64,000 nt of DNA from Sphingomonas arvum (GTDB lineage: Bacteria; Pseudomonadota; Alphaproteobacteria; Sphingomonadales; Sphingomonadaceae). Of this stretch, positions 1 through 64,000 are shown in pieces (position 1 is the first letter of the stretch; every line of letters starts with the position of its first letter). The DNA lies in assembly GCF_026013565.1 (NCBI RefSeq), contig NZ_JAPDOB010000001.1, positions 62,001 through 126,000 on the forward strand, in the 5' to 3' direction. The translations under genes and the position numbers were made by a program. The notes under the pieces were generated by a model. It saw nothing but the letters and a program-made list of their open reading frames with translations. It was not told the DNA's origin and did no database searches.

Positions 1-631
1 AGAAGGCCGACGTATAGACGTTGGCCGGGCTCTCCTCCGTCCCGTGCGCAGACGAGAAGGAGAAGGGTGCATGCGCATATTCGTACGCCTGAATGAAAGA
101 GAAGATCAGGCCCAGGGCAATGGTCAGCAGCAGGCCGGTCTTCAAACCCTTGCGGTCGCCGTTGATCAGCGAGTGGTGGGCCCAGGTCACCGTAGTGCCG
201 GAGCAGAGCAGGATTAGCGTGTTGAGGAGCGGGAAGCTGAACGGGTTCAGCACTTCCATGCCCTTGGGCGGCCATTGCGCGCCGATCGACTCCACCGCAC
301 TCGGGAACAGGGCGTTGGCGAAATAAGCCCAGAACCAGGCCACGAAGAACATTACCTCCGAGGCGATGAACAGGATCATGCCGTAGCGCAGGTGCAGCTG
401 CACAACCGGGGTGTGATCGCCCGCGCGGCTTTCGTGCACCACGTCGCGCCACCAGCTGAACATCACCGCGAGTACGCCAAGCAAACCGAACGCGAATACG
501 AACTTGCCGTACGGATTCTCGTGCATCCACATGACGCCGCCGCCCGTCAGGAACAGGGCGGCCATGCTGCCGGCGAACGGCCACAGGCTCGGCGGAAGGA
601 TGTGATAATCGTGGTTCTTGGTCGCGGCCAT
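1..631 (-). CDS. ctaE: Cytochrome c oxidase subunit III (3' end cut by window edge)
   Basis: This is the third core membrane subunit of the aa3-type cytochrome c oxidase in the inner membrane. It stabilises the catalytic subunits and carries no redox metal. Translation from the ATG at 631 gives MAATKNHDYHILPPSLWPFA and then several hydrophobic helices. The family pattern FIASEVMFFVAWFWAYF is visible near residue 95, and TVTWAHHSLI near residue 150. About 210 residues are inside the window; the rest, including the stop, lies beyond base 1. It is the last gene of the ctaB / small protein / ctaG / ctaE run, 37 bp after ctaG. The identity is secure. Confidence 0.95.
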   Translation of the reverse strand, partial: MAATKNHDYHILPPSLWPFAGSMAALFLTGGGVMWMHENPYGKFVFAFGLLGVLAVMFSWWRDVVHESRAGDHTPVVQLHLRYGMILFIASEVMFFVAWFWAYFANALFPSAVESIGAQWPPKGMEVLNPFSFPLLNTLILLCSGTTVTWAHHSLINGDRKGLKTGLLLTIALGLIFSFIQAYEYAHAPFSFSSAHGTEESPANVYTSAF

Positions 632-668
632 GGGCGGTGTGTGCTTCCCAGTTGATTTGCCGCGGTTC

Positions 669-1229
669 TTAGCTGGCAGTTTCCGGATTTGCCACCGGGT
701 AAAATGTATAGCTCAGCGTGATCTCATGAATGTCCTTTGTCGCCTCGTCCTCGCGGATCTTGGGGTCGACAAAGAACACCACCGGCATGTCGGCGCGCTG
801 CCCGGGCCGCAGCGTCTGCTCGGTGAAGCAGAAGCATTCAATCTTGCTGAAATACTGCCCGGCCTGCTCGGGCGAGACGTTGAAGATCGCCCGGCCGGTG
901 GTGGTGCGCGCGGTCAGGTTGTGCGCGAAGTACTTGACCGTGGTCCGCTCGCCCGGATGGATCTTGACCACCGTCTGCTCGGGCTTGAACTGCCATGGCA
1001 GGGCGGGATTGATGTTCGCATCGAACCGCACTCCGATCTCACCCGCGACGGCGCCCGGCGCGCTGTCGGCGCGCTGCGGGGTGCCACCGTAGCCAGTCGC
1101 CTGGCAGAAGGCACGGTAGAGCGGGACTGACGCAAACGCGACGCCGAGCATGAACAGGACAAACAAGGTCGCCCGCAACGCAACCCGACGGTTGCGCCGA
1201 TCAGGATCGAGCGGAACGGCCGTGCTCAC
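669..1229 (-). CDS. ctaG: Cytochrome c oxidase assembly protein CtaG (Cox11)
   Basis: CtaG/Cox11 is a membrane-anchored periplasmic copper chaperone that helps build the CuB centre of subunit I. The protein is 186 aa. It has one N-terminal membrane anchor (ATLFVLFMLGVAFASVPLY, about residues 19-37) and a beta-rich periplasmic domain with the copper-binding CFCF motif (IECFCFTEQTL). I chose the GTG at 1229 because it overlaps the stop of the upstream small gene as GTGA and gives a family-typical N-terminus. An ATG further upstream at 1394 would add 55 arginine/proline-rich residues that look like read-through of another frame. It is probably translationally coupled within the cta run. Confidence 0.93.
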   Translation of the reverse strand: MSTAVPLDPDRRNRRVALRATLFVLFMLGVAFASVPLYRAFCQATGYGGTPQRADSAPGAVAGEIGVRFDANINPALPWQFKPEQTVVKIHPGERTTVKYFAHNLTARTTTGRAIFNVSPEQAGQYFSKIECFCFTEQTLRPGQRADMPVVFFVDPKIREDEATKDIHEITLSYTFYPVANPETAS

Positions 1230-1363
1230 CGGTTCACCGTCAGCTTGGCCAGCGTAATAGCGAACACCAGGATCACAAACAGGATCAGCAGGATGGCCGT
1301 GGCGCGGGCGCCGCTGCGCTGGCGCGCTCGGATCAGCTCGTCCTCGGGGGGCGGGTCGGTCAT
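1226..1363 (-). CDS. Small single-span membrane protein of the cox cluster (CoxF-like)
   Basis: A 45-aa protein with a charged, acidic N-terminus ([18 protein letters not shown]) and one hydrophobic helix ([19 protein letters not shown]). Its ATG overlaps the ctaB stop as ATGA, and its TGA overlaps the ctaG GTG as GTGA. That tight packing on both sides is the main reason to regard it as real. Tiny membrane proteins occur at this position in many alphaproteobacterial cox clusters and are often called CoxF or hypothetical. A role in oxidase assembly is inferred from position only. Confidence 0.8.
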
Positions 1364-2265
1364 AGCGGCAGCCAGCGGTCGGCAGCGACGGCACCGAACA
1401 GGGCGAACAGGTAGAGGATGGAGAAAGCGAACAAACGCTTTTCCGGCTTCATCGCCGCCGGTTCGGTTGCCCGGTTGGCGAGCACGGCTGCGGCCAGCAC
1501 CAGGAACACCGCGGACAACAGGACCGCTGTGATTCCGTAAAGAGCGCCGGTCAGGCCCAGCGGCCACGGCGCCACGGCCGCCGCCGCCATTGGCAGGCTG
1601 TACAGGAACACCTGCCGCCGGGTGTTGGCGACCCCTGCCACCACCGGCAACATCGGCACGCCGGCCTTCGCGTAATCCGACCGTACGAACAGGCTCAGGG
1701 CCCAGAAATGCGGTGGCGTCCAGAGGAAGATGAGCAGGAACAGCAGCACCGGCAGCAACTCGACCCGGCCGGTCGCAGCGACCCAGCCAATCAGCGGCGG
1801 AAAGGCGCCCGCAGCCCCGCCGATGACGATGTTCTGCGGGGTCCGACGCTTCAACCAGACCGTGTAGATCACCGCGTAGAAGAAGATGGAAAAGGCCAGG
1901 ATCAGCGCCGCCAAGTGGTTGGCCGCCAAGTCCATCAGGATGACGGAAGCGGCGGACAGGCCCACGGCGAAGTGCAGCGCGGTCTGCCGATCGAGCCGGC
2001 CGGAGGGCAAGGGACGATTCTCCGTCCGCCGCATCTGCGCATCGAGGTCGGCCTCGTACCACATGTTCAGCGCGGCCGCGCCACCCGCACCCAGCGCAAT
2101 GCACAGCACGGCGGCGAAGCCCAGTACGGGGTTCACGTGCACCGGCGCTGCCAACAGCCCGGCCAGGCCGGTGAATACAACCAGAGTCATCACCCGCGGC
2201 TTGGTGAGCGCGAAGAGGTCCCGCCAGTCGGCTGGCAGATGGGTGGTGGCGGCAAGGGTCGGCAT
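1360..2265 (-). CDS. ctaB: Protoheme IX farnesyltransferase (heme O synthase)
   Basis: CtaB is an integral membrane prenyltransferase that adds a farnesyl group to heme B to form heme O, a precursor of the heme A used by aa3 oxidase. The 301-aa protein has about nine hydrophobic segments. It shows the UbiA-family aspartate-rich signature [20 protein letters not shown] near residues 88-107, plus the N-terminal [17 protein letters not shown] stretch. It is normally next to ctaD, but here it is separated from ctaD by an M28 peptidase and a cyclophilin gene. Its stop overlaps the start of the small downstream gene, which points to translational coupling. Confidence 0.96.
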
Positions 2266-2314
2266 TCGTGCCGGGCATATAGAGACGTTGGCTGGAAGGC
2301 GCTAGGCTGCACTC

Positions 2315-2917
2315 ATGAACCGCCGAATCGCCTTGCTTGTCAGCCTGTTGGCTCCGCTCACGCTGGCCGCTCAAGCCGCTCCACCGGCACCCGCAGAGGC
2401 ACCCAGGGACGACCTGGTGCGGGTCGCGCTCGACACCGATCACGGCCGCATCCTACTAGCGCTCGACCGTGGCCGCGCACCGGCCACCACCGCCAATTTC
2501 CTGCGCTACGTCGACTCGAAGCGCTTCGACGGGGTAACTTTCTACCGGGCGATGCCTTATGGTGCCAACAATGGGTTGATCCAGGCCGGCATCACCAAGG
2601 ACGCGCGACTGCTCTATCCGCCCGTCAAGCACGAGCCGCCTTCGAGGACGGGCCTGAAGATGGAGGCGGGGACAATCGCGATGGCCAACCTGGGTCCAGG
2701 CACCGCCCGCTCCGATTTCTTCATCCTGGCCGGGCCGATCACTACCTTCGGCGACAGCTTCGCGGCGTTTGGCCGCGTCGTGGAGGGCATGGACGTGGTG
2801 AAAGCGATACTCGCCAGTCCGGTGTCGCCGACCAACGGCGAAGGATCGATGAAGGGCCAGATGCTGGAACCGGCAGTGGTGATCCGCACCGCCCGGCGAG
2901 TTGATCCCGCGGCCTAG
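2315..2917 (+). CDS. Exported cyclophilin-type peptidyl-prolyl cis-trans isomerase
   Basis: A 200-aa protein with a signal peptide (MNRRIALLVSLLAPLTLAAQA) followed by a cyclophilin domain. Visible family motifs are NFLRYVDSKRFDGVTFYRA, IQAGI and GTIAMANLGPGTARSDFFI. It should catalyse proline isomerisation in the periplasm. It lies on the opposite strand to the cox genes and converges on the M28 peptidase gene; the two share their last four bases (CTAG, 2914-2917). With that peptidase it splits the usual ctaD-ctaB neighbourhood. Divergence of about 49 bp from ctaB suggests a bidirectional promoter region at 2266-2314. Confidence 0.92.
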   Translation: MNRRIALLVSLLAPLTLAAQAAPPAPAEAPRDDLVRVALDTDHGRILLALDRGRAPATTANFLRYVDSKRFDGVTFYRAMPYGANNGLIQAGITKDARLLYPPVKHEPPSRTGLKMEAGTIAMANLGPGTARSDFFILAGPITTFGDSFAAFGRVVEGMDVVKAILASPVSPTNGEGSMKGQMLEPAVVIRTARRVDPAA

Positions 2918-4527
2918 CGCCGCTCGGCTGCGCTCTCCGTCCTGGCGGCGGCATAGGGACTGCCTGGTAGCCAGCCTGGCCACGCGGCGCTGTTCGCCAG
3001 CAGCTGCCCGACTCTGAACGCCGCCAGAGCCTCTTGTGCGGTGCCGGCGTAGGTCCATTTGAGGTCGAACTCGTCGCACGGCTGGTGATAGCAGCGCGCG
3101 TTATAAGCCGACACGATACGCTGACCCGCGGCTCGGCCGCCCACCTTCAGATCGCGGCCGGCGCGGAAGGCGAGGGCGGGGACGCCGCGCTGGGCGAAGG
3201 GAAAATGATCGGAGCGGAAGTACCAGCCGGCCTCCGGGCTAGGCTCGGGATCGACGCGCAGGCCCTGCTCGGCAGCGGCTCGGATAAGCAGCCCTTCGAC
3301 GTCGGATTGGCCCGGCCCGATCAGCTCCAGGTTGCGGGCGGCGGGCAGCACCACGTGCGGGTCGAGGTTGATCACCACGGCGGTGCGCGCCAACGGTTGG
3401 AGCGGGTGCTGGGCGTACCATTCGGCGCCGAGCAGACCCTTCTCCTCTGAGGTCCATGCGGCAAACACGACCGAGCGCTGCGGGCGCGGACCGGCGGCGA
3501 ACGCTCGAGCGACTTCCAGCAGCTCGGCCGTGCCAGTCGCATTGTCGATCGCGCCGTTGCGGATTGCGTCGCCGCTCGCGTCGGGGCCGTTGTGCCCGTT
3601 GGCGTCCCAATGCGCGCCATAGAGGACGAACTCGCTCGGTCGAGCCGAGCCGCGCAGGATGCCGACGACGTTGTGGCTAACCACCGGCGTTGCCCGATTG
3701 ACCACGTCTAGGCTGACGGTGCCCGGCAGGGGAACGGCACGGAAGGCCGCGCTTCGAGCGCGCCGCTTCAGCTCGGGCAGGGTCATGCCCATTTGCGCCA
3801 TGAGCGGCAGCATCGCTTCGCGCCGGACAATGCCGCTGAACAGCAGCGGGTTGGTCTTGAGCGGCGCGTAGCTGAACGCCGGGACCCGGATGCTGCCGCC
3901 AACTTGGCTGTACGGCCAGCTGTAGGCCTGCTCTTCATGAATGAAGAGCACGCCGGCGGCGCCAGCCTTGGCCGCGGCTGACGCCTTGGCGCCGCCGCGC
4001 CCGCCGAACACCAGCGCACGCCCACCGAAGCCGAGGTCGCGGCCGGCCTCCAGGTCTGGGTCTCCGGCCAGCATGACGACCACCTTGCCTTTGACGTCCA
4101 CGCCGGCGAACGCGTCCCAGCCGCGCGCCGGATCGGGAGCGCCCCAGCCGGCGAACACCAGCTCGGCGTCGGTGAGAGTGGTCCGGCCCGGGTTGGTCGG
4201 ATTGATGTCGAGGTCGGGGCCACGCAGGACGGTGCCGCCACGACGGGTGCGGACGGTCAGGCGGCCGCCGGGCAGGGTGTCGAGCCGCACCAGCGGTACG
4301 TCCTGGAACCAGCCGCCATTCTCTCCGCCCGGTTGCAAGCCGGCCGCGGCCATCTGGCGCGCAATGAACTCGATGGTCGGCCGCTCGCCTTTCTCACCGG
4401 GTCCGCGGCCGTCGAACGCGTCCGATGCCAAGGTGCGGACGTCGGCCTTGATGCGGGCGGGGTCGATCGGCCCGGCGGCGGCGAGGGTGAGGAGCAGGGC
4501 GGGGGCGAAGAGAAAGGGGCTGCGCAT
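2914..4527 (-). CDS. M28 family zinc metallopeptidase, exported (first copy)
   Basis: A 537-aa exported peptidase with a signal peptide (MRSPFLFAPALLLTLAAA), a PA-type domain in the middle and a C-terminal M28 catalytic domain. The zinc and catalytic residues are visible in order: YGAHWDANG (His, Asp), AAWTSEEKGLLGAEW (Glu-Glu), VINLDPH (Asp) and YFRSDHFPFA (His). I took the ATG at 4527 rather than 4599 because it gives a normal signal peptide. A paralogue of similar layout is at 23568-25199. Its position between ctaD and ctaB is unusual. Substrate unknown; aminopeptidase activity is likely from the family. Confidence 0.92.
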   Translation of the reverse strand: MRSPFLFAPALLLTLAAAGPIDPARIKADVRTLASDAFDGRGPGEKGERPTIEFIARQMAAAGLQPGGENGGWFQDVPLVRLDTLPGGRLTVRTRRGGTVLRGPDLDINPTNPGRTTLTDAELVFAGWGAPDPARGWDAFAGVDVKGKVVVMLAGDPDLEAGRDLGFGGRALVFGGRGGAKASAAAKAGAAGVLFIHEEQAYSWPYSQVGGSIRVPAFSYAPLKTNPLLFSGIVRREAMLPLMAQMGMTLPELKRRARSAAFRAVPLPGTVSLDVVNRATPVVSHNVVGILRGSARPSEFVLYGAHWDANGHNGPDASGDAIRNGAIDNATGTAELLEVARAFAAGPRPQRSVVFAAWTSEEKGLLGAEWYAQHPLQPLARTAVVINLDPHVVLPAARNLELIGPGQSDVEGLLIRAAAEQGLRVDPEPSPEAGWYFRSDHFPFAQRGVPALAFRAGRDLKVGGRAAGQRIVSAYNARCYHQPCDEFDLKWTYAGTAQEALAAFRVGQLLANSAAWPGWLPGSPYAAARTESAAERR

Positions 4528-4644
4528 GGCGCGAGTGGAGCGCTGCTCCGTGCGCCTTGCAAGAAGAAAGACAGCATTGAGTGGATCCGCACCGTCCATC
4601 GGGCTGGAATTGCGCCTACCCGCCGGCCGAAGCTCGGCGTCTCA

Positions 4645-4688
4645 ACGAAGAAGGCCCGCCTTGCTCTCGCAAGACGGGCCTTCTTCGT
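4645..4688 (-). terminator. Strong hairpin terminator downstream of ctaD
   Basis: Perfect 14-bp arms at 4645-4658 and 4675-4688 are followed inward by a 5-bp stem (cttgc/gcaag) and a TCTC tetraloop. The arms end in GAAGAA/TTCTTC, so the minus-strand transcript leaves the stem through a U-rich arm. It lies 12 bp after the ctaD stop and probably ends the ctaC-ctaD message before the peptidase gene. Confidence 0.8.
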
Positions 4689-4699
4689 GTGCGCCTTGA

Positions 4700-6397
<1,698 letters not shown>

Positions 6398-7612
6398 TTA
6401 CTGGGCGCCGTCGGTCGCGCGCTGGGCGACGCCGGGCTGGGTGTTGCCGGGAGCGGCCGGAGCGCCGGTCGCCGGAGTGGCGGTGGCCGGAGTCGGAGCC
6501 GCGCCCGGAGTGACGTTGGTCGGCGACATGGTGGTCGCAGCAGTGCTGTCGGCAGTCGGCGCGGGGCGCGCGCCGGGCATGGTGCCGCCCTTGCTGGCGA
6601 CCCACTGGGCGAAGCGCTGCGGCGTCACCACCTCGATCGCGATCGGCATGAACGCGTGGCGCGCGCCGCATAGCTCCGAGCACTGGCCGAAGTAGACGCC
6701 CGGACGGTCGACGCGGGCCCAGGTCTCATTGAGGATGCCGGGGTTGGCGTCCATCTTCACCCAGAAGGCGGGCATAGCGAAGCTGTGGATCACGTCGTTT
6801 GAGGTGACGATGAACTTCACCGTCTTGCCGGCCGGAATCACCATCCGCTCGTCGACGCCCAGCAGGCGCGGGCCGTCCGCATCGGTGCGGAAGCGCGCGC
6901 CGGCCGCGACCTCGTTCTTCTCCTTGAGCATGTTCGAGACGATCTCGAACCCGCCGTTGTCCGGATACTGGTAGGTCCAGTACCACTGGTTACCGATCAC
7001 CTTGATGGTCAGGTCGGCTGGCGGCGGGCTATACTGGTGCCGGATCAGGCGAATGGACGGAATGGCGATCGCCACCAAGACCAGCACCGGCAGCAGGGTC
7101 CAGACCACCTCGACGAAGGTATTGTGGCTGGTCCGCGACGGGGTCGGGTGGGCGGCCCGCCGAAACTTGACCACTGCATAGAGCAGCAGGGCCAGTACCA
7201 GCAGGCTCATTGCCGCGCACAGCACCAGCAGCCAGTTGTTGTGAAACGAAGCGGCTTCACGTCCGATCGGGGTGAACTGGTCCTGGGTACCCATGCGGCC
7301 GTCCGGCATGCCGATGCCGGGGGTCGGCACCGCATGCTGGAAGGTGGGGCCGGACACAGCGGGCTGGCCAGCGGAAGCAGGCGCCACCGCGCTGGGCCCC
7401 GGGGTCGGGTCAGCGATCGCACCAGGCGCCGGGGCAGGTTGCGCCGCCGGCGGGGTGCCGGTGTTCGCACTGGGACTGGCCTGGCCACTGCTGGGGGTCG
7501 GCGTCGAGGTCGCGTCGACCGTGCCCTGCTGCGGGGCGGGAGACGCCGTCTGCGCTGCCAACGGAGTGAGCCCGGCAGCGGCCAGGGCGAGTACCCATGC
7601 GGAGAACTTCAT
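6398..7612 (-). CDS. ctaC: Cytochrome c oxidase subunit II with long low-complexity ends
   Basis: Subunit II accepts electrons from cytochrome c through its binuclear CuA centre. The 404-aa protein has a signal peptide, two membrane helices and a cupredoxin domain carrying the CuA ligands in GQCSELCGARHAFM (about residues 309-322), with WYWTYQYPD for docking and electron entry. It is longer than usual because of Pro/Ala/Thr/Ser-rich segments after the signal peptide (about residues 20-105) and at the C-terminus (about 345-404). No cytochrome c heme motif (CxxCH) is present in the tail. It is the first gene of the ctaC-ctaD unit, with a promoter presumably in 7613-7777. Confidence 0.96.
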   Translation of the reverse strand: MKFSAWVLALAAAGLTPLAAQTASPAPQQGTVDATSTPTPSSGQASPSANTGTPPAAQPAPAPGAIADPTPGPSAVAPASAGQPAVSGPTFQHAVPTPGIGMPDGRMGTQDQFTPIGREAASFHNNWLLVLCAAMSLLVLALLLYAVVKFRRAAHPTPSRTSHNTFVEVVWTLLPVLVLVAIAIPSIRLIRHQYSPPPADLTIKVIGNQWYWTYQYPDNGGFEIVSNMLKEKNEVAAGARFRTDADGPRLLGVDERMVIPAGKTVKFIVTSNDVIHSFAMPAFWVKMDANPGILNETWARVDRPGVYFGQCSELCGARHAFMPIAIEVVTPQRFAQWVASKGGTMPGARPAPTADSTAATTMSPTNVTPGAAPTPATATPATGAPAAPGNTQPGVAQRATDGAQ

Positions 7613-7777
7613 TGCTACCCTTCAGGTCAGTGACGCACCGACGCGAGGGCGCGCGGCACGGGGGAAACGGCGGCCTTATAGGTACAGACCGCCCGTCTCT
7701 CAAGCGCCTCGCTCGGCCTTGGTTGAAGGCGGCCGGGCCAGACCCTATCAACGGCTGTCAGCGGGCGGATAGTGGCA

Positions 7778-8362
7778 ATGGACGAAGCACAGGTTCTGGC
7801 GGAATTCCGGGCGGCGGGAGCGCTGCTGGAGGGGCATTTCATCCTCTCATCCGGCCTGCGCAGTTCGCGCTACCTGCAGTGCGCGCGGGTGCTGATGGAC
7901 CCGCGCCGGGCCGAGCGGCTGGCGCAAGCGCTCGCCGACCGGTTGCCAAGCGAGATGCGGGACTTGGTCGAGGTGGTGGTTTCGCCGGCGATGGGCGGCG
8001 TGATCATCGGCCATGAGATGGGCCGGGCGCTGGGCGTGCCGGCACTGTTCGTGGAACGCCCGACCGGCACGTTCGAGCTGCGCCGCGGCTTCGCGCTTGA
8101 GCCTGGGCAGAAAGTGCTTCTGGTGGAAGATGTCGTCACCACCGGCCTCAGCAGTCGCGAGGCAATGGCGGCGATCGGGGCGGAAGGCGGCGAGGTGGTC
8201 GGCGCCGCGGCGCTGGTCGACCGGTCGAACGGGGTGGCCGACCTCGGCGTGCCGTTCACGCCGCTACTCAGGCTGGATGTGCCGAGCTACGCGGCCGACG
8301 CCCTGCCGCCCGAGCTGCAAGCCATTCCGGCGATCAAGCCGGGCAGCCGGACCGCCGCGTGA
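7778..8362 (+). CDS. pyrE: Orotate phosphoribosyltransferase
   Basis: PyrE joins orotate and PRPP to make orotidine 5'-phosphate in pyrimidine synthesis. The 194-aa protein shows the type I phosphoribosyltransferase PRPP loop [17 protein letters not shown] and the substrate segment [17 protein letters not shown] prefer the ATG at 7778 over the GTG at 7772 because a GGCGGA ribosome site ends about 8 bases before the ATG but only 2 before the GTG. It heads the pyrE-pdxJ-acpS-lepB run, and its TGA overlaps the pdxJ GTG. Confidence 0.95.
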
Positions 8363-9087
8363 GCGCCGCCCTGCGCCTCGGCGTCAACATCGACCATGTG
8401 GCGACCATCCGGAACGCGCGGGGCGGAAACTATCCCGATCCGGTGCGGGCCGCGCTGCTGGCGTGCGCGGCAGGGGCGGACGGAATCACGGCACACCTGC
8501 GCGAGGATCGGCGGCATATCACGGACGAGGACATCGCGCGACTGTCGGCAGAGCTGCCGGTGCCGCTCAACCTTGAGATGGCAGCCACGGACGAGATGCT
8601 GGGCATCGCGCTTCGCCATCGCCCGCACGCCGCCTGCATCGTGCCGGAACGGCGTGAGGAGCGGACCACGGAGGGCGGGCTGGATGCAGCCGGGCAGTTC
8701 GACGTGTTGCTGCGGTTCGTCGACGAATTGGGCGGCGCAGGCGTTCGGGTCAGCCTGTTCATCGAGCCGGACGAGCGGCAGATCGACGCGGCCTTGCGCC
8801 TGGGTGCCCCGGTGGTGGAGCTGCACACTGGCCGCTTCGCCCATCTGGGCGAAGGCGAGCGGGAGACGGAGCTGAAACGGTTGACAGACGCTGCGGCGCT
8901 GGCCGCCAAGAACGGGATCGAGGTGCATGCCGGGCATGGCATGACGTTTGATAACGTGGTGCCGGTCGCCGCAATCCCGCAGGTCAGGGAGCTGAACATC
9001 GGGCATTTCCTGATCGGCGAAGCTATCTTCATCGGCCTGGAGGCTAGCGTGCGGCGGATGCGCGGATTGATGGACGCGGCGCGGTGA
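8359..9087 (+). CDS. pdxJ: Pyridoxine 5'-phosphate synthase
   Basis: PdxJ condenses 1-deoxy-xylulose 5-phosphate with 3-amino-2-oxopropyl phosphate to form pyridoxine 5'-phosphate (vitamin B6). The 242-aa TIM-barrel protein carries the family signatures [20 protein letters not shown] at the N-terminus, HLREDRRHI, and [12 protein letters not shown] near residue 195. The GTG start overlaps the pyrE stop, and the TGA overlaps the acpS start (GTGA). The pdxJ-acpS-lepB order is common in proteobacteria, which supports the call. Confidence 0.97.
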
Positions 9088-9491
9088 TTCTCGGCCTCGG
9101 GTCCGACCTGTGCAACATCGAGCGCATCCAGGCTTCGGTCGATCGCTTCGGTGAGCGGTTTCTCCAGCGCGTGTTCACGCCGCAAGAGCAGGCCAAGGCT
9201 GCCCGTCGACCCTTCACCGCCGCCGGCACGCTGGCCAAGCGCTTCGCCGCGAAGGAGGCGTTCAGCAAAGCCGTCGGCACGGGCTTCAAACGCGGCGTGT
9301 TCATGAAGGATATCGGAGTCGTTAATGCACCCTCGGGTAAGCCGACCTTGATCCTGACGGGGGGCGCCCGGGCGAGGCTTGACGCGCTGACCCCGCCGGG
9401 CCACGCCGTGGAGGTCCACCTGACGATGACCGACGATCATCCCTGGGCCCAGGCATTCGTGATCCTGGAAGCCCGCAAGCTGGAGCCCTGA
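9084..9491 (+). CDS. acpS: Holo-[acyl-carrier-protein] synthase
   Basis: AcpS moves the 4'-phosphopantetheine arm from coenzyme A to apo-ACP, activating it for fatty acid synthesis. The 135-aa length fits. The two magnesium/CoA-binding signatures are present: [13 protein letters not shown] (Asp8 region) and [16 protein letters not shown] (Glu58 region). The GTG start overlaps the pdxJ stop by four bases, and the stop abuts the lepB GTG directly. Translational coupling along the whole run is likely. Confidence 0.96.
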
Positions 9492-10433
9492 GTGAGCGAC
9501 ACCGTCCTGACCGCCGACCCCAACGCCGCGCCGGTCGCGAGCCCGCCGGCGGCGCCTGCCGAGAAGAAGAGCTCGGCCCTGTGGCGCGAGCTGAAGGGGC
9601 TGTTCTGGGTCCTGCTCGCGGTGCTGGTGTTCCACAGCTTCGTCGCCAAGCCGTTCTACATTCCGTCGGAGAGCATGATGCCGGCGCTGCTGAAGGGCGA
9701 CCGGCTGGTGGTCAGCAAATATGCCTATGGCTGGTCGTGGGTCAGCCCGACGATTCCCAATCCGCTCGGCATCTTCCGTTCGCTGGTGCTGCGCGATCCG
9801 AGCGCGTCGTGGGGCGTGACGTTGCCGCCGATGCAAGGGCGGCTATGGGGCAAGATGCCGGAGCGCGGGGACGTGGTGATCGTCACGCCTCCGGGCCGCA
9901 GCGAGGACTGGATCAAGCGGGTGATCGGCCTGCCGGGCGACACGGTCGAGGTGCGTGACGGGCACCTGATCCTCAACGGCAAGGAAATGCGCCGGCAGAT
10001 ACTCCCGCCGGCCATGATCCCGGTCGACCCCAATGCGCCGTGCGGGTTCGAGTTCATGGGCTACCAGGTGCAAGCGGCGGACGGCGGACGTTACTGCCGG
10101 CTGCCGATCGTGCGCGAGACCCTGCCCAACGGCGTCGCCTACAACACGATCGACGTCGGTCTGTCGCCCGGTGACAATTTCGCGGCTACCACCGTGCCGG
10201 CCGGCCAGCTGTTCCTGATGGGCGACGACCGTGACAAGAGCGCGGACAGCCGGTTCGACGCGGCGTCCGGTGGCCTCGGCGGGCCGGTGCCGTGGGAGAA
10301 CATCGGCGGCCGGGCCGAGTTCATCACCTTCAGCCTCGATGGTACGACCCAGGTCTTCAACCCGGTGAGCTGGTTCGAGGCGTTCCGCTCCGGCCGGGCC
10401 GGCACCTCGCTGCGCGCCCATAAGCAGGACTGA
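9492..10433 (+). CDS. lepB: Signal peptidase I
   Basis: LepB removes signal peptides from secreted proteins at the periplasmic face of the inner membrane. The 313-aa protein has a cytosolic Ala/Pro-rich N-terminus, one membrane anchor (about residues 37-51) and the S26 catalytic domain. The nucleophile is Ser61 in PSESMMPALLKGD, and the general-base Lys142 sits in DWIKRVIGLPGD. The C-terminal box MGDDRDKSADSR is also present. The start is a GTG directly after the acpS stop. Confidence 0.96.
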   Translation: MSDTVLTADPNAAPVASPPAAPAEKKSSALWRELKGLFWVLLAVLVFHSFVAKPFYIPSESMMPALLKGDRLVVSKYAYGWSWVSPTIPNPLGIFRSLVLRDPSASWGVTLPPMQGRLWGKMPERGDVVIVTPPGRSEDWIKRVIGLPGDTVEVRDGHLILNGKEMRRQILPPAMIPVDPNAPCGFEFMGYQVQAADGGRYCRLPIVRETLPNGVAYNTIDVGLSPGDNFAATTVPAGQLFLMGDDRDKSADSRFDAASGGLGGPVPWENIGGRAEFITFSLDGTTQVFNPVSWFEAFRSGRAGTSLRAHKQD

Positions 10434-10439
10434 CCCAGG

Positions 10440-11516
10440 GTGGCCAAGGCTCCCCGACGGCATGTCGAGCAGCCCGGCCCGGCGGAGATCCGCGACCCCT
10501 TGGTGCTGACTGAATTGAAGCGCGCCAGCGTGTGGGCGGCGGTAGCGCTGGCGGTGCTCGGCGTGATCTTCCTCGCGCAGCCGCTGCTGCTGATCATCGG
10601 CGGGTTGATCTTTGCGGTTCTGCTGGACGGCGGCTCGCGGCTGATCGGGCGGGTGCTGCCGATCCCGCGCGGGTTCCGGCTGCTGCTGGTGATCCTTGCC
10701 GGCCTCGCGTTTGTCGGCTGGCTGCTGTGGTATGCGGGCACGACGTTCGCGGCGCAGTTCGAAGCGCTGCGAGCGACGGTCGAGGCTCAGGCATCAAGGC
10801 TGTTGGCATGGGCGTATGATCACGGGCTGGTCAGTAGCGGCAGCCCGGACGCCTTGCTGCAGCAGGTGGTGGGATCGGTCGGGCGGCTGACCAGCGCCGT
10901 CGGCAGTGCGCTGGGCGCGGTCACCAGCGCGGTGCTGATCCTGGCGCTTGGCATCTTCTTCGCGACCGAGCCGCGGCTGTATGACCGGGGCGTGGCATGG
11001 ATGCTGCCGCTTAAGCACCGGGCATTGTTCTACCAGCTGATCGAGCGGGTCGGTTTCAACCTGCGGCGGCTGCTCTTCGGACGGCTGGTAGGGATGGTGT
11101 TCGAGGGCCTGTTCACCTGGCTGATGCTGGCGCTGGGTGGGGTACCGTTCGCGGCGCTGCTAGGCCTCATCACGGGCACGCTAGCGTTCATCCCCAACAT
11201 CGGCGCGATCGTGTCGGGTGTGCTGATGGTAGCCGTCGGCTTCTCGGCCGGAAACGGCACCGGGCTGTGGGCGATCTTCGTCTATTTCGCGGTGCAGAAC
11301 ATCGATGGTTACCTGGTGCTGCCGTACATCGCGCGGAAGACGGTCGATCTGGCGCCGGCCATGGTGCTGGCCGCGCAGCTGGTGTTCGGGGCGCTATTCG
11401 GATTCCTCGGCCTATTGCTGGCCGATCCGATCCTCGCCAGCATCAAGGTGTGCCTGGAGCAATGGGCCCGGCACCGCCACCCTGGCGATGCCGTGGACGG
11501 CGAGCCGGACGCCTGA
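10440..11516 (+). CDS. AI-2E family transporter (PerM/UPF0118-type membrane protein)
   Basis: A 358-aa multi-span membrane protein with about eight hydrophobic segments. Family-typical stretches are present, such as the long soluble loop between helices 3 and 4 and the GLITGTLAFIPNIGAIVSG segment near residue 240. The family includes the autoinducer-2 exporter TqsA and sodium/proton antiporter-like proteins; the substrate here cannot be told. It starts at a GTG 6 bp after lepB and probably shares its transcript. Confidence 0.88.
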   Translation: MAKAPRRHVEQPGPAEIRDPLVLTELKRASVWAAVALAVLGVIFLAQPLLLIIGGLIFAVLLDGGSRLIGRVLPIPRGFRLLLVILAGLAFVGWLLWYAGTTFAAQFEALRATVEAQASRLLAWAYDHGLVSSGSPDALLQQVVGSVGRLTSAVGSALGAVTSAVLILALGIFFATEPRLYDRGVAWMLPLKHRALFYQLIERVGFNLRRLLFGRLVGMVFEGLFTWLMLALGGVPFAALLGLITGTLAFIPNIGAIVSGVLMVAVGFSAGNGTGLWAIFVYFAVQNIDGYLVLPYIARKTVDLAPAMVLAAQLVFGALFGFLGLLLADPILASIKVCLEQWARHRHPGDAVDGEPDA

Positions 11517-12050
11517 TTACTGGCCGGAGGGCGGTGGAACTGCGCTGGGGTCGATGCCCGGCGGAAGCTGCCCGGCCATCTGCGCGGCGTTCGCGACCAC
11601 CTGCACGACGTGGACGTCGAAGCTCAGGTCCGCGTTGGCCGGAATGGGGCTGCCCGGCGGCGGGCTGGCACCGTAGGCGAGCTTAGCCGGGATCTTGATC
11701 TTGTAGCGCCCGCCCTTCTGCATCTTCTGCAGCGCTTCAGAGAAGCCCGGAATGACCTGACCGGCCAGCATCGGCACGGCGCCCTTGCCTTGGGTGGTGT
11801 CGAACACGGTACCGTCCGGCAGGCGTCCTTCATATTCGATCAGCACGCCGTCCTGGCTGGTCACAAGCGGACCTTCGCCGGCCTGCACCGTGCGGAACTG
11901 GAGACCGCTGGCGGTCGCCTCCCCACGCAGCTGCCCAGCGCCGAACCAAGCCAGAGCCAGGCCGGCGAGCAGCACCAGGACGAAGCCGATGGTGGCCCGC
12001 ACGCGGGTGGCGCGGGCAATGGGACGGATCGGAACCTGGGTGGCGCTCAC
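11517..12050 (-). CDS. FKBP-type peptidyl-prolyl cis-trans isomerase, membrane anchored
   Basis: A 177-aa protein with an N-terminal membrane segment (IGFVLVLLAGLALAWFGAG) and a C-terminal FKBP domain (DGVLIEYEGRLPDGTVFDTT, VIPGFSEALQKM, KIPAKLAYGASPPPG, LSFDVHVV). It probably assists folding on the periplasmic side. I chose the GTG at 12050; the upstream ATG at 12203 would run through the rpsU terminator and overlap rpsU. It converges on the AI-2E transporter gene with no gap. Confidence 0.9.
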   Translation of the reverse strand: MSATQVPIRPIARATRVRATIGFVLVLLAGLALAWFGAGQLRGEATASGLQFRTVQAGEGPLVTSQDGVLIEYEGRLPDGTVFDTTQGKGAVPMLAGQVIPGFSEALQKMQKGGRYKIKIPAKLAYGASPPPGSPIPANADLSFDVHVVQVVANAAQMAGQLPPGIDPSAVPPPSGQ

Positions 12051-12086
12051 GGGCGGACTCGCGTTCAGAAGGACCGGATACAAGAA

Positions 12087-12111
12087 GGGCCGCTCCGATC
12101 CGAAGCGGCCC
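12087..12111 (-). terminator. Intrinsic terminator after rpsU
   Basis: 8-bp perfect arms (gggccgct at 12087-12094, agcggccc at 12104-12111) with a 9-base loop. Read on the minus strand the stem is followed by TTCTTG. It lies between the rpsU stop and the FKBP gene start and would end most rpsU transcripts. Confidence 0.7.
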
Positions 12112-12129
12112 CGATTCGCAAAGCCTGGC

Positions 12130-12336
12130 TTAGCGGGCGTTCTCGCGGTCGGCCCGCTTGCGCTCCAGCTTACGGGCGCGGCGGATGGCCGCGGCGCGCT
12201 CACGGGCGCGCTTCTCCGAAGGCTTCTCGTAGTGGCGGCGCAGCTTCATCTCACGATACACGCCCTCGCGCTGCAGCTTCTTCTTGAGCGCGCGCAGCGC
12301 TTGGTCGACGTTGTTGTCGCGAACGATGATCTGCAT
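12130..12336 (-). CDS. rpsU: 30S ribosomal protein S21
   Basis: S21 is a small basic protein of the 30S subunit involved in translation initiation. The 68-aa sequence [20 protein letters not shown] and its Arg/Lys-rich tail are diagnostic. Length matches alphaproteobacterial S21. The ATG at 12336 is the only sensible start; upstream in-frame sequence is not ribosomal. A hairpin terminator follows it. Confidence 0.97.
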
Positions 12337-12632
12337 AAAAGTTCTTGCCGCTCCTTGTCTTGTTGCGCTCCCCTCGTGGGAGCCGTGCCCGACCGAAGCG
12401 GAACCGATGCGTCCCACGTCCAAGCCGCGCAATGAAACTTGTCGCCGCGAACCGAAGATACGCCACGTCGCCGCGCCCATAACCGAGGCGGTGACCCATT
12501 TCAACCTGAGTCCGACGGCGGCCTTCAGGATGAATCGAAGGGCGGTTGCGGCCAAACGACTTTTCGCACGCAAACTGGTTATCGGCCATTAACCCGTTGG
12601 ATGGTATAAGCTTCGCTCAACTTCGGAGGATT

Positions 12633-13346
12633 ATGCGGATGCAGGTCAATCGCCGGGAGATGCTGCGCTGGGGCACGATCGGGGCTGGAGCGGCCATGGT
12701 TTCGAGCGCTGCAAGCACCGCCGGCCTGCCTGCCGTGGTGTTCGCGCCGCCGCCGCTGGCGCGCGATCCGCTGCTGCCGTTGACCTCTCCGGCGCCCGTC
12801 CCGGCGGCCGCTGCGCCGACACTGCCGGGCCTCAATCCGCAGCTGCTGGCGAAGGCAAAGGCAGCGTTGGATGTTCATGTCCGCAACCGCGGCGTGACGG
12901 CGCGTGACACGATCGGCATTGTCGACTTCTCCGCGGCTAGCCGCGAGGCGCGTTTCCACTTGGTGGACCTGATGAACGGCCGGGTGGACAGCCACCTTGT
13001 CGCCCACGGCCGCGGCTCGGATCCCGATCACTCGGGCTTCGTGGAGCGCTTCTCCAACCAGCCGGGGTCGGAAGCGACCAGTAATGGCGCTTACTCCACC
13101 GGCGAATATTACCAGGGCAAGTACGGGCTTTCGATGAAGGTCCGCGGGCTCGACTGGTCGAACAACAACGCGGAGGCGCGGGCGATCGTCATCCACAATG
13201 CCTGGTACGCCGAGCCGGACATGATCGCCCTGCACGGCAAGCTCGGCCGCTCGGAAGGCTGCTTTGCGTTCAGCAAGGCGAGCCAGTGGGAAGTGATGCG
13301 GCGCCTGGCCGGCGGCCGCATGATCTACGCGGATAAGCTAGCGTAA
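12633..13346 (+). CDS. Murein L,D-transpeptidase catalytic domain protein (YkuD_2 type)
   Basis: A 237-aa exported protein. The N-terminus (MRMQVNRREMLRWGTIGAG) has an Arg-Arg pair before a hydrophobic stretch and may be a Tat-type signal, followed by a Pro/Ala-rich linker. The C-terminal domain has IHNAWYAEP and GKLGRSEGCFAFS, with probable catalytic Cys210. L,D-transpeptidases make 3-3 crosslinks in peptidoglycan or attach proteins to it. The ATG at 12633 is preceded by CGGAGGA with 3-bp spacing. It converges on a second L,D-transpeptidase of a different subfamily. Confidence 0.88.
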   Translation: MRMQVNRREMLRWGTIGAGAAMVSSAASTAGLPAVVFAPPPLARDPLLPLTSPAPVPAAAAPTLPGLNPQLLAKAKAALDVHVRNRGVTARDTIGIVDFSAASREARFHLVDLMNGRVDSHLVAHGRGSDPDHSGFVERFSNQPGSEATSNGAYSTGEYYQGKYGLSMKVRGLDWSNNNAEARAIVIHNAWYAEPDMIALHGKLGRSEGCFAFSKASQWEVMRRLAGGRMIYADKLA

Positions 13347-13360
13347 TCGCGGAGCTCCGA

Positions 13361-13399
13361 GCCTAAGCTAACGAACGGCGCCCGTTCGGCAGCTTAGGC
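13361..13399. terminator. Nested hairpin between convergent L,D-transpeptidase genes
   Basis: A 9-bp outer stem (gcctaagct 13361-13369 / agcttaggc 13391-13399) encloses a 7-bp inner stem (cgaacgg 13372-13378 / ccgttcg 13382-13388) with a 3-base loop. There is no clear T-run on either side. Its position between two convergent genes suggests a bidirectional transcription end or mRNA stabiliser. Confidence 0.6.
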
Positions 13400-13487
13400 G
13401 AGAGAGGCGGAGCGACGGCCGGCGTGTCGGCGGAGCCGAACACGACCGACGTCGCGCGATCGATCCGCGTGACCCCCTTCCAACTTT

Positions 13488-14834
13488 CTACTTGCTCGAA
13501 GCCGTCTTCGTCGGCGTCGTACCCGGCGTCTTGGGCCCGTCGCGGTCGTTCAGGGCCGCCAGCACGGCACCGTCACGCTTGTACAGGTCGTCATACTGGA
13601 CGAGGCTGCCATCGGTCAGCGCGGCGGTGCTGAAGTAGACGATGTAGACCGGCACCGGCTTCACGAAGTCGGCCTTCACCGTCTTGGCGCTGGCCAGCGT
13701 GCTGTCGATCCGCTCCTGCGTCCACTCGCCGCCATCGTCGGCCAGCAGCTCGGCCGCGAGGTCGAGGATGTGCTCGGTGCGGATGCAGCCGTGACTGAGG
13801 AAGCGGGCGCGGCTGTCGAACAGGCCACGGTTGTTGGTGTCGTGCAGGTAGATGTTGTGCGGATTCTGCATGACGAACTTGATCTTGCCGAGCGCGTTGC
13901 GGGCGCCGGGCGGCTGGCGCCAGCGCTGGACCTTGCCGTCCTTGCCCTTGACCGCGACGTAGCCGGCCTTGCCGGCGACCTCGCCAGACAAGCTGGGCGG
14001 CACTTCCCACCAGGGATTGAGGATCACGCCCGTGGCGTTGACCGACAGCTGCGGCGTCGGGGTCCGGACCGCGCCGGCGATCGCCCGGTGCTTCCAGCGG
14101 GTCTGGCTGTTCTCGACCAAAGTCGCGAACTGACCGGGCACGTTGACGATGATGTACTTCTGCCCAAGGTCGCGCGGCAGCCAGCGCCAGCGATCCATGT
14201 TGGTGCGAATTTTGTTCACCGCGGCGGTGTCGCCCGGCTTGGCGAGCGCCAGCGCCTGGCGGAGAGCGCCATATTGTGGATGCGTCGGCAGCAAGCCGTT
14301 AAGGATGTCGGCCACTCGGCCGCCGCTGACCGCCTGGACCAGCAACTGGTCGGAGCGGGTGACATCCAGGTCGGGATCGGTGACGAACCACTGGGTGCGG
14401 GCCGAACGGGGCACATGGCCGAGGGCGAGATCGCGGGCGACCTTGCGGAAGCTGCCGGTGGCGGCCTTGGCGAGGGTGGCGGGATCGCCGCCGCGGATTG
14501 CGAGCTGCAGTGTGTCCGGGTCGTAGTCGCGCGGGTCGAGACCCTCGCGCGCTACCCCGCGGATGTAGGTGAGCAGGTCCTGTGCCGCCGCGACTGGCCA
14601 GACGGGCGGCGCCATCTCGACCACGGGCGGTGGCGGAGGCGGCGGTGCCGGCGTCGCGGCAGGCGCGGTTGGGGCCAGCGGGTCGGTGCCCGGGGGCAGG
14701 GTCGGTTGGGCCGTCCGGGCACTCGCTGGAGCGGTCGGCGCAGGAGTGGACCGGACCGCCGTCTGGGCCCAGGTAGCCGCCGGCACGAGCGTGGCCGAAG
14801 CCATCAGCGTCACACAAAGAAAACGCGCGTTCAT
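13488..14834 (-). CDS. L,D-transpeptidase, YcbB/LdtD-like
   Basis: A 448-aa exported protein: a signal peptide (MNARFLCVTLMASATLVPAA), a long Pro/Ala/Thr linker, a region with alpha-helical YcbB-type features (DLLTYIRGVAREGLDPRDYD), and a C-terminal YkuD catalytic domain with SHGCIRTEHILDLAAELL and catalytic Cys350. It should form 3-3 peptidoglycan crosslinks in the periplasm. The start at 14834 has GGGGA upstream; an alternative ATG at 14864 would add ten residues. Converges on the smaller L,D-transpeptidase gene. Confidence 0.9.
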   Translation of the reverse strand: MNARFLCVTLMASATLVPAATWAQTAVRSTPAPTAPASARTAQPTLPPGTDPLAPTAPAATPAPPPPPPPVVEMAPPVWPVAAAQDLLTYIRGVAREGLDPRDYDPDTLQLAIRGGDPATLAKAATGSFRKVARDLALGHVPRSARTQWFVTDPDLDVTRSDQLLVQAVSGGRVADILNGLLPTHPQYGALRQALALAKPGDTAAVNKIRTNMDRWRWLPRDLGQKYIIVNVPGQFATLVENSQTRWKHRAIAGAVRTPTPQLSVNATGVILNPWWEVPPSLSGEVAGKAGYVAVKGKDGKVQRWRQPPGARNALGKIKFVMQNPHNIYLHDTNNRGLFDSRARFLSHGCIRTEHILDLAAELLADDGGEWTQERIDSTLASAKTVKADFVKPVPVYIVYFSTAALTDGSLVQYDDLYKRDGAVLAALNDRDGPKTPGTTPTKTASSK

Positions 14835-15019
14835 CTGTCCCCAACCCGTTGTTTTGGTGCGCATTGTCGCGCCCCGTCCGACGCCATCATGCCCGCTCGT
14901 CCCCATACCAGTGATGAACCGGGCGGAACAGTGTCGCACGGGTGCCACACTGGCCTTGGCGCTTAGGCTTTCTTAAGGGCTGCGGCGCCAGGCTTGGTGA
15001 ACGCGGGAGGAACCAAGCG

Positions 15020-15403
15020 ATGGAGCTGTACGCTAAGGCCGTAACGACCGACCTGGTGGGCGACGCCTGGCCGGATGGCGGGGAGTCGTGGAGAGTGTCG
15101 ATTGAGGCGCGCATCGCCGGGGACAACACGGCCGCCGAACGGCGCCGTGCCGCCCGTGCGCCGGTGGAGGTCGACGCCCGCGTGCGTGAGTTGGGCTCCG
15201 AGGGCTGCGAAGCCAAGGTGCTGAACATCTCGGCCACAGGCTTCATGGCGGAGACCGCGGCCGAGTTCGAGGTTGGCGCCCGGGTGTGGCTGATCCTGCC
15301 GGGGCGCGAGCGAGCCAATGCAGTGGTGCGCTGGTGCGAAGGCGACCGGATCGGCGCCGAGTTCGCCGAGCCGATCGACACCACAGGCCTGCTGCAACGC
15401 TGA
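15020..15403 (+). CDS. PilZ domain protein (c-di-GMP receptor candidate)
   Basis: A 127-aa cytosolic protein. The PilZ c-di-GMP signature is complete: an arginine cluster (ERRRAARAPV, about residues 40-49) and NISATGF (about 72-78), followed by beta strands (RVWLILPG, AVVRWCEGDRIGAEF). It may bind cyclic di-GMP and act on motility or envelope functions; the target is unknown. The ATG at 15020 is preceded by GGGAGGAA. A GGDEF protein that could make the ligand is at 28175-28780. Confidence 0.88.
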   Translation: MELYAKAVTTDLVGDAWPDGGESWRVSIEARIAGDNTAAERRRAARAPVEVDARVRELGSEGCEAKVLNISATGFMAETAAEFEVGARVWLILPGRERANAVVRWCEGDRIGAEFAEPIDTTGLLQR

Positions 15404-15404
15404 A

Positions 15405-16058
15405 CTAGCGGCGGCGCGCAAGGGCCCGCTGCACCGTCGGCAGGATCCCGGTCACGATCCGCTTGATGCCTTCGAAGTTGGGGTGGACGCCATCGGGCAG
15501 GGCCAGCGCGCGGTTGCCGACCACGCCCTGAAGGAAGAACGGGTAGAGGGTCGCGTCATATTTGCGCGCGATCGTCGGGAAGATGCGGTCGAAGCGGCTG
15601 CGGTAGCGTGGGTCGAGGTTGGGCGCGGACAACATGCCGGCGACCAGCACAGGAATGCCGCGCTTATCGAGCTCTCCGACGATGGCGTCGATGTTGGCCT
15701 CGGTGACGCCCGGATCAACGCCGCGCAGCATGTCGTTGGCACCCAGTTCGACGATGGCGAGATCGGGCTTGCGCGGAAGGCCGTCGAGAGTCCAGCCGAG
15801 CCGGGCGCGCCCGCCTGAGCTGGTGTCGCCGGAAACGCCGGCGTCGTGCACCGAAGCCTTGATGCCGTGGCGGCGCAGCGCGGCCTCGAGCTGCGGCGCA
15901 AAGCCCAGCCCGCGGCCCAGGCCGTAGCCGGCGGTCAGGCTGTCGCCGAACGCCAGGATGAAGGGCTCGCCAGTTGCGGTGGCCCGGGCGGCGGGCTGGG
16001 CGGAAGCGGCGGCGGGGATGGCGGCGGAGAGTAGGGGGAGCAGGAAGAACTTCAGCAT
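15405..16058 (-). CDS. tesA: Arylesterase / lysophospholipase, SGNH hydrolase (TesA-like)
   Basis: A 217-aa exported GDSL-type hydrolase with a signal peptide (MLKFFLLPLLSAAIPAAASA), block I FGDSLTAGYGLG with the catalytic Ser, block III VELGANDMLRG, and block V GVHPNFEG with the Asp-x-x-His equivalent (the Asp is present as DGVHP). It probably cleaves esters or thioesters in the periplasm. It diverges from an ABC transporter pair, the same neighbourhood as tesA-ybbA-ybbP in many proteobacteria, which supports the gene symbol. Confidence 0.88.
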   Translation of the reverse strand: MLKFFLLPLLSAAIPAAASAQPAARATATGEPFILAFGDSLTAGYGLGRGLGFAPQLEAALRRHGIKASVHDAGVSGDTSSGGRARLGWTLDGLPRKPDLAIVELGANDMLRGVDPGVTEANIDAIVGELDKRGIPVLVAGMLSAPNLDPRYRSRFDRIFPTIARKYDATLYPFFLQGVVGNRALALPDGVHPNFEGIKRIVTGILPTVQRALARRR

Positions 16059-16114
16059 CCCTGGTCATCTAGGCCGTTGTCGCGCGCCTTCAACGGCCCT
16101 AGCTCGGCGGCTGC

Positions 16115-16789
16115 ATGACCGAGCCCTTGATTGATCTTTCCGACATTCGCCTGACGCTGGGCCGGGACGACGCCCGGACGGAGATCCTGCGCGGCATCGA
16201 TTTCCGCTTGGACGAGGCCGAGCGGGTAGCGATCCTCGGCGCCTCAGGATCGGGCAAGAGCTCGCTGATGGCGGTGATCGCCGGGCTGGAACGGGCGAGC
16301 GGCGGGACGGCGCGGGTGCTGGGGCAGGACGTCGGCGCGCTGGACGAGGATGCGCTGGCGCGGCTCCGCGGACGCGGGATCGGGATCGTGCTACAGGCCT
16401 TTCACCTGCTGCCGACCATGACCGCGCTGGAGAATGTCATGGTGCCGATGGTGCTGGCCGGCGTGCCCGACCCGCGCGGGCGGGCGGCGGCGGAGCTTGA
16501 GGCGGTCGGCCTGGGGCATCGGCTGAACCATTTCCCCACCCAGCTGTCGGGCGGCGAGCAGCAGCGGGTGGCCATAGCCCGGGCGACCGCGCCGGCGCCG
16601 AGATTGCTGCTGGCCGACGAGCCGACCGGCAACCTTGATGCGGCGACGGGCAGCCAGATCGTCGACCTGCTGTTCGAGCGGGTGCGGGCAGCCGGCGCGG
16701 GTCTATTGGTTATCACACACGACCCCGCCGTGGCCGAGCGGGCGGACCGGATCGTCCGCATCGCGGACGGGCGGATCGCGGGCGAATGA
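16115..16789 (+). CDS. ybbA: ABC transporter ATP-binding protein (YbbA/LolD-like)
   Basis: A 224-aa cytosolic ATPase with Walker A GASGSGKSS (about residues 43-51), signature LSGGEQQRVAIARA, Walker B LLLADEPTGNLD and the H-loop VITHDP. It resembles the MacB/LolD class that works with FtsX-fold permeases on envelope substrates rather than classic uptake. Its stop overlaps the start of the permease gene (ATGA). It diverges by 56 bp from the arylesterase gene. Confidence 0.92.
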   Translation: MTEPLIDLSDIRLTLGRDDARTEILRGIDFRLDEAERVAILGASGSGKSSLMAVIAGLERASGGTARVLGQDVGALDEDALARLRGRGIGIVLQAFHLLPTMTALENVMVPMVLAGVPDPRGRAAAELEAVGLGHRLNHFPTQLSGGEQQRVAIARATAPAPRLLLADEPTGNLDAATGSQIVDLLFERVRAAGAGLLVITHDPAVAERADRIVRIADGRIAGE

Positions 16790-19263
16790 ACGTAGCGGCG
16801 CTCGCCCGGCGTGACCTGCGTGGCGGCATCGGCGGATTGTGGCTGCTGCTGGCCTGCCTGACGATCGCGGTGGCGGGACTGGCGTCGGTGACCAGCCTGG
16901 CCAGCTCCATTCGCTCGGCCTTGGCGGAGAACAGCCGCGGGCTGCTGGGCGGCGACCTGTTGCTGAGCACGGCGCAGCGTTCGGCGACGGCGGAAGAGCT
17001 CTCGGCGATGCGGCGCCTGGGGGCGGTGGCGGAGAGCGTTACGACCCGTGCGAACGTGGTTGCGCCTGGTGGAAGCGCTTTGGTGGAATTGTCGGGCGTG
17101 GGTCCCGGTTGGCCGCTGGCAGGCCGGGTTGAGCTGGATGCCGGGCGCATGCCGGGCAGCGGCGAAGTGGCGCTCGGCCGCGAACTGGCGGACCGGTTCG
17201 GGCTGCGGCCCGGCACGGCGGTGCAGGTCGGCTTCGCGCAATTCAGGGTGAGCGGGGTGATCCGCTCGCTGCCGGCCGTGTCCGGCTTCGCGCTCGCGCC
17301 GCCGGCGCTGGTCAGCCCGGAGGGCCTGCGGGCAACCGGGCTGATCCAGCCGGGGAGCCTGTATACCAGTGGGTACCGGCTCCTGCTGCTGCCCGACGCG
17401 GACGGCGTGGCGGTCGGCAAGGCGTTCCAGGCGCGCTTCCCCGACGGCGGCTGGCGCGCCACCGACAAAGGCGACGCCGCCGGGGGCACACGGCGGTTCG
17501 TTGACAATGTCGGGCAGTTGCTGCTGCTGATCGCGCTGGGCGCCTTGGGGATCGGCGGCATCGGGGTGGCAAGCGCAATCGCTGCCTTCGCCGCCTCGCG
17601 CCGGAGCAGCATTGCCGTGCTGAAGATCCTGGGCGCGCGACGGCGCGACCTCGCGTTCATGCTGGGCATCGCCGTGGCGGCGCTGGCCGGGGCGGCGATC
17701 CTGCTCGGGTTGGCGATAGGCGCGCTGACACCGGCGATTGTCGGTCGGGCCACGGCGGACCTGCTGCCGATCCAGCCGGACCCGTCGCCGCAATGGGGCG
17801 CACTGGGGCTGAGCGCCGTCTTCGGCCTGCTGATCACGCTGGCGGCGGCGTGGCGGCCGCTGGCGCGGGCCGTGAACGAGCGGCCGGCAACCGTGCTGCG
17901 CGGAGACGTGGCCGAGGCGGACGGGCGGCCGGGCTGGCGCTCGCTGCTGGTGCCGGTGGCGGCGGTGGTCGCCGCGGCCGGGCTGGCGCTGGCGACGGCC
18001 GCCAGCCGCGAGCTGACCTTGTACGCATTCGCCACAGCCGCCGTCCTGACCGGCCTGTTCGCGCTGCTCGGCTGGCTGGTGAAGCGTGCCGCTCGGCTGG
18101 CCGGCGGCCGCGGCGGGCCAGTGACCCGGCTCGGCATCGCCGCGCTGCATCGACCCGGGTCGGCCACCGTGCGGCTGAGCATCGCGCTGGGGCTCGGCCT
18201 GTCGCTGCTAGTGGCGCTGAGCGCCATCGGGTCGAGCCTGTCGCACGAGCTGCGCGGGACCGTGCCGCAGAAGGCGCCGGCGCTGTTCATGCTCGACATT
18301 CCGGCGACGGAGGAAGCGCGGTTCAGGGCGCTGGCGGCGCGGGAACTGCCGGGGTCGGAGCTGCGGCTGGTGCCGTCGCTGCGCGGGCCGGTCACCGCTG
18401 TGAATGGCCAATCGGTGTCGGCGATGCGCGCCATTCCGGAGGGCGCCTGGATCCTGCGCGGCGATCGTGGGCTGACGTTCGCCGCCGAATTGCCGCCGGG
18501 CAACCGGGTGGTGGCGGGAGAATGGTGGCCGGCGACGTACCGCGGGCCGCCGTTGGTGTCGCTCGACGTCGAGGCGGGCAAGGCGCTGAACCTGAAAGTC
18601 GGAGATCGGATCACCGTGGCGGTGCTCGGCCGGCCGATCGAGGCGCGGATCGCGTCGTTCCGGGAGATTGACTGGCGCAGTTTCGGGTTCAACTTCGCGA
18701 TCATCTTCGCGCCGGGAACGCTGGAGAGCGCGCCCTACACGCTGATGGCGACGGTCGCGCCCGGCGCCGGCCGCTCCACCGCCGGGTTCGAGCGCGCGCT
18801 GGCGGCCGAGCTGCCGATGGTGAGCTCGATCCGGGTGGCGGAGGTGGTGGAGCGCATCCAGACCATCCTTGATGCAATGGACGCGGCGATCCGGCTGGCG
18901 ACGGGCCTCGCCATCCTGATCGGGGTTGCGGTGCTGGCGGGCGCGGTGGCCGCGACCCGGGCCAGCCGGGCGCGGGAAAGCGTGCTGCTGAAGCTGGTCG
19001 GCGCGACGCGGCGGCAAGTGCTCGCCGCTCAGCTGATCGAATTCGGGCTGATGAGCGGGGCCATCGCGCTGGTCGCTCTCCTGCTCGGCACTGCGGCGGG
19101 CTGGGCGGTGGTCGGTCCCTGGTTCAAGCTGCCGTTCCGGCCTGACTGGGGGAGCCTAATCGGGCTGCCGCTGGCGGGCATCGCGGTGGCGGTGGCGGTC
19201 GCCCTGCTCACCGCCTGGCCGGCGTTGCGGGCGCGGCCGGCCGAGGCGCTGCGCAGCCTCTAG
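16786..19263 (+). CDS. ybbP: FtsX-like ABC permease (YbbP)
   Basis: An 825-aa inner-membrane protein with two FtsX units. There is an N-terminal helix (LWLLLACLTIAVAGLASV), a large periplasmic domain, three helices around residues 245-355, further helices around 385-480, a second periplasmic domain and a last three-helix set (about 705-815). The length matches YbbP, and it is coupled to its ATPase by ATGA. The substrate is unknown; a lipid- or peptidoglycan-related role has been suggested for the family. Its GC content is very high and codon use is as for its neighbours. Confidence 0.9.
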   Translation: MNVAALARRDLRGGIGGLWLLLACLTIAVAGLASVTSLASSIRSALAENSRGLLGGDLLLSTAQRSATAEELSAMRRLGAVAESVTTRANVVAPGGSALVELSGVGPGWPLAGRVELDAGRMPGSGEVALGRELADRFGLRPGTAVQVGFAQFRVSGVIRSLPAVSGFALAPPALVSPEGLRATGLIQPGSLYTSGYRLLLLPDADGVAVGKAFQARFPDGGWRATDKGDAAGGTRRFVDNVGQLLLLIALGALGIGGIGVASAIAAFAASRRSSIAVLKILGARRRDLAFMLGIAVAALAGAAILLGLAIGALTPAIVGRATADLLPIQPDPSPQWGALGLSAVFGLLITLAAAWRPLARAVNERPATVLRGDVAEADGRPGWRSLLVPVAAVVAAAGLALATAASRELTLYAFATAAVLTGLFALLGWLVKRAARLAGGRGGPVTRLGIAALHRPGSATVRLSIALGLGLSLLVALSAIGSSLSHELRGTVPQKAPALFMLDIPATEEARFRALAARELPGSELRLVPSLRGPVTAVNGQSVSAMRAIPEGAWILRGDRGLTFAAELPPGNRVVAGEWWPATYRGPPLVSLDVEAGKALNLKVGDRITVAVLGRPIEARIASFREIDWRSFGFNFAIIFAPGTLESAPYTLMATVAPGAGRSTAGFERALAAELPMVSSIRVAEVVERIQTILDAMDAAIRLATGLAILIGVAVLAGAVAATRASRARESVLLKLVGATRRQVLAAQLIEFGLMSGAIALVALLLGTAAGWAVVGPWFKLPFRPDWGSLIGLPLAGIAVAVAVALLTAWPALRARPAEALRSL

Positions 19264-19340
19264 GCCGGCGATCCCGCGTTAGGACAAATGAAACCATATC
19301 GTCACGGTTCGCGTTGGGCGGGGCGAAAGGATTGTTATCC

Positions 19341-19604
19341 ATGTCGAACTTCCCGAGTCTCGGCGATCTTGGCCTGAAGCATGACCCGGCTGCGCGCGGC
19401 TACCACGCCGTTTATCGCGAGCATGAGGTCAACCATTGCCCGGGCTGCGGTCGGACTCACTGGCTGATCGGCCGGGTTTCCGCCGAGTGTGCCTTCTGCA
19501 CCACAGCCCTGCCGCTGGCCGAGGCCAGCACGCGCCATCACAATGCGCCGGTCGTGATCCAGCATCGCAACCGCCACAACACCGACCAGGCCTGGGCGGC
19601 CTAA
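19341..19604 (+). CDS. Small zinc-ribbon-like protein
   Basis: An 87-aa protein with two Cys pairs, CPGCGRTHW (about residues 33-41) and CAFC, spaced like a zinc ribbon. It also has a His-rich tail (RHHNAPVVIQHRNRHN). No export signal is visible. The ATG at 19341 follows AAAGGA with about 10-base spacing. I do not recognise a named family; similar short proteins seem to occur in sphingomonads. Its function is unknown, possibly nucleic acid or metal binding. Confidence 0.75.
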   Translation: MSNFPSLGDLGLKHDPAARGYHAVYREHEVNHCPGCGRTHWLIGRVSAECAFCTTALPLAEASTRHHNAPVVIQHRNRHNTDQAWAA

Positions 19605-19703
19605 CGAGACTCTCCCCCCGGCACCTGTGGCGACCAGTGCGCGAGCGGCGTTGACCCGTTGCCGCGCCCGCCCGCCGGGAGGGGAGACTATTCCAACAGG
19701 GAC

Positions 19704-20639
19704 CTACTGCGCCGGTGTCCGCCGAACGGGCACCGGCGCATTGCATATGTCGACCCCGCCAGCGGCCACGCGGTAGAAGGGGTCGTTGCGGTTGGCGCGG
19801 GCGCGGGCGTAGGCCGCGAACGTCGGGCTGGTCTCCGCCATATACTGGAAGCTTGGACGGTCGGCGGCCGGCAGGGCCGAGGCGAGCCGGACGGACGCAA
19901 TCTTCCTGGCGACGCTGCCTTCCTTGTAGAAGCCGAGCGCCTCCGTGCCGCGGGGCAGCGCGGACATCTGCTCGATGCCCTCCACCACCCGGCCGACGAT
20001 CGCGATGTTGCGGTCGAGCTGGCGCGGCGCGTGGCCGATCACCGCGTAGAGCTCCCCACCCATGCCGGTGTCGGGTGCGAGGTCGCGGCCGACGCCGACC
20101 GTACCGTAGCAATGGATCAGGCTGACGCTGCCGTCGCGGTACTGGGCGACCGGCCAGCCGCCGGCATGGCCGGTGCGGACCGCATAGGGATCGGCGAAGC
20201 CGAGCGGCCGGATGGCAAAGCCCCGGGCGGAGCGGACGTACTCGGCCGGTGGCTTCGCGACGATGCCGGGCGGAAGCGGCTTCTTGTCGTCGTTGGTGCC
20301 CCATTGCGCGACGTAATTGTCCTGCACCCGGTATACCGCCGAACCCTGCCAGTAGCCGCCGCTCGCCAGTGCGCGGATGTTGGCGACGTGCACCGGCGCG
20401 AAGGTTGGCGCGAGCTGAACCACCGTCCGGCCGCCGGCGTCATAGTCGATCACCAGCAGGTCCTCGGCCGGGATCGTGCGCCAGGCCGAGGCGGGTGCGG
20501 CGGCGACGATGTCCGACGGGGTGAGCGGTTTCGCCGGCTCCGGCGCGGCGGTGAGCGGAGCGGCCAGGATCAGCGTCTGGACAGGAAAAAGGGCGAGTGT
20601 CCCCTTTGTCCACTTCGCAGCTGACCGGTCGTTCTCCAT
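19704..20639 (-). CDS. Exported cyclophilin-type peptidyl-prolyl isomerase (large)
   Basis: A 311-aa protein with a signal-like N-terminus ([19 protein letters not shown]) and a divergent cyclophilin domain: [33 protein letters not shown], and [31 protein letters not shown]. The start at 20639 has GGGGGCGA upstream; the ATG at 20732 would add 31 residues with no signal character. It is about 110 residues longer than the cyclophilin at 2315-2917, mainly at the C-terminus. It diverges from purT. Confidence 0.85.
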
Positions 20640-20749
20640 GCTTTCGCCCCCGTTGTGCCCAAGCTTGCCCATGAGCGGCAGAGTGGCACAGCAAGCGGCC
20701 GATAGGACAGAGATTTCGCGAGCGGCGGCCATCCGCTAAGCAGGGCGCC

Positions 20750-21910
20750 ATGTGGGTCGCACGATTGATGCTGCTGGGCTCGGGCGAGCTTGGCCGGGAG
20801 TTCGCCATTGCGGCCAAGCGGCTGGGGTGCGCGGTGATCGCCTGCGACCGCTACGCCGGCGCGCCGGCGATGCAGGTGGCGGACGCGTCCGAGGTCTTCT
20901 CTATGCTGGATGGCGCCGCGCTGCGGGCGGCGGTGGAGAAGCACCAGCCGGACGTAATCGTGCCAGAGATCGAGGCGATTGACACCGTGACCCTGGCCCG
21001 GCTGGAGGCGGAAGGGTGGCGCGTGGCGCCGTCGGCGAACGCCGCGCAGCTGACCATGAACCGTGATGGCATCCGCGACTTCGCCGCGCAGGAGCTGGGG
21101 CTGGAGACAAGCCGCTACCGGTTCGCGGAGAGCCGCGAGGAGGCGCTGGCAGCGGCGGAGGCGGTCGGCCTGCCGTGCGTGGTGAAGCCGGTCATGTCCT
21201 CGTCGGGCAAGGGCCAGAGCGTCGCGCGGACGGCGGCCGAGGTTGGCTCGGCGTGGGACCATGCGGTGGCCAACATGCGAGGCGACCGGCCGCGGGTTAT
21301 CGTGGAGGAGTTCATCAGCTTCGACACGGAGATTACCCTGCTGACCGTGGCGGCGGCGGACGGCATCCACTTCTGCGCGCCGATCGGCCATGTGCAGGAA
21401 GCGGGCGACTATCGGGAGAGCTGGCAGCCGGCGGCGGTAGCGCCGGTGACGCTCCGTTCGGCCCAGGAGCAGGCGGCCAAAGTCGTGGAGGCGCTGGGCG
21501 GACGCGGGCTGTTCGGGGTGGAGTTCTTCATCGCGGGCGACCGGGCGATCTTCTCCGAGTTGAGCCCGCGACCGCACGACACCGGCATGGTGACGCTGGT
21601 CAGCCAGCAGCCGAATGAGTTCGAGCTGCACCTGCGCGCGATCCTCGGCTTGCCGGTGGCGCCGATCACACTGGCGGGACCGTCAGCCTCGGCGGTGATC
21701 CTGGCCGACCGGGACAGCGAACGCTTCGCGTTCGAGGGCGTCGGCGAGGCGCTGGCGACCGGTGCGGAACTGCGTCTGTTCGGCAAGCCGCGAGCGCTGC
21801 CGGGGCGTCGGATGGGCGTGGCTCTGGCGCGCGGCGCAATGGTGGAGGAAGCGCGGACGCTGGCGCTTGAGGCAGCCGGGCGCGTCCGGATACGTTATGA
21901 AGGCAACTGA
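20750..21910 (+). CDS. purT: Formate-dependent phosphoribosylglycinamide formyltransferase
   Basis: PurT makes formyl-GAR from GAR, formate and ATP, step 3 of purine synthesis, without folate. The 386-aa ATP-grasp protein has [20 protein letters not shown] at the N-terminus, the ATP-binding [15 protein letters not shown] loop, [14 protein letters not shown] and the metal-binding [23 protein letters not shown] 20750 is used; a second ATG at 20768 would still leave the nucleotide-binding start intact. purE-purK are at 28.9-30.4 kb. Confidence 0.96.
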
Positions 21911-21926
21911 ACGGAGCGGCCGACAC

Positions 21927-22358
21927 ATGCGCCTGATCATCATCTCCGCCGTCCTGCTTGGACTCCCCGGGTGCGGCGACCAGCCGACCCAGCAGCAGGC
22001 ACCGGCGAACCGGCAGATTGCCGTGCGCAGCCCGGAGCAGGACCGGCTGCACCAGCTCGACACCATGGCGCGCGATATCGGGCTGAAGCGCGCCATCCAG
22101 GACAGCGGCGTGACCTGCAAGCGGGTGGTCCGTTCGGGCTATGTGCAGGAGTATAACCAGCTGTCGATGTGGTCGGCGGAGTGCGGCGACAAGCGCCAGT
22201 GGGCCATTTTCGTCGGTGCGGACGGCAGTGCGCAGGTGCGGCCGTGCGGGGACATGACTAAATTCAACCTGCCGGAGTGCCGGATCGCGGCTGACCCGAC
22301 CGGGCGGACGGCACGCGGGCTGGCCCAGCCGGCCGCGGCGGAGTCGAACGCGCAATAG
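21927..22358 (+). CDS. Putative lipoprotein of unknown function
   Basis: A 143-aa protein with a short signal ending in a possible lipobox (SAVLLGLPGC, Cys about residue 16), so it may be lipidated and envelope-anchored. The mature part has three further Cys residues and a compact central region (GYVQEYNQLSMWSAECGDKR). It starts 16 bp after purT. I do not recognise a family. An in-frame ATG at 21897 overlapping purT is possible but would spoil the signal peptide. Confidence 0.7.
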   Translation: MRLIIISAVLLGLPGCGDQPTQQQAPANRQIAVRSPEQDRLHQLDTMARDIGLKRAIQDSGVTCKRVVRSGYVQEYNQLSMWSAECGDKRQWAIFVGADGSAQVRPCGDMTKFNLPECRIAADPTGRTARGLAQPAAAESNAQ

Positions 22359-22362
22359 GAAA

Positions 22363-22384
22363 GGGCCGCGGCTTCCCGCGACCC
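22363..22384. terminator. Hairpin between convergent small genes
   Basis: gggccgcgg (22363-22371) and ccgcgaccc (22376-22384) pair with one C/A mismatch around a CTTC loop. It sits 5 bp after the lipoprotein stop and 31 bp before the end of the converging gene, with no T-run. It is a probable transcription end, of modest certainty. Confidence 0.5.
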
Positions 22385-22414
22385 CCTACCTGTATGACTC
22401 ACGCGATCAGTGCA

Positions 22415-22708
22415 TCAATTGCACTGCCGCGTTTCCTTATACTCGCCTTGCGCAGTCTTTTCCTTGACTACGATGCACGGTCCCTGGCGCTGTTCCTCAC
22501 GCCAGCTTCCGTCCGGATTGGTAACGCGATTGCCGCCCTTGGGCACGCGCTGACCATTGCAGATCATGTAGTTGAGGCCGGGCGGGGAGATGCAGCCATT
22601 CTGGCCGGAGCCTTGCTGGGCCTCGGCGCCGGACGCACCGAAAACGGCCGCGGCAGCGAGGCCGGCGACCGGGATCAAGGTGCGGAGAAAGATGGTCATC
22701 GTCGTCAT
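22415..22708 (-). CDS. Small exported cysteine-containing protein
   Basis: A 97-aa protein with a signal peptide (FLRTLIPVAGLAAAAVFGAS, cleavage near AEA-QQ) and a short mature part with four cysteines (NGCISPP, MICNGQ, GPCIVV, RQCN-end), which may form two disulfides. The ATG at 22708 is preceded by ACAGGAG. No family was recognised. The role is unknown; periplasmic or secreted location is inferred from the signal. Confidence 0.72.
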   Translation of the reverse strand: MTTMTIFLRTLIPVAGLAAAAVFGASGAEAQQGSGQNGCISPPGLNYMICNGQRVPKGGNRVTNPDGSWREEQRQGPCIVVKEKTAQGEYKETRQCN

Positions 22709-22810
22709 GGCTCCTGTCCCTGCCCATATAGGACGGGTCAGCTTAACCGCCAATGGACGACGGAGCGTGGCGGATCAGCGGCAAGCTGAGTTGAAGCCAC
22801 CGGGTTTGCT

Positions 22811-22831
22811 GGCGCGCTTCAAGAGCGCGCC
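22811..22831 (-). terminator. Hairpin downstream of rpmJ
   Basis: Perfect 8-bp arms (ggcgcgct 22811-22818, agcgcgcc 22824-22831) with a TCAAG loop lie 8 bp past the rpmJ stop. There is no U-tract, so it may be a weak terminator or a 3'-end stabiliser. Confidence 0.5.
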
Positions 22832-22838
22832 AGAGCCG

Positions 22839-22964
22839 TCAGCCCTGCCGCGCTTTGAAGCGACGGTTCGTCTTGTTAATGACGTAGGTGCGGCCGCGAC
22901 GGCGGATCACGCGGTTGTCCCGGTGACGATCCTTCAGCGACTTCAGCGAATTGCGAATCTTCAT
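22839..22964 (-). CDS. rpmJ: 50S ribosomal protein L36
   Basis: L36 is the smallest protein of the 50S subunit. Translation from the ATG at 22964 gives 41 residues, [20 protein letters not shown] followed by [21 protein letters not shown]. This is the longer L36 form, lacking the usual zinc-binding cysteines (Cys-minus type). That form is standard in alphaproteobacteria. The gene stands alone, with a hairpin after the stop. Confidence 0.93.
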
Positions 22965-23106
22965 GGCCGGGGCTGCCCGTTTCTCTTGTTCTAGTTGTCA
23001 GCTGACGCTCGCGAACGAGCTTCGGTCGGGGCGCTTATGGGAGGGGTACGGGAGAGTCAAGGTCAGTGGGGCGCGGAGTGTCTGCTTGGGCCGGAAAGCG
23101 GACGCG

Positions 23107-23373
23107 TTACCGGGTGGCCTGACGTTCGATGATAGCCGCCAACACCCAGAGCAGCCCTCCAACTAAGAACGACGCCCCGCCCAGATACCAAGCGGTGCCG
23201 AGCAGCCTGGTGGTGTATATGCCGTGCGGACCGAGCATGGGAATGAAGACCTCACCGATCCATATCGAGGAGTTGCCCTTGTGGAACATCGCCCAGAGCG
23301 AGATTAAGCCTACGCACCCGCCGGTCAGAGCAACGGCGAGTGAGATTTTGCTGATTATCCGAAGCAAGCTCAC
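23107..23373 (-). CDS. Small two-span membrane protein
   Basis: An 88-aa protein with two hydrophobic stretches, IISKISLAVALTGGCVGLIS and ASFLVGGLLWVLAAI, separated by a short polar region. It starts at a GTG at 23373 with a modest ribosome site. It lies downstream of the M28 peptidase on the same strand, beyond an intergenic repeat. I recognise no family. Reading frame and membrane pattern look genuine, but the start is uncertain. Confidence 0.55.
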   Translation of the reverse strand: MSLLRIISKISLAVALTGGCVGLISLWAMFHKGNSSIWIGEVFIPMLGPHGIYTTRLLGTAWYLGGASFLVGGLLWVLAAIIERQATR

Positions 23374-23443
23374 GCCACGACATCTCGCCGAAGAGCCATG
23401 GGTTCGCAATGGGGCGAGAACGGACCTTTGCCTCGCCGCCGCA

Positions 23444-23566
23444 GCCGTCACGGGATTGAATCCGTGACGTCGATCTTGCCAGCCTGGGCGGCTGCAGGCC
23501 GTCCGGCCGCCGCCCCTCTTCGCGCTGCTCGGGCGACGCCTTGCGTCGGCGTCGCTGCGCTCGGCC
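23444..23566. repeat. Dispersed intergenic repeat, copy A
   Basis: A 123-bp stretch that starts with an 8-bp inverted repeat (cgtcacgg 23446-23453 / ccgtgacg 23462-23469) and ends in ctgcgctcggcc. It matches the intergenic segment at 38502-38626, sharing the hairpin, the cgatc after it, the block ctcttcgcgctgct, and ctgcgctcggc. It abuts the 3' end of the minus-strand M28 gene, just as copy B abuts the DUF2171 gene. Confidence 0.7.
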
Positions 23567-23567
23567 G

Positions 23568-25199
23568 CTAGCGGGTCGCTTTCGCTTGCTGAGGCGCGAA
23601 CGCCTTGCCGAAGTAGCTGTCCGCGTACCATCTGGGGCGCTGGGGATCGTCGGCGAGGCGCCGGGAGATCCGATAGTTCAGCTCTGCGTAGCGTGCCGCG
23701 GCGTCCCACAGAATGGCCTGGCTGAGGTCGTCGCCGACTTGGTGGTAACGATCGGCGAAGAACTTGTCCCAGTAGGGTTTGCCGTTGGCGCCATAGCCGG
23801 TGAACATCAGGATCGCCGGCACCCCGCGCTTGGCGAGCGGATAATGGTCTGAGCGTACGAAGATCGATTGTTCGGGAAACGGGTCGACGCCGACCTTGAG
23901 GCCCATGGTCGAGGCGGCGGCGGCAACGGTGCGGGCGACCGTGTTGTGAGGGGCGCCGAACGCGACCACTTCGGTGAACTGGTAGAGCGGCATCGGCATG
24001 TCGAGGTCGACGGCGGCGGCAACCTGGGCAATCGGCACGGTCGGGTGCGCGGCCCAGTAGCTGGCGCCAAGCAGGCCGAGTTCCTCCGCCGTGTGAGCAA
24101 TGAACAGGACCGAGCGGCGCGGGCGCTTGCCCGAAGTGGTGAACTCGCGCGCGGCCTCCAGCATGGTGGCGACGCCTGCGGCATTGTCGAGCGCGCCGTT
24201 GTAGATCGCGTCCTCGCCCGGCTTGGCGTCCTTCTTGACGCCGAGGTGGTCGAGGTGACTCATCAGCAGGACGTACTCGGCTGCGAGCGTCGGGTCGGAG
24301 CCGGGAATCATGCCGAGCACTTCGGGGCTGGTGAAATCCTCCCATCGCGAGGTGGCGTCGAGGCCGATGGTGCCGGTCAGCGGAAATCCGGCCGGGCGAG
24401 CGCCGGCTTTGGCGGCCTCGGCGCGGACCTGGGCGAGGGTGCGGGGCGTGCCGGTGAACAGGCGAGCGGCGGCGTCGTCGGACAGGGCCATGCGAAAACG
24501 CAGGCCCTGAGGATTGCTGCCGGCCTGGCCCTGCGCGTCGACCCAGTCGACCGCCGATCCGCGGGCGTACTGGCCGATGCGCGAACCGCGGGCGGACTGG
24601 CCGATCTCGATCAGGCCGACGGCGCCGGCGCGGGCAGCCATTTGCGGCTTAACCGAGCCGAGGTGTGCCGCGACCTCCGTGTCGAGGCCGGCGGGGGTGC
24701 CGCCCAGCACGACCACCGTCTTGCCCTTGACGTCCAGGCCTTTGAACTCGTCAATGCCGAGCGCCGGATCGCTGATGCCGTAGCCCGCGAAGACGAGCTG
24801 GGACGTGAGCTTGCGGGACTTCTCCGTGACGCTCGGGCGGACGCCGACGTCCGTGCCCCAGGCGAGGCGCGCGGCCTGGCCGCCGCTGGTGAGGGTGACG
24901 ACCGGGGTGCCGTCGGTGCTGGCGCGGCGCAGGGGCACGCGCTGGAACCAGCCGCCGTTCTCGCCGGCAGGCTTGAGGCCCAGCGAACGGAACTGCGCCG
25001 CGACGTAGCGGGCGGCGATCTCGTGCCCGCGGGTGCCGGCGGCGCGGCCCTCGAGCAGGTCGTCGGCGAGGAACTCGACATGGGCTCGGATGCGGTCGGC
25101 GGCTGCGTTGAGCTCGGGCGAGGGCTGAGCGGGCTGGGAAGCCGGGGCAGCGCCGAGCAGGGCGAACGCGGCAAGCGGCGCGAGTGCGAAAGTCTTGAT
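23568..25199 (-). CDS. M28 family zinc metallopeptidase, exported (second copy, apparent ATC start)
   Basis: A 543-aa exported peptidase if read from the ATC at 25199: IKTFALAPLAAFALLGAAPA is a normal signal peptide (with Met for Ile), then a PA-type insert and an M28 domain. Catalytic motifs are LMSHLDHLGVKKD, AHTAEELGLLGASYW, VDLDMPMPLY and VRSDHYPLAKRG. The first standard in-frame start is a GTG at 24938, residue 88, which would remove the signal peptide and conserved N-terminus. GGAG lies 7 bases before the ATC, and the ATC is 4 bp after the galE stop, so coupling to galE is likely. It is a paralogue of 2914-4527. Confidence 0.87.
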   Translation of the reverse strand: MKTFALAPLAAFALLGAAPASQPAQPSPELNAAADRIRAHVEFLADDLLEGRAAGTRGHEIAARYVAAQFRSLGLKPAGENGGWFQRVPLRRASTDGTPVVTLTSGGQAARLAWGTDVGVRPSVTEKSRKLTSQLVFAGYGISDPALGIDEFKGLDVKGKTVVVLGGTPAGLDTEVAAHLGSVKPQMAARAGAVGLIEIGQSARGSRIGQYARGSAVDWVDAQGQAGSNPQGLRFRMALSDDAAARLFTGTPRTLAQVRAEAAKAGARPAGFPLTGTIGLDATSRWEDFTSPEVLGMIPGSDPTLAAEYVLLMSHLDHLGVKKDAKPGEDAIYNGALDNAAGVATMLEAAREFTTSGKRPRRSVLFIAHTAEELGLLGASYWAAHPTVPIAQVAAAVDLDMPMPLYQFTEVVAFGAPHNTVARTVAAAASTMGLKVGVDPFPEQSIFVRSDHYPLAKRGVPAILMFTGYGANGKPYWDKFFADRYHQVGDDLSQAILWDAAARYAELNYRISRRLADDPQRPRWYADSYFGKAFAPQQAKATR

Positions 25200-25203
25200 A
25201 GTG

Positions 25204-26208
25204 CTACTCCTGTCCGGCCAGCCGCTGCTCCCAGGCGAGGGCGGTGCCGATGATGTGCTCGATGGCGTCGTGGGCCGGCGTCCACCCGAGCCGTTCGACC
25301 AAGCGGCGGTTGGAGGCGACCAGTTGCGGCGGATCGCCGGCCCGGCGCGGGCCGACCTGGCGCGGCACGGGCGTGCCGTTCACCCGGTCAAGCGCGTCCA
25401 GCATCTCCAGCACGGAGAAGCCCCGGCCGTAGCCGCAGTTGAGGGTGAGGTTCTCGTCGGGAGCAGCGATCAGCGCAGCGAGCGCGGCGACGTGCGCACC
25501 AGCAAGGTCGGACACGTGGATGTAGTCGCGAATGCAGGTGCCGTCGGGCGTCGGATAGTCGGTGCCGTATACGTCCACGTGGGAGCGCTTGCCGACGGCG
25601 GCTTCGCAGGCGACCTTGAGCAGGTGGGTCGAGCCCTTACCGACCTGGCCTGAGCGGCCCTGCGGGTCGGCGCCGGCCACATTGAAGTAGCGCAGCGCGC
25701 CGTAATTGAACGGGTGCGCAGCGCTGCAATCCGCCAGCATGGTCTCGGTCATGAGCTTGCTGTTGCCGTAAGGGTTGATCGGCCGCGTGGGGTCGGTCTC
25801 CTCAATGGGCACCCGATCCGGCGCGCCATAGGTCGCAGCGGTGGAGGAGAAGAGGACATGGCGCACCCCGACTGCGACCGCCGTTTCGATCAGGCTGTGG
25901 GTGGCGACCGTGTTGTTGCGATAGTATTTGAGCGGGTTCTCGACGCTTTCCGGCACCACGATCGAGCCGGCGAAGTGCATGATGGCGGTGACGCCGTGCT
26001 GGCGCAGGAAGGGCTCCACGGCCGAGCCGTCGGCGATGTCGGCCTGCAGAAAGGGGACCCCGGTGGGGACCGCCTCCCGCCGGCCGTTGGACAGGTCGTC
26101 GACCACGACGGTGGACCAGCCAGCGTCGGTCAGGGCGAGCACGGCGTGGCTGCCGATATAGCCGGCACCGCCGGTGACGAGAACGGTTGGACGGTCGATG
26201 ACAGTCAT
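25204..26208 (-). CDS. galE: UDP-glucose 4-epimerase
   Basis: GalE interconverts UDP-glucose and UDP-galactose for surface polysaccharides and galactose use. The 334-aa short-chain dehydrogenase fold protein has the NAD loop VTGGAGYIGSHAVL, the catalytic Ser-Ser-Thr region FSSTAATYG and the YGNSK (Tyr-x-x-x-Lys) pair. Length fits the family. It is followed within 4 bp by the M28 peptidase gene. Confidence 0.96.
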   Translation of the reverse strand: MTVIDRPTVLVTGGAGYIGSHAVLALTDAGWSTVVVDDLSNGRREAVPTGVPFLQADIADGSAVEPFLRQHGVTAIMHFAGSIVVPESVENPLKYYRNNTVATHSLIETAVAVGVRHVLFSSTAATYGAPDRVPIEETDPTRPINPYGNSKLMTETMLADCSAAHPFNYGALRYFNVAGADPQGRSGQVGKGSTHLLKVACEAAVGKRSHVDVYGTDYPTPDGTCIRDYIHVSDLAGAHVAALAALIAAPDENLTLNCGYGRGFSVLEMLDALDRVNGTPVPRQVGPRRAGDPPQLVASNRRLVERLGWTPAHDAIEHIIGTALAWEQRLAGQE

Positions 26209-26337
26209 GGTGATGGTAACTGCTCCTTAACGCCCGCCGCCCACGAGCCCGCTAGACGTTTTCTTGCTGACGGCGCAAGCCGCGGCCCGTAAGAGCGCGT
26301 CCGCATCTATCGAGATTAACCATCACCAGCGGGGCTC

Positions 26338-27465
26338 ATGAGCATCACGATTTCGAGCGCGTTCGATTCGGGCAACATCCGGGTCGTGAAGCAGGACGGA
26401 CCGACGATCGACCTGGAGATCGTCGCCGACCACCTCAGCGACTTCTACCAGTGGTTTCACTTCCGGGTCGCCGGAGCGGCCGGCCAGGCGCTGACGCTGC
26501 GCATCGTGAACTGCGCGGCCAGCGCCTATCCGAACGGCTGGCCCGACTATAAGGCGCGGGTCAGCTACGACCGTGAAGAGTGGAGTCTGGCGCAGGAGAC
26601 GAGCTACTCCGACGGCGTGCTGACCATTCGGCTGACGCCCGAGAGCGACCTGCTGTGGGTGGCTTACTTCGCGCCTTATTCGATGGAGCGGCACCACGAT
26701 CTGGTCAGCAGCTTCGCGCAGCTGGATGGCTTTTCCTATCGCAGCCTGGGCAAGAGCCTCGACGGGCAGGACATCGACTGTCTGTCGGTCGGCGAGGGGC
26801 CGCTGACCGCGTGGATCTACGCCCGCCAGCATCCGGGCGAGAGCATGGCCGAATGGTGGATGGAAGGCGCGCTCGAGAAGCTGGCCGACCCGGACGATCC
26901 CGTCGCCCGTGTGCTGCGGCGCGAGCTGACGTTCCACATCGTGCCCAACATGAACCCGGACGGGTCGAAGCGCGGCCACCTGCGCACCAACGCGGCCGGC
27001 GTGAACCTCAACCGTGAGTGGCATGCCCCATCGGTCGAGAGGAGCCCGGAAGTGCTGTGCGTCCGTGACGCGATGGACGCCGCCGCTCCGGACTTCGCCA
27101 TGGACATCCACGGCGACGAGGCGATCCCCGCCAACTTCCTGGCCGGGTTCGAAGGCATCCCATCCCTGACCGAGCGCCAGTCGCTTCTGTTCGCCCGCTA
27201 CAGCGAATTGCTGGAACAGCTGTGCCCCGATTTCCAGACCGCCCAGGGCTATGAGATCCCGGCGCCGGGCGAGGCGAACATGAGCATGTCGACGACCCAG
27301 CTGGCCGAGCGCTACGGCTGCCTGTCAATGACGCTTGAGATGCCCTTCAAGGACAATTTCGATCTGCCCGATCCGGTCTACGGCTGGTCGGCGGAGCGGT
27401 CCAAATATCTGGCGCACCATTGCCTCGCCGCGCTGCACGCCATCCTTCCGGAGCTGAAGTCGTAA
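26338..27465 (+). CDS. M14 zinc carboxypeptidase, cytosolic carboxypeptidase type
   Basis: A 375-aa protein without a signal peptide. The N-terminal beta domain (about residues 1-115) and M14 domain match the cytosolic carboxypeptidase (AGBL/CCP-like) group. Zinc and catalytic residues are visible: ARQHPGES (His, Glu), [15 protein letters not shown] (third zinc ligand His) and [11 protein letters not shown] (catalytic Glu). Bacterial substrates are poorly known. It starts 1 bp upstream of the gpmA spacer and is likely cotranscribed with gpmA. Confidence 0.9.
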
Positions 27466-27466
27466 G

Positions 27467-28159
27467 ATGCCGACCCTTGTCCTGCTCCGCCATGGTCAGT
27501 CGCAGTGGAACCTGGAGAATCGCTTCACCGGCTGGTGGGATGTGGACCTGACCGAGGCTGGCGTCACTGAGGCGGCCGCCGCCGGCCAGCTGTTGGCCGA
27601 GCGCGGGTTCGACTTTGATCGCTGCTTCACCTCCGTGCAGAAGCGGGCGATCAAGACGCTGAACCTGGTGCTGGAATCGATGGAGCGGCTGTGGCTGCCT
27701 GTCACCAAGGACTGGCGGCTCAACGAGCGGCATTATGGCGGGCTGACCGGGCTCAACAAGGCCGAGACAATCGCGAAGGTCGGCGAGGAGCAGGTCAAGA
27801 TCTGGCGGCGCAGCTTCGACGTGCCCCCGCCGCCCCTGGAGGCGGACAGCGCCTACGCCTCGTTGCAGGCCGACCGCCGCTACGCCGGTGTAACGGTGCC
27901 GGCCACCGAGAGCCTGAAAGACACGATCGCGCGGGTACTGCCTTATTTCGAGGCGGAGATCGCGCCGGCGCTGAGGGGTGGCGAGCGGGTGATCGTCGCG
28001 GCCCACGGCAACTCGCTGCGGGCGCTGGAGAAACAGCTGTCCGGGATTTCCGACGCTGACATCGTTGGGCTGGAGATCCCGACGGGGCAGCCGATCGTTT
28101 ATGAGCTGGGCGACGACCTGACGGTGAAGGATCGCTATTATCTGAGCGAGCGCGGCTAG
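27467..28159 (+). CDS. gpmA: 2,3-bisphosphoglycerate-dependent phosphoglycerate mutase
   Basis: GpmA interconverts 3- and 2-phosphoglycerate in glycolysis. The 230-aa protein has the phosphohistidine motif [20 protein letters not shown], the [14 protein letters not shown] segment and the second His in [12 protein letters not shown]. It starts 1 base after the M14 peptidase stop. A hairpin with a T-run at its 3' end overlaps the converging GGDEF gene. Confidence 0.97.
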
Positions 28160-28168
28160 GCCGCCGCC

Positions 28169-28191
28169 AGGCCGCTAAGCCGCGGCCTTTT
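28169..28191 (+). terminator. Intrinsic terminator of gpmA inside the 3' end of the GGDEF gene
   Basis: aggccgc (28169-28175) and gcggcct (28182-28188) form a 7-bp stem with a 6-base loop, followed by TTTT at 28188-28191. The stem encodes the last Ala codons and stop of the converging gene, so one sequence serves both strands. Confidence 0.65.
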
Positions 28192-28780
28192 CCTCGTACA
28201 TGGCCCGATCGGCGCGGATCAGCACCTGTTCGGCCAAGTCGCCGGGCTCGATTATGGCGATGCCGATGGCGGCCGACAGCGGGATGGCGTGCCCGTCGTG
28301 GCCGAAATCCGTGCCGGCAATAAGGTCGACCAGCCGGGCGGCGGTGTCGCTAGCCTGGTCCGCATCGGTCCGTTCCAGCAGGATGGCGAATTCGTCCCCG
28401 CCGAAGCGCGCTACGCAGTCGCTCTGCCGGACGCCGCCGAGCAGCAGCTTGGCGACGTGGACCAGCGCCGCATCCCCGGCATGGTGGCCGAAGCTGTCGT
28501 TGACCATCTTCAGGCCGTCGACGTCGATGAACAGCATGGCGCCGCCGTCGCCATAGCGGTTGGTGCGGTCGATCAGCTTTTCCAATTGCCGCACGAAGCC
28601 GCGCCGGTTGAGCAGCGGAACCAGGCTGTCATAGTGCGCGAGGCGATCGAGATCCTCGATCTGGGCTCGGAGGCCCACCACTTCCGCCCGCAGCCGGCCG
28701 ATCTCATCCAACAGGCTCTTGGGATCGGCACTGAGTACATCAGCCATGGCGGAGGATCCGAGCGGTTGAGCCGTTTTCAT
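28175..28780 (-). CDS. GGDEF-domain diguanylate cyclase
   Basis: A 201-aa soluble protein: a short coiled-coil-like N-terminus (LLDEIGRLRAEVVGLRAQIED, about residues 23-43) and a GGDEF domain. The active site is intact (FGGDEFAILLE), the metal-binding FIDVDGLKMVNDSFGH is present, and an RxxD inhibitory site (RQSD) sits five residues before GGDEF. It should make cyclic di-GMP from GTP with product inhibition. No sensor domain is seen. An alternative ATG at 28747 would shorten it by 11 residues. Confidence 0.92.
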   Translation of the reverse strand: MKTAQPLGSSAMADVLSADPKSLLDEIGRLRAEVVGLRAQIEDLDRLAHYDSLVPLLNRRGFVRQLEKLIDRTNRYGDGGAMLFIDVDGLKMVNDSFGHHAGDAALVHVAKLLLGGVRQSDCVARFGGDEFAILLERTDADQASDTAARLVDLIAGTDFGHDGHAIPLSAAIGIAIIEPGDLAEQVLIRADRAMYEEKAAA

Positions 28781-28867
28781 AACCCAGAATCATGATATTG
28801 CAGAGTCCCTCAACCCCCTTTGCGGCCAAGCGTTGCACCGCCGCACACCCTTTCGTAAGGCGGGGGC

Positions 28868-29347
28868 ATGAGCGCGGCGGTCGGCATCATCATGGGCAGC
28901 CAGTCGGACTGGGAGACGATGCGCCATGCGGCCGAGACGCTCGACCAGCTGGGCGTTTCGCATGAGGTCAAGGTGGTGTCAGCTCACCGCACGCCGGACC
29001 GCCTGGTCCAATATGCCAACGGCGCGCGCGGGCGCGGCCTCAAGGTGATCATCGCCGGCGCGGGCGGGGCGGCGCACCTGCCGGGCATGGCGGCGGCGAT
29101 GACCAGCCTGCCGGTCCTGGGCGTGCCGGTGAAGAGCAAGGCGCTGCACGGGGTCGATAGCCTCTTGAGCATCGTACAGATGCCCGGCGGCGTGCCGGTG
29201 GGGACGCTGGCCATCGGCAAGCCGGGCGCGATCAACGCTGCGCTGCTGGCGGCGGCGATCCTGTCGCTGGCGGACGAGGCGCTGGCCGGGCGATTGGAGG
29301 CGTGGCGCTTGGCGCAGACCGAGGCGGTGGCCGAGGCGCCCGAGTGA
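28868..29347 (+). CDS. purE: 5-(carboxyamino)imidazole ribonucleotide mutase
   Basis: PurE converts N5-CAIR to CAIR in purine synthesis. The 159-aa protein has the signature [13 protein letters not shown], the conserved [14 protein letters not shown] and [16 protein letters not shown]. It overlaps purK by GTGA, the classic purE-purK pair. Confidence 0.97.
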
Positions 29348-30402
29348 TCCCACCCGGCGCCACGATCGGGATTATCGGCGGCGGCCAGCTTGGCCGCATG
29401 TTGAGCGTGGCGGCGGCGCAGCTGGGCTATCGGTGCCATATCTTCGACCCCCACGAGCGGCCATGCGCGGCGGACGTCGCGGCGGAGTTCACGCGAGGCG
29501 CGTTCGACGATGCGGCCGCGCTCGAGCGGTTCGCGGCCGCATGCGACGTGGTCACCTATGAGTTCGAGAATCTGGCGGTGGAGCCGCTGGCGGGACTGGC
29601 GGGCACGTTGCGCCCGGGAGCGCGGTCGCTGGCAGTCGCGCAGGACCGGGCCGAGGAGAAACGCTTCATCGAGGCGAGCGGGGCACCGGTGGCGCCGTGG
29701 CGCGCGGTGGAAAGCCTGGCAGAAGTCGAAGCCGCGGTGGCGGAGCTTGGCTGTCCGCTGGTGCTGAAGACGCGGCGCTATGGCTATGACGGCAAGGGGC
29801 AGGCGTGGGTGCGCGAGCCCGGCGAGGCGGCGGCGGCTTGGGCCGCGATCGGCGAGCAGCCGGCGGTGGCGGAGCGCGGCATATCGTTCGAAGCCGAGTT
29901 TTCGGTGATCATGGCGCGGGGGCTGCACGGGGATACGGCCTTCTTCGACTTGCCGGAGAACCGGCATGAAGGTGGCATCCTGCGGCGGTCGCTGGTGCCG
30001 GCCGGTCCGGAGGTGAAGCGCCATGCGGCGGCGGCGCGGCGAATGGCGCAGGGGATCGCGGATGCACTGGAGCATGTCGGCGTGCTGACTGTTGAGTTCT
30101 TTGCCTGCGCCGACGCCCCGATCGTCAACGAGATTGCGCCGCGGGTGCACAACAGCGGCCACTGGACGATTGAGGGCGCGGCGACGTCGCAGTTCGAACA
30201 GCACGTGCGGGCGATTTGCGAGTTGCCGCTGGGCAGCACGGCGCTGCGCGGTGCGGGCGCGCAGATGGATAACCTGATTGGCGCGGACGTGGACCGCTGG
30301 CCGGAGCTGGTGTCCGAGCCTGGGGCGGCGCTGCACCTTTATGGCAAGGGCGAAGCGAGGCCAGGAAGGAAGATGGGGCACTGCACGCGCGTCCGCGTGT
30401 AA
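29344..30402 (+). CDS. purK: 5-(carboxyamino)imidazole ribonucleotide synthase
   Basis: PurK makes N5-CAIR from AIR, bicarbonate and ATP. The 352-aa ATP-grasp protein begins with a glycine-rich [20 protein letters not shown]. The ATP-binding [16 protein letters not shown] and the C-terminal [18 protein letters not shown] motifs are present. The GTG at 29344 is chosen because it overlaps the purE TGA as GTGA; an upstream in-frame start would lie inside purE. Confidence 0.96.
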
Positions 30403-30622
30403 GGAGCGTTTGCCGGTCGGTCCGCCGCCTTCCGAACGACGCGGCGTTCCTCTTGAAGGCAGGATCAAGGGATTTGCACCCTGCTGCCCTTGTGGTGGGA
30501 TTGGCTGATGGCGCGCTGGTCCTCAGTTTCCCTGGCGAGCTTCGGTAAGGATAGGGGCGCTGGTCGGCATCTGGTCCGGGTCAAGCCACTGAACACCCTC
30601 GCTCGTCACCCGTTTCACCTCC

Positions 30623-31027
30623 ATGAGCATGAGCGATGCATCCAACGAGACCGCCGGCGGCTGCCTGTGCGGCGCGGTGCGGGTGGTGGCGCGGGGGGAG
30701 CCGGCGCGGGTGGGCCTGTGCCACTGCCTCGATTGCCGCAAGCACAGCGGCACCCTGTTCTTCGCCGCCGCCATTTTCCCGGCCGAGGCGGTGACGATCA
30801 CCGGCGAGACGCGCGAGTACAAGAACCGTCATTTCTGCCCGACCTGCGGCAGTAGCGTGTACGGCTTGTGGCGGGACGAGGTGGACCTGCACCTGGGCGC
30901 CCTCGACGCCCCCGACCAGTTCACCCCGACCTACGAGCTATGGACGGTCCGCCGCGAGGCGTGGTTGCCGGAGTTTGGGCTAAGGGGTTTCGAGGGGGAT
31001 CGGAAGGCGCCGGAACCGCTCAAGTGA
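30623..31027 (+). CDS. GFA family zinc-binding protein (glutathione-dependent formaldehyde-activating fold)
   Basis: A 134-aa protein with the GFA/CENP-V zinc-cysteine pattern: GGCLCGAVR, LCHCLDCRKHSG and FCPTCGSSVY. The family has been tied to glutathione-formaldehyde adducts, but most members are uncharacterised. The start could also be the ATG at 30629. A paralogue with the same motifs lies at 40528-40929. It is followed by a strong terminator. Confidence 0.88.
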   Translation: MSMSDASNETAGGCLCGAVRVVARGEPARVGLCHCLDCRKHSGTLFFAAAIFPAEAVTITGETREYKNRHFCPTCGSSVYGLWRDEVDLHLGALDAPDQFTPTYELWTVRREAWLPEFGLRGFEGDRKAPEPLK

Positions 31028-31058
31028 AAAGCCCCCGAGCTTGAGCTCGAGGGCTTTT
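31027..31058. terminator. Strong bidirectional terminator after the GFA gene
   Basis: aaaagccc (31027-31034) pairs with gggctttt (31051-31058), with an inner cgagc/gctcg stem, a TTGA loop and one mismatch. A-run and T-run flank the stem, so it can work on both strands: it ends the GFA gene and could also back up the end of the minus-strand toxin unit. Confidence 0.85.
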
Positions 31059-31067
31059 CGATCGACA

Positions 31068-31098
31068 CCGTGCCAAGCTTGTTATCGCTTTGGCACGG
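31068..31098. repeat. Second inverted repeat downstream of the PemK gene
   Basis: ccgtgccaa (31068-31076) and ttggcacgg (31090-31098) form a perfect 9-bp stem with a 13-base loop and no T-run. It lies 72 bp past the PemK stop on the minus strand. It may be a transcript end or a protein-binding site at the border of the lower-GC islet. Confidence 0.45.
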
Positions 31099-31169
31099 CC
31101 GCCCTTCGCAGGGTCTTGAGGCTCAACGGTTGCCCGCGAGCAATCGATGCTGAGTTGGAGTCTGCAATC

Positions 31170-31628
31170 CTACTTGTCAAGTGAAATGCCGAGTGCGTAA
31201 CGAACCGCGACCATGATGGCTTCGAACTGCTGTTCCGAAACGCGGAGGTTCGTCAGATACTTACGCCTGCCGTGCTGGTCGCGTTCGGTCCGAAACAGAT
31301 CAAGTCGTTCGAAGCCCACTGTTGCCAGCATGTCAGCCTTCACCCACCAGACGGTTTCGGCAAAGGGCGCAGGCAAGGGCTGCGGCAGTTCGATCCGGCA
31401 ATGGTAGAGATTGCGTTCGTCGGAGGGCGTGCCGCTAAGCGGAACGATCGTGTGCAGGTTGTTGCGGCGGGGCAGCACGCCGGTGATCACCACGGCTGGC
31501 CGCCGCTTGACCATCTCAGGCGGCCGAAAGCCCCCGAGCGAGTAGTCGCACAGCAGGATCGTTCGCGGCAGGACAGGATACTTCAGAACTGTAGTTCTCT
31601 GTTTGTTCTTGACACCGTTTGAGCGCAA
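31170..31628 (-). CDS. PemK/MazF-family toxin-like endoribonuclease
   Basis: A 152-aa protein with the PemK/MazF core: TILLCDYSLGGFRPPEMVKR, RRPAVVITGVLPRRNNLHTI, VPLSGTPSD and a C-terminal KADMLATVGFERLDL. Such toxins cut mRNA. It starts at a TTG with no strong ribosome site, one base after the stop of a small basic reading frame, so coupling is possible. No recognisable MazE/PemI antitoxin is next to it. It is downstream of nrdB and a DUF4145 gene on the same strand. Base composition is lower in GC than its neighbours, suggesting transfer. Confidence 0.8.
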   Translation of the reverse strand: MRSNGVKNKQRTTVLKYPVLPRTILLCDYSLGGFRPPEMVKRRPAVVITGVLPRRNNLHTIVPLSGTPSDERNLYHCRIELPQPLPAPFAETVWWVKADMLATVGFERLDLFRTERDQHGRRKYLTNLRVSEQQFEAIMVAVRYALGISLDK

Positions 31629-31636
31629 GTTATAAT
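31609..31636 (+). promoter_or_regulatory. Consensus sigma-70-like promoter, plus strand, antisense to the toxin unit
   Basis: TTGACA (31609-31614) and TATAAT (31631-31636) are both perfect and 16 bp apart. It points away from the PemK start codon, toward the small frame and the 3' end of the DUF4145 gene, so a transcript would be antisense. It may be chance in AT-richer DNA. Confidence 0.4.
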
Positions 31637-31713
31637 CGGAGCATCGCGACGTTTTCGCACTGCAGTGCCCTTTTCGATTTTGCGTGGCGTATACGCTTCT
31701 CAGTCTTTCGCAT
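31630..31713 (-). CDS. Tiny basic reading frame directly before the PemK gene
   Basis: A 27-aa frame beginning MRKTEKRIRHAKSKRALQCE, preceded by GAGG, that ends with TAA one base before the PemK TTG. It is Lys/Arg-rich, unlike the usual acidic antitoxins, and the same frame stays open upstream to 31833. Kept because of its exact placement; it could be a leader, an unusual antitoxin partner or chance. Confidence 0.25.
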   Translation of the reverse strand: MRKTEKRIRHAKSKRALQCENVAMLRL

Positions 31714-31762
31714 AATCCTCGTATGCTTGCTCCTGTTGCGAGATGCTTTACTCACAGACTTG

Positions 31763-32512
31763 CTACGCCTTTTTTTGGGTATCTGAAGTACCAGCGGATT
31801 TAGGCTTAGAGTCGCGAGCCGCGATCCCATCAAGCTTGCTCTTAGGCAATGAGTCGTACAGCTCGTCCAGTCGCCTCGGCTCTGTAATGGCGGTTTCGAC
31901 GATCAGATTCACAATTCGAAACAGGGCGAGAGCGGTATCGCGATCATCTCGGAGGTCCATCTCTCCTGGATGCACGCATTCGTTGCCAATCACCCGGACG
32001 GTGTCCAGCGCTCGCTGAATGGGCGTCTTTATCTTTCCTGTCGCAACCAATTCACCAATCGCCGCATCGATTCCGGATTTGGTTGCGCCGAGTGCCGGCA
32101 GTAATTTCTGAATCACTAAGCGTAGGAGTGCTGCGGAACCTCGCGGTGACCGCGGCAGGATCGATTGCGCTTCTTTGTAGTCTGCGATTAAGTCAGGAGG
32201 CATGTCCGACGCGGGCGGAGGAGCGTCGCTCTGAGCAGACTCGATAAGTTGCTCACCCAGGAAGACAGTTTCTCTGTCGCAAGCTGTGCACCGCGCGAGG
32301 CTGAGCGTTGGCAATTTTCCCAATTCCCTATGTGAGAAGCGCCCCGCTCCCCACGCGACCTGAAGCCCCTGCACATAGCCAAGCTGTTGGACCGCATAGG
32401 TTCGACAGTCAGGATGTAGACACACAAACTTGATGGTTCCGGTAGCCGGAATTCCAGCTGCTTTCGGAACTTCCAAGAAGGCGCATTGGGCGGTCACATC
32501 AGACTTCGACAC
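31763..32512 (-). CDS. DUF4145 domain protein
   Basis: A 249-aa soluble protein. The N-terminal part has Cys pairs consistent with zinc binding (FVCLHPDCRTY, ARCTACDRE). The C-terminal helical domain is DUF4145-like: SPRGSAALLRLVIQKLLPAL, then ALDTVRVIGNECVHPGEMDL. Proteins of this type often accompany restriction or other defence genes; enzymatic activity is not established. The start is a GTG at 32512, 5 bp after the nrdB stop, with GGAG upstream. The 3' end has an A7 run just before the stop. Base composition is lower in GC than in nrdB. Confidence 0.75.
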   Translation of the reverse strand: MSKSDVTAQCAFLEVPKAAGIPATGTIKFVCLHPDCRTYAVQQLGYVQGLQVAWGAGRFSHRELGKLPTLSLARCTACDRETVFLGEQLIESAQSDAPPPASDMPPDLIADYKEAQSILPRSPRGSAALLRLVIQKLLPALGATKSGIDAAIGELVATGKIKTPIQRALDTVRVIGNECVHPGEMDLRDDRDTALALFRIVNLIVETAITEPRRLDELYDSLPKSKLDGIAARDSKPKSAGTSDTQKKA

Positions 32513-32517
32513 GTGCC

Positions 32518-33579
32518 CTACTCCGCCGCCACCCCAGCAGCCGCGAACAGACCACCCTCACCCTCACCCTCGTCAGCCACCTCGGCGCTGCCCACGGCCT
32601 TGGCCTTCATCCGCCGATCGAAGTTGTCCCACACCGTATTCCAATCCCCCCGCGTCGCCGCCTTGGAATACTCCGTCGCGCGGGTCTCGAAGAAGTTGGC
32701 GTGCTCGACGCCGTTCAGCAGCGGGGCGAGCCAGGGGAGGGGGTGCTCCTCGATCATGTAGATCGGCTGGAAGCCCAGCTGGCCCAGGCGCCAGTCGGCG
32801 ATGTAGCGGATGTACTTCTTGATCGACTTGGGCGTCATGCCCTCGACCGGCCCGGCCTCGAACGCCAGGTCGATGAACGCATCCTCCAGCCGCACCGTCT
32901 TCTGGCAGGTGTCGATGATCGAGTCCTTGACGTCGCGGGTCAGGCAGTCGCGTTCCTTCACAAAGGTGTGGAACAGCTTGATGATGCCTTCGCAGTGGAG
33001 GCTCTCGTCGCGGACCGACCAGCTGACGATCTGGCCCATGCCCTTCATCTTGTTAAAGCGCGGGAAGTTCATCAGCATGGCGAAGGAGGCGAACAGCTGC
33101 AGCCCCTCCGTAAAGCCGCCGAACATGGCCAGCGTCTTGGCGATGTCCTCGTCCGTGTCGACGCCGAAGGTCGACAGATAGTCGTGCTTGTCCTTCATCT
33201 CCTTGTACTGAAGGAACATGCCGTACTCGCTCTCGGGCATGCCGATGGTGTCGAGCAGGTGCGAGTAAGCGGCGATATGCACCGTCTCCATGTTGGAGAA
33301 GGCCGCCAGCATCATCTTGATCTCGGTCGGCTTGAACACCCGGCCGTACTTCTCGTGGTAGCAGTCCTGCACCTCGACGTCCGCCTGGGTGAAGAAGCGG
33401 AAGATCTGGGTCAGCAGGTTACGCTCGTGCGGGGACAGCTTCTGCGCCCAGTCGCGGCAATCCTCGCCCAGCGGCACTTCCTCCGGCATCCAGTGGATCT
33501 GCTGCTGCCGCTTCCAGAACTCGAACGCCCAGGGGTATTCGAACGGCTTGTACTGCTTGCGGGCTTCGAGGAGGGACAT
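32518..33579 (-). CDS. nrdB: Ribonucleoside-diphosphate reductase beta subunit (class I)
   Basis: NrdB carries the diiron-tyrosyl radical cofactor that starts ribonucleotide reduction in NrdA. The 353-aa protein shows the metal ligands and radical Tyr in order: TQADVEVQD (Asp), FSNMETVHIAAYSHLL (Glu, His, Tyr), EGLQLFASFAMLMNF (Glu) and VRDESLHCEGI (Glu, His). Its ATG follows AAAGGAG with 8-base spacing and lies 3 bp after the last small membrane-protein gene, so it is translated from that transcript. It is separated from nrdA by about 2 kb. Confidence 0.97.
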   Translation of the reverse strand: MSLLEARKQYKPFEYPWAFEFWKRQQQIHWMPEEVPLGEDCRDWAQKLSPHERNLLTQIFRFFTQADVEVQDCYHEKYGRVFKPTEIKMMLAAFSNMETVHIAAYSHLLDTIGMPESEYGMFLQYKEMKDKHDYLSTFGVDTDEDIAKTLAMFGGFTEGLQLFASFAMLMNFPRFNKMKGMGQIVSWSVRDESLHCEGIIKLFHTFVKERDCLTRDVKDSIIDTCQKTVRLEDAFIDLAFEAGPVEGMTPKSIKKYIRYIADWRLGQLGFQPIYMIEEHPLPWLAPLLNGVEHANFFETRATEYSKAATRGDWNTVWDNFDRRMKAKAVGSAEVADEGEGEGGLFAAAGVAAE

Positions 33580-33582
33580 GGG

Positions 33583-33936
33583 CTAGGCTCCTTTGAGCGA
33601 GAGAACGGCGGCGGCGCCGAGGATGACGCCGCACACGGCGACGGTGATGAGCAGCCACTTGCGTCGGGCGGCGGCGAGTTCGGGAGCTGGGTCGACCACC
33701 GGCTCGCGGCGGCTGTTGACCAGAAGGGAGCCGATCAGCGCCGGGATGAAGACGGGGGCGTGGCGGAGCGACCGGAAGGACGTAAGGCCGAACTCGCCGG
33801 CCAGCATCGCTGCCACCAGCAGCAGGCTGAGCACGATCAAGGCGACGCCCGTCCACTGCACCCGGTTGAACGGGCGCAGCGGCCGGCCGCCGGCGGAGGT
33901 GGCCAGCGGATCGTAGGAGGACTGGCGGTAGCTCAT
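33583..33936 (-). CDS. Membrane protein of unknown function in the nrd region
   Basis: A 117-aa protein with three predicted helices (VALIVLSLLLVAAMLAG, APVFIPALIGSLLV, LLITVAVCGVILGAAAVL) and polar ends. Its ATG overlaps the stop of the upstream 38-aa gene (ATGA), and its stop is 3 bp before nrdB. No family was recognised. It belongs to the run of small membrane-protein genes between nrdA and nrdB. Confidence 0.75.
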   Translation of the reverse strand: MSYRQSSYDPLATSAGGRPLRPFNRVQWTGVALIVLSLLLVAAMLAGEFGLTSFRSLRHAPVFIPALIGSLLVNSRREPVVDPAPELAAARRKWLLITVAVCGVILGAAAVLSLKGA

Positions 33937-34049
33937 GCGGCACCGTCCGTGCGACCGGCGCGGCGGCGCTTGCGGAACCGCAGGCTGACGAGGGTCGCGA
34001 TTGTGCCGACCACCGTCGCCACCGTGCTGACGAGTTCCACCGTGCGCAT
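33933..34049 (-). CDS. Very small single-span membrane protein
   Basis: A 38-aa protein with one helix (VELVSTVATVVGTIATLVSL) and a highly basic tail (RFRKRRRAGR). It fits exactly between two genes: its ATG overlaps the previous stop and its TGA overlaps the next ATG. This packing is the main evidence that it is translated. No known family. Confidence 0.6.
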   Translation of the reverse strand: MRTVELVSTVATVVGTIATLVSLRFRKRRRAGRTDGAA

Positions 34050-34561
34050 CAGGCCACTCCGCTCTCGACCGTCGCGGCGAGGCCCGAGCGCCGGCGCCAG
34101 CGGCGGAGCAGGGCATGGCCAAGGGCGGCGGCGCACAGCAGGCCGGCGCCAGTCATCGTGAACAGGAAGAACAGCCCCGACGCCAGCGGGACCTGCGGCA
34201 GCGGCCCGGACATCTGGCCCAAGACCACGCCGACCTGCCCGCCGGCCAGAAAGGCTCCGGCCAGGAAGGTGACCGCGCCGTAGGTATTGAACAGGGTGCT
34301 GAGCCGAGGCGCGCGAAAGGCGCGGCTCAGGTAGGCGGCGAGTAGCGCGGCGCTGGTGCCGATAAAGGTGAAAAACGCGCTGCGGATGCCCAGCACCATG
34401 TAGGTCCGACCGTCGGGCCCGAGCTGACCGAACATGTCCGCACCGAACTGCAGCAAGCCGAGCACCATCACCCCGGCGCCCGCCGTGGCGAGCATCAGCG
34501 GCCGGAACACGGTTTCCGCATCGTGCGCCGTAACCGAGGTGGGAGCAGAGCCATCGCTCAC
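34049..34561 (-). CDS. Four-span membrane protein of unknown function
   Basis: A 170-aa protein with about four transmembrane segments (LMLATAGAGVMVLGLLQFGA, GIRSAFFTFIGTSAALLAAY, YGAVTFLAGAFLAGGQVGVV, GLFFLFTMTGAGLLCAAALG) and an Arg-rich end. The start is a GTG overlapping the previous gene's stop (GTGA). No family is recognised; it is the largest member of the membrane cassette after the PepSY-type protein. Confidence 0.72.
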   Translation of the reverse strand: MSDGSAPTSVTAHDAETVFRPLMLATAGAGVMVLGLLQFGADMFGQLGPDGRTYMVLGIRSAFFTFIGTSAALLAAYLSRAFRAPRLSTLFNTYGAVTFLAGAFLAGGQVGVVLGQMSGPLPQVPLASGLFFLFTMTGAGLLCAAALGHALLRRWRRRSGLAATVESGVA

Positions 34562-34788
34562 GCCGCACCGCTTTCGTTGCTGAAGTCGTACGGCTTGGTG
34601 GTGGCGTAGGCGATGGCGAAGCCGCCCATCACCAGGCCGAACGCGAGGATCATCATGCCGGCGATCAGCAGGCCGGTGCTCTTGCGCGATTCGCCCACAC
34701 GGCCGCGCAACGCGGCGATCAGCATGCCCAGCCCGACAAGGGTGGCGATGATCCCGACCACCAGGAACAGGATGTTGCCCCCGCTCAC
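34558..34788 (-). CDS. Two-span small membrane protein
   Basis: A 76-aa protein with two helices (ILFLVVGIIATLVGLGMLIA and GLLIAGMMILAFGLVMGGFA) joined by a basic turn (RGRVGESRKS). The start is a GTG at 34788, overlapping the previous stop by four bases. No family was recognised. Part of the membrane cassette. Confidence 0.68.
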   Translation of the reverse strand: MSGGNILFLVVGIIATLVGLGMLIAALRGRVGESRKSTGLLIAGMMILAFGLVMGGFAIAYATTKPYDFSNESGAA

Positions 34789-34979
34789 AGCAGGCGGTCC
34801 AGGAAACCGCTCGCAACGGCGATGAACAGCGCGCCGGCGAGCAGGAACAAGACGCCTGCGGTGCGGCGATTGCGGCGGCGCAGCGGGTCGGCCGACTGAC
34901 CGGGCAGCAGCAACAGCAGCACGCCGGCCACGCTCAGCAGCACGCCCGGCACCCAGAAGAAACTCATGTGCGGGTTCAC
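34785..34979 (-). CDS. Two-span small membrane protein
   Basis: A 64-aa protein with helices FFWVPGVLLSVAGVLLLLLP and AGVLFLLAGALFIAVASGF around a basic turn. The GTG at 34979 overlaps the stop of the PepSY-type gene (GTGA), like the other links in this operon; an ATG at 34967 is the alternative start. Function unknown. Confidence 0.68.
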   Translation of the reverse strand: MNPHMSFFWVPGVLLSVAGVLLLLLPGQSADPLRRRNRRTAGVLFLLAGALFIAVASGFLDRLL

Positions 34980-35356
34980 CAGAAGAACCTCCCGCCGCGG
35001 CTGTGAGCCTTGCGCCCGCGGGCGGCGAACATGCGGACGTACATCCACAACCCACTGATCGCGAAGAAGATCAGCGACAGGCCCGAGAGGATCGAGATGG
35101 CGGTGCCGACGGGTCCGAACGTCTCGCCCGAATGAAGGTGGTGGAGCAGCCCCACGTTCCACCCGCCCGGCTGCGGCTTGGGCCGGCAGTTCATAGTCTC
35201 CGGGCAGACGAAGCCGGCGGGCGGGGCCGGGCGCGGCACAGCGGCTGCGCGGCGCTCGTTGGCCAGGCTGCCAACTTGGCTGAGCACGCCGGTGGCCGCG
35301 ATCCACAGCATGAAGATGCCGAAGAAAACCGACAGCCAACGATGCCACTTGCGCAT
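34976..35356 (-). CDS. PepSY-associated transmembrane protein
   Basis: A 126-aa protein with the typical N-terminus of PepSY-associated TM proteins (MRKWHRWLSVFFGIFMLWIA). A periplasmic loop with two Cys (FVCPETMNCR) and HHLHSGETFGPVG follows, then a second helix (ISILSGLSLIFFAISGLWMY). Proteins of this kind often sit beside TonB-dependent receptors or iron-reductase genes. The ATG at 35356 is preceded by AAGGA. Two 19-bp Fur-like palindromes lie just upstream. It is the first gene of the six-gene membrane run that leads into nrdB. Confidence 0.8.
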   Translation of the reverse strand: MRKWHRWLSVFFGIFMLWIAATGVLSQVGSLANERRAAAVPRPAPPAGFVCPETMNCRPKPQPGGWNVGLLHHLHSGETFGPVGTAISILSGLSLIFFAISGLWMYVRMFAARGRKAHSRGGRFFW

Positions 35357-35368
35357 GGGGAATTCCTT

Positions 35369-35387
35369 GTTGCGAACGTTTCGCAAC
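35369..35387. promoter_or_regulatory. Fur-like operator, site 1 (perfect palindrome)
   Basis: gttgcgaa (35369-35376), cgt, ttcgcaac (35380-35387): perfect 8-bp arms, 19 bp overall, the size of a Fur box. It lies 13 bp upstream of the PepSY-type gene's ATG, where a bound repressor would block expression. Confidence 0.6.
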
Positions 35388-35397
35388 CCATTCCCTT

Positions 35398-35416
35398 CTT
35401 GCGAACTATTTGCAAG
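35398..35416. promoter_or_regulatory. Fur-like operator, site 2
   Basis: cttgcgaa (35398-35405), cta, tttgcaag (35409-35416): the same 19-bp layout with one arm mismatch, 29 bp from site 1. Two sites on near the same helix face suggest cooperative binding. Confidence 0.55.
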
Positions 35417-35424
35417 AGGCGCGT

Positions 35425-35637
35425 TCACCGGCCCAGCTCCGCCGCGGTCGGGTGCGCGAACAACCCTCCGATCACCCATGCGATCAGTAGCGCCCCGACG
35501 CCCAGCAGCAGCACGCCCGATTGGCTGCCGTAGCTGCCGTTCTCACCGCCCGAGCGCCGGCGGTACTGCCATACACCGGCGCCCAGGAAGAGCACGCCGA
35601 CGAGCAGCTTCAGGATGTCGGGCGTGTCGAACGGCAC
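35425..35637 (-). CDS. Small two-span membrane protein downstream of nrdA
   Basis: A 70-aa protein with helices ILKLLVGVLFLGAGVWQY and GVLLLGVGALLIAWVIGGLF and a Gly/Ser-rich loop. The GTG at 35637 has GGAG 7 bases upstream and lies 23 bp after the nrdA stop, so it is likely the second gene of the nrdA transcript. No family recognised. Confidence 0.68.
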   Translation of the reverse strand: MPFDTPDILKLLVGVLFLGAGVWQYRRRSGGENGSYGSQSGVLLLGVGALLIAWVIGGLFAHPTAAELGR

Positions 35638-35660
35638 CGTTCAGCTCCGCACTGCCGGCG

Positions 35661-37535
35661 TCACTGGCACGCCAGGCATTCGTCGTAATCGGTGGTGGCC
35701 AGCTCAAACTTGGGCGCTTCGGCCGTGTTGTCGGCCTCCACCCCGCCCGCGAAGCCGGCGCGCTGCACCGACTTGGACCGCAGGTAGTAGAGCGACTTCA
35801 CGCCCAGTTCCCACGCGCGGAAATGGAGCATCATCAGGTCCCACTTGTCGACGTCGGCCGGGATGAACAGGTTCAGGCTGGTCGCCTGGTCGATATAGGG
35901 CGTGCGGTCGGCCGCGAGCTCGAGCAGCCAGCGCTGGTCGATCTCGAAGCTGGTCTTGAACGTGTCCTTTTCCTCCTGGGAAAGGAAGTCGAGGTGCTGG
36001 ACCGAGCCGCCCTGCTCCAGGATCGAGTTCCACACGCCTTCAGAGTTCTTGGACTTCTCGATCAGCAGCTTCTCCAGGTACGGATTGCGAATTGAGAAGC
36101 TGCCCGACAGGGTCTTGTGGGTGTAGACGTTGGCCGGAATCGGCTCGATGCAGGCGCTGGTGCCGCCGCAGATGATGCTGATCGACGCGGTCGGCGCGAT
36201 CGCCATCTTGCAGCTGAAGCGCTCCATCACGCCCATGTCGGCGGCGTCCGGGCACGGCCCGCGCTCGTGCGCCAGCATCATCGAGGCTTCGTCGACCTGC
36301 GCCTTGATGTGCTTGAAGATCTTGAGGTTCCAGCTCTTGGCCATGGCGCCTTCGAACGGCAGCCCGCGCGCCTGCAGGAAGCTGTGGAAGCCCATGACAC
36401 CGAGCCCGACCGACCGCTCCCGCTCGGCGCTATACTTGGCGCGCGCCATTTCGTCGGGCGCCCGGGCGATGTAGTCGCTCAGCACGTTGTCGAGGAAGCG
36501 CATCACGTCCTCGACGAAGCGCTTGTCGCCCTTCCACTCGTCCCAGGTCTCCAGGTTCATCGACGACAGGCAGCACACGGCCGTGCGGTCGGCGCCGAGG
36601 TGGTCGCGGCCGGTCGGCAGCGTGATCTCGGAGCACAGGTTGGACGTGGTGACCTTCAGGCCCAGGTCGCGGTGATGCTTGGGCATGGCCCGGTTCACCG
36701 CGTCGATGAAGATGATGTATGGCTCGCCGGTCGCCAGCCGGGTCTCGACCAGCTTCTGGAACAAGGAGCGGGCGTCGACCTTGCCACGCTCGCTGCCGTC
36801 CTTGGGGCTGCGGAGCGTGAACTCGGCGCCTTCGCGCACGGCTTCCATGAACTCGTCGGTCAGCAGCACGCCGTGGTGGAGGTTCAGCGCCTTGCGGTTG
36901 AAGTCGCCCGACGGCTTGCGGATCTCCAGGAACTCCTCGATCTCCGGGTGCGACACGTCGAGGTAGCAGGCGGCCGAGCCGCGCCGCAGCGAGCCTTGGC
37001 TGATGGCGAGGGTAAGCGAGTCCATTACCCGCACGAACGGGATGATGCCGCTGGTCTTGCCATTGAGACCGACCGGCTCGCCGATGCCGCGCACGCTGCC
37101 CCAATAGGTGCCGATGCCGCCGCCCTTGGACGCCAGCCAGACATTCTCGTTCCAGGTGTCGACGATGCCGTTGAGGCTGTCGCTGACGGAGTTGAGGTAG
37201 CAGCTGATCGGCAGCCCGCGGCCGGTGCCGCCGTTAGACAGCACGGGGGTCGCCGGCATGAACCACAGGCGCGAGATATAGTCGTAAATTCGCTGTGCGT
37301 GGTCCGCGTCATCGGAATAGGCAGCGGCAACGCGGGCGAACAGGTCCTGGTAGGATTCGCCCGGCAGCAGGTAGCGGTCCTTCAGCGTCTCCTTGCCGAA
37401 CTCGGTCAGCAGGGCGTCGCGGGAGGAGTCGGTCACGACCTCGAACCGCCGCTCGGCGATCGACTTGCTGCCGCCGTCCGCCGGATGAGTCGCCACATCG
37501 TCCGAGGTGACATTGCTGCCGGTCGAGAAGTCCAT
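35661..37535 (-). CDS. nrdA: Ribonucleoside-diphosphate reductase alpha subunit (class I)
   Basis: NrdA reduces ribonucleotides to deoxyribonucleotides. The 624-aa protein begins close to the catalytic barrel, with no N-terminal ATP-cone. Active-site pieces are visible: PISCYLNSVSD, TSNLCSEI (with the thiyl Cys, Asn and Glu), VCCLSSMNL, the radical-path Tyr pair in SLYYLRS, and a C-terminal redox pair (CLACQ). The ATG at 37535 has AGGAGG 8 bases upstream; an ATG at 37601 with GGAGG upstream would add 22 basic residues. Lack of the cone implies no dATP activity control through that domain. Confidence 0.96.
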   Translation of the reverse strand: MDFSTGSNVTSDDVATHPADGGSKSIAERRFEVVTDSSRDALLTEFGKETLKDRYLLPGESYQDLFARVAAAYSDDADHAQRIYDYISRLWFMPATPVLSNGGTGRGLPISCYLNSVSDSLNGIVDTWNENVWLASKGGGIGTYWGSVRGIGEPVGLNGKTSGIIPFVRVMDSLTLAISQGSLRRGSAACYLDVSHPEIEEFLEIRKPSGDFNRKALNLHHGVLLTDEFMEAVREGAEFTLRSPKDGSERGKVDARSLFQKLVETRLATGEPYIIFIDAVNRAMPKHHRDLGLKVTTSNLCSEITLPTGRDHLGADRTAVCCLSSMNLETWDEWKGDKRFVEDVMRFLDNVLSDYIARAPDEMARAKYSAERERSVGLGVMGFHSFLQARGLPFEGAMAKSWNLKIFKHIKAQVDEASMMLAHERGPCPDAADMGVMERFSCKMAIAPTASISIICGGTSACIEPIPANVYTHKTLSGSFSIRNPYLEKLLIEKSKNSEGVWNSILEQGGSVQHLDFLSQEEKDTFKTSFEIDQRWLLELAADRTPYIDQATSLNLFIPADVDKWDLMMLHFRAWELGVKSLYYLRSKSVQRAGFAGGVEADNTAEAPKFELATTDYDECLACQ

Positions 37536-37918
37536 GGTCGATCCCTCCTGGCGGGCCGGCGCACCGACTCGCGTGTTCTTGTTCCGTTCACGTCGGGCCA
37601 TGGCAGCGCCACCTCCCAGATCCAAGCGCGCCGAGGGACTGGCAAGCAGCTGTCCCCGCTATCCACAGGGCACACTTCTCCTCGCTGGAGATGTAGTTAT
37701 CCCCAGCCCCAATCACAAGCTTGTGTGGGTGCCCCCTCGGCGTCGCTACCAGATGTTGTGCTTGCATCCGGGCTGGGACGCAAGCGGCTTTCTTTGCGCG
37801 GAGCTCATTTTGCGGTGGATAATGTGGCGTGAAGGACGCAGCGTGCGGAGTGCCCGACGGATTGAACGGACCTGTCCCATCCAGGCACAAATGCCGCCTA
37901 CATTCATGAGGAAGAACC
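37536..37918. other. Divergent intergenic region nrdA / DUF1993 with a candidate NrdR half
   Basis: 383 bp with no gene that I can support. It holds the palindrome cacaagcttgtg (37714-37725), close to the core of NrdR boxes. A partial second copy (ttgtg at about 37756-37760) is about 35 bp away, slightly off the usual spacing. Promoters for both directions must lie here. Confidence 0.4.
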
Positions 37919-38491
37919 GTGCAGCTGACCCAGTTCCTGATCCCGACGCTTAACCATCAACTGGCCGCTTTAGGCCAGTGGCTCGACAAGGCGGAAGCCT
38001 TCGCCGAGACTCGCGCGGAGGCGCCGGACCGGCTGCTCAACCTCCGGCTCGCGCCCGACATGTGGCCATTGGCCAGCCAGATCCGCATCACCGCCTTCCA
38101 AGCGCAGGAAGCGCTGTTCCGTCTGCGCGGGCGGGCCGTCCCGGACGCGGTAGTCGCGGTGCGCACGGAAGCGAGCAACGCCGGCGAGCAGCCGGGCAGC
38201 TGGGCCGACGCTCGCGCCCGGCTGAACGAGGCGGCGGCGCTGGTCGGCACGGTGCGCGTGGACGAGTTCGATGCCGACCCACAGGCGCCGCTGGCCCATG
38301 CGCTGCCGATGGGCATGACGTTCGACATGACGCGCGAAAGCTATGTGCGCGACTGGGCCCTGCCGCAGGTCGCGTTCCACCAGTGCATGACCTACGCCAT
38401 CCTCCGCCAGGCGGGCGTGCCGCTCGGCAAGGTCGACTTCGTGCCGCACATGTTCGGCTACCTGCGCCCGGGAACGATGCCTCAGGCCTGA
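37919..38491 (+). CDS. DUF1993 domain protein
   Basis: A 190-aa soluble alpha-helical protein of the DUF1993 family. It has LAPDMWPLASQIRITAFQAQ near residues 44-63 and a C-terminal WALPQVAFHQCMTYAILRQAGVPLGKVDF pattern (shown here in part). The fold is DinB-like; function is unknown. The start is a GTG with GAGGAAG upstream. It diverges from nrdA. Confidence 0.85.
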   Translation: MQLTQFLIPTLNHQLAALGQWLDKAEAFAETRAEAPDRLLNLRLAPDMWPLASQIRITAFQAQEALFRLRGRAVPDAVVAVRTEASNAGEQPGSWADARARLNEAAALVGTVRVDEFDADPQAPLAHALPMGMTFDMTRESYVRDWALPQVAFHQCMTYAILRQAGVPLGKVDFVPHMFGYLRPGTMPQA

Positions 38492-38501
38492 GCAGGCCGA
38501 G

Positions 38502-38626
38502 GCCGTCACGGAGTGAATCCCGTGACGCCGATCAGGCTGCGCTGGCGCGCACCTGTCGGCCGGCTGGCTTGGGCTCTTCGCGCTGCTGTGGGCGGCGCCT
38601 GAGGCACCGCCCGCACTGCGCTCGGC
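38502..38626. repeat. Dispersed intergenic repeat, copy B
   Basis: A 125-bp stretch opening with cgtcacgg (38504-38511) / ccgtgacg (38520-38527) and closing with ctgcgctcggcg. It is similar over its length to 23444-23566. It lies between the convergent DUF1993 and DUF2171 genes. Confidence 0.7.
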
Positions 38627-38631
38627 GAAGC

Positions 38632-38892
38632 CTATCCGATCGCTTCGCCGCTTTCTTCTTCCTCGAACAGGCTGGCGGCGACATCGCCGTTGGCGCTGAG
38701 CCGCACCTGATCGCCTTCGACCTCGGCCACCAGGCCGCCCGGGATGAAGTGGTGGTGGCCGGTATGGGCCATGCCGCTGTCAGCTTTGACCAGCTTGATG
38801 CGCTCGCCCTCGACCCGGTCGACCGTGCCAAGATGGACGCCGTCGGCGCCGATGATTTCCATATGTTCGCGAATCTGGCTGAGGTCGGCCAT
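38632..38892 (-). CDS. DUF2171 domain protein
   Basis: An 86-aa protein of the DUF2171 type, a small beta-barrel PRC-like fold (IREHMEIIGADGVHLGTVDR, HHFIPGGLVAEVEGDQVRL). The ATG at 38892 has AAGGAG 6 bases upstream. Function is unknown; such proteins are often stress-associated in sphingomonads and rhizobia. It is followed by repeat copy B. Confidence 0.82.
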   Translation of the reverse strand: MADLSQIREHMEIIGADGVHLGTVDRVEGERIKLVKADSGMAHTGHHHFIPGGLVAEVEGDQVRLSANGDVAASLFEEEESGEAIG

Positions 38893-39023
38893 GGCTTGCT
38901 CCTTCATGATGGTGCGGGGTTTGGCGGCTTAACGCCCCGCCTGCCGCTCGGGTCCGCTTCGCTCTTGCCCTTCGCGACCGAGCCGCCAATGATCACGGCG
39001 AGCACAGGGCAAAGGGTGTCTGC

Positions 39024-40526
39024 ATGAAGTATCGCTTGGGCGCGGCTGCGGTCGCGCTGGTTGTGTGTGCCTCAGGCGCGGCGGCGCAGCAGGGCAAGGA
39101 CAAGGAAGCTTCCCCACCGCCTGTCGCCGACATGAAGCCGCAGGTCGTCACCACCCGCCACCAGGGCGTGTTCGGCGGCGTGCGGACCAACTATTCCGCG
39201 ACGATCGGCGAGACGCTCATCAAGAACGACGAGGGCGTGCCGCAGGTGGCGGTGGTCACCACCGCCTACGTCCGGGAACCGCGCGACCCGAAACGGCCCG
39301 TCTTCTTCCTGTTCAACGGCGGCCCCGGCTCTGGCTCCGTGTGGCTGCAGATGGGCGCATTCGGGCCCAAGCGCGTCGCCATTCCGTCCGATGCCCGCGA
39401 CGATGGCGCGCCGCCTTATCCGCTGCTCGACAATCCAGACTCGCTACTGGACGTTGCCGACCTGGTGTTCATCGACCCGCCCGGGACCGGCTTCTCGCAC
39501 CTGATCGGCAAGGCCGACCCGAAGGAATATTACGGCGTCACGCAGGACGCCAAGCTGGTAGCCGAGGTGATCCGCCGCTGGCTGAACGACAATGGTCGAT
39601 GGGGCAGCCCCAAGTTCCTCGGCGGCGAAAGCTACGGCACGACTCGCTCGGCCGCGGTCGTCAACCAGCTGGAAGGCTCGACCTACAACGACGTGGGCCT
39701 CAACGGCGTAATCCTCATCTCCACCGTGCTCGACTTCGCCGCTGGCTCCGACACGCCGGGCAACGAGCTGGGCTACATCACGAACCTGCCGTCGATGGCG
39801 GCGACCGCGCTCTACCACGGCAAGGCGCAGAGCCCGTCGGTCGAGCAGTTCGCCGAGGAAGCCCGGCAATTCGCGCTCGGCCCCTACGCCGCCTTCCTCC
39901 TGAAGGGTCAGCGCGCCACCGCTGAGGAGCGCACCGCCATCCGCGGTCCGCTTGCCCGGTTCACCGGTCTCTCCGAAAGCTATCTCGAGCAGGCCGACCT
40001 GCGCGTCACGCCCGACCGCTTCTACAAGCAGCTGCTGCGCGACCGGGGACTGACCATCGGCCGCCTCGACACGCGCTACACCGGGCGCGACTATGACAAT
40101 GCCGGTGAGAGCCCCGACAACGACCCCAGCTTCTACGGCATCGACGCGGGCTATACCTCGGCGATCAACAGCTGGGCGCGCGGCAGCCTCGGCTTCCGCA
40201 CCGACCGCGAATACCAGTCGATCAGCGGCATCGGCGCACAATGGGATTGGCGCATTGGCGGCCGCGACAGCAACGCTTACCTGAACGTCGCACCGTACAT
40301 CGGCCGCGCGCTGCGCGAGAACAGTGGGCTCCGGGTGTTCGTCGGCCAGGGCTATTATGACTTCGCCACCCCCTTCTTCGCCGCCGAATATGCCCTGTCG
40401 CGCACCGGCATCCCGCAGGATCGCGTGCAGTTCCATTACTATCACGCCGGCCACATGATGTACGTGCGCGACGAGGACCGGGCCAAGCTGACCCGCGACA
40501 TCCGCGCGTTTATCCGGGGCCGCTAA
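39024..40526 (+). CDS. S10 family serine carboxypeptidase-like protein, exported
   Basis: A 500-aa exported hydrolase with a signal peptide (MKYRLGAAAVALVVCASGAA) and an alpha/beta-hydrolase fold of peptidase family S10. The oxyanion region is FFLFNGGPGSGSVWLQ, the nucleophile is in LGGESYGTTR, the Asp in GQGYYDFATPF and the His in HAGHMMY. It probably acts as a carboxypeptidase in the periplasm. Its stop is 1 bp before the second GFA gene. Confidence 0.92.
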   Translation: MKYRLGAAAVALVVCASGAAAQQGKDKEASPPPVADMKPQVVTTRHQGVFGGVRTNYSATIGETLIKNDEGVPQVAVVTTAYVREPRDPKRPVFFLFNGGPGSGSVWLQMGAFGPKRVAIPSDARDDGAPPYPLLDNPDSLLDVADLVFIDPPGTGFSHLIGKADPKEYYGVTQDAKLVAEVIRRWLNDNGRWGSPKFLGGESYGTTRSAAVVNQLEGSTYNDVGLNGVILISTVLDFAAGSDTPGNELGYITNLPSMAATALYHGKAQSPSVEQFAEEARQFALGPYAAFLLKGQRATAEERTAIRGPLARFTGLSESYLEQADLRVTPDRFYKQLLRDRGLTIGRLDTRYTGRDYDNAGESPDNDPSFYGIDAGYTSAINSWARGSLGFRTDREYQSISGIGAQWDWRIGGRDSNAYLNVAPYIGRALRENSGLRVFVGQGYYDFATPFFAAEYALSRTGIPQDRVQFHYYHAGHMMYVRDEDRAKLTRDIRAFIRGR

Positions 40527-40527
40527 G

Positions 40528-40929
40528 GTGGCGACGACCCGCATTGCCGCTTGCGCTTGTGGGCAGCTGCGGGTTGCGTGCACGGGCGATCCGGTGCGGG
40601 TGTCGGTGTGTCACTGCCTCGATTGCCAGAAGCGCAGCGGCAGCAGCTTCGCCGCCCAGGCCCGCTGGCAAGTTGCGGACGTGGCGATCACCGGCATCAG
40701 CCACCACCTCGACAGGCCCGGTGAAAACGGGACCATGCGGTTCCACTTCTGCCCGGACTGCGGCGGCGGGCTCTACTACCTGCCGGCCGGAGACCCGAAC
40801 GGGCTCGTGGCGGTCGCGGTCGGCGGCTTCGCCGATCCTTCATTCCCGCAGCCGGACTATTCCGTGTACGAAGGGCGCAAGCACCGCTGGGTCGCGATCA
40901 CCGGCGACGGCATCGACCATTACGACTGA
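40528..40929 (+). CDS. GFA family zinc-binding protein, second copy
   Basis: A 133-aa protein with the GFA Cys pattern: ACACGQLR, VCHCLDCQKRSGSSF and FCPDCGGGLYY. It starts at a GTG one base after the S10 peptidase stop and may be cotranslated with it. It is a paralogue of 30623-31027; substrate unknown. Confidence 0.85.
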   Translation: MATTRIAACACGQLRVACTGDPVRVSVCHCLDCQKRSGSSFAAQARWQVADVAITGISHHLDRPGENGTMRFHFCPDCGGGLYYLPAGDPNGLVAVAVGGFADPSFPQPDYSVYEGRKHRWVAITGDGIDHYD

Positions 40930-40932
40930 CGC

Positions 40933-41424
40933 TCAGCGGAGCAGTCCGCGGGTCAGCGCCCGTCCGGCGTAGGCCAGGAACAGCACTGCCGCGACGGCGA
41001 TCAGGATTGGCATGACCGCATTCGGTCCTTCCGTCATGACGGGCGGCGGGGGCGGGCCGAGATATTGCCAGCCGAAGCTCAGCGCCATGCCCATCAGCGA
41101 CAGCGCGAAGGCGGTTACCGCATGCCGGCTGCGCAGCAGCAGCAGGAGCGATCCAGCCACCGCGCCCCAGACCGCCAGTCCCCAGCCGATCGATGCCCAA
41201 GTCGGGAAGGCATCGATGTAGTTCAGGATGACCTGCGGATCGCCCATTTGCCCTAGATAAGCCTCGTTGCGGGTCCGGGTCATGAGATAGTCCACCGCGC
41301 CGAACCCGTTCCACAGCAATGCGACAATCCCGACCGCCCACAGGTGCCATGGCGTGCGGCGGGGGCCAGCGGGCCGGGCCTGACCAGTGCTGATACCTGG
41401 ATCATGGAGGACGGTGTCGCTCAT
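40933..41424 (-). CDS. Four-span membrane protein of unknown function
   Basis: A 163-aa protein with about four helices (LWAVGIVALLWNGFGAVDYL, WGLAVWGAVAGSLLLLL, TAFALSLMGMALSFGWQYLG, MPILIAVAAVLFLAYAGRAL). The ATG at 41424 has GGGGAGAA upstream. No named family was recognised, though similar proteins appear frequent in sphingomonads. It diverges from ruvB. Confidence 0.78.
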   Translation of the reverse strand: MSDTVLHDPGISTGQARPAGPRRTPWHLWAVGIVALLWNGFGAVDYLMTRTRNEAYLGQMGDPQVILNYIDAFPTWASIGWGLAVWGAVAGSLLLLLRSRHAVTAFALSLMGMALSFGWQYLGPPPPPVMTEGPNAVMPILIAVAAVLFLAYAGRALTRGLLR

Positions 41425-41561
41425 GCTCGTTTCTCCCCTGACGAAACGGGCCCGGGACGCGACTGGGGTCCGGCCATTCGATGAGGCTCCCAAAGCAAGC
41501 GCTTGTCAAGCAAGCATGCCCCCCTGTGCAGCCCGCACGCTCCTGTGCCACAAGTGCCGCG

Positions 41562-42602
41562 ATGGCCACCGATCCCGCCCGCCTGACCACCCCCGAGCGC
41601 ACTGCGGAGGACGCCGATGCCGCACTTCGGCCCAAGAGCCTTGACGAGTTCGTCGGCCAGCAAGCCGCGCGTGAGAACCTCCGCGTGTTCATCAGCGCAG
41701 CGAAGGCGCGCGGCGAGGCGCTGGACCACGTCCTGTTCTTCGGCCCGCCGGGCCTGGGCAAGACAACCCTGGCGCAGATTGTCGCGCGCGAGATGGGCGT
41801 TGGCTTCCGCGCCACCTCCGGCCCGGTCATCGCCAAGTCGGGCGACCTCGCCGCCCTGCTCACCAACCTTGAGGACGGCGACGTCCTGTTCATTGACGAA
41901 ATCCACCGCCTCAACCCGGCAGTGGAGGAAGTGCTCTATCCCGCGATGGAGGATCGCGCACTCGACCTGATGATCGGGGAGGGCCCGTCCGCCCGCTCGG
42001 TCCGGATCGACCTGCCGCGCTTCACTTTGGTCGGTGCCACCACCCGCCAGGGCCTGCTGACCACGCCGCTCCGCGACCGGTTCGGCATTCCGGTGCGCCT
42101 CAACTTCTATACTGTGGCGGAGCTGATACAGGTGGTGCGGCGTGCTGCCCGGCTGCTCGGTGCCGACCTCACGGAGGACGGGGCCGAGGAAGTCGCCCGC
42201 CGCAGCCGCGGCACCCCGCGCATTGCCGGCCGGCTGCTGCGCCGCGTGCGCGACTTCGCTTATGCCGCCGGCGACGACCGGATCGACACCGCGACCGCCG
42301 ACCGGGCGCTGACCCGCCTGGAGATCGACGCCCTCGGCCTAGACGCGATGGACAGGCGTTACCTCCTGATGATCGCCGACCTCTACAATGGCGGCCCAGT
42401 CGGGGTGGAGACGCTCGCCGCCGGCTTGAGCGAACCCAGGGACACGATCGAGGACGTGATAGAGCCCTACCTCATCCAATTGGGCCTGGTCGCCCGTACC
42501 GCCCGCGGCCGCTACCTCAATGGCCGCGCCTGGACCCACCTTGGCCTCAACCCGCCCGCCGGCACCACGCCGGGCCTGTTCGACGGAAATGGAGTGACAT
42601 GA
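41562..42602 (+). CDS. ruvB: Holliday junction branch migration helicase RuvB
   Basis: RuvB is the hexameric AAA+ motor that drives branch migration at Holliday junctions with RuvA. The 346-aa protein has Walker [10 protein letters not shown], Walker [10 protein letters not shown], sensor 1 LVGATTRQG and the C-terminal winged-helix DNA-binding part. ATG 41562 gives [10 protein letters not shown]; an earlier in-frame ATG at 41481 would add an unlikely extension. ruvA and ruvC are not in the window. It lies upstream of ybgC-tol-pal as in many proteobacteria, though interrupted here. Confidence 0.97.
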
Positions 42603-43705
42603 TCCCCCTTCTCGCCCTCGCCGCCGTGCAGGCCGCCGCCCCCGCCGCCGCGCCCGATTACCGCCAGGAGAGCGCCTGGCTGTGCCTGCCCGGCCGCGCC
42701 GACGTCTGCTCGACGCCGCTCGCTACCACCGCGCTCAATCCGAACGGCTACGGCTCCAACGGCCGCAGCACGGTAGCAGCCAACCCGCGGCTCGACTGCT
42801 TTTATGTCTATCCGACGGTGTCCCGGGATCGCGGGCTCAACAGCGATCTTGCGGTCAGCGAGGAACAGGGCGTCGCCGAGGTCCAGTTCGCCCGCTTCGC
42901 TTCCGTATGCCGGACCTTCGCACCCGTTTACCGCCAGATGACGTTGGGTGCGGTCGCCGCCTCCGCCGCAGGCGCCGACATCCGGGCGGCCGGCGCGCTG
43001 GCCTATGGCGACGTCCTCGCCGCCTGGCGCAACTACCTCGCCACCCGCAACAACGGGCGACCGTTCGTGCTGATCGGCCACAGCCAGGGCAGTCTCATGC
43101 TGCAGCAGCTGATCGCGCGGGAGATCGAGGGAAAGCCGGTCGCCCGCCAGATGCGGCTCGCGATCATCCCCGGCTTCAACCTTCTGGTGCCGCAGGGCCG
43201 GCTGACCGGCGGCACGTTCAAGACGACGCCGCTGTGCAGCCGCCCCGGCGAGACCGGCTGCGTCGTCAGCTACGTCAGCTTCCGCACCCGCAACCCGCCG
43301 CCGGCCGGCGCGCTGTTCGGCAACGCGTCGGCGCCCGGCATGACGGTCGGCTGCGTCAACCCGGCCGCGGTCGGCAGTCGCGACTGGCGGAGTCTCGATA
43401 GCTACTGGTACGCCCGCTCGGCCCAGCCGGTCCCCGGCGGCCCGATCCAGTGGTCGACGGAGGGCGCTCCGCCCACGCCATTCCTGCGCACCGAAGGCCT
43501 GGTCTCCGCCCGCTGCGTCAACGACGGGCCGCGCGGCTACCTGGAAGTGCGGGTCAACTCCGACCCCACCGACAAGCGCACCGACCGCATCGGCGGCGAA
43601 GTGGGCTTGGGCGGGTTCTTCCTCCCAGGCTGGGGCATGCACCTCAACGACCTGCCCCAAGCGCAAGGCGACCTCATCCGGCTGGTTGAAACGGTGAGCC
43701 GCTAG
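42599..43705 (+). CDS. DUF3089 alpha/beta hydrolase-type protein, exported
   Basis: A 368-aa protein with a short signal ([18 protein letters not shown]) and a DUF3089 lipase-like domain. The nucleophile elbow [11 protein letters not shown] is near residue 158; [11 protein letters not shown] and YSF-type catalytic surroundings fit. The ATG overlaps the ruvB stop (ATGA). Its own stop shares CTAG with the converging regulator gene. The substrate is unknown. Confidence 0.85.
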
Positions 43706-43908
43706 GCTTCCACCCAGAACAGCTCCTCGACCGGCCGCTCCAGCACCGCGGCGAGCTTCAGCGCGAGCACGGTGGACGGCACGAACACGCCATTTTCCAC
43801 CGTGTTCACGGTCTTGCGGCTGACGCCAACCCGTTCGGCGAGTTCCGCCTGCGTCCAGCCGAGTTCCCCGCGACGGTCCTTCAATCGGTTGCTGAGCCGC
43901 TCAGCCAT
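43702..43908 (-). CDS. Xre-type helix-turn-helix regulator
   Basis: A 68-aa DNA-binding protein consisting almost only of an HTH_3 domain: RRGELGWTQAELAERVGVSR with recognition helix SRKTVNTVENG. The ATG at 43908 lies inside the last codons of the upstream membrane-protein gene (8-bp overlap), so the two are made together. The repeated GTAAC-N6-GTKAC sites in front of that gene (44449-44482) are its likely operators. Its stop shares CTAG with the DUF3089 gene. Confidence 0.88.
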   Translation of the reverse strand: MAERLSNRLKDRRGELGWTQAELAERVGVSRKTVNTVENGVFVPSTVLALKLAAVLERPVEELFWVEA

Positions 43909-44434
43909 GGGCGTGGGCACGCCGTTCGAGCACGCCCCAGCGCAGCAGGGCGGTGGCGATCCCGAAGGTCATGATGATGTGCACGGCCTCGCGCCCGGTG
44001 ACCGGCTCGAACATGCCCAGCACGTAGACTGCCACCGCGGTGCCCATTGCGAACAGGAAGCCCCAGCGCATGGCCTCGTTCCGGTTGGCCTGCGTGTTCT
44101 CGTCCTCCATCAGGTCGCGGACTGCGCGCGGCTCCAGCCAGAAGCTCTTGGTCGCGAGCGCGGCCAACAGGACCAGCGAAAGGACCAGCCAGGCGCTCAT
44201 CTTGACCCGCTCGACCGGGGCATGCTCCGCGCCGGGCATCTGCGAGAAGAACATCGCCTGCTGCGTCAGGAACACGACGGCGAGCGCCGGGAGCATCCGC
44301 GCCCGTCGCTGGCTCAGCTGGTCGGCGCGCTCCACGGTTGTCATCGGCCGGCGCCGATCCCGCCACTTGATGATCACGGCGATGGTCACACCCACGGCGA
44401 GCCCCGCCAGCAGACCTAGGAGATACGAGTTCAT
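43901..44434 (-). CDS. Multi-span membrane protein paired with an Xre regulator
   Basis: A 177-aa protein with about four helices (LLGLLAGLAVGVTIAVII, LPALAVVFLTQQAMFF, AWLVLSLVLLAALATKS, WGFLFAMGTAVAVYVLG) and His-rich ends. No family was recognised. It is followed by an overlapping Xre regulator gene. Such membrane protein/Xre pairs are widespread, with unknown signal or substrate. The ATG at 44434 is 15 bp downstream of the first operator-like repeat. Confidence 0.78.
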   Translation of the reverse strand: MNSYLLGLLAGLAVGVTIAVIIKWRDRRRPMTTVERADQLSQRRARMLPALAVVFLTQQAMFFSQMPGAEHAPVERVKMSAWLVLSLVLLAALATKSFWLEPRAVRDLMEDENTQANRNEAMRWGFLFAMGTAVAVYVLGMFEPVTGREAVHIIMTFGIATALLRWGVLERRAHAHG

Positions 44435-44448
44435 ACTAGTCCCCTGAT

Positions 44449-44482
44449 GTAACCTGTTGGTGACAAGTAACCTGTGAGTTAC
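44449..44482. promoter_or_regulatory. Tandem operator for the membrane protein/Xre pair
   Basis: Two 16-bp sites of the form GTAAC-N6-GTKAC: 44449-44464 (GTAAC cctgttg... GTGAC) and 44467-44482 (GTAAC ... GTTAC, perfect arms), centres 18 bp apart. The placement directly upstream of the start suggests autoregulation. Confidence 0.6.
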
Positions 44483-44550
44483 ATCGTCGTCAAGCCCCAT
44501 CTCGTCGCGCTCCGTTTGCCCTGCCGCGCCCGCGTCGGTAACGCGCCGCC

Positions 44551-45012
44551 ATGACGTTACCGGATCTGGACACACCCTATCGCGGCGGATTTCTGGGCCG
44601 GGAGCATCGCTTCGCGCTCACCGTCTATTTCGAGGACACGGACACCGCGGGCATCGTCTACTATGCCAACTACCTCAAGTTCATGGAGCGGGCTCGCTCC
44701 GACATGCTGCGCGCCGTCGGAGTCGACCAGAAGGCCGCGATGGACGCCGCACAAGGTGTCTATGCCGTGGCGGAGGCGAACATTCGCTACCTGCGTCCTG
44801 CGAAGCTCGGCGACGACCTGCTGGTGGTGTCCACAGTCGAGCAGGTCCGCGCCGCGTCCGTCCTGATTCATCAGCGAGTCATGCGCGGAACCGAACAACT
44901 GACGGACGCGCGGGTTACCGCGGCCTTCCTGACCATGGACGGCCGCCCGACCCGCCAGCCGCGGGAGTGGGTCGACGTGTTCAAACGCATCATGGGGGGA
45001 GAAGGCGCATGA
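44551..45012 (+). CDS. ybgC: Tol-Pal-associated acyl-CoA thioesterase YbgC
   Basis: YbgC hydrolyses acyl-CoA thioesters and is always linked to the Tol system. The 153-aa hotdog-fold protein has the active-site motif VYFEDTDTAGIVYYANYLKF (Asp in the DTDTxGxVY block). It overlaps tolQ by ATGA and starts the ybgC-tolQRAB-pal operon. Confidence 0.95.
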   Translation: MTLPDLDTPYRGGFLGREHRFALTVYFEDTDTAGIVYYANYLKFMERARSDMLRAVGVDQKAAMDAAQGVYAVAEANIRYLRPAKLGDDLLVVSTVEQVRAASVLIHQRVMRGTEQLTDARVTAAFLTMDGRPTRQPREWVDVFKRIMGGEGA

Positions 45013-45698
45013 GTGCCGCCGCCGCGCCGTCCGACCTGATGAGCCCGCTGGCGCTGTTCCTGCACGCCGACGCGGTGGTGAAGATCGTCATGATCGGCCT
45101 GTTGCTGGCCAGCGTGTGGACCTGGGGGATCATCATCACCCATGCGCTGCGCCTGCGCCGACTGAACCGAGCCAGCGACAGCTTCGAACGGGACTTCGCC
45201 GCGGCCAAGGACCTCGATGCCTTTCATGCCAGTCGCGGCGCCGACCCCGTTCCGCATGCGCGGATCGTCTCGGCCGGCCTCGACGAATGGCGCCGCTCGG
45301 TGCGGGTCAAGGCCGCCGACCGCTCCGGCGCCCGCGAACGCCTGTCCACGGTCATGAACGCGGAGGTCGCGGGCGAACTCGACCGGCTTGGTGACCGCCT
45401 CAACATCCTTGCCACGGTTGGCTCCGTCGCGCCCTTTGTCGGCCTGTTCGGCACGGTATGGGGCATCATGCGCAGCTTCACCGCGATTGCCGGCGCGAAC
45501 AACACGTCGCTGGCCGTGGTCGCCCCCGGCATCGCGGAGGCGCTGTTCGCCACCGCCATCGGCCTGTTCGCCGCGATCCCCGCCGTGATCGCCTACAACC
45601 GCCTGACCCACGGCCTCGACCGGCTGGAAGCGCGGCTCGGCCGCTTTGCCGACCGCTTCCACGCCACCCTTAGCCGCGAGCTCGAACTGGAGGGCTGA
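45009..45698 (+). CDS. tolQ: Tol-Pal system protein TolQ
   Basis: TolQ is the inner-membrane proton-channel subunit that works with TolR to power TolA during outer-membrane constriction. The 229-aa protein has three helices (VVKIVMIGLLLASVWTWGII, the LATVGSVAPFVGLFGTVWGI block, and APGIAEALFATAIGLFAAIP), matching the ExbB/MotA family. The ATG at 45009 overlaps the ybgC stop. Confidence 0.96.
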   Translation: MSAAAAPSDLMSPLALFLHADAVVKIVMIGLLLASVWTWGIIITHALRLRRLNRASDSFERDFAAAKDLDAFHASRGADPVPHARIVSAGLDEWRRSVRVKAADRSGARERLSTVMNAEVAGELDRLGDRLNILATVGSVAPFVGLFGTVWGIMRSFTAIAGANNTSLAVVAPGIAEALFATAIGLFAAIPAVIAYNRLTHGLDRLEARLGRFADRFHATLSRELELEG

Positions 45699-46135
45699 TG
45701 GGCGCCTCGCTCAAGACCCGCCGCCGCGGCGGCCGCCGTGCCCCCATGGCGGAGATCAACGTCACCCCGCTGGTCGACGTCATGTTGGTGCTGCTGATCA
45801 TCTTCATGGTGACCGCACCGCTGCTGGTCGCCGGCGTCCCGGTCGACCTGCCCGAAAGCCGCGCCGGCGCGCTCGAGCAGCAGGCACAGCCGGTGCAGGT
45901 CGCGCTGGACGGGCAAGGCAACATCTTCGTCGATGACCAGCCCGTCGCCGCCGCCGCCCTGTCGCAGGAGCTGGCCCGGATCGCCGCCGAACCCGCCCCG
46001 CCCGAGGGCCGCCGCATCTACCTGCGCGCCGACCGCGCGCTCGACTACGGCAAGGTGATGGCGGTCATGGGTGAACTCAATCGCGCCGGCCTGAACCGCG
46101 TCGCCCTGGTCAGCGTCGGGGGCGATGGTCCGTGA
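45698..46135 (+). CDS. tolR: Tol-Pal system protein TolR
   Basis: A 145-aa ExbD-family protein: a cytosolic N-terminus, one helix with the conserved Asp in AEINVTPLVDVMLVLLII, and a periplasmic domain. It forms the proton-driven motor with TolQ. The ATG overlaps the last base of the tolQ stop. Confidence 0.96.
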   Translation: MGASLKTRRRGGRRAPMAEINVTPLVDVMLVLLIIFMVTAPLLVAGVPVDLPESRAGALEQQAQPVQVALDGQGNIFVDDQPVAAAALSQELARIAAEPAPPEGRRIYLRADRALDYGKVMAVMGELNRAGLNRVALVSVGGDGP

Positions 46136-46959
46136 GGCTCGACCGCGGCGAAGTTGGCGGCACCGGCCTTGCGCTGCTGCTCCATGCCGGGCTGATTGCC
46201 GCCCTCACCATGAGCCTTGCCGGCGTTCCACCCAAACCCGAACCGCCGGCGATGGAAGTTGAGTTCGTCGACTCGCCCGAAGTGGCGTTGACCGCCGGCG
46301 CACCAACGCCGCTTGCTCCATCACCGGCCCAAGCAACCGCACCGGCCGAACCGGCCGAACCAACAGTGCCGCAGCCCGCCCCGGCACCGCCGCCGCCAAT
46401 CCCTTCGCCAGCACCGCGGATCGAACCCACTCCCGCGCCCCGGCCAACGCCCGCCCCGCGCGCAGCTCCGCCGCAGCCGCGCCCCACCCCAACGCCGCCG
46501 CGCAGCACCGCGCGTCCACTCGACAGCCTGCGCCTGCCGCCTGCGCCGCGCGCCTCCCGCCTGGGCGACGACTTCCTTCAAGGCATCGGCGACGCGCCGT
46601 CCCGCGCTCCCGCCCAGTCGGCCGCGACCTTCAGCGCCGAGGCCAAGGCCAGCGTCGACAGCGCGATCAAACGCCAGATCCAGCCCTGCGCCAACCGCCA
46701 GCCGGCGCTTGGCTCCGGCGCGGAGCGGATCCGGGTCGTCCTCAACCTTCGCCTTGACCGGTCGGGCCGGCTGTCGCGTCCGCCCACCGTGGTCCGGACC
46801 AGCGGCGTGGACGACGACAACGATCGCTACGAACAGCCGGTGATCGACCAGGCCATTGCCGTCTACCGCGCCTGCTCGCCCCTGCGCCTGCCGGCCGAGC
46901 TGTACAGCACGCCGCAAGGTGGCTGGGGCAACATCAACATGACCTACCGGGTACCGTGA
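46132..46959 (+). CDS. tolA: Tol-Pal system protein TolA (proline-rich)
   Basis: TolA links the TolQR motor to TolB/Pal at the outer membrane. The 275-aa protein has one N-terminal helix (LALLLHAGLIAALTMS). A central rod (about residues 60-145) is rich in Pro/Ala rather than the Ala/Lys/Glu helix of enteric TolA. A C-terminal domain (about 180-275) follows, with Cys182 and Cys247 (QPCANR, RACSPLR). The GTG start overlaps tolR. Identity depends partly on operon position. Confidence 0.88.
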   Translation: MRLDRGEVGGTGLALLLHAGLIAALTMSLAGVPPKPEPPAMEVEFVDSPEVALTAGAPTPLAPSPAQATAPAEPAEPTVPQPAPAPPPPIPSPAPRIEPTPAPRPTPAPRAAPPQPRPTPTPPRSTARPLDSLRLPPAPRASRLGDDFLQGIGDAPSRAPAQSAATFSAEAKASVDSAIKRQIQPCANRQPALGSGAERIRVVLNLRLDRSGRLSRPPTVVRTSGVDDDNDRYEQPVIDQAIAVYRACSPLRLPAELYSTPQGGWGNINMTYRVP

Positions 46960-46967
46960 GGGGACAT

Positions 46968-48275
46968 ATGAGATCCATTCTGCCTGCCATGCTGGGGCTG
47001 CTGGCGCTGTCCACGCCCGCCTTCGCGCAGGACGAACCACCACCGGTCGAAGTCGACATCGTCGGCGGCGGCGTCCGTACGGGCACAGTCGTAGCCGTGC
47101 CCGCGCTGCCGGTGCAGAACGCACCGCTGGCCTACGGCCGTGACATCGCCGCGACCATCGCGTCGGGCTTGCGCACCACCGGCCTGTTCAATCCGATCGG
47201 TCCGACCGGCATCCCCAACTACCCCTATGCCCAGGCCAACACGCCCGACTTCCCGACCTGGCGCTCGGCCGGAGCGGCGCAGCTGGTCACCGGCTTTGTC
47301 GAGGGCCGGCCGGACGGCAACCTGACGGTCGGCTGCTACCTGTTCGACGTCGCCTCCGGCCGCGAGCTGGTGCGGCAGGGTTTCGCAGTCAGCCAGGGCA
47401 ACTGGCGCCGTGCCGCCAACAAGTGCGCCGACGCCATCTACTCACGGCTGACCGGGGAGGGCGCGTTCCTTGACACCCGCGTCGTGTTCGTTGCCGAAAC
47501 CGGGCCGAAGAACCGCCGTCTGAAGCGCATCGCCATCATGGACTCGGACGGCTCCAACCTCCGTTACCTGACGGAAGGCGAGGCGACAGTGGTCACCCCG
47601 CGCTTCTCGCCTGACGGCAACCGGCTGGCCTATCTGTCCTACGCCGGGAGGCGCGGGCGGGTGTGGGTCATGGACATCGGCACCGGCAACAAGCGCCTGC
47701 TGGTGCCCGGCCTGGTCCAGACCTCCGCACCGCGCTTCTCCCCAGACGGCCGCCGCATCGCCTTTGCCATGAGCCAAGGGGGCAACACCGACATCTACGT
47801 CACCGCCGCAGATGGTAGCGGGGCGCCTGTCCGCCTGACCACCGCGCCCGGGATCGACACCAGCCCGGACTTTTCGCCGGACGGCAGCCGCATCGTGTTC
47901 GAGAGCGACCGCTCGGGATCTCAGCAACTGTACGTCATGAACGTTGACGGCTCGGGCCAGCGGCGGATCAGCTTTGGCGGCCCGTCGGCCTCGCCGGCGT
48001 GGAGCCCGCGCGGCAATCGCATCGCCTTTGTCCGCACCGGCGCTTTCCGCATCGGGGTGATCAACCCCGACGGCTCGGGTGAGCGCATCCTGACCGATGG
48101 CTGGCAGGACGAAAGTCCCAGCTGGGCACCCAACGGCCAGTTCGTCATGTTCAACCGCTTCACCCCGTCCGGCCAGTCGACCCTGTTTGCGGTCCCGGTC
48201 GGTGGCGGCCAGGCCCGTCGCCTGCCCACCCCGCAGGACGGCTCCGACCCAAGCTGGTCGCCACTTCAGCGCTAA
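46968..48275 (+). CDS. tolB: Tol-Pal system beta-propeller protein TolB
   Basis: TolB is a periplasmic protein that shuttles between Pal and TolA. The 435-aa protein has a signal peptide (MRSILPAMLGLLALSTPAFA), an N-terminal alpha/beta domain and a six-blade propeller with repeated PD40-type motifs (SPDGNRLAYLS, SPDGRRIAFAM, SPDGSRIVFES). The ATG at 46968 after GAGGGGA is preferred to the GTG at 46956. Confidence 0.96.
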   Translation: MRSILPAMLGLLALSTPAFAQDEPPPVEVDIVGGGVRTGTVVAVPALPVQNAPLAYGRDIAATIASGLRTTGLFNPIGPTGIPNYPYAQANTPDFPTWRSAGAAQLVTGFVEGRPDGNLTVGCYLFDVASGRELVRQGFAVSQGNWRRAANKCADAIYSRLTGEGAFLDTRVVFVAETGPKNRRLKRIAIMDSDGSNLRYLTEGEATVVTPRFSPDGNRLAYLSYAGRRGRVWVMDIGTGNKRLLVPGLVQTSAPRFSPDGRRIAFAMSQGGNTDIYVTAADGSGAPVRLTTAPGIDTSPDFSPDGSRIVFESDRSGSQQLYVMNVDGSGQRRISFGGPSASPAWSPRGNRIAFVRTGAFRIGVINPDGSGERILTDGWQDESPSWAPNGQFVMFNRFTPSGQSTLFAVPVGGGQARRLPTPQDGSDPSWSPLQR

Positions 48276-48286
48276 GGAGAACAGAT

Positions 48287-48805
48287 ATGCGCACCACCCT
48301 CATCATCGCCGCCTCGGTCCTGGCGCTCGGCGTCGCCGGCTGCGGCAAGAAGCCAGCGCCCGCCACGGTGGCACCCGCCGCGACGGACGGGCAGGGCACG
48401 GTCGCCAGCACGAACAACGACGACGTCGGCCTGGTCGAGCTGCCCGGCAGCCAGGCCGCGCTGGTCGCGGCGGCCGGCACCGACACCATCCTGTTCAACA
48501 CCGACCAGTCCGACCTCGACGATCAGGACCGCGCAGTACTGACGGCGCAGGCCCGGTGGCTGGTTGCCAACCCGAATGTGCGCGCGAGCATCGAAGGCCA
48601 TGCCGACGAACGCGGCACGCGCGAGTACAACCAGGCGCTCGGCGAGCGCCGGGCCAACGCAGCCAAGAATTTCCTGCTGACGCAAGGCGTGCCCGACAGC
48701 CGTCTCCTGGTGATCAGCTGGGGCAAGGAGCGCCCGGCCGCGACCGGCACCGGCGAGGCCGCCTGGGCCCAGAACCGCCGCGCCGTGACGGTGATCGTGC
48801 GTTAG
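48287..48805 (+). CDS. pal: Peptidoglycan-associated lipoprotein Pal
   Basis: Pal is an outer-membrane lipoprotein that binds diaminopimelate in peptidoglycan and TolB. The 172-aa protein has a lipobox (LGVAGC, Cys19), a linker and a C-terminal OmpA-like domain (ASIEGHADERGTREYNQALG and RRANAAKNFL) with the DAP-binding Asp and Arg. It is the last gene of the tol operon, followed by an inverted-repeat element. Confidence 0.96.
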   Translation: MRTTLIIAASVLALGVAGCGKKPAPATVAPAATDGQGTVASTNNDDVGLVELPGSQAALVAAAGTDTILFNTDQSDLDDQDRAVLTAQARWLVANPNVRASIEGHADERGTREYNQALGERRANAAKNFLLTQGVPDSRLLVISWGKERPAATGTGEAAWAQNRRAVTVIVR

Positions 48806-48813
48806 TTTTCGGT

Positions 48814-48896
48814 CGTCCTGAGCGGAGCGCAGCGCAGTCGAAGGGCGTCAGGACAGCGCCCTTCGACTACAGCCCTGTGGGCTTCCGCTCAGGACG
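48814..48896. repeat. REP-like cruciform element after pal
   Basis: An outer 13-bp inverted repeat (cgtcctgagcgga 48814-48826 / tccgctcaggacg 48884-48896) encloses a 12-bp stem (agtcgaagggcg 48836-48847 / cgcccttcgact 48857-48868). The tcctgagc / gtcgaagg words are typical of short dispersed repeats in sphingomonads. It may also end or protect the tol transcript. Confidence 0.75.
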
Positions 48897-48906
48897 AACG
48901 GGTGTC

Positions 48907-49218
48907 TCAAGCCGCGTAACGCTGCCCCACGGCGGACCCGCTCACCGCCAGCCACGCCCGCGCCGCCCGCTGAGCCTCAGCGATCTCGCGCGCCGTCATC
49001 TCGACGCTGATCTCGGCCCGGCAGTGCTGGCCGCGCGTGCAACCGTTCAGCGCGGCCAGGTTGAACCACTTGTGCGCTTCGATGAGGTCGACGGCGACGC
49101 CCCCACGCCCCGTCGAATAGCTGACACCAAGTTCGAACAGCGCGTCGACATTGCCGCGCTCCGCATCGCTGAGCCGGCTGCGCAGCAGAAACTCGGCGCC
49201 CTTGTGACTGATTGCCAT
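48907..49218 (-). CDS. Sel1-repeat-like small protein
   Basis: A 103-aa protein with one Sel1-type TPR unit (ALFELGVSYSTGRGGVAVDL then IEAHKWFNLAALNG) and a C-terminal helix (REIAEAQRAARAWLA). No signal peptide is seen. Sel1 units mediate protein contacts; the partner is unknown. The ATG at 49218 has GGGAGAGGA upstream with long spacing. Confidence 0.78.
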   Translation of the reverse strand: MAISHKGAEFLLRSRLSDAERGNVDALFELGVSYSTGRGGVAVDLIEAHKWFNLAALNGCTRGQHCRAEISVEMTAREIAEAQRAARAWLAVSGSAVGQRYAA

Positions 49219-49286
49219 GATCCAAATCCTCTCCCTGTTGAGAGGCAAGCTCCACTCGTTACGCTACCGAATGGTTAACGACGCAA

Positions 49287-50138
49287 TCACCGTGGCTCCT
49301 GTGGCATCGATGACACAGCCATGTTGTCGATCAGCCGTGTCGACCCGATGGTCGCCGCCGCGATCAGCCGCATGGCTCCGCCAGGCTGCTCCAGCGGTTC
49401 CAGCCTGTCCGCATCCACCAGCGCCAGATAGTCGACGCTCTCGAACCCGCTCGCGATCACCGCGGCCTTGGCCTCCGCCAGCACGCCATCTACCGGCTCT
49501 CCCGCCGCGATCCGACGCTCCGCCTCACCCAGCGCCCGGGGCAGGGCCAGCGCCCGCGTCCGCTCGTCCGCGCTAAGGTATGCATTGCGCGACGACAGCG
49601 CCAGGCCGTCCGCGTCCCGCACCGTCGGCACCCCGATGATCTGCACCGGCAGGCCCAGGTCCGTCGCCATTCGCCGGATCACCGCCAGCTGCTGGAAGTC
49701 CTTCTCACCGAACAAGGCCACGTCCGGCGCCGCCGCGAGCAGCAGCTTTGCCACCACCGTTGCCACCCCCGCGAAGTGCCCGGGCCGAGCCGCGCCCTCC
49801 CAGCGCTCGCTGACCCCGCTCACCGTCACCGTGGTCGCGAACCCGGCCGGGTACAGTTGCTCAGGCGTCGGCAGCCAGACGAGGTCGCAGCCTTCCCGCT
49901 CCAGCAAGGCCAGATCCTGCTCCTCCTGCCGCGGATAGCGCCCCAAGTCCTCGCCCGCACCGAATTGGAGCGGATTGACGAAGATCGTCGCCGCCACCTG
50001 GTCCGCTCGGGCGCGGCCTTCGCGAACCAGCGTCAGGTGCCCTTCGTGCAGCGCGCCCATCGTCGGCACCAGGCTCAGCGTGCCCGCCAGGCCACGGCGC
50101 GCCTTGCGCAGCTCCGCGATGGAACGGATGATTTGCAC
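49287..50138 (-). CDS. panC: Pantothenate synthetase
   Basis: PanC joins pantoate and beta-alanine with ATP to give pantothenate, the coenzyme A precursor. The 283-aa protein has the HIGH-type motif PTMGALHEGHLTLV, FVNPLQFGAGEDLGRYPR, the GEKDFQQLAVIRRM block and ALSSRNAYLS. It diverges from mipZ. Confidence 0.97.
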   Translation of the reverse strand: MQIIRSIAELRKARRGLAGTLSLVPTMGALHEGHLTLVREGRARADQVAATIFVNPLQFGAGEDLGRYPRQEEQDLALLEREGCDLVWLPTPEQLYPAGFATTVTVSGVSERWEGAARPGHFAGVATVVAKLLLAAAPDVALFGEKDFQQLAVIRRMATDLGLPVQIIGVPTVRDADGLALSSRNAYLSADERTRALALPRALGEAERRIAAGEPVDGVLAEAKAAVIASGFESVDYLALVDADRLEPLEQPGGAMRLIAAATIGSTRLIDNMAVSSMPQEPR

Positions 50139-50210
50139 CGTTGATTCCCCTGCCTTAAACCGCTTGGCCAGAGGGCGCCCTCGCCAGCGCCGGGGAAAAG
50201 ATCAAGAGCG

Positions 50211-50993
50211 ATGACCAATCCGCATTTCGTCGTGTTCGCCAATGAAAAGGGTGGCACCGGCAAATCGACCACCGCCGTCCACACCGCTGTGGCGCTGGCC
50301 GCCTCCGGCCACCGTGTCGGCGTGCTCGACCTCGACCATCGCCAGCGCACCACCACCCGCTATCTTGAGAACCGAGCCGCCACCATGCGCCGCCTGGACA
50401 CCGCGCTGCCGCAGCCCGCGTTCGAGGTGATCGACGACCTCTCCGAAGAAGCGCTTGCCCGCTCGCTGGAGCGACTTTCGCCGCAGGCCGACGTCATCGT
50501 CGTCGATACGCCCGGCCGCGACGATCCCGTCGCCCGCGCCGCCATCCTCAAGGCCGACACCCTGGTCACGCCGATGAACGACAGCTTCGTCGACCTCGAC
50601 CTCATCGGCCAGGTCCATCCCGACAACTTCAAGATCACCAAGCCCAGCTTCTACGCCGAGCTGATCTGGAACAGCCGGACCCAGCGCGCCAAGGCGACGG
50701 GCAAGAGCGTGGACTGGGTCGTCCTCCGGAACCGCTTGCAGCATATACAGAGCCATAACCTGCAGCGCGTCGGCGCCGCGCTCGACGAACTCGCCCGCCG
50801 GGTGGGCTTCCGCGTCATTCCGGGTCTTGGTGAGCGCGTGATCTACCGCGAACTGTTTCCCAAGGGTCTCACCCTTCTCGACCTCCAGCAGATTGGCGAA
50901 GTCGGCCTCGGCCACATCGCCGCCCGCCAGGAACTGCGCGAGATGATCGCCGCGCTCGGCATCCCCGGCGCCGAGGCACGCGAAGCCGCCTGA
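50211..50993 (+). CDS. mipZ: Division-plane positioning ATPase MipZ
   Basis: MipZ is a ParA-like ATPase that forms a bipolar gradient and keeps FtsZ away from poles in alphaproteobacteria. The 260-aa protein has the deviant Walker A ANEKGGTGKSTTAV, Walker B VIVVDTPGRDD and the MipZ C-terminal pattern (VIYRELFPKGLTLLDL). The start at 50211 is preceded by AGAGCG. The alphaproteobacterial distribution of MipZ fits the organism call. Confidence 0.95.
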   Translation: MTNPHFVVFANEKGGTGKSTTAVHTAVALAASGHRVGVLDLDHRQRTTTRYLENRAATMRRLDTALPQPAFEVIDDLSEEALARSLERLSPQADVIVVDTPGRDDPVARAAILKADTLVTPMNDSFVDLDLIGQVHPDNFKITKPSFYAELIWNSRTQRAKATGKSVDWVVLRNRLQHIQSHNLQRVGAALDELARRVGFRVIPGLGERVIYRELFPKGLTLLDLQQIGEVGLGHIAARQELREMIAALGIPGAEAREAA

Positions 50994-51050
50994 TCCCGCG
51001 CTTTTCGCGGATGGATGAACAAAGCAGCGCTTGCTACGTTCGGCCGCGTA

Positions 51051-52430
51051 ATGACTCACACATTCGATAGCACCATCCTCCGCGAGTACGACATTCGCGG
51101 CATCGTCGGTTCCACGCTCCACGAAGCGGACGCCTACGCCCTCGGCCGTAGCTTCGCCGCCCACGCCCGCGACGAGGGCGTCACCCGCCTGGCCGTCGGA
51201 CGCGATGGCCGCACCCATTCGCCAATGATGGAAGCGGCGCTGATCCGCGGCCTCACCGAAGGCGGCGTTGACGTGCTGCGCACCGGCCTCGGCCCCTCGC
51301 CGATGCTCTACTGGGCAGTGGCCGAACTGGACGTCGGCGGCGGCATCCAGATCACCGGCAGCCACAATCCGGCCGAGTATAACGGCTTCAAGATGCTGCT
51401 CTCCGGCCGGTCTGTGTTCGGCGCCGAGATCCAGGCACTTGGGGTTCGCTCCGCCGAAGGCCGCTGGAGCGAAGGCGAGGGCACGGTGTCGGACGTGGAT
51501 ATCCACGACGACTATGTCGACCGACTGGTCGAGGACTTCCAGGGCGGCGAGTTCCGCATCGGCTGGGACGCCGGCAACGGCGCCGCCGGTCCGACGGTCG
51601 AGAAATTGATCAAGCGCTTGGGCGGCGAACACCACACGCTGTTCACCGACGTCGACGGCAGTTTCCCCAACCACCATCCCGACCCGACGGTCGAGAAGAA
51701 CCTGGAGCACCTCAAGGCGCTCGTCGCGGAGAAGAAGCTCGACTTCGGCATCGCATATGACGGGGACGGCGACCGCATCGGTGCGATCGACAGCCAGGGC
51801 CGGGTGATCTGGGGCGACCAGCTTGTCTCCATCCTCGCCGTGCCGGTGCTACAGGCGAACCCCGGCGCCCCGATCATTGCCGACGTCAAGGCCAGCCAGA
51901 TGCTGTTCGATCGCATCGCGGAGCTCGGCGGGCAGCCGGTGATGTGGAAGACCGGCCACAGCCTGATCAAGTCTAAGATGAAGGAAACGGGCGCGCCGCT
52001 GGCAGGCGAGATGAGCGGCCACATCTTCTTCAAGCACCGCTGGTATGGCTTCGACGACGCGCTCTACGCCTCCGTCCGGCTGATCGAGGCGATCGACCAG
52101 TCGGGCAAGAGCCTGACCGAACTCAAGGACGCCATGCCAGAGACGCTGGTCACGCCCGAGCTGCGCTTCCCGGTCGACGAGGTGCGCAAGTTCGCGGTGA
52201 TCGACGAGATCCTCGCCCGCCTGTCGCAGAACGGCGCCAGCGTTAACAAGACAGATGGCGCCCGCGTCATGAACGACGACGGCTGGTGGTTGCTGCGCGC
52301 ATCAAACACTCAGGACGTGCTCGTTGCCCGTGCCGAAGCCCAGGACGGCGCCGGCCTGGAGCGGCTGATGGCCCAGATCGATGACCAGCTTGCCCAGAGC
52401 GGAGTCGAGCGGGTCGAGGCCGACCACTAG
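51051..52430 (+). CDS. Phosphomannomutase/phosphoglucomutase
   Basis: This enzyme moves phosphate between C1 and C6 of mannose or glucose phosphate, feeding GDP-mannose and UDP-glucose pathways. The 459-aa protein has the phosphoserine loop TGSHNPAEYNGFK, the metal-binding DGDGDRIGA and the sugar-binding GEMSGHIFFKHRW. It most resembles AlgC/ManB-type dual enzymes. I use the ATG at 51051; an ATG at 51015 would add 12 residues. Confidence 0.94.
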   Translation: MTHTFDSTILREYDIRGIVGSTLHEADAYALGRSFAAHARDEGVTRLAVGRDGRTHSPMMEAALIRGLTEGGVDVLRTGLGPSPMLYWAVAELDVGGGIQITGSHNPAEYNGFKMLLSGRSVFGAEIQALGVRSAEGRWSEGEGTVSDVDIHDDYVDRLVEDFQGGEFRIGWDAGNGAAGPTVEKLIKRLGGEHHTLFTDVDGSFPNHHPDPTVEKNLEHLKALVAEKKLDFGIAYDGDGDRIGAIDSQGRVIWGDQLVSILAVPVLQANPGAPIIADVKASQMLFDRIAELGGQPVMWKTGHSLIKSKMKETGAPLAGEMSGHIFFKHRWYGFDDALYASVRLIEAIDQSGKSLTELKDAMPETLVTPELRFPVDEVRKFAVIDEILARLSQNGASVNKTDGARVMNDDGWWLLRASNTQDVLVARAEAQDGAGLERLMAQIDDQLAQSGVERVEADH

Positions 52431-52488
52431 GCTTACCTTGCCTCTGCGTTCTTGCGCGGCGAGGGCGCAGTGGCGGCATGGGGACCGC

Positions 52489-52749
52489 TCAGTCGTGGCG
52501 CTTGGTTGCGTCGGTCACGTGTTGATCGTGCCCGCTCTTGTCGCTGAAGAAGGCGGCTGCGAACAGCCCGCAGCCGAGCAGCACCGACAGGAACACGCCC
52601 GCAACGACGGCGATCACCATTGACGGGTACAGCTCGCCCGACGAGCCGAGGTAGAGCAGCGCCAGCACCGTCGCGGCGATGCCGATCATGACGATCCACT
52701 TCATCACCCGCCGGAACTCGGCGGCGGCCTTGGTTTGGTCTGTTGCCAT
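52489..52749 (-). CDS. Small two-span membrane protein
   Basis: An 86-aa protein with two helices (IVMIGIAATVLALLYLG and SMVIAVVAGVFLSVLLGCGL) and polar, His/Lys-containing ends. No family was recognised. It converges on the phosphomannomutase gene with a 58-bp gap. Confidence 0.72.
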   Translation of the reverse strand: MATDQTKAAAEFRRVMKWIVMIGIAATVLALLYLGSSGELYPSMVIAVVAGVFLSVLLGCGLFAAAFFSDKSGHDQHVTDATKRHD

Positions 52750-52825
52750 GGGCCGCTCCTAGATCATGCACTCACCAAGTGAATTGGACATTATGCCCAC
52801 GCCCACCAATTGCGGGCCTGCGCCG

Positions 52826-53293
52826 CTAGGGTCGCCGCTCCGTACCCGCGCGCGCACTCGCGCCCACCGAAACGCTGACCTTCGGCCGCGCCTTCGCCTG
52901 GGCCGCGCGATACTGCTCATACTCATCCGGCTTGGTTCGGAACGGCTGCCGCCAGTCCTCGCCCCTGGCCGCCAGCACCATCGCTTCGACCGACTTGATG
53001 GCGGCGGGCAGGATCGGGATCACGCTGCCCCCTTGGCATTTAGACGGCTCGTCGTGGCAGCTGCCCGCAACCGCTTCGGCCTGCGCCGTGCGGGTGTCGG
53101 TCGGCAGTGCCTCACGCGCCCGGACGCCAGCCAGCACTCCCGGATCGATCCGGTAGTCGGGGATCCGCCGCGCGCAAACGGTGACGTCCGCCTCGGCGCT
53201 CCGCTCGGGGCAGGGCGGGGGCAGGAGGTTGATGACCACCGGCGCAGGCGGCTCCGCCACTGCCAAAGCATTTGCTGCAAGTATCGCCAGCAT
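52826..53293 (-). CDS. Exported protein of unknown function
   Basis: A 155-aa protein with a signal peptide (MLAILAANALAVAEP) and a mature part with four Cys (PPCPERSAE, TVCARR, GSCHDEPSKCQG) and a basic, Lys/Arg-rich C-terminus. The pattern of an early CPERSAEADVTVCARRIPDYRI-type segment (given here only in part) is common among short sphingomonad exported proteins, but no function is known. It diverges from msrA with a 70-bp gap. Confidence 0.75.
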   Translation of the reverse strand: MLAILAANALAVAEPPAPVVINLLPPPCPERSAEADVTVCARRIPDYRIDPGVLAGVRAREALPTDTRTAQAEAVAGSCHDEPSKCQGGSVIPILPAAIKSVEAMVLAARGEDWRQPFRTKPDEYEQYRAAQAKARPKVSVSVGASARAGTERRP

Positions 53294-53363
53294 GGGTCGT
53301 CTCCCGTTCAGGTCGCCCGCCGAAGGTGTTAAGGTAGCACACCACATCACGCGAGGTTCTGCC

Positions 53364-53966
53364 ATGCCCCATCGCTTCGCCATTGCCGTCCTCCCCCTGC
53401 TGGCGACAGCGGCCCCGGCCGCTGCCGCGCCCGCGCGGGAGACGGCGGTGCTTGCCGGGGGCTGCTTCTGGGGCATGGAAGCGGTGTTCGAGCATGTCCG
53501 CGGCGTCACAGACGTCGTCTCCGGTTACGCGGGCGGGTCGGCGCGGGACGCCACCTATGCCGCCGTCAGCACCGAGCGGACCGGCCATGCCGAGGCGGTG
53601 CGCATCACCTATGATCCGCGCCAAGTCAGCTACGGCCAACTGCTCGCCATCTTCGCCCGCGTCGCGCACGACCCAACGCAGCTAAACCGCCAGGGTCCTG
53701 ACACCGGCCCCAGCTACCGCTCCGCGATCTTCCCGCAGAACCCCGCCCAGGCCGCTGCGGCTCGCGCCTTTCTCGCCAGTCTGCGGGCGTCCGGCCGCTT
53801 TCGCCAGCCGGTGGTGACCCGCATCGAGAACGGCAGCTTCACGCCCGCCGAAGCGGCGCACCAGGACTTCGCCCGTCGCTATCCGTCTCACCCGTACATC
53901 GTTGTCAACGACCGGCCCAAGGTCGCCGCCCTGAAGCGGCGCTATCCCGCTTTCTTCCGCGGATAG
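53364..53966 (+). CDS. msrA: Exported peptide-methionine (S)-S-oxide reductase
   Basis: MsrA repairs methionine-S-sulfoxide in proteins. The 200-aa protein has a signal peptide (MPHRFAIAVLPLLATAAPAA) and the MsrA catalytic motif AGGCFWGMEAVFEH with the nucleophilic Cys. The export signal places it in the periplasm. The stop lies 16 bp before the left target duplication of the transposon. A fused MsrB domain is absent. Confidence 0.94.
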   Translation: MPHRFAIAVLPLLATAAPAAAAPARETAVLAGGCFWGMEAVFEHVRGVTDVVSGYAGGSARDATYAAVSTERTGHAEAVRITYDPRQVSYGQLLAIFARVAHDPTQLNRQGPDTGPSYRSAIFPQNPAQAAAARAFLASLRASGRFRQPVVTRIENGSFTPAEAAHQDFARRYPSHPYIVVNDRPKVAALKRRYPAFFRG

Positions 53967-53990
53967 GAACAAACCGCTGTCCTACACGTA

Positions 53991-54015
53991 GGCAATTATA
54001 TACTTGAGAAAGCAG
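53991..54015. repeat. Left terminal inverted repeat of the IS1595-family element
   Basis: This 25-bp end starts ggcaattatatacttga and matches the reverse complement of 56661-56685 with two differences. The flanking tacacgta is the left copy of the target duplication. Confidence 0.9.
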
Positions 54016-54023
54016 ACTCAGGT

Positions 54024-54254
54024 TTGTCTATTTGTGATCAGGACGGCGAGCTAACCGATTCGGTGATCACTCCAGAGATGGAGGACGCTGGCGCGATGAC
54101 TATCCTCGACGCCGATATGGACTCAGTAAGCTTCCAACAGCTGGCGAGAGAGGTGTTCCTGGCAATGCTGTCGGCTTCGGCCAAGGCGGCAGATCAGAGA
54201 GAGCACGTTCTGTCTCTGCAGCCCGGTCCGCCATCGAACCAATCTCACGGCTGA
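54024..54254 (+). CDS. Small protein of unknown function, transposon passenger
   Basis: A 76-aa reading frame starting at a TTG (54024) or a GTG (54063). It contains VITPEMEDAGAMTILDADMD then FQQLAREVFLAML, a pattern I associate with short alphaproteobacterial proteins beginning ITPEMIEAG. The last 155 bp overlap the 3' end of the converging 207-aa gene on the other strand, so one of the two ends may be longer than the real protein. Function unknown. Confidence 0.45.
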   Translation: MSICDQDGELTDSVITPEMEDAGAMTILDADMDSVSFQQLAREVFLAMLSASAKAADQREHVLSLQPGPPSNQSHG

Positions 54255-54723
54255 ACTCTAGGAAGCTTTCGTAATCGGCAAGCTTGCTGGCGCGTGCCTC
54301 GCTCGGGATTGCTGGGGTGACGCGGTGCTTCCAGCCGAACAGCCGCGCGTCATCCCGCCTCAGCCAAAGCCAGTGAACAATCTCGTTACGCCTGGCCTTG
54401 TTAGCCGCCACCCATTTTACGATTTCGCGAACCTCATCGAATTGCGCTTTATGGGCGTCGGTAAGATCGGGATGCACTTGCTCCCAAGTCCGCGTAAGTC
54501 GCCTTAGGGCCTTCAACCGGTTATCGGGCGAGAGATCTTCGGTCAGTGCTTGGGCCAGCATCTCGTCACTGTGCACGAGCTTCGCTAGGATGCCTTCCAG
54601 CGAAAGGTCCAACCAGCTCCACGTTGCCGCTACGGAGCCGATCGCAGCCAACTGGTTGATTGTTGGCCACGCGGTGCTGGGGATGCCCTTCATAGGCGAC
54701 GGGTGAGAAGGGTCGAAAGGCAT
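54100..54723 (-). CDS. Helical protein with HEPN-type RNxxxH motif, transposon passenger
   Basis: A 207-aa, mostly helical protein. The segment LTDAHKAQFDEVREIVKWVA then KARRNEIVHWLWLRRDD contains R-N-E-I-V-H, the Rx4H form of the HEPN ribonuclease motif, near residue 110. A WSWLDLSLEGILAKL helix lies near residue 35. I do not recognise a named family. HEPN proteins often act as RNA-cutting toxins or defence effectors; activity here is inference only. The start could be ATG 54723 or ATG 54693; the former overlaps the start of the divergent 39-aa gene in a shared CATG. Confidence 0.65.
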   Translation of the reverse strand: MPFDPSHPSPMKGIPSTAWPTINQLAAIGSVAATWSWLDLSLEGILAKLVHSDEMLAQALTEDLSPDNRLKALRRLTRTWEQVHPDLTDAHKAQFDEVREIVKWVAANKARRNEIVHWLWLRRDDARLFGWKHRVTPAIPSEARASKLADYESFLEFSREIGSMADRAAETERALSDLPPWPKPTALPGTPLSPAVGSLLSPYRRRG

Positions 54724-54841
54724 GTCAGAGACCGATCAGAAGCGAGAGGACGAGGTTTTAAAGCGGATGCTGGCGACCAAGCCGAAGCCGCACAAGCCTT
54801 CACAACAGGAACAACGGACCGGGACGCCTGAGAAACGGTAG
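54722..54841 (+). CDS. 39-aa protein, transposon passenger
   Basis: A very short frame reading MSETDQKREDEVLKRMLATK and then PKPHKPSQQEQRTGTPEKR. The LKRMLATKPKPHKP part resembles the tail of many small proteobacterial proteins (LKRMLxTPPKPHK). Its ATG shares the CATG at 54721-54724 with the ATG of the divergent HEPN-motif gene, so the two promoters must sit inside each other's genes. Function unknown; partner to the neighbour is possible. Confidence 0.5.
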   Translation: MSETDQKREDEVLKRMLATKPKPHKPSQQEQRTGTPEKR

Positions 54842-54885
54842 GAACGCGATTTGACCGCACGCGCTTGCGAATGCAGGAGAGCGCC

Positions 54886-55143
54886 GTGCCACTCTATCAT
54901 ATCCAGCTTCGCACCGAGTCCCATGTCCAGACAGCGTTAGACGTTGAGCGAGACGATCTCACCGCCTTGCGGAAGGAATTGGCCCAGTTCGTCGGACGGC
55001 TACTGATGGATCATGCAGATCAAATCTGGGTCGATGAGGATTGGCGCGTCGATGTGACCGACGACACCGGGCTCATCCTCTTCGTCATGGAAATTCAGGC
55101 CACCGACTCGGCTGCAACGATGAGCTACCGCCCAAACCGATAA
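54886..55143 (+). CDS. Small DUF6894-like protein, transposon passenger
   Basis: An 85-aa protein from a GTG at 54886 with CAGGAG upstream. The pattern PLYHIQLRTESHVQTALDVE, a helix DDLTALRKELAQFVGRLL, then WRVDVTDDTGLILFVMEI resembles the small DUF6894 group of alphaproteobacteria. No function is known. Base composition fits the transposon rather than the flanks. Confidence 0.6.
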   Translation: MPLYHIQLRTESHVQTALDVERDDLTALRKELAQFVGRLLMDHADQIWVDEDWRVDVTDDTGLILFVMEIQATDSAATMSYRPNR

Positions 55144-55221
55144 ACCCGTGCTTTCGTCGGGCCTACTGGTCGCAATAAGTCAAAGGCCGCCGTAGCCCGA
55201 GAGCCACGGCGGCCAGAACCG

Positions 55222-55416
55222 TTAAAGAAGACTGAGCTGGTTGGAGTCACCACGCTTGCCGGTGTTGATCTCAGAGACCCGTCCCTGATTCCATCCTAGC
55301 TCAGCAGCGATGTCGTGCTGGTTCTCGCCGATGGCAAGCCTAGCACGAACCCAGCGGTAGTTCTCTTCGTTAAGTGGCGCACGGATGCGCTTCTTCTTCG
55401 GCTCGTCGAACAACAT
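55222..55416 (-). CDS. Small helix-turn-helix protein, transposon passenger
   Basis: A 64-aa basic protein. The segment NYRWVRARLAIGENQHDIAA then ELGWNQGRVSEINTGKRG is an HTH of the sigma-like/Xre type. The ATG at 55416 has GGAGG with 8-base spacing. It may regulate the transposase or the passenger genes; this is inference from position. Confidence 0.6.
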   Translation of the reverse strand: MLFDEPKKKRIRAPLNEENYRWVRARLAIGENQHDIAAELGWNQGRVSEINTGKRGDSNQLSLL

Positions 55417-55727
55417 GGGAGTGTTCCTCCATGAAGGCAGCCGACGCTTGACGTGGAGTCCGTTCTGCGGGAAAGGTCCCGCGTCGGGAGTGTTCCAGAC
55501 TGTGCGCGCCGACCAGGAATGCACAGTTTGCCCCGACACAGGGCTCGGTGGTTGCACACCGGGCCCTAGCCATTTTGGGACAATCGACTCCTCTTATTCG
55601 TAAGAGTCGCATCTGAGTCGAGTCCGAATGTTCTCCGTCCCCGCTATCCACGAACAAAGGCCGCTCAAATCAAGAACGCGTCCAGCGCTTGCGAGGGCTT
55701 CCTATACGGACAGGTTCCTCAAACAGC
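55417..55727. other. Gene-free stretch within the transposon
   Basis: 311 bp with no supported gene. A perfect 6-bp hairpin with a TTCG loop (ctctta 55591-55596 / taagag 55601-55606) overlaps an alternative stem cgactc (55585-55590) / gagtcg (55603-55608). It may be a transcript end for the transposase on the minus strand. Confidence 0.4.
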
Positions 55728-56657
55728 TTAGGCTGCGAGCGAACTAGTCCGCCGATAGGTGAGACGCTTGCCGGCGATCCCCTTGAGGGCGATGTCCGCA
55801 CGCTCACGGTCGCTGATGTCCTTGGTGGAATAGCGGAAGTCGAACTCGGCAAGGTAGCGGTGCAGGTGAGCAGCGCTCCAGTGGTGGTAGGTGCCGATCA
55901 CGCCACGCTTTAGGATGGAGAAGAAGTTTTCAGCGGTGTTGGCGTGGATGCCGCCCTTCTTGGCGAACTGGAGGCCAGCGTGCAGCACGCGGCCATGACC
56001 GGCGAACTCCTTGCCGATCGACCAGTAGAAACGAGCTTCGTCCGTCATGAGGGTGGAAGCGCGGTCAACGTTAGTGACCAGCGCCGCACGGACGTTGCCG
56101 TGGTGAATGTTGGCAACGTGGAAGGAGCGGGCGCGACCGTCGCGCTCAACAAGGGTGACAACCTTCTTCTTGGGAGCAACGTCACCCGAGAGGCGCTTGC
56201 GCTTCGCACCGCCGATGTAGGCTTCGTCTGACTCGACAACCTTGCCGGGTCCGCCGAGCGGGCCGGGGTTGTGGTCAGTCATGGCCTCACGGATGCGGTG
56301 CATCATGAACCATGCGGTCTTGTAGGTAACGCCGAGCATACGCTGAATTTGAGCAGCGCTCATGCCCTTCTTGCTGGCGCACAGCAGGTGGTTGGCGAGC
56401 AGCCACTTGTTCAACGGGATCTTGGAGCGCTCGAACACAGTACCAACCGTAACGGTGAACTGCTCACGGCACTTGTTGCACTGGAGCAGACCGTCGCGGT
56501 GCTTCTTGCCTTCAAGCCGCGTCACATCGGCCGAGCCACAATGCACGCACTCCGGCGTATCACCCCAGCGGAGAGCTTCTAGGTGCTTGCGAGCCGCAAC
56601 CGGGTCGATGAAGCGAGGGGCAAGAATGTCGTCCATGAGAAGCATATGCTCGCTCAT
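55728..56657 (-). CDS. tnp: IS1595-family transposase (ISXO2-like domain)
   Basis: A 309-aa intact transposase. The N-terminal zinc ribbon is CVHCGSADVT ... LQCNKCREQF (about residues 37-64). An HTH region follows (SAAQIQRMLGVTYKTAWFMM). The ISXO2-like catalytic domain has acidic residues in VESDEAYIGGAKRKR, LMTDEARFYW and NTAENFFSILKRGVIG. The ATG at 56657 (MSEHMLLMDDI) lies just inside the right inverted repeat; an in-frame TTG at 56672 lies within the repeat itself. It should move the whole element. Confidence 0.93.
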   Translation of the reverse strand: MSEHMLLMDDILAPRFIDPVAARKHLEALRWGDTPECVHCGSADVTRLEGKKHRDGLLQCNKCREQFTVTVGTVFERSKIPLNKWLLANHLLCASKKGMSAAQIQRMLGVTYKTAWFMMHRIREAMTDHNPGPLGGPGKVVESDEAYIGGAKRKRLSGDVAPKKKVVTLVERDGRARSFHVANIHHGNVRAALVTNVDRASTLMTDEARFYWSIGKEFAGHGRVLHAGLQFAKKGGIHANTAENFFSILKRGVIGTYHHWSAAHLHRYLAEFDFRYSTKDISDRERADIALKGIAGKRLTYRRTSSLAA

Positions 56658-56660
56658 AGG

Positions 56661-56685
56661 CTGCTTTGTCAAGTATATAAGTGCC
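56661..56685. repeat. Right terminal inverted repeat of the IS1595-family element
   Basis: Reads ctgctttgtcaagtatataa and then gtgcc; its reverse complement matches 53991-54015. The right target duplication tacacgta follows directly. Confidence 0.9.
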
Positions 56686-56741
56686 TACACGTAACCAAAA
56701 AGGTTAGCACTGCTGCGAATCGGAACCGCAGGAGTGTTTTC

Positions 56742-57305
56742 ATGAACGACCTCGACGCCACCATCTGTGAGCTACTAGACACGCTGATCGAGCGCGAGGG
56801 CGGTTACGTGAACCATCCCGCCGATCGTGGGGGTCCCACCTGCTTCGGCATCACCGAAGCGGTGGCCCGCGCCCACGGCTATCGCGGCGCAATGGCCGCT
56901 CTGCCGCGCAGCGAGGCGGAGGACATCTACCTGCGGCTCTACTGGAACCGGCCGCGCTTCGACGAGGTCGCCAAGCGCAGCGTTCGCATCGCCGCCGAGT
57001 TGTTCGACACCGGCGCCAACATGGGCCCGGCCGTCGCCGCCACCTTTCTCCAGCGCGCGCTCACGGCGCTGAACCGCAACGGCAAGGACTTCTGCGATCT
57101 GGTGCCCGACGGCCGGATCGGTCCGCGCACGCTGGCGGCGCTCGACGGATATCTGCGAACCCGCGGGCAGGGGCGCGGCGAGACCGTGCTGCTGCGCGCA
57201 TTGGAAGCGCTCCAGGGCGAGCGTTACCTGCGCCTCGCGGAGAAGCGCCCCGCCAACGAAGCGTTCCTGTACGGCTGGCTCGCGAACCGCATCGGTGAAC
57301 ACTGA
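56742..57305 (+). CDS. GH108 endolysin (N-acetylmuramidase)
   Basis: A 187-aa peptidoglycan hydrolase. The GH108 domain starts at LIEREGGYVNHPADRGGPTC, with the catalytic Glu in EGG and the GFGIT-like CFGIT. A C-terminal PG_binding_3-type part (DGRIGPRTLAALDGYL) follows. No signal peptide is present, so it needs a holin, which is the next gene. The ATG has CAGGAG upstream. The pair resembles phage or gene-transfer-agent lysis genes. The transposon sits 56 bp upstream and may have displaced its promoter. Confidence 0.9.
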   Translation: MNDLDATICELLDTLIEREGGYVNHPADRGGPTCFGITEAVARAHGYRGAMAALPRSEAEDIYLRLYWNRPRFDEVAKRSVRIAAELFDTGANMGPAVAATFLQRALTALNRNGKDFCDLVPDGRIGPRTLAALDGYLRTRGQGRGETVLLRALEALQGERYLRLAEKRPANEAFLYGWLANRIGEH

Positions 57306-57371
57306 GCACCCAGACTAACCCGTCTAGGTGTCGCCTTTGTCCCCTTCCAGCACTGACCCAAGGACCCGACC

Positions 57372-57782
57372 ATGCTGATCGACGCCATCATCGCCCCCGT
57401 CTCCAAGCTTCTGGACAAGCTCATCCCCGATCCGCAGGCGCGCGACCGGGCCAAGCTCGAGCTGCTCAAGCTGGAAGGCGATCAGGAAGCCGCCGCCATT
57501 GCGCAGCAGATGCAGGCGATCGTCGCCGAGGCCAGTTCGGCCGATCCCTGGACCAGCCGCGCGCGGCCAAGCTTCCTCTACGTCATGTATGTGCTGGTGC
57601 TATGGGCCATTCCCATGGGCCTGATCAGCGCCGCGGACCCGGCCAAGGCTACCGCCATCGCCAACGGCATGACCGCCTACCTGCGCGGCCTGCCCAACGA
57701 ACTCTATACTCTCTTCGGCACCGGCTACCTCGGCTACACCGCGGCCCGCACCTGGGGGAAGGTCAAGGGCGCCGAGAAGTAG
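57372..57782 (+). CDS. Holin, 3TM family
   Basis: A 136-aa protein: an N-terminal amphipathic part, a charged helix (LELLKLEGDQEAAAIAQQMQ), then membrane helices FLYVMYVLVLWAIPMGLIS and ELYTLFGTGYLGYTAART. This is the phage 3TM holin type. It follows the endolysin by 66 bp. Together they would release the muramidase across the inner membrane. Confidence 0.85.
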   Translation: MLIDAIIAPVSKLLDKLIPDPQARDRAKLELLKLEGDQEAAAIAQQMQAIVAEASSADPWTSRARPSFLYVMYVLVLWAIPMGLISAADPAKATAIANGMTAYLRGLPNELYTLFGTGYLGYTAARTWGKVKGAEK

Positions 57783-57786
57783 GCGC

Positions 57787-58920
57787 TCACGTCCAGTAAA
57801 GGATGCGGGCGGCGGGCAGGCGCCGCTCCACCTCCGTGAAAAACCAGCCCTTGAGTTCGGCCATGACTTCGGGCGGATAGACGAACTTGGTGGACCCGAA
57901 CTTGGTTCGCTTCTCCGCCCGCAGCTCGGGCTCCATCTCCAGGTCGGAGCCCGGATACCAGCTGCGCAGGACCTCGCGGCTGCCGGGTGTGAAGCGGTGG
58001 GTGATGAGTTCGGCGGTGAGGTCGAGGTTCGCCACTCCGCCCAGCGCCGCTGCGGCCTGGTCAAGTAGGTCGCCATAAGCCTCCTGCCAGCCGGCCGCCG
58101 CAATGATCGGCGCAACCGTCAGCCCCACCGGGTAGCCGGCATCGGCCATCCGCCGCAGCGCCGCCAAGCGTTCGGCGACCCGGTCGGTCCCGCCCTCGAA
58201 GCGGGCATAGGCCGGCGGGTTGACCGACGCCCGCATCCGGGTCCGCCCGCCATGCTCAAGGCCCAGCATAGGCTCGACCGCAGCGAATTTGCTGGTAAAG
58301 CGCAGCTGCACCGGTGCGTCCCACTGGCCGAAGTGCTCGATCAACGCAGACAGCGACCCGGTCAGATGCTCCAGCGCGAGCGGGTCGGTGTAGCAGCTCG
58401 CCTCGAACGTGGTGCCCTCATGGCTGCGCGCTTTGGACCGCGACGTGATCCGCCCCTGGCCAAGATAGCCGGGCAGCACGGCCAGGATCTCGGGCAGGTT
58501 GGCATAAGCGCGCGTGATCGGCGGCCCGCCGAGTGAGCCCGCCAGGTAGCAATAGCTGCAGTGCGCCGGGCAGCCCTCAGCCAAGTCCACCCGCCAGTCG
58601 GCGCTCGGCGCGATCGGCTGCAGCTTCAGCTTGGACGAGGGTGCGGTGACGATCGCCAGCGTCCGCTTGGCCTCCGCATAAGCCTTCCGCTCGTCTTCCT
58701 GCTTAGGCAGCCGCACCTGGTTGCCGGACAGCTCGGTCACCTCGATCCCCAGCCCCGCGCAGCGCTCAGCCATTGCCCGCCCATGCGCCCACTCCCGCGC
58801 CGCCGCGGTGATCAGCACCCGCTTGGGCCGCCACAAGCGGGCCGTGCGGGCCGGGGAGGGTGCGAGGCTAGCCACGAAGTCAGTGAGCGAACCCCACGGC
58901 CCCTTGTTCCGTCCGCCCAC
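57787..58920 (-). CDS. Radical SAM protein, spore-photoproduct-lyase type
   Basis: A 377-aa radical SAM enzyme with the CxxxCxxC cluster motif in EGCPAHCSYCYLAGSLGG (about residues 116-133). It has the SPL-like layout: an N-terminal segment (KRVLITAAAREWAHGRAM), FEASCYTDPLALEHLTGSL, and VGLTVAPIIAAAGWQEAYG. In Bacillus, SPL repairs the spore photoproduct in UV-damaged DNA. Alphaproteobacteria form no spores, so the true substrate is uncertain; another thymine lesion is possible. It converges on the holin gene with a 4-bp gap. Confidence 0.85.
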   Translation of the reverse strand: MGGRNKGPWGSLTDFVASLAPSPARTARLWRPKRVLITAAAREWAHGRAMAERCAGLGIEVTELSGNQVRLPKQEDERKAYAEAKRTLAIVTAPSSKLKLQPIAPSADWRVDLAEGCPAHCSYCYLAGSLGGPPITRAYANLPEILAVLPGYLGQGRITSRSKARSHEGTTFEASCYTDPLALEHLTGSLSALIEHFGQWDAPVQLRFTSKFAAVEPMLGLEHGGRTRMRASVNPPAYARFEGGTDRVAERLAALRRMADAGYPVGLTVAPIIAAAGWQEAYGDLLDQAAAALGGVANLDLTAELITHRFTPGSREVLRSWYPGSDLEMEPELRAEKRTKFGSTKFVYPPEVMAELKGWFFTEVERRLPAARILYWT

Positions 58921-58955
58921 CCTTGGTAGGGCCTCGCCGCAGCCGATCGGCCCAA

Positions 58956-59031
58956 GCCGCTTTAGCTCAGTTGGTAGAGCACCTCATTCGTAATGAGGGG
59001 GTCACAGGTTCGAGTCCTGTAAGCGGCACCA
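58956..59031 (+). tRNA. tRNA-Thr (anticodon CGT)
   Basis: A full cloverleaf can be drawn: acceptor GCCGCTT/AAGCGGC, D stem GCTC/GAGC with loop AGTTGGTA, anticodon stem CCTCA/TGAGG with loop TTCGTAA (CGT), T stem ACAGG/CCTGT with loop TTCGAGT, and an encoded CCA. It reads ACG codons, frequent in this GC-rich genome. Confidence 0.97.
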
Positions 59032-59055
59032 TTCTCCGTCTTGCGAAGGGGCGGC

Positions 59056-60048
59056 ATGAGCGAGCCCGGCATGATCGACAGCTTCGGACGGCGGATCAGC
59101 TACGTCCGCCTGTCCGTCACCGATCGCTGCGACCTCCGGTGCCGCTATTGCATGGCCGAACGCATGACGTTCCTGCCGCGCCGGGACATCCTGCGCCTGG
59201 AGGAGATCGTCGACTTGGTCAGCATCTTCATCGCACGCGGGGTCAAGCGGGTGCGGCTCACCGGTGGCGAGCCGCTGGTCCGGCGCGGCATCATGGACCT
59301 GGTTCGCACCCTTGGCAGCCGCATCGGCCATGGTCTCGACGAGCTCACCCTCACCACCAACGGCACTCAGCTGGAGAAGGTCGCCGAGGGTCTGCGTGAG
59401 GCCGGCATCAAGCGGATCAATGTCAGCCTGGACAGCCGCAATCCGCAGCGCTTCGCCCACATCACCCGCCGCGGCGCGCTCGCGCCTGTGCTGCGCGGAA
59501 TCGCCACGGCCCAAGCCGCGGGCCTTCACGTCAAGATCAACATGGTGGCGCTCAAAGGCCTCAATGACGATGAAATCGCCGACATGCTGTTGTGGTGCGG
59601 CGCGCAGGGCCACGACCTGACGCTGATCGAAACCATGCCGCTGGGTGCCGTTGAGGACGACCGCACCGAGCATTACCTGCCGCTCGACGAAGTGAAACGG
59701 CAGTTGGAGCGCAGCTTCAGCCTGCGACCGAGCTTCCAGCGCACGGGTGGCCCGGCCCGCTACTGGGACGTCGAGGGCGTGGACGCCAAGCTCGGCCTGA
59801 TCACGCCCCTCAGCCAGAATTTCTGCGCCGGCTGCAATCGCATCAGGGTTGCCGCCACCGGCACCGTCTATGGCTGCCTCGGCCATGACCAGAAGGTGGA
59901 ATTGCGCGAATTGCTGCGGGAAGGGGGTAGGGAGCGGGTCAACGCCGCGCTGGACGAGCTGCTGGCCGGCAAGCCCGCAGGTCATAATTTCCACATCTCC
60001 GCCGCCGCACCTGCTGTCGGCCGCCACATGAGCGTCACGGGCGGTTGA
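59056..60048 (+). CDS. moaA: GTP 3',8-cyclase MoaA
   Basis: MoaA, a radical SAM enzyme, makes 3',8-cyclo-GTP in the first step of molybdenum cofactor synthesis. The 330-aa protein has the N-terminal CxxxCxxC (CDLRCRYC), RLTGGEPLVRRG, and the C-terminal second cluster motif FCAGCNRIRVAATGTVYGC. The C-terminus is GG-ending (SVTGG), as usual. ATG 59056 has GAAGGGG upstream. It overlaps the TauE-type transporter gene by TTGA. Confidence 0.96.
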   Translation: MSEPGMIDSFGRRISYVRLSVTDRCDLRCRYCMAERMTFLPRRDILRLEEIVDLVSIFIARGVKRVRLTGGEPLVRRGIMDLVRTLGSRIGHGLDELTLTTNGTQLEKVAEGLREAGIKRINVSLDSRNPQRFAHITRRGALAPVLRGIATAQAAGLHVKINMVALKGLNDDEIADMLLWCGAQGHDLTLIETMPLGAVEDDRTEHYLPLDEVKRQLERSFSLRPSFQRTGGPARYWDVEGVDAKLGLITPLSQNFCAGCNRIRVAATGTVYGCLGHDQKVELRELLREGGRERVNAALDELLAGKPAGHNFHISAAAPAVGRHMSVTGG

Positions 60049-60800
60049 GCACAGCGACGGCGGCCTTCGACGGCCAATGGGCGCTGGCTCTTTGCATGTT
60101 GATCTGCGCGGCGCTGTACAGCAGCGTCGGCCACGGCGGCGCCTCGGCCTACCTCGCCCTGCTGGCCCTGTTCGGCCTGCCGCCCGCAATCATGAAGCCG
60201 ACCGCGCTGGTCCTGAACCTGATCGCCGCCGGCCTTGGCTCCGTCCGGTATGTCCATGCCGGCCAGTTCCGGTGGCGAACCCTGTGGCCGTTCCTCATCG
60301 GCGCCATTCCTTTCGCCTTTCTCGGTGGCTGGCTGAAGCTTCCGGGCGACACCTACAAGCTGCTGGTGGGCCTAATGTTGCTGCTGTCAGCGCTGCGCCT
60401 GCTGTGGCCGCGCGAGATCCGTGCGCTGCGGGAAACCAGGGACCCGCCGGTGTGGCTCGGCATCCTGCTCGGCTGCGGTATCGGCCTGCTGAGCGGTCTC
60501 ACCGGCACGGGCGGCGGCATCTTTCTCTCGCCACTGCTCCTGTTCTTCGCCTGGTCCGCGCCCAAGCCGACCAGCGGCGTCGCCGCCGTGTTCATCCTGT
60601 GCAATTCGGCCGCGGGCCTGCTCGGCAATCTCGCTTCGGTGGGGGCGCTGCCGCCAAACCTTGAACTTTATGCCGGCGCGGTGCTCGCGGGCGCGCTGAT
60701 CGGCACGACCCTCGGCATTCGCCTGCGCGCCCCGGTCATCCTGAAGTCTCTAGGGCTGGTGCTGGTCGTCGCCGGAACCAAGCTGCTCGGGCTCTACTAG
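60045..60800 (+). CDS. TSUP family transporter (TauE/SafE type)
   Basis: A 251-aa membrane protein with about eight helices and family motifs SSVGHGGASAYLALLALFGL and the internal repeat GIGLLSGLTGTGGGIFLSP. TSUP proteins export or import sulfite, sulfonates or other small anions. The location beside moaA hints at sulfite linked to a molybdoenzyme, but this is inference. The start is a TTG overlapping the moaA stop. Confidence 0.88.
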   Translation: MSTATAAFDGQWALALCMLICAALYSSVGHGGASAYLALLALFGLPPAIMKPTALVLNLIAAGLGSVRYVHAGQFRWRTLWPFLIGAIPFAFLGGWLKLPGDTYKLLVGLMLLLSALRLLWPREIRALRETRDPPVWLGILLGCGIGLLSGLTGTGGGIFLSPLLLFFAWSAPKPTSGVAAVFILCNSAAGLLGNLASVGALPPNLELYAGAVLAGALIGTTLGIRLRAPVILKSLGLVLVVAGTKLLGLY

Positions 60801-60820
60801 GCGCAGAGCGGCCTTCCGCT

Positions 60821-62008
60821 TCAGAAGTCCAACACGTCCACGCTCGCGCCCGCTGGTACGGGCGCAGTGCTAATCGGTCGCCGGACCAGCAGCCCGGCCT
60901 TCGCCAGCACCTTCTGCGCGCTTGAGTCCTGGTGCGCGAACAGGCGCACGGCCCTCGCTTCGACATAGCCACGAGAGAAGGTCTCGCGCTCGCCCGTTGG
61001 CTCCAGCCCTTCGCCCAGCGGCATGGCCCGCCACGCCGCCGCCTCGGCCGGATCGCGGCCGGTAAGGCCACACAGCAAGCCCGCCAGGAACAGCCGCGCG
61101 GTGACCAGCGCGGAGGTCGGGTTTCCCGGCAGGCCGATCACCAGCTTGCCCAGGGCGCGCCCCAGCCACACGGGCTTGCCGGGCTTCATCGCGACCTTTG
61201 AGAAAATGAGCTCCAGACCAGCGAACGCGAACATCGCTTTGGCGTAGTCCTTCTCGCCGACCGACGCACCCCCGGTGACCACCACCAGGTCGGCCGCGTT
61301 CAGCGCTTCCGCCGCCGCCCGCTCCATCGTCCGCCGCTCGTCGGGCAGCCGCACTGCCGTCTCCAGCTGCCCACCCCATTCCTCTGCGAGCGCCGCCACA
61401 GCAACGCTGACGCTCTCGGGAATCCGGTTGGTGCTCCGCCGTGCCTGGCCCGGCTCGACCAGCTCGTCACCCGTGCTCAGCACGCGCAACAATGGCCGCC
61501 GCGCCACTCGCACGCACTCGATGTCCGCCGCCGCCGCTGCGACCAGTGCACGCGGGGTAAGCACCGTTCCGGCAGCAAGCAGTTCGTCACCCAGCGCGAA
61601 GTCCGACCCGGCCGGCCGGATGTGGCGAGCGCCGAACGGCGGTTCCGCGAACCGTGCGACTTCGCCCTCGCGCTCCACCACCTCCTGCACGATCACCCGC
61701 TCAGTCCCCGCCGGCACCGCCGCCCCGGTGAAGACGCGCACGCAGCTGGCCGGCGGCACGGCGCCCGCGAACGGCCGCCCGGCAAAACTGTCGCCCGCTA
61801 TCCGCAGCGCCGCCGGCAGCGCCGCCACGTCGGCGTCGCGCACCGCATAGCCGTCCATCGTCGATACGGCCGCGCGCGGAGACTGCACCTGCGCCACCAC
61901 CGGCTCCGCCAGCACCCGCCGATGCGCGGCGCGCAGCAGGATCTCTTCCGTCCCGAGCAGCTTGCCGGCCGCGCCCGCCAGCGCGAATGCCTCGTCGAAC
62001 CCGATCAT
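60821..62008 (-). CDS. moeA: Molybdopterin molybdenumtransferase MoeA
   Basis: MoeA inserts molybdate into adenylylated molybdopterin. The 395-aa protein has AVSTMDGYAVRDAD, the VVVTGGASVGEKDYAKAMF (Asp/Gly-rich active region), KPGKPVWLGR and GLPGNPTSALV. It overlaps moaC by ATGA in the moaD-moaE-moaB-moaC-moeA order on this strand. Confidence 0.96.
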   Translation of the reverse strand: MIGFDEAFALAGAAGKLLGTEEILLRAAHRRVLAEPVVAQVQSPRAAVSTMDGYAVRDADVAALPAALRIAGDSFAGRPFAGAVPPASCVRVFTGAAVPAGTERVIVQEVVEREGEVARFAEPPFGARHIRPAGSDFALGDELLAAGTVLTPRALVAAAAADIECVRVARRPLLRVLSTGDELVEPGQARRSTNRIPESVSVAVAALAEEWGGQLETAVRLPDERRTMERAAAEALNAADLVVVTGGASVGEKDYAKAMFAFAGLELIFSKVAMKPGKPVWLGRALGKLVIGLPGNPTSALVTARLFLAGLLCGLTGRDPAEAAAWRAMPLGEGLEPTGERETFSRGYVEARAVRLFAHQDSSAQKVLAKAGLLVRRPISTAPVPAGASVDVLDF

Positions 62009-62478
62009 CGCTGCCAGTTGTCCGACTTGCCGCCCGACTTGCCGGTGACCTCGATCCCGCCGATCACCATGGTCCGATCAACCGCCTTGAGCATGTCGAA
62101 TAGTGTCAGGCAGGCGACCGACACGGCTGTCAGCGCCTCCAACTCCACGCCCGTCACACCGACCGTTTTGACCTCGGCGCTGATCCAGAATCCCGGTAGG
62201 GACTCGTCGGCCGTGATCTGCACCGCCGCCTTGCTCAGCGGGAGGGGGTGGCACAGCGGGACGAGGTCGGCAGTGCGCTTGGCGGCCATGATCCCGGCCA
62301 GTTCGGCGGTCTGCACCACCGCGCCTTTGGGCGTCGTACCGGCCAGCACGGCCGCGAGCGTCTCTGGCTGGCAGGTCAGCTGTCCGACGGCCGTTGCCAC
62401 CCGCTCCGTCGGCGTCTTTCCCGACACATCAATCATCCGCGCACGGCCGGCCGCATCCAGGTGCGTCAGCCTGCTCAT
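62005..62478 (-). CDS. moaC: Cyclic pyranopterin monophosphate synthase
   Basis: MoaC turns 3',8-cyclo-GTP into cPMP, the second Moco step. The 157-aa protein has MIDVSGKTPTERVATA, LVPLCHPLPLSKAAVQI and the GVTGVELEALTAVSVACLTL motif. Stop overlaps the moeA start; its own start overlaps the moaB stop. Confidence 0.97.
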   Translation of the reverse strand: MSRLTHLDAAGRARMIDVSGKTPTERVATAVGQLTCQPETLAAVLAGTTPKGAVVQTAELAGIMAAKRTADLVPLCHPLPLSKAAVQITADESLPGFWISAEVKTVGVTGVELEALTAVSVACLTLFDMLKAVDRTMVIGGIEVTGKSGGKSDNWQR

Positions 62479-63014
62479 GCGCAGATGTCCCGCAGGCGGG
62501 GGATCTGCCCCGCCAGCGAGCAGGGCCGGTAACGGCTGTCGAGTTCCAAACCTAGCACCAGGTCCCAGGCGTCGCGGCAGGCGCCGGTGGAGCCCGGCAG
62601 GCAGAAGATGAACGTGTCCTCGATCTGACCGGCGAAAGCCCTCGACTGGAGGGTGGAGACACCCACCGTGCCAAGGCTCGCTTGATGGAAGACGATCTTA
62701 AAACCCTCCATCTCCCGCCGGAGCAGCGGCTTCACCGCCTCTGGCGTGACGTCGCGCGGGGCAAAGCCGGTTCCGCCGGTGGAGAGGATCAGGTCCACGC
62801 CCGCGTCCGCGACCCACGCCTTCACCTGTGCGCGAATGGCGTCCACGTCGTCGGCGACGATCGCCTTGCCGGCCAATTCGTGGCCGGCGGCGGTCAGCCG
62901 CTCAATCAGCGTCGCGCCCGACGTGTCCTGCGCCTCCGTGCGGGTGTCAGACACGGTCAGTACGGCGATCCGCAAGGGGTGGAGAGGCAGGCTTCCGTCG
63001 ATTCGTCCGGGCAA
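62475..63014 (-). CDS. moaB: Molybdenum cofactor biosynthesis protein B (MoaB/Mog type)
   Basis: A 179-aa MoaB/Mog-fold protein that adenylylates molybdopterin in the step before MoeA. Visible motifs are AVLTVSDTRTEAQDTSG, LILSTGGTGFAPRDVTPEAV and FCLPGSTGACRDAWD. The Gly-Gly-Thr-Gly loop and catalytic Asp (RDVTPE) are intact. It lies 3 bp after moaE. Confidence 0.95.
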   Translation of the reverse strand: MPGRIDGSLPLHPLRIAVLTVSDTRTEAQDTSGATLIERLTAAGHELAGKAIVADDVDAIRAQVKAWVADAGVDLILSTGGTGFAPRDVTPEAVKPLLRREMEGFKIVFHQASLGTVGVSTLQSRAFAGQIEDTFIFCLPGSTGACRDAWDLVLGLELDSRYRPCSLAGQIPRLRDICA

Positions 63015-63017
63015 AGC

Positions 63018-63476
63018 TCAACTCCAACGTGCGCGCTCGCGATGGTCGTCGTCGGTCGGCTCGACCCAAGTCGAGCCGTCCGCCCCATCTTCACGCTTCC
63101 AGAACAGGGCCTCGGTCTTAAGGCGATCCATCAGGTAATCGGCCGCTTCAAACGCAGCGCGGCGATGCGCGGCGGCTGCCGCCACCCACACGATTGCCTC
63201 GCCGGGAGCAATCGCGCCGGCCCGATGAATGAGGTCAATCCCTGCGACGTTGAACCGTTCGGCGCCGGCGGCGGCGATCTCATCCAGCGAGCGCTGGGTC
63301 AGCCGCGCGTGGTGCTGCAGGAACAACGTCTCCACCGCCAGTCCATTCCGGTTTGCGCCTCGGGCCAAGCCGGTGAACGTCACGACCGCTCCGGTGCCCG
63401 CGTCGATCTGCTTGGCGAAGGCGGCGAGCGCCGCAGCCGGGTCGAACGGCTCCAGGCAGAGGCGCGCCCGCCACAT
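63018..63476 (-). CDS. moaE: Molybdopterin synthase catalytic subunit
   Basis: MoaE with MoaD sulfurates cPMP to molybdopterin. The 152-aa protein has VTFTGLARGANRNGLAVETL, AGAIAPGEAIVWVAAAAAHR and the catalytic Lys region FWKREDG. It starts 3 bp after moaD; the two form the synthase heterotetramer. Confidence 0.95.
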   Translation of the reverse strand: MWRARLCLEPFDPAAALAAFAKQIDAGTGAVVTFTGLARGANRNGLAVETLFLQHHARLTQRSLDEIAAAGAERFNVAGIDLIHRAGAIAPGEAIVWVAAAAAHRRAAFEAADYLMDRLKTEALFWKREDGADGSTWVEPTDDDHRERARWS

Positions 63477-63479
63477 GGC

Positions 63480-63719
63480 TCAGCCGCCGGACACCGGCGG
63501 GAAGAACTCGACCGTCCCGCCCGCGCCCACCAGATGGTCTTCGCCGGCGATGACGTCGTGCACGCACGCGCGCACCCGCTGGCTCAGGATCTCCGCTCGC
63601 GCAAGTGGGTGGCGGTCGGCAATTGCGGCGCGCAGCTGACCGATCGAGCAGTCGGCCATGTCCAGCTTCATCTGCTCGCCCAGCAGATCAGCCAGTCTGC
63701 CATAGAAACGCACGTTCAT
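63480..63719 (-). CDS. moaD: Molybdopterin synthase sulfur carrier subunit
   Basis: MoaD carries sulfur as a thiocarboxylate on its C-terminal Gly-Gly. The 79-aa ubiquitin-fold protein starts MNVRFYGRLADLLGEQ and ends EFFPPVSGG. The ATG at 63719 is preferred to an upstream ATG at 63836, which would add 39 unlikely residues. It heads the moaD-moaE-moaB-moaC-moeA unit. Confidence 0.93.
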   Translation of the reverse strand: MNVRFYGRLADLLGEQMKLDMADCSIGQLRAAIADRHPLARAEILSQRVRACVHDVIAGEDHLVGAGGTVEFFPPVSGG

Positions 63720-63832
63720 CTGCAAGCCCTCGTATTCAAAGGCGCTGGTCACCCGTTCCACCGGCCGGTCAACAAGGGACTTAGCCGCACTGGGCTGCGA
63801 AGAGGTATGGTCCTGAAGCGTTCGCCCTGACT

Positions 63833-64000
63833 TCATCCGCCGTCACGCGCCAGCATCTCCTCGACCCGTGCGGCAAGGGCTTGCAAGGTGAAAGGCTTGG
63901 ACAGCAGTGCGACGCCGTCCTCGATCCGGCCGCCGCTGGTGATGACCTCGCCAGGGTAGCCAGACATGTGGAGCACCTTGACTTCGGGATTGAGGCGGAT
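63833..64000 (-). CDS. Receiver domain protein, C-terminal end (cut by window edge)
   Basis: The last 55 codons of a gene that enters from beyond base 64000. It ends VKVLHMSGYPGEVITSGGRI, ... LLSKPFTLQALAARVEEMLA, RDGG. This is the end of a response-regulator receiver domain: LHMSGY holds the conserved Ser/Thr and KPF the conserved Lys. This receiver type, with SGY, is common at the end of hybrid histidine kinases. Which protein it belongs to cannot be told. Confidence 0.8.
   Translation of the reverse strand: MRLNPEVKVLHMSGYPGEVITSGGRIEDGVALLSKPFTLQALAARVEEMLARDGG

What the first reader, a model, noticed from the sequence alone, without database searches (positions are those of the whole stretch)
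53983..56693. Complete IS1595-family transposon carrying several small passenger genes
Both terminal inverted repeats (53991-54015, 56661-56685), an exact 8-bp target duplication (tacacgta) and an intact ISXO2-type transposase are present. About 1.7 kb of the 2.7-kb element is not transposase. It holds small frames with HEPN-motif, HTH and DUF6894-like features and lower GC. Passenger genes are known in some IS1595 groups, but this set looks undescribed to me and could be a selfish or defensive cargo.
Basis: partly seen in the sequence, partly recalled or inferred. Interest (0 to 1): 0.8.

Follow-up and report, generated by a model that had tools for sequence, protein, structure and literature searches.

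The report
Jumping gene with swappable cargo slots
A small bacterial jumping gene carries a possible RNA-cutting toxin, and its relatives keep the same engine and a tiny companion gene while exchanging their other cargo, which in some of them looks like virus defence.

Summary
Window 53991-56685 is one 2,695-bp IS1595-family transposon with matching 25-bp ends, an exact 8-bp duplication, an intact transposase and 1.7 kb of other genes; four relatives show the uninterrupted site. In a top-ranked sample of related transposases from the same bacterial family, 65 of 83 places have recognisable ends, and all 65 carry cargo. They share a plan. They frame two slots whose contents are replaced wholesale. 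Tiny-gene type changes only twice on the transposase tree, the minimum; the two slots reassort independently. In the window's type the slot-2 gene is a fast-changing protein whose firmest constant is R-N-x3-H, a HEPN-ribonuclease-like signature. Its start codon overlaps the divergent tiny gene's start in one CATG (21 of 30 elements, plus four loci in other families). Some sister elements carry BstA, PD-Lambda-5 or methylase genes. I read it as a compact shuttle for conflict genes; HEPN activity, defence and the tiny gene's role are inferred. Passenger-bearing IS1595 elements are known; this plan I did not find described in an open-access library.

The parts
53983..53990 (.). target-site duplication TACACGTA, left copy
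   Evidence: exact match to 56686-56693; single-copy counterparts in 4 relatives
53991..54015 (+). terminal inverted repeat, transposase-distal end
   Evidence: 23/25 with the other end
54024..54254 (+). 76-codon frame partly antisense to the 3' end of the HEPN-like gene; similar frame near the same end in other elements; coding status unsure
   Evidence: blastp cluster of 8 of 20 elements; no Pfam match
54100..54723 (-). slot-2 cargo: 207-aa, mostly helical protein with a HEPN-like RNxxxH motif; predicted (not shown) RNase effector
   Evidence: 15 homologues including itself; R112 and H117 in 14 of 15, N113 in 15 of 15; profile match to sister cargo with RNxxxH in register; AF2 model helical, motif near the end of helix 89-121
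54721..54724 (.). CATG palindrome holding both start codons (tiny gene on +, HEPN-like gene on -)
54722..54841 (+). tiny gene type A, 39 aa (MSETDQKREDEVLKRMLATKPKPHK...), conserved chassis component
   Evidence: type A in 30 of 67 elements; codon pattern of a protein; type changes twice on the transposase tree
54865..55143 (+). slot-1 cargo: DUF6894 protein, 92 aa
   Evidence: PF21834 4.9e-11; phmmer with it found no other element
55222..55557 (-). slot-1 cargo: small HTH-like protein; homologues start near residue 48, so the true gene may be about 55222-55416
   Evidence: same frame in 5 elements; PHROG repressor 0.0054; Pfam below cut-off
55728..56672 (-). IS1595-family transposase, up to 314 aa (TTG start; ATG five codons in)
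   Evidence: NF033547 3e-52, PF12762 5.9e-29, PF12760 5.1e-10
56661..56685 (-). terminal inverted repeat, transposase-proximal end
56686..56693 (.). target-site duplication TACACGTA, right copy

Best explanation
SHOWN (in the sample): the 2,695 bp inserted as one unit. It belongs to a group of IS1595-family elements built as a chassis (left end plus transposase; a tiny gene; right end) around two slots whose contents are exchanged wholesale and independently, while the tiny gene is inherited with the transposase. INFERRED: the slots hold conflict genes (RNase-like toxins, DNA methylases, abortive-infection-like genes) that pay for the element's upkeep by protecting the cell or addicting it. 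The window's slot-2 protein is a HEPN-like, metal-independent RNase that arrests or kills the cell under some trigger such as phage infection. Its start codon shares CATG with the divergent tiny gene, so each gene's 5' signals must lie inside the other gene, and any transcript with a leader is antisense to its neighbour's start; this probably keeps the effector low. Cargo is most likely exchanged by recombination between co-resident elements at the conserved islands.
For: Unit insertion. Cargo: 65 of 83 transposase places have ends (61 with an 8/8 duplication), all 65 with 0.85-2.7 kb beyond the transposase. Swapping: in 61 pairs with transposase DNA 76-91% identical, DNA similarity beyond the transposase block lies in the tiny-gene frame (53 pairs) and the right end (36 pairs); 3 matches elsewhere, in 2 pairs. 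Tiny-gene type changes twice on the tree, the minimum; shuffled mean 29.1. Of 1,540 pairs, 30 share cargo: 21 slot 1 only, 8 slot 2 only, 1 across slots, 0 both. HEPN-like: RNxxxH in 13 of 21 against a shuffled mean of 0.42, maximum 4; in 8 sister cargos (18-25% identity to the first) the only invariant columns are G, R and H; profile matches 95.9, 96.8 and 94.6%. CATG: of 177 candidate frames 21 qualify and all 21 are tiny genes; 4 of 13 further loci in other families show it, three with RNxxxH and one with RVRLTH. Defence-like cargo in sisters: BstA 9e-116, PD-Lambda-5 A/B 3e-178 and 2e-116, PDC-S46 5e-255, MTase_II 2e-59.
Against: No library names the window's HEPN-like protein and the fold searches gave no HEPN match. 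The general Rx4-6H pattern occurs in all 21 cargos but also in 16.3 of 21 shuffled ones, so only the narrower RNxxxH is informative. 4 of 21 CATG-linked cargos lack R[NHKQDT]xxxH, and one (L072) looks by eye like an HNH nuclease. 9 of 30 type-A elements lack the CATG link with a frame of 160 codons or more, and 11 of 67 elements have neither tiny gene. At most 41 of 99 cargo frames matched any Pfam family, and I made no comparison with host background, so enrichment in defence is not shown. No expression, toxicity or transposition data. The swap mechanism is not observed. The sample is the top of a ranked list, not random, and pairs are not independent.
Confidence: 0.68

Rival explanations
1. 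Addiction module: the HEPN-like protein is a toxin and the tiny protein (or its transcript, antisense to the toxin's start) is its antitoxin, so that losing the transposon harms the cell.
For: Head-to-head pairing with overlapping starts in 21 of 30; small charged protein; Tn3-family transposons carry toxin-antitoxin pairs, HEPN/MNT among them (PMC7157771, sections 14 and 16).
Against: One tiny family sits beside 11 cargo families not linked by blastp, though several are remotely related by profile, and type A also accompanies non-HEPN cargo such as PD-Lambda-5 (L104); a protein antitoxin would have to fit them all. It follows the transposase rather than the cargo.
Confidence: 0.2
2. The tiny gene is a component of transposition (accessory protein or internal transposase site) and has nothing to do with the cargo; the cargo merely abuts it.
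For: Its type tracks the transposase clade; of 30 type-A loci inspected 27 have transposase sequence (some only fragments) within 1.5 kb and two more an end; some third positions are fixed (T4 ACC 12/12, R15 CGG 13/14).
Against: 11 of 67 elements lack both types. The exact start-codon overlap with cargo is unexplained unless the junction is where cargo is exchanged.
Confidence: 0.35
3. No replacement: the slot genes are ancestral and simply evolve extremely fast, so that homology is lost between close relatives.
For: Class A cargos do include one remote HEPN-like superfamily.
Against: L134 and L137 share 91% of transposase DNA but carry, by eye, different kinds of gene. For 19 of 21 elements the nearest transposase relative has cargo without detectable homology (blastp 1e-3).
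Confidence: 0.07
4. Chance hitch-hiking: the cargo genes are random host genes caught between ends.
For: At least 58 of 99 cargo frames match no Pfam family; no background comparison was made.
Against: The families that do match include DUF3800, PIN, GmrSD, Panacea, Bro/KilA, HNH, D12 methylase, PemK and BstA; slot position is kept in 29 of 30 homologous pairs.
Confidence: 0.05

Closest known systems
IS1595 insertion-sequence family, 'transporter IS' members with passenger genes (Siguier et al. 2009, known here only through a passage and the reference in PMC3129680)
   Same: Transposase family, 8-bp duplication, GG-starting inverted ends, passenger genes unrelated to transposition
   Different: I found no description of a conserved tiny gene, two slots, start-codon overlap or defence-type turnover; the original paper was not in the library and ISfinder was not available
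Toxin-antitoxin genes in Tn3-family transposons (PMC7157771; outline and sections 14 and 16 read)
   Same: Toxin genes of several families, HEPN and PIN included, acquired repeatedly at a fixed place beside the transposition module
   Different: Tn3 elements have a resolvase and res site and named antitoxin families; here the element is small, the partner is one tiny unnamed family, and whole slots are exchanged
Tn7-like transposons with defence cargo (PMC8649781; abstract and passages seen)
   Same: Transposon cargo enriched in defence and toxin genes, HEPN in 37 transposons
   Different: A different, larger transposon type (size recalled); here 1.8-3.7 kb with a single transposase, and enrichment was not measured
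P2/P4 hotspots of antiviral systems (PMC9122126; search listing with start of abstract only)
   Same: Hotspots in a mobile element that hold variable defence cargo
   Different: Phage and satellite genomes, not an insertion sequence
HEPN RNase superfamily (PMC3710099; abstract and passages seen)
   Same: RNxxxH motif with a polar residue after R, at the end of a helix; mostly helical; fast evolution
   Different: No known HEPN family model matches the window's protein; no MNT partner among the frames tested

Membership tests
IS1595 family | transposase matches the family models | tested here: met
   NF033547 177.6 bits, cut-off 75; PF12762 and PF12760 above cut-off
IS1595 family | 8-bp target duplication and inverted ends beginning GG (feature recalled) | tested here: met
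   TACACGTA 8/8, ends GGCAATTATATACTT / GGCACTTATATACTT
IS1595 family | assignment to a named group (ISNwi1, ISNha5 and so on; names recalled) | not testable with these tools
   ISfinder not available
transporter IS (IS with passenger genes) | extra genes unrelated to transposition lie between the ends | tested here: met
   HEPN-like, DUF6894 and HTH-like frames inside the ends
HEPN superfamily | Rx4-6H motif, polar residue after R | tested here: met
   R112-N113-xxx-H117, R and H in 14 of 15; definition from PMC3710099 passages
HEPN superfamily | four-helix HEPN fold, motif at the end of helix 3 | tested here: inconclusive
   AF2 model (mean pLDDT 73.5) helical, motif near the end of helix 89-121, but Foldseek and VIA gave no HEPN match above the helical background
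HEPN superfamily | match to a curated HEPN profile | tested here: not met
   no credible Pfam, NCBIfam or PADLOC match for the window protein; sister cargo L068 has DUF4145 at 3.3e-4, just under its cut-off. So called HEPN-like, not filed as a member
HEPN superfamily | RNase activity | not testable with these tools
   needs an assay
HEPN/MNT toxin-antitoxin | adjacent MNT nucleotidyltransferase antitoxin | tested here: not met
   no nucleotidyltransferase match among the six frames of the element that were scanned
known anti-phage defence systems | match of the window cargo to PADLOC models | tested here: not met
   no credible hit for the three window cargo frames scanned; hits in sister elements

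The most novel reading that the evidence does not exclude
The tiny gene is a dedicated third component of a minimal defence-shuffling transposon: a fixed dock that both belongs to the transposition chassis and marks, to the base in some cases (CATG), where cargo is exchanged. The elements would then work like a transposable, integron-like carousel of small immune effectors, with mutual antisense control between dock and effector.
Probability: 0.3. Interest if true: 0.88.

Novelty: new variant of a known kind. Interest (0 to 1): 0.76.

Why it matters
Related transposases are common in this bacterial family (159 of 397 genomes), and every one of the 65 elements with mapped ends carried cargo. 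If the reading is right, these short elements are an overlooked route by which toxin and defence genes spread, a precise place to look for new effectors, and a rare case where cargo replacement can be dated against a vertically inherited chassis. The conserved head-to-head start-codon overlap is an unusual gene arrangement that can be tested directly.
Full report
WHAT IS THERE. The element runs from 53991 to 56685 (2,695 bp). Its ends match at 23 of 25 positions and it is flanked by exact copies of TACACGTA. The transposase (55728-56672, minus strand) passes the IS1595 curated models. The element occurs once in its 2.75-Mb genome. Two same-genus genomes have contigs whose lengths match records named Sphingomonas caseinilyticus and S. 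edaphi, so the host is a sphingomonad by inference.

INSERTION AS A UNIT. Upstream of the neighbouring endolysin-like gene, 4 of 29 same-genus loci scanned keep the spacer without an insert: TGTCC-TACAACGA-ACCAAAAAGGTTA, the same with TACAGCGA or TACACATA, and a fourth beginning TTTCC with TACAACCA; the other 25 gave no pattern match. The window reads TGTCC-TACACGTA-[element]-TACACGTA-ACCAAAAAGGTTA. In the two loci with msrA within reach (L037, L042) a gene that by eye looks like a ketopantoate reductase lies between msrA and the site, so the gene order differs even though the spacer agrees.

EVERY MAPPED ELEMENT CARRIES CARGO. Transposase relatives occur in 159 of 397 family genomes. I fetched 80 regions around the best-scoring ones, not a random sample. 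Of 83 transposase places, 65 have ends with 18-24 of 25 matching bases and duplications (61 at 8/8, three at 7/8, one at 6/8). Letter-shuffled loci never scored above 27.5 in 34 tries, against a threshold of 30.5; runner-up placements in real loci mostly stayed at or under 29. All 65 carry 0.85-2.7 kb beyond the transposase; the scan could have found a bare IS and found none. Duplications are 72% A+T in flanks of 39% A+T.

THE TINY GENE. Its family (consensus like MTDTDQKKEDEVLRRMLKTPPKPHK, type A) is present in 30 of 67 elements, the weakest at E about 2e-3 (the 65 plus L078 and L083, which have ends but no duplication). It behaves as protein: in codons 8-17 differences at positions 1/2/3 run 0.18/0.13/0.38, and invariant Leu13 uses six codons. 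A second tiny family without evident similarity (KFKEAARELECDEDEARFDERLKKVAK, type B) occurs in 26 of the other 37 and in none of the 30; 11 have neither. On a quick transposase tree the three states need two changes, the minimum (shuffled mean 29.1). Type A was matched in 42 of 397 family genomes (47 places); of the 30 places held as loci, 27 have transposase sequence, some of it fragments, within 1.5 kb, two more have an end, one (L193) neither. There are 1,931 homologues; the 120 listed have no Pfam domain and no functional name.

TWO SLOTS. In 61 pairs whose transposase DNA is 76-91% identical (15 of type A, 46 of type B), similarity beyond the transposase block is limited to the tiny-gene frame (53 pairs) and the right end (36 pairs); three further matches fall in two pairs. 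L134 and L137 share 91% of transposase DNA but, by eye, different kinds of cargo. For the window, similarity to L065 and L066 resumes at the tiny gene and stops at element position 1965, the end of CATG. In ten type-A pairs the island ends 1-2 nt past the tiny start in three, 8-13 nt past in four and 18 nt or more short in three, so base-exact junctions are not general. Among 1,540 pairs of 56 elements, 30 share cargo homology: 21 in slot 1 only, 8 in slot 2 only, one across slots, none in both. The slots are therefore filled independently.

OVERLAPPING STARTS. In the window the tiny gene (+) and the HEPN-like gene (-) both start inside CATG at 54721-54724. A scan of 177 opposite-strand ATG frames of 35-60 codons in the 30 type-A elements found 21 with CATG and an opposite frame of at least 160 codons; all 21 are tiny genes. 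The 14 best-scoring type-A elements, the window's among them, all have it. Outside the discovery family, in 289 genomes of the class, 13 further loci were examined: 8 have the transposase nearby, and 4 (L207, L209, L210, L214) show CATG with a 163-199-codon partner, three with RNxxxH and one with RVRLTH; L210 has no transposase within its 1.5 kb.

THE CARGO. Of the 21 CATG-linked proteins, 13 contain RNxxxH (shuffled mean 0.42, maximum 4 in 2,000 runs), against 6 of 46 largest cargo frames elsewhere; the looser Rx4-6H is in all 21 but is expected in 16 by chance. In eight sister cargos (18-25% identity to the first) the only invariant columns are G25, R103 and H108. Profile comparison links the window family to two sister groups at 95.9 and 94.6%, with the motif in register. 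This matches the published HEPN signature (PMC3710099 passages). No curated HEPN model or fold match was obtained, so I call it HEPN-like. Slot 1 of the window holds a DUF6894 protein and a small HTH-like protein. Of ten sister proteins chosen because they looked defence-like, eight matched PADLOC: BstA (L107, weaker in L138), both genes of PD-Lambda-5 (L104), PDC-S46 (L106), a type II methylase (L140) and weak NsnA matches (L096, L123); L109 and L117 had none. Among 99 cargo frames Pfam shows DUF3800 (9), PIN (3), GmrSD (2), Panacea (2), Bro-N (2), HNH_5 (2), DUF4145 (2) and singles such as PemK, but also unrelated singles such as a serine protease; at least 58 frames match nothing. A Methylobacterium oryzae plasmid holds a 3,413-bp element with an exact duplication, a VapC-type cargo and, by eye, a type-B-like tiny protein.

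HOW IT LIKELY WORKS. Shown in the sample: unit insertion, chassis and slots, independent exchange, tiny gene tied to the transposase. Inferred: the HEPN-like protein is an RNase effector; overlapping starts force mutual control of the two genes; exchange occurs by recombination between co-resident copies at the conserved islands. Tandem elements sharing one duplication (L068) show that co-residence happens. Fixed third positions in the tiny gene (Thr4 always ACC in 12 of 12, Arg15 CGG in 13 of 14) hint at a DNA-level constraint, perhaps a translation signal of the cargo gene, but the cargo-strand GGTG that would serve is present in only 7 of 14.

KNOWN OR NEW. Passenger-bearing IS1595 elements are known (PMC3129680 passage). 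Transposon toxins and defence cargo are known in Tn3 and Tn7. The tiny gene, the two-slot plan and the CATG coupling did not turn up in ten searches of an open-access library, which is not proof of absence.

Noticed in passing
L068, two elements at about 4,650-9,580: Two different elements (transposases each about 66% identical to the window's) sit in tandem with AAGAGGCG before, between and after them: a second element inserted exactly at the first one's duplication.
   Followed up: partly
L125, L127, L139, L140, L144: In one subclade the duplications are nearly the same (TAGAGAAA three times, TAGAGGTA, TAGAGGAA), hinting at a target consensus rather than simple A+T preference.
   Followed up: no
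window 56694-57305 and L036-L064: The endolysin-like gene beside the insertion is near-universal in the genus (68 of 71 genomes), so it is not a passing prophage; 4 of 29 relatives keep AACCAAAAAGGTTA upstream.
   Followed up: partly
L205 2277-4830 (Methylobacterium oryzae pMOC1): IS1595 element on a plasmid typed as mobilizable, with a VapC-like gene, a neighbour and a small type-B-like protein, which would extend the plan to another order.
   Followed up: partly
slot 2 of L120, L129, L134: By eye, related small membrane proteins recur in slot 2 of type-B elements whose slot-1 cargo differs; the final count links L120 and L134 only.
   Followed up: partly
window 54024-54254 and 7 other elements: A short frame with an ITPEMVEAG-like stretch recurs next to the transposase-distal end (cluster of 8 of 20), partly antisense to the cargo 3' end.
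   Followed up: no
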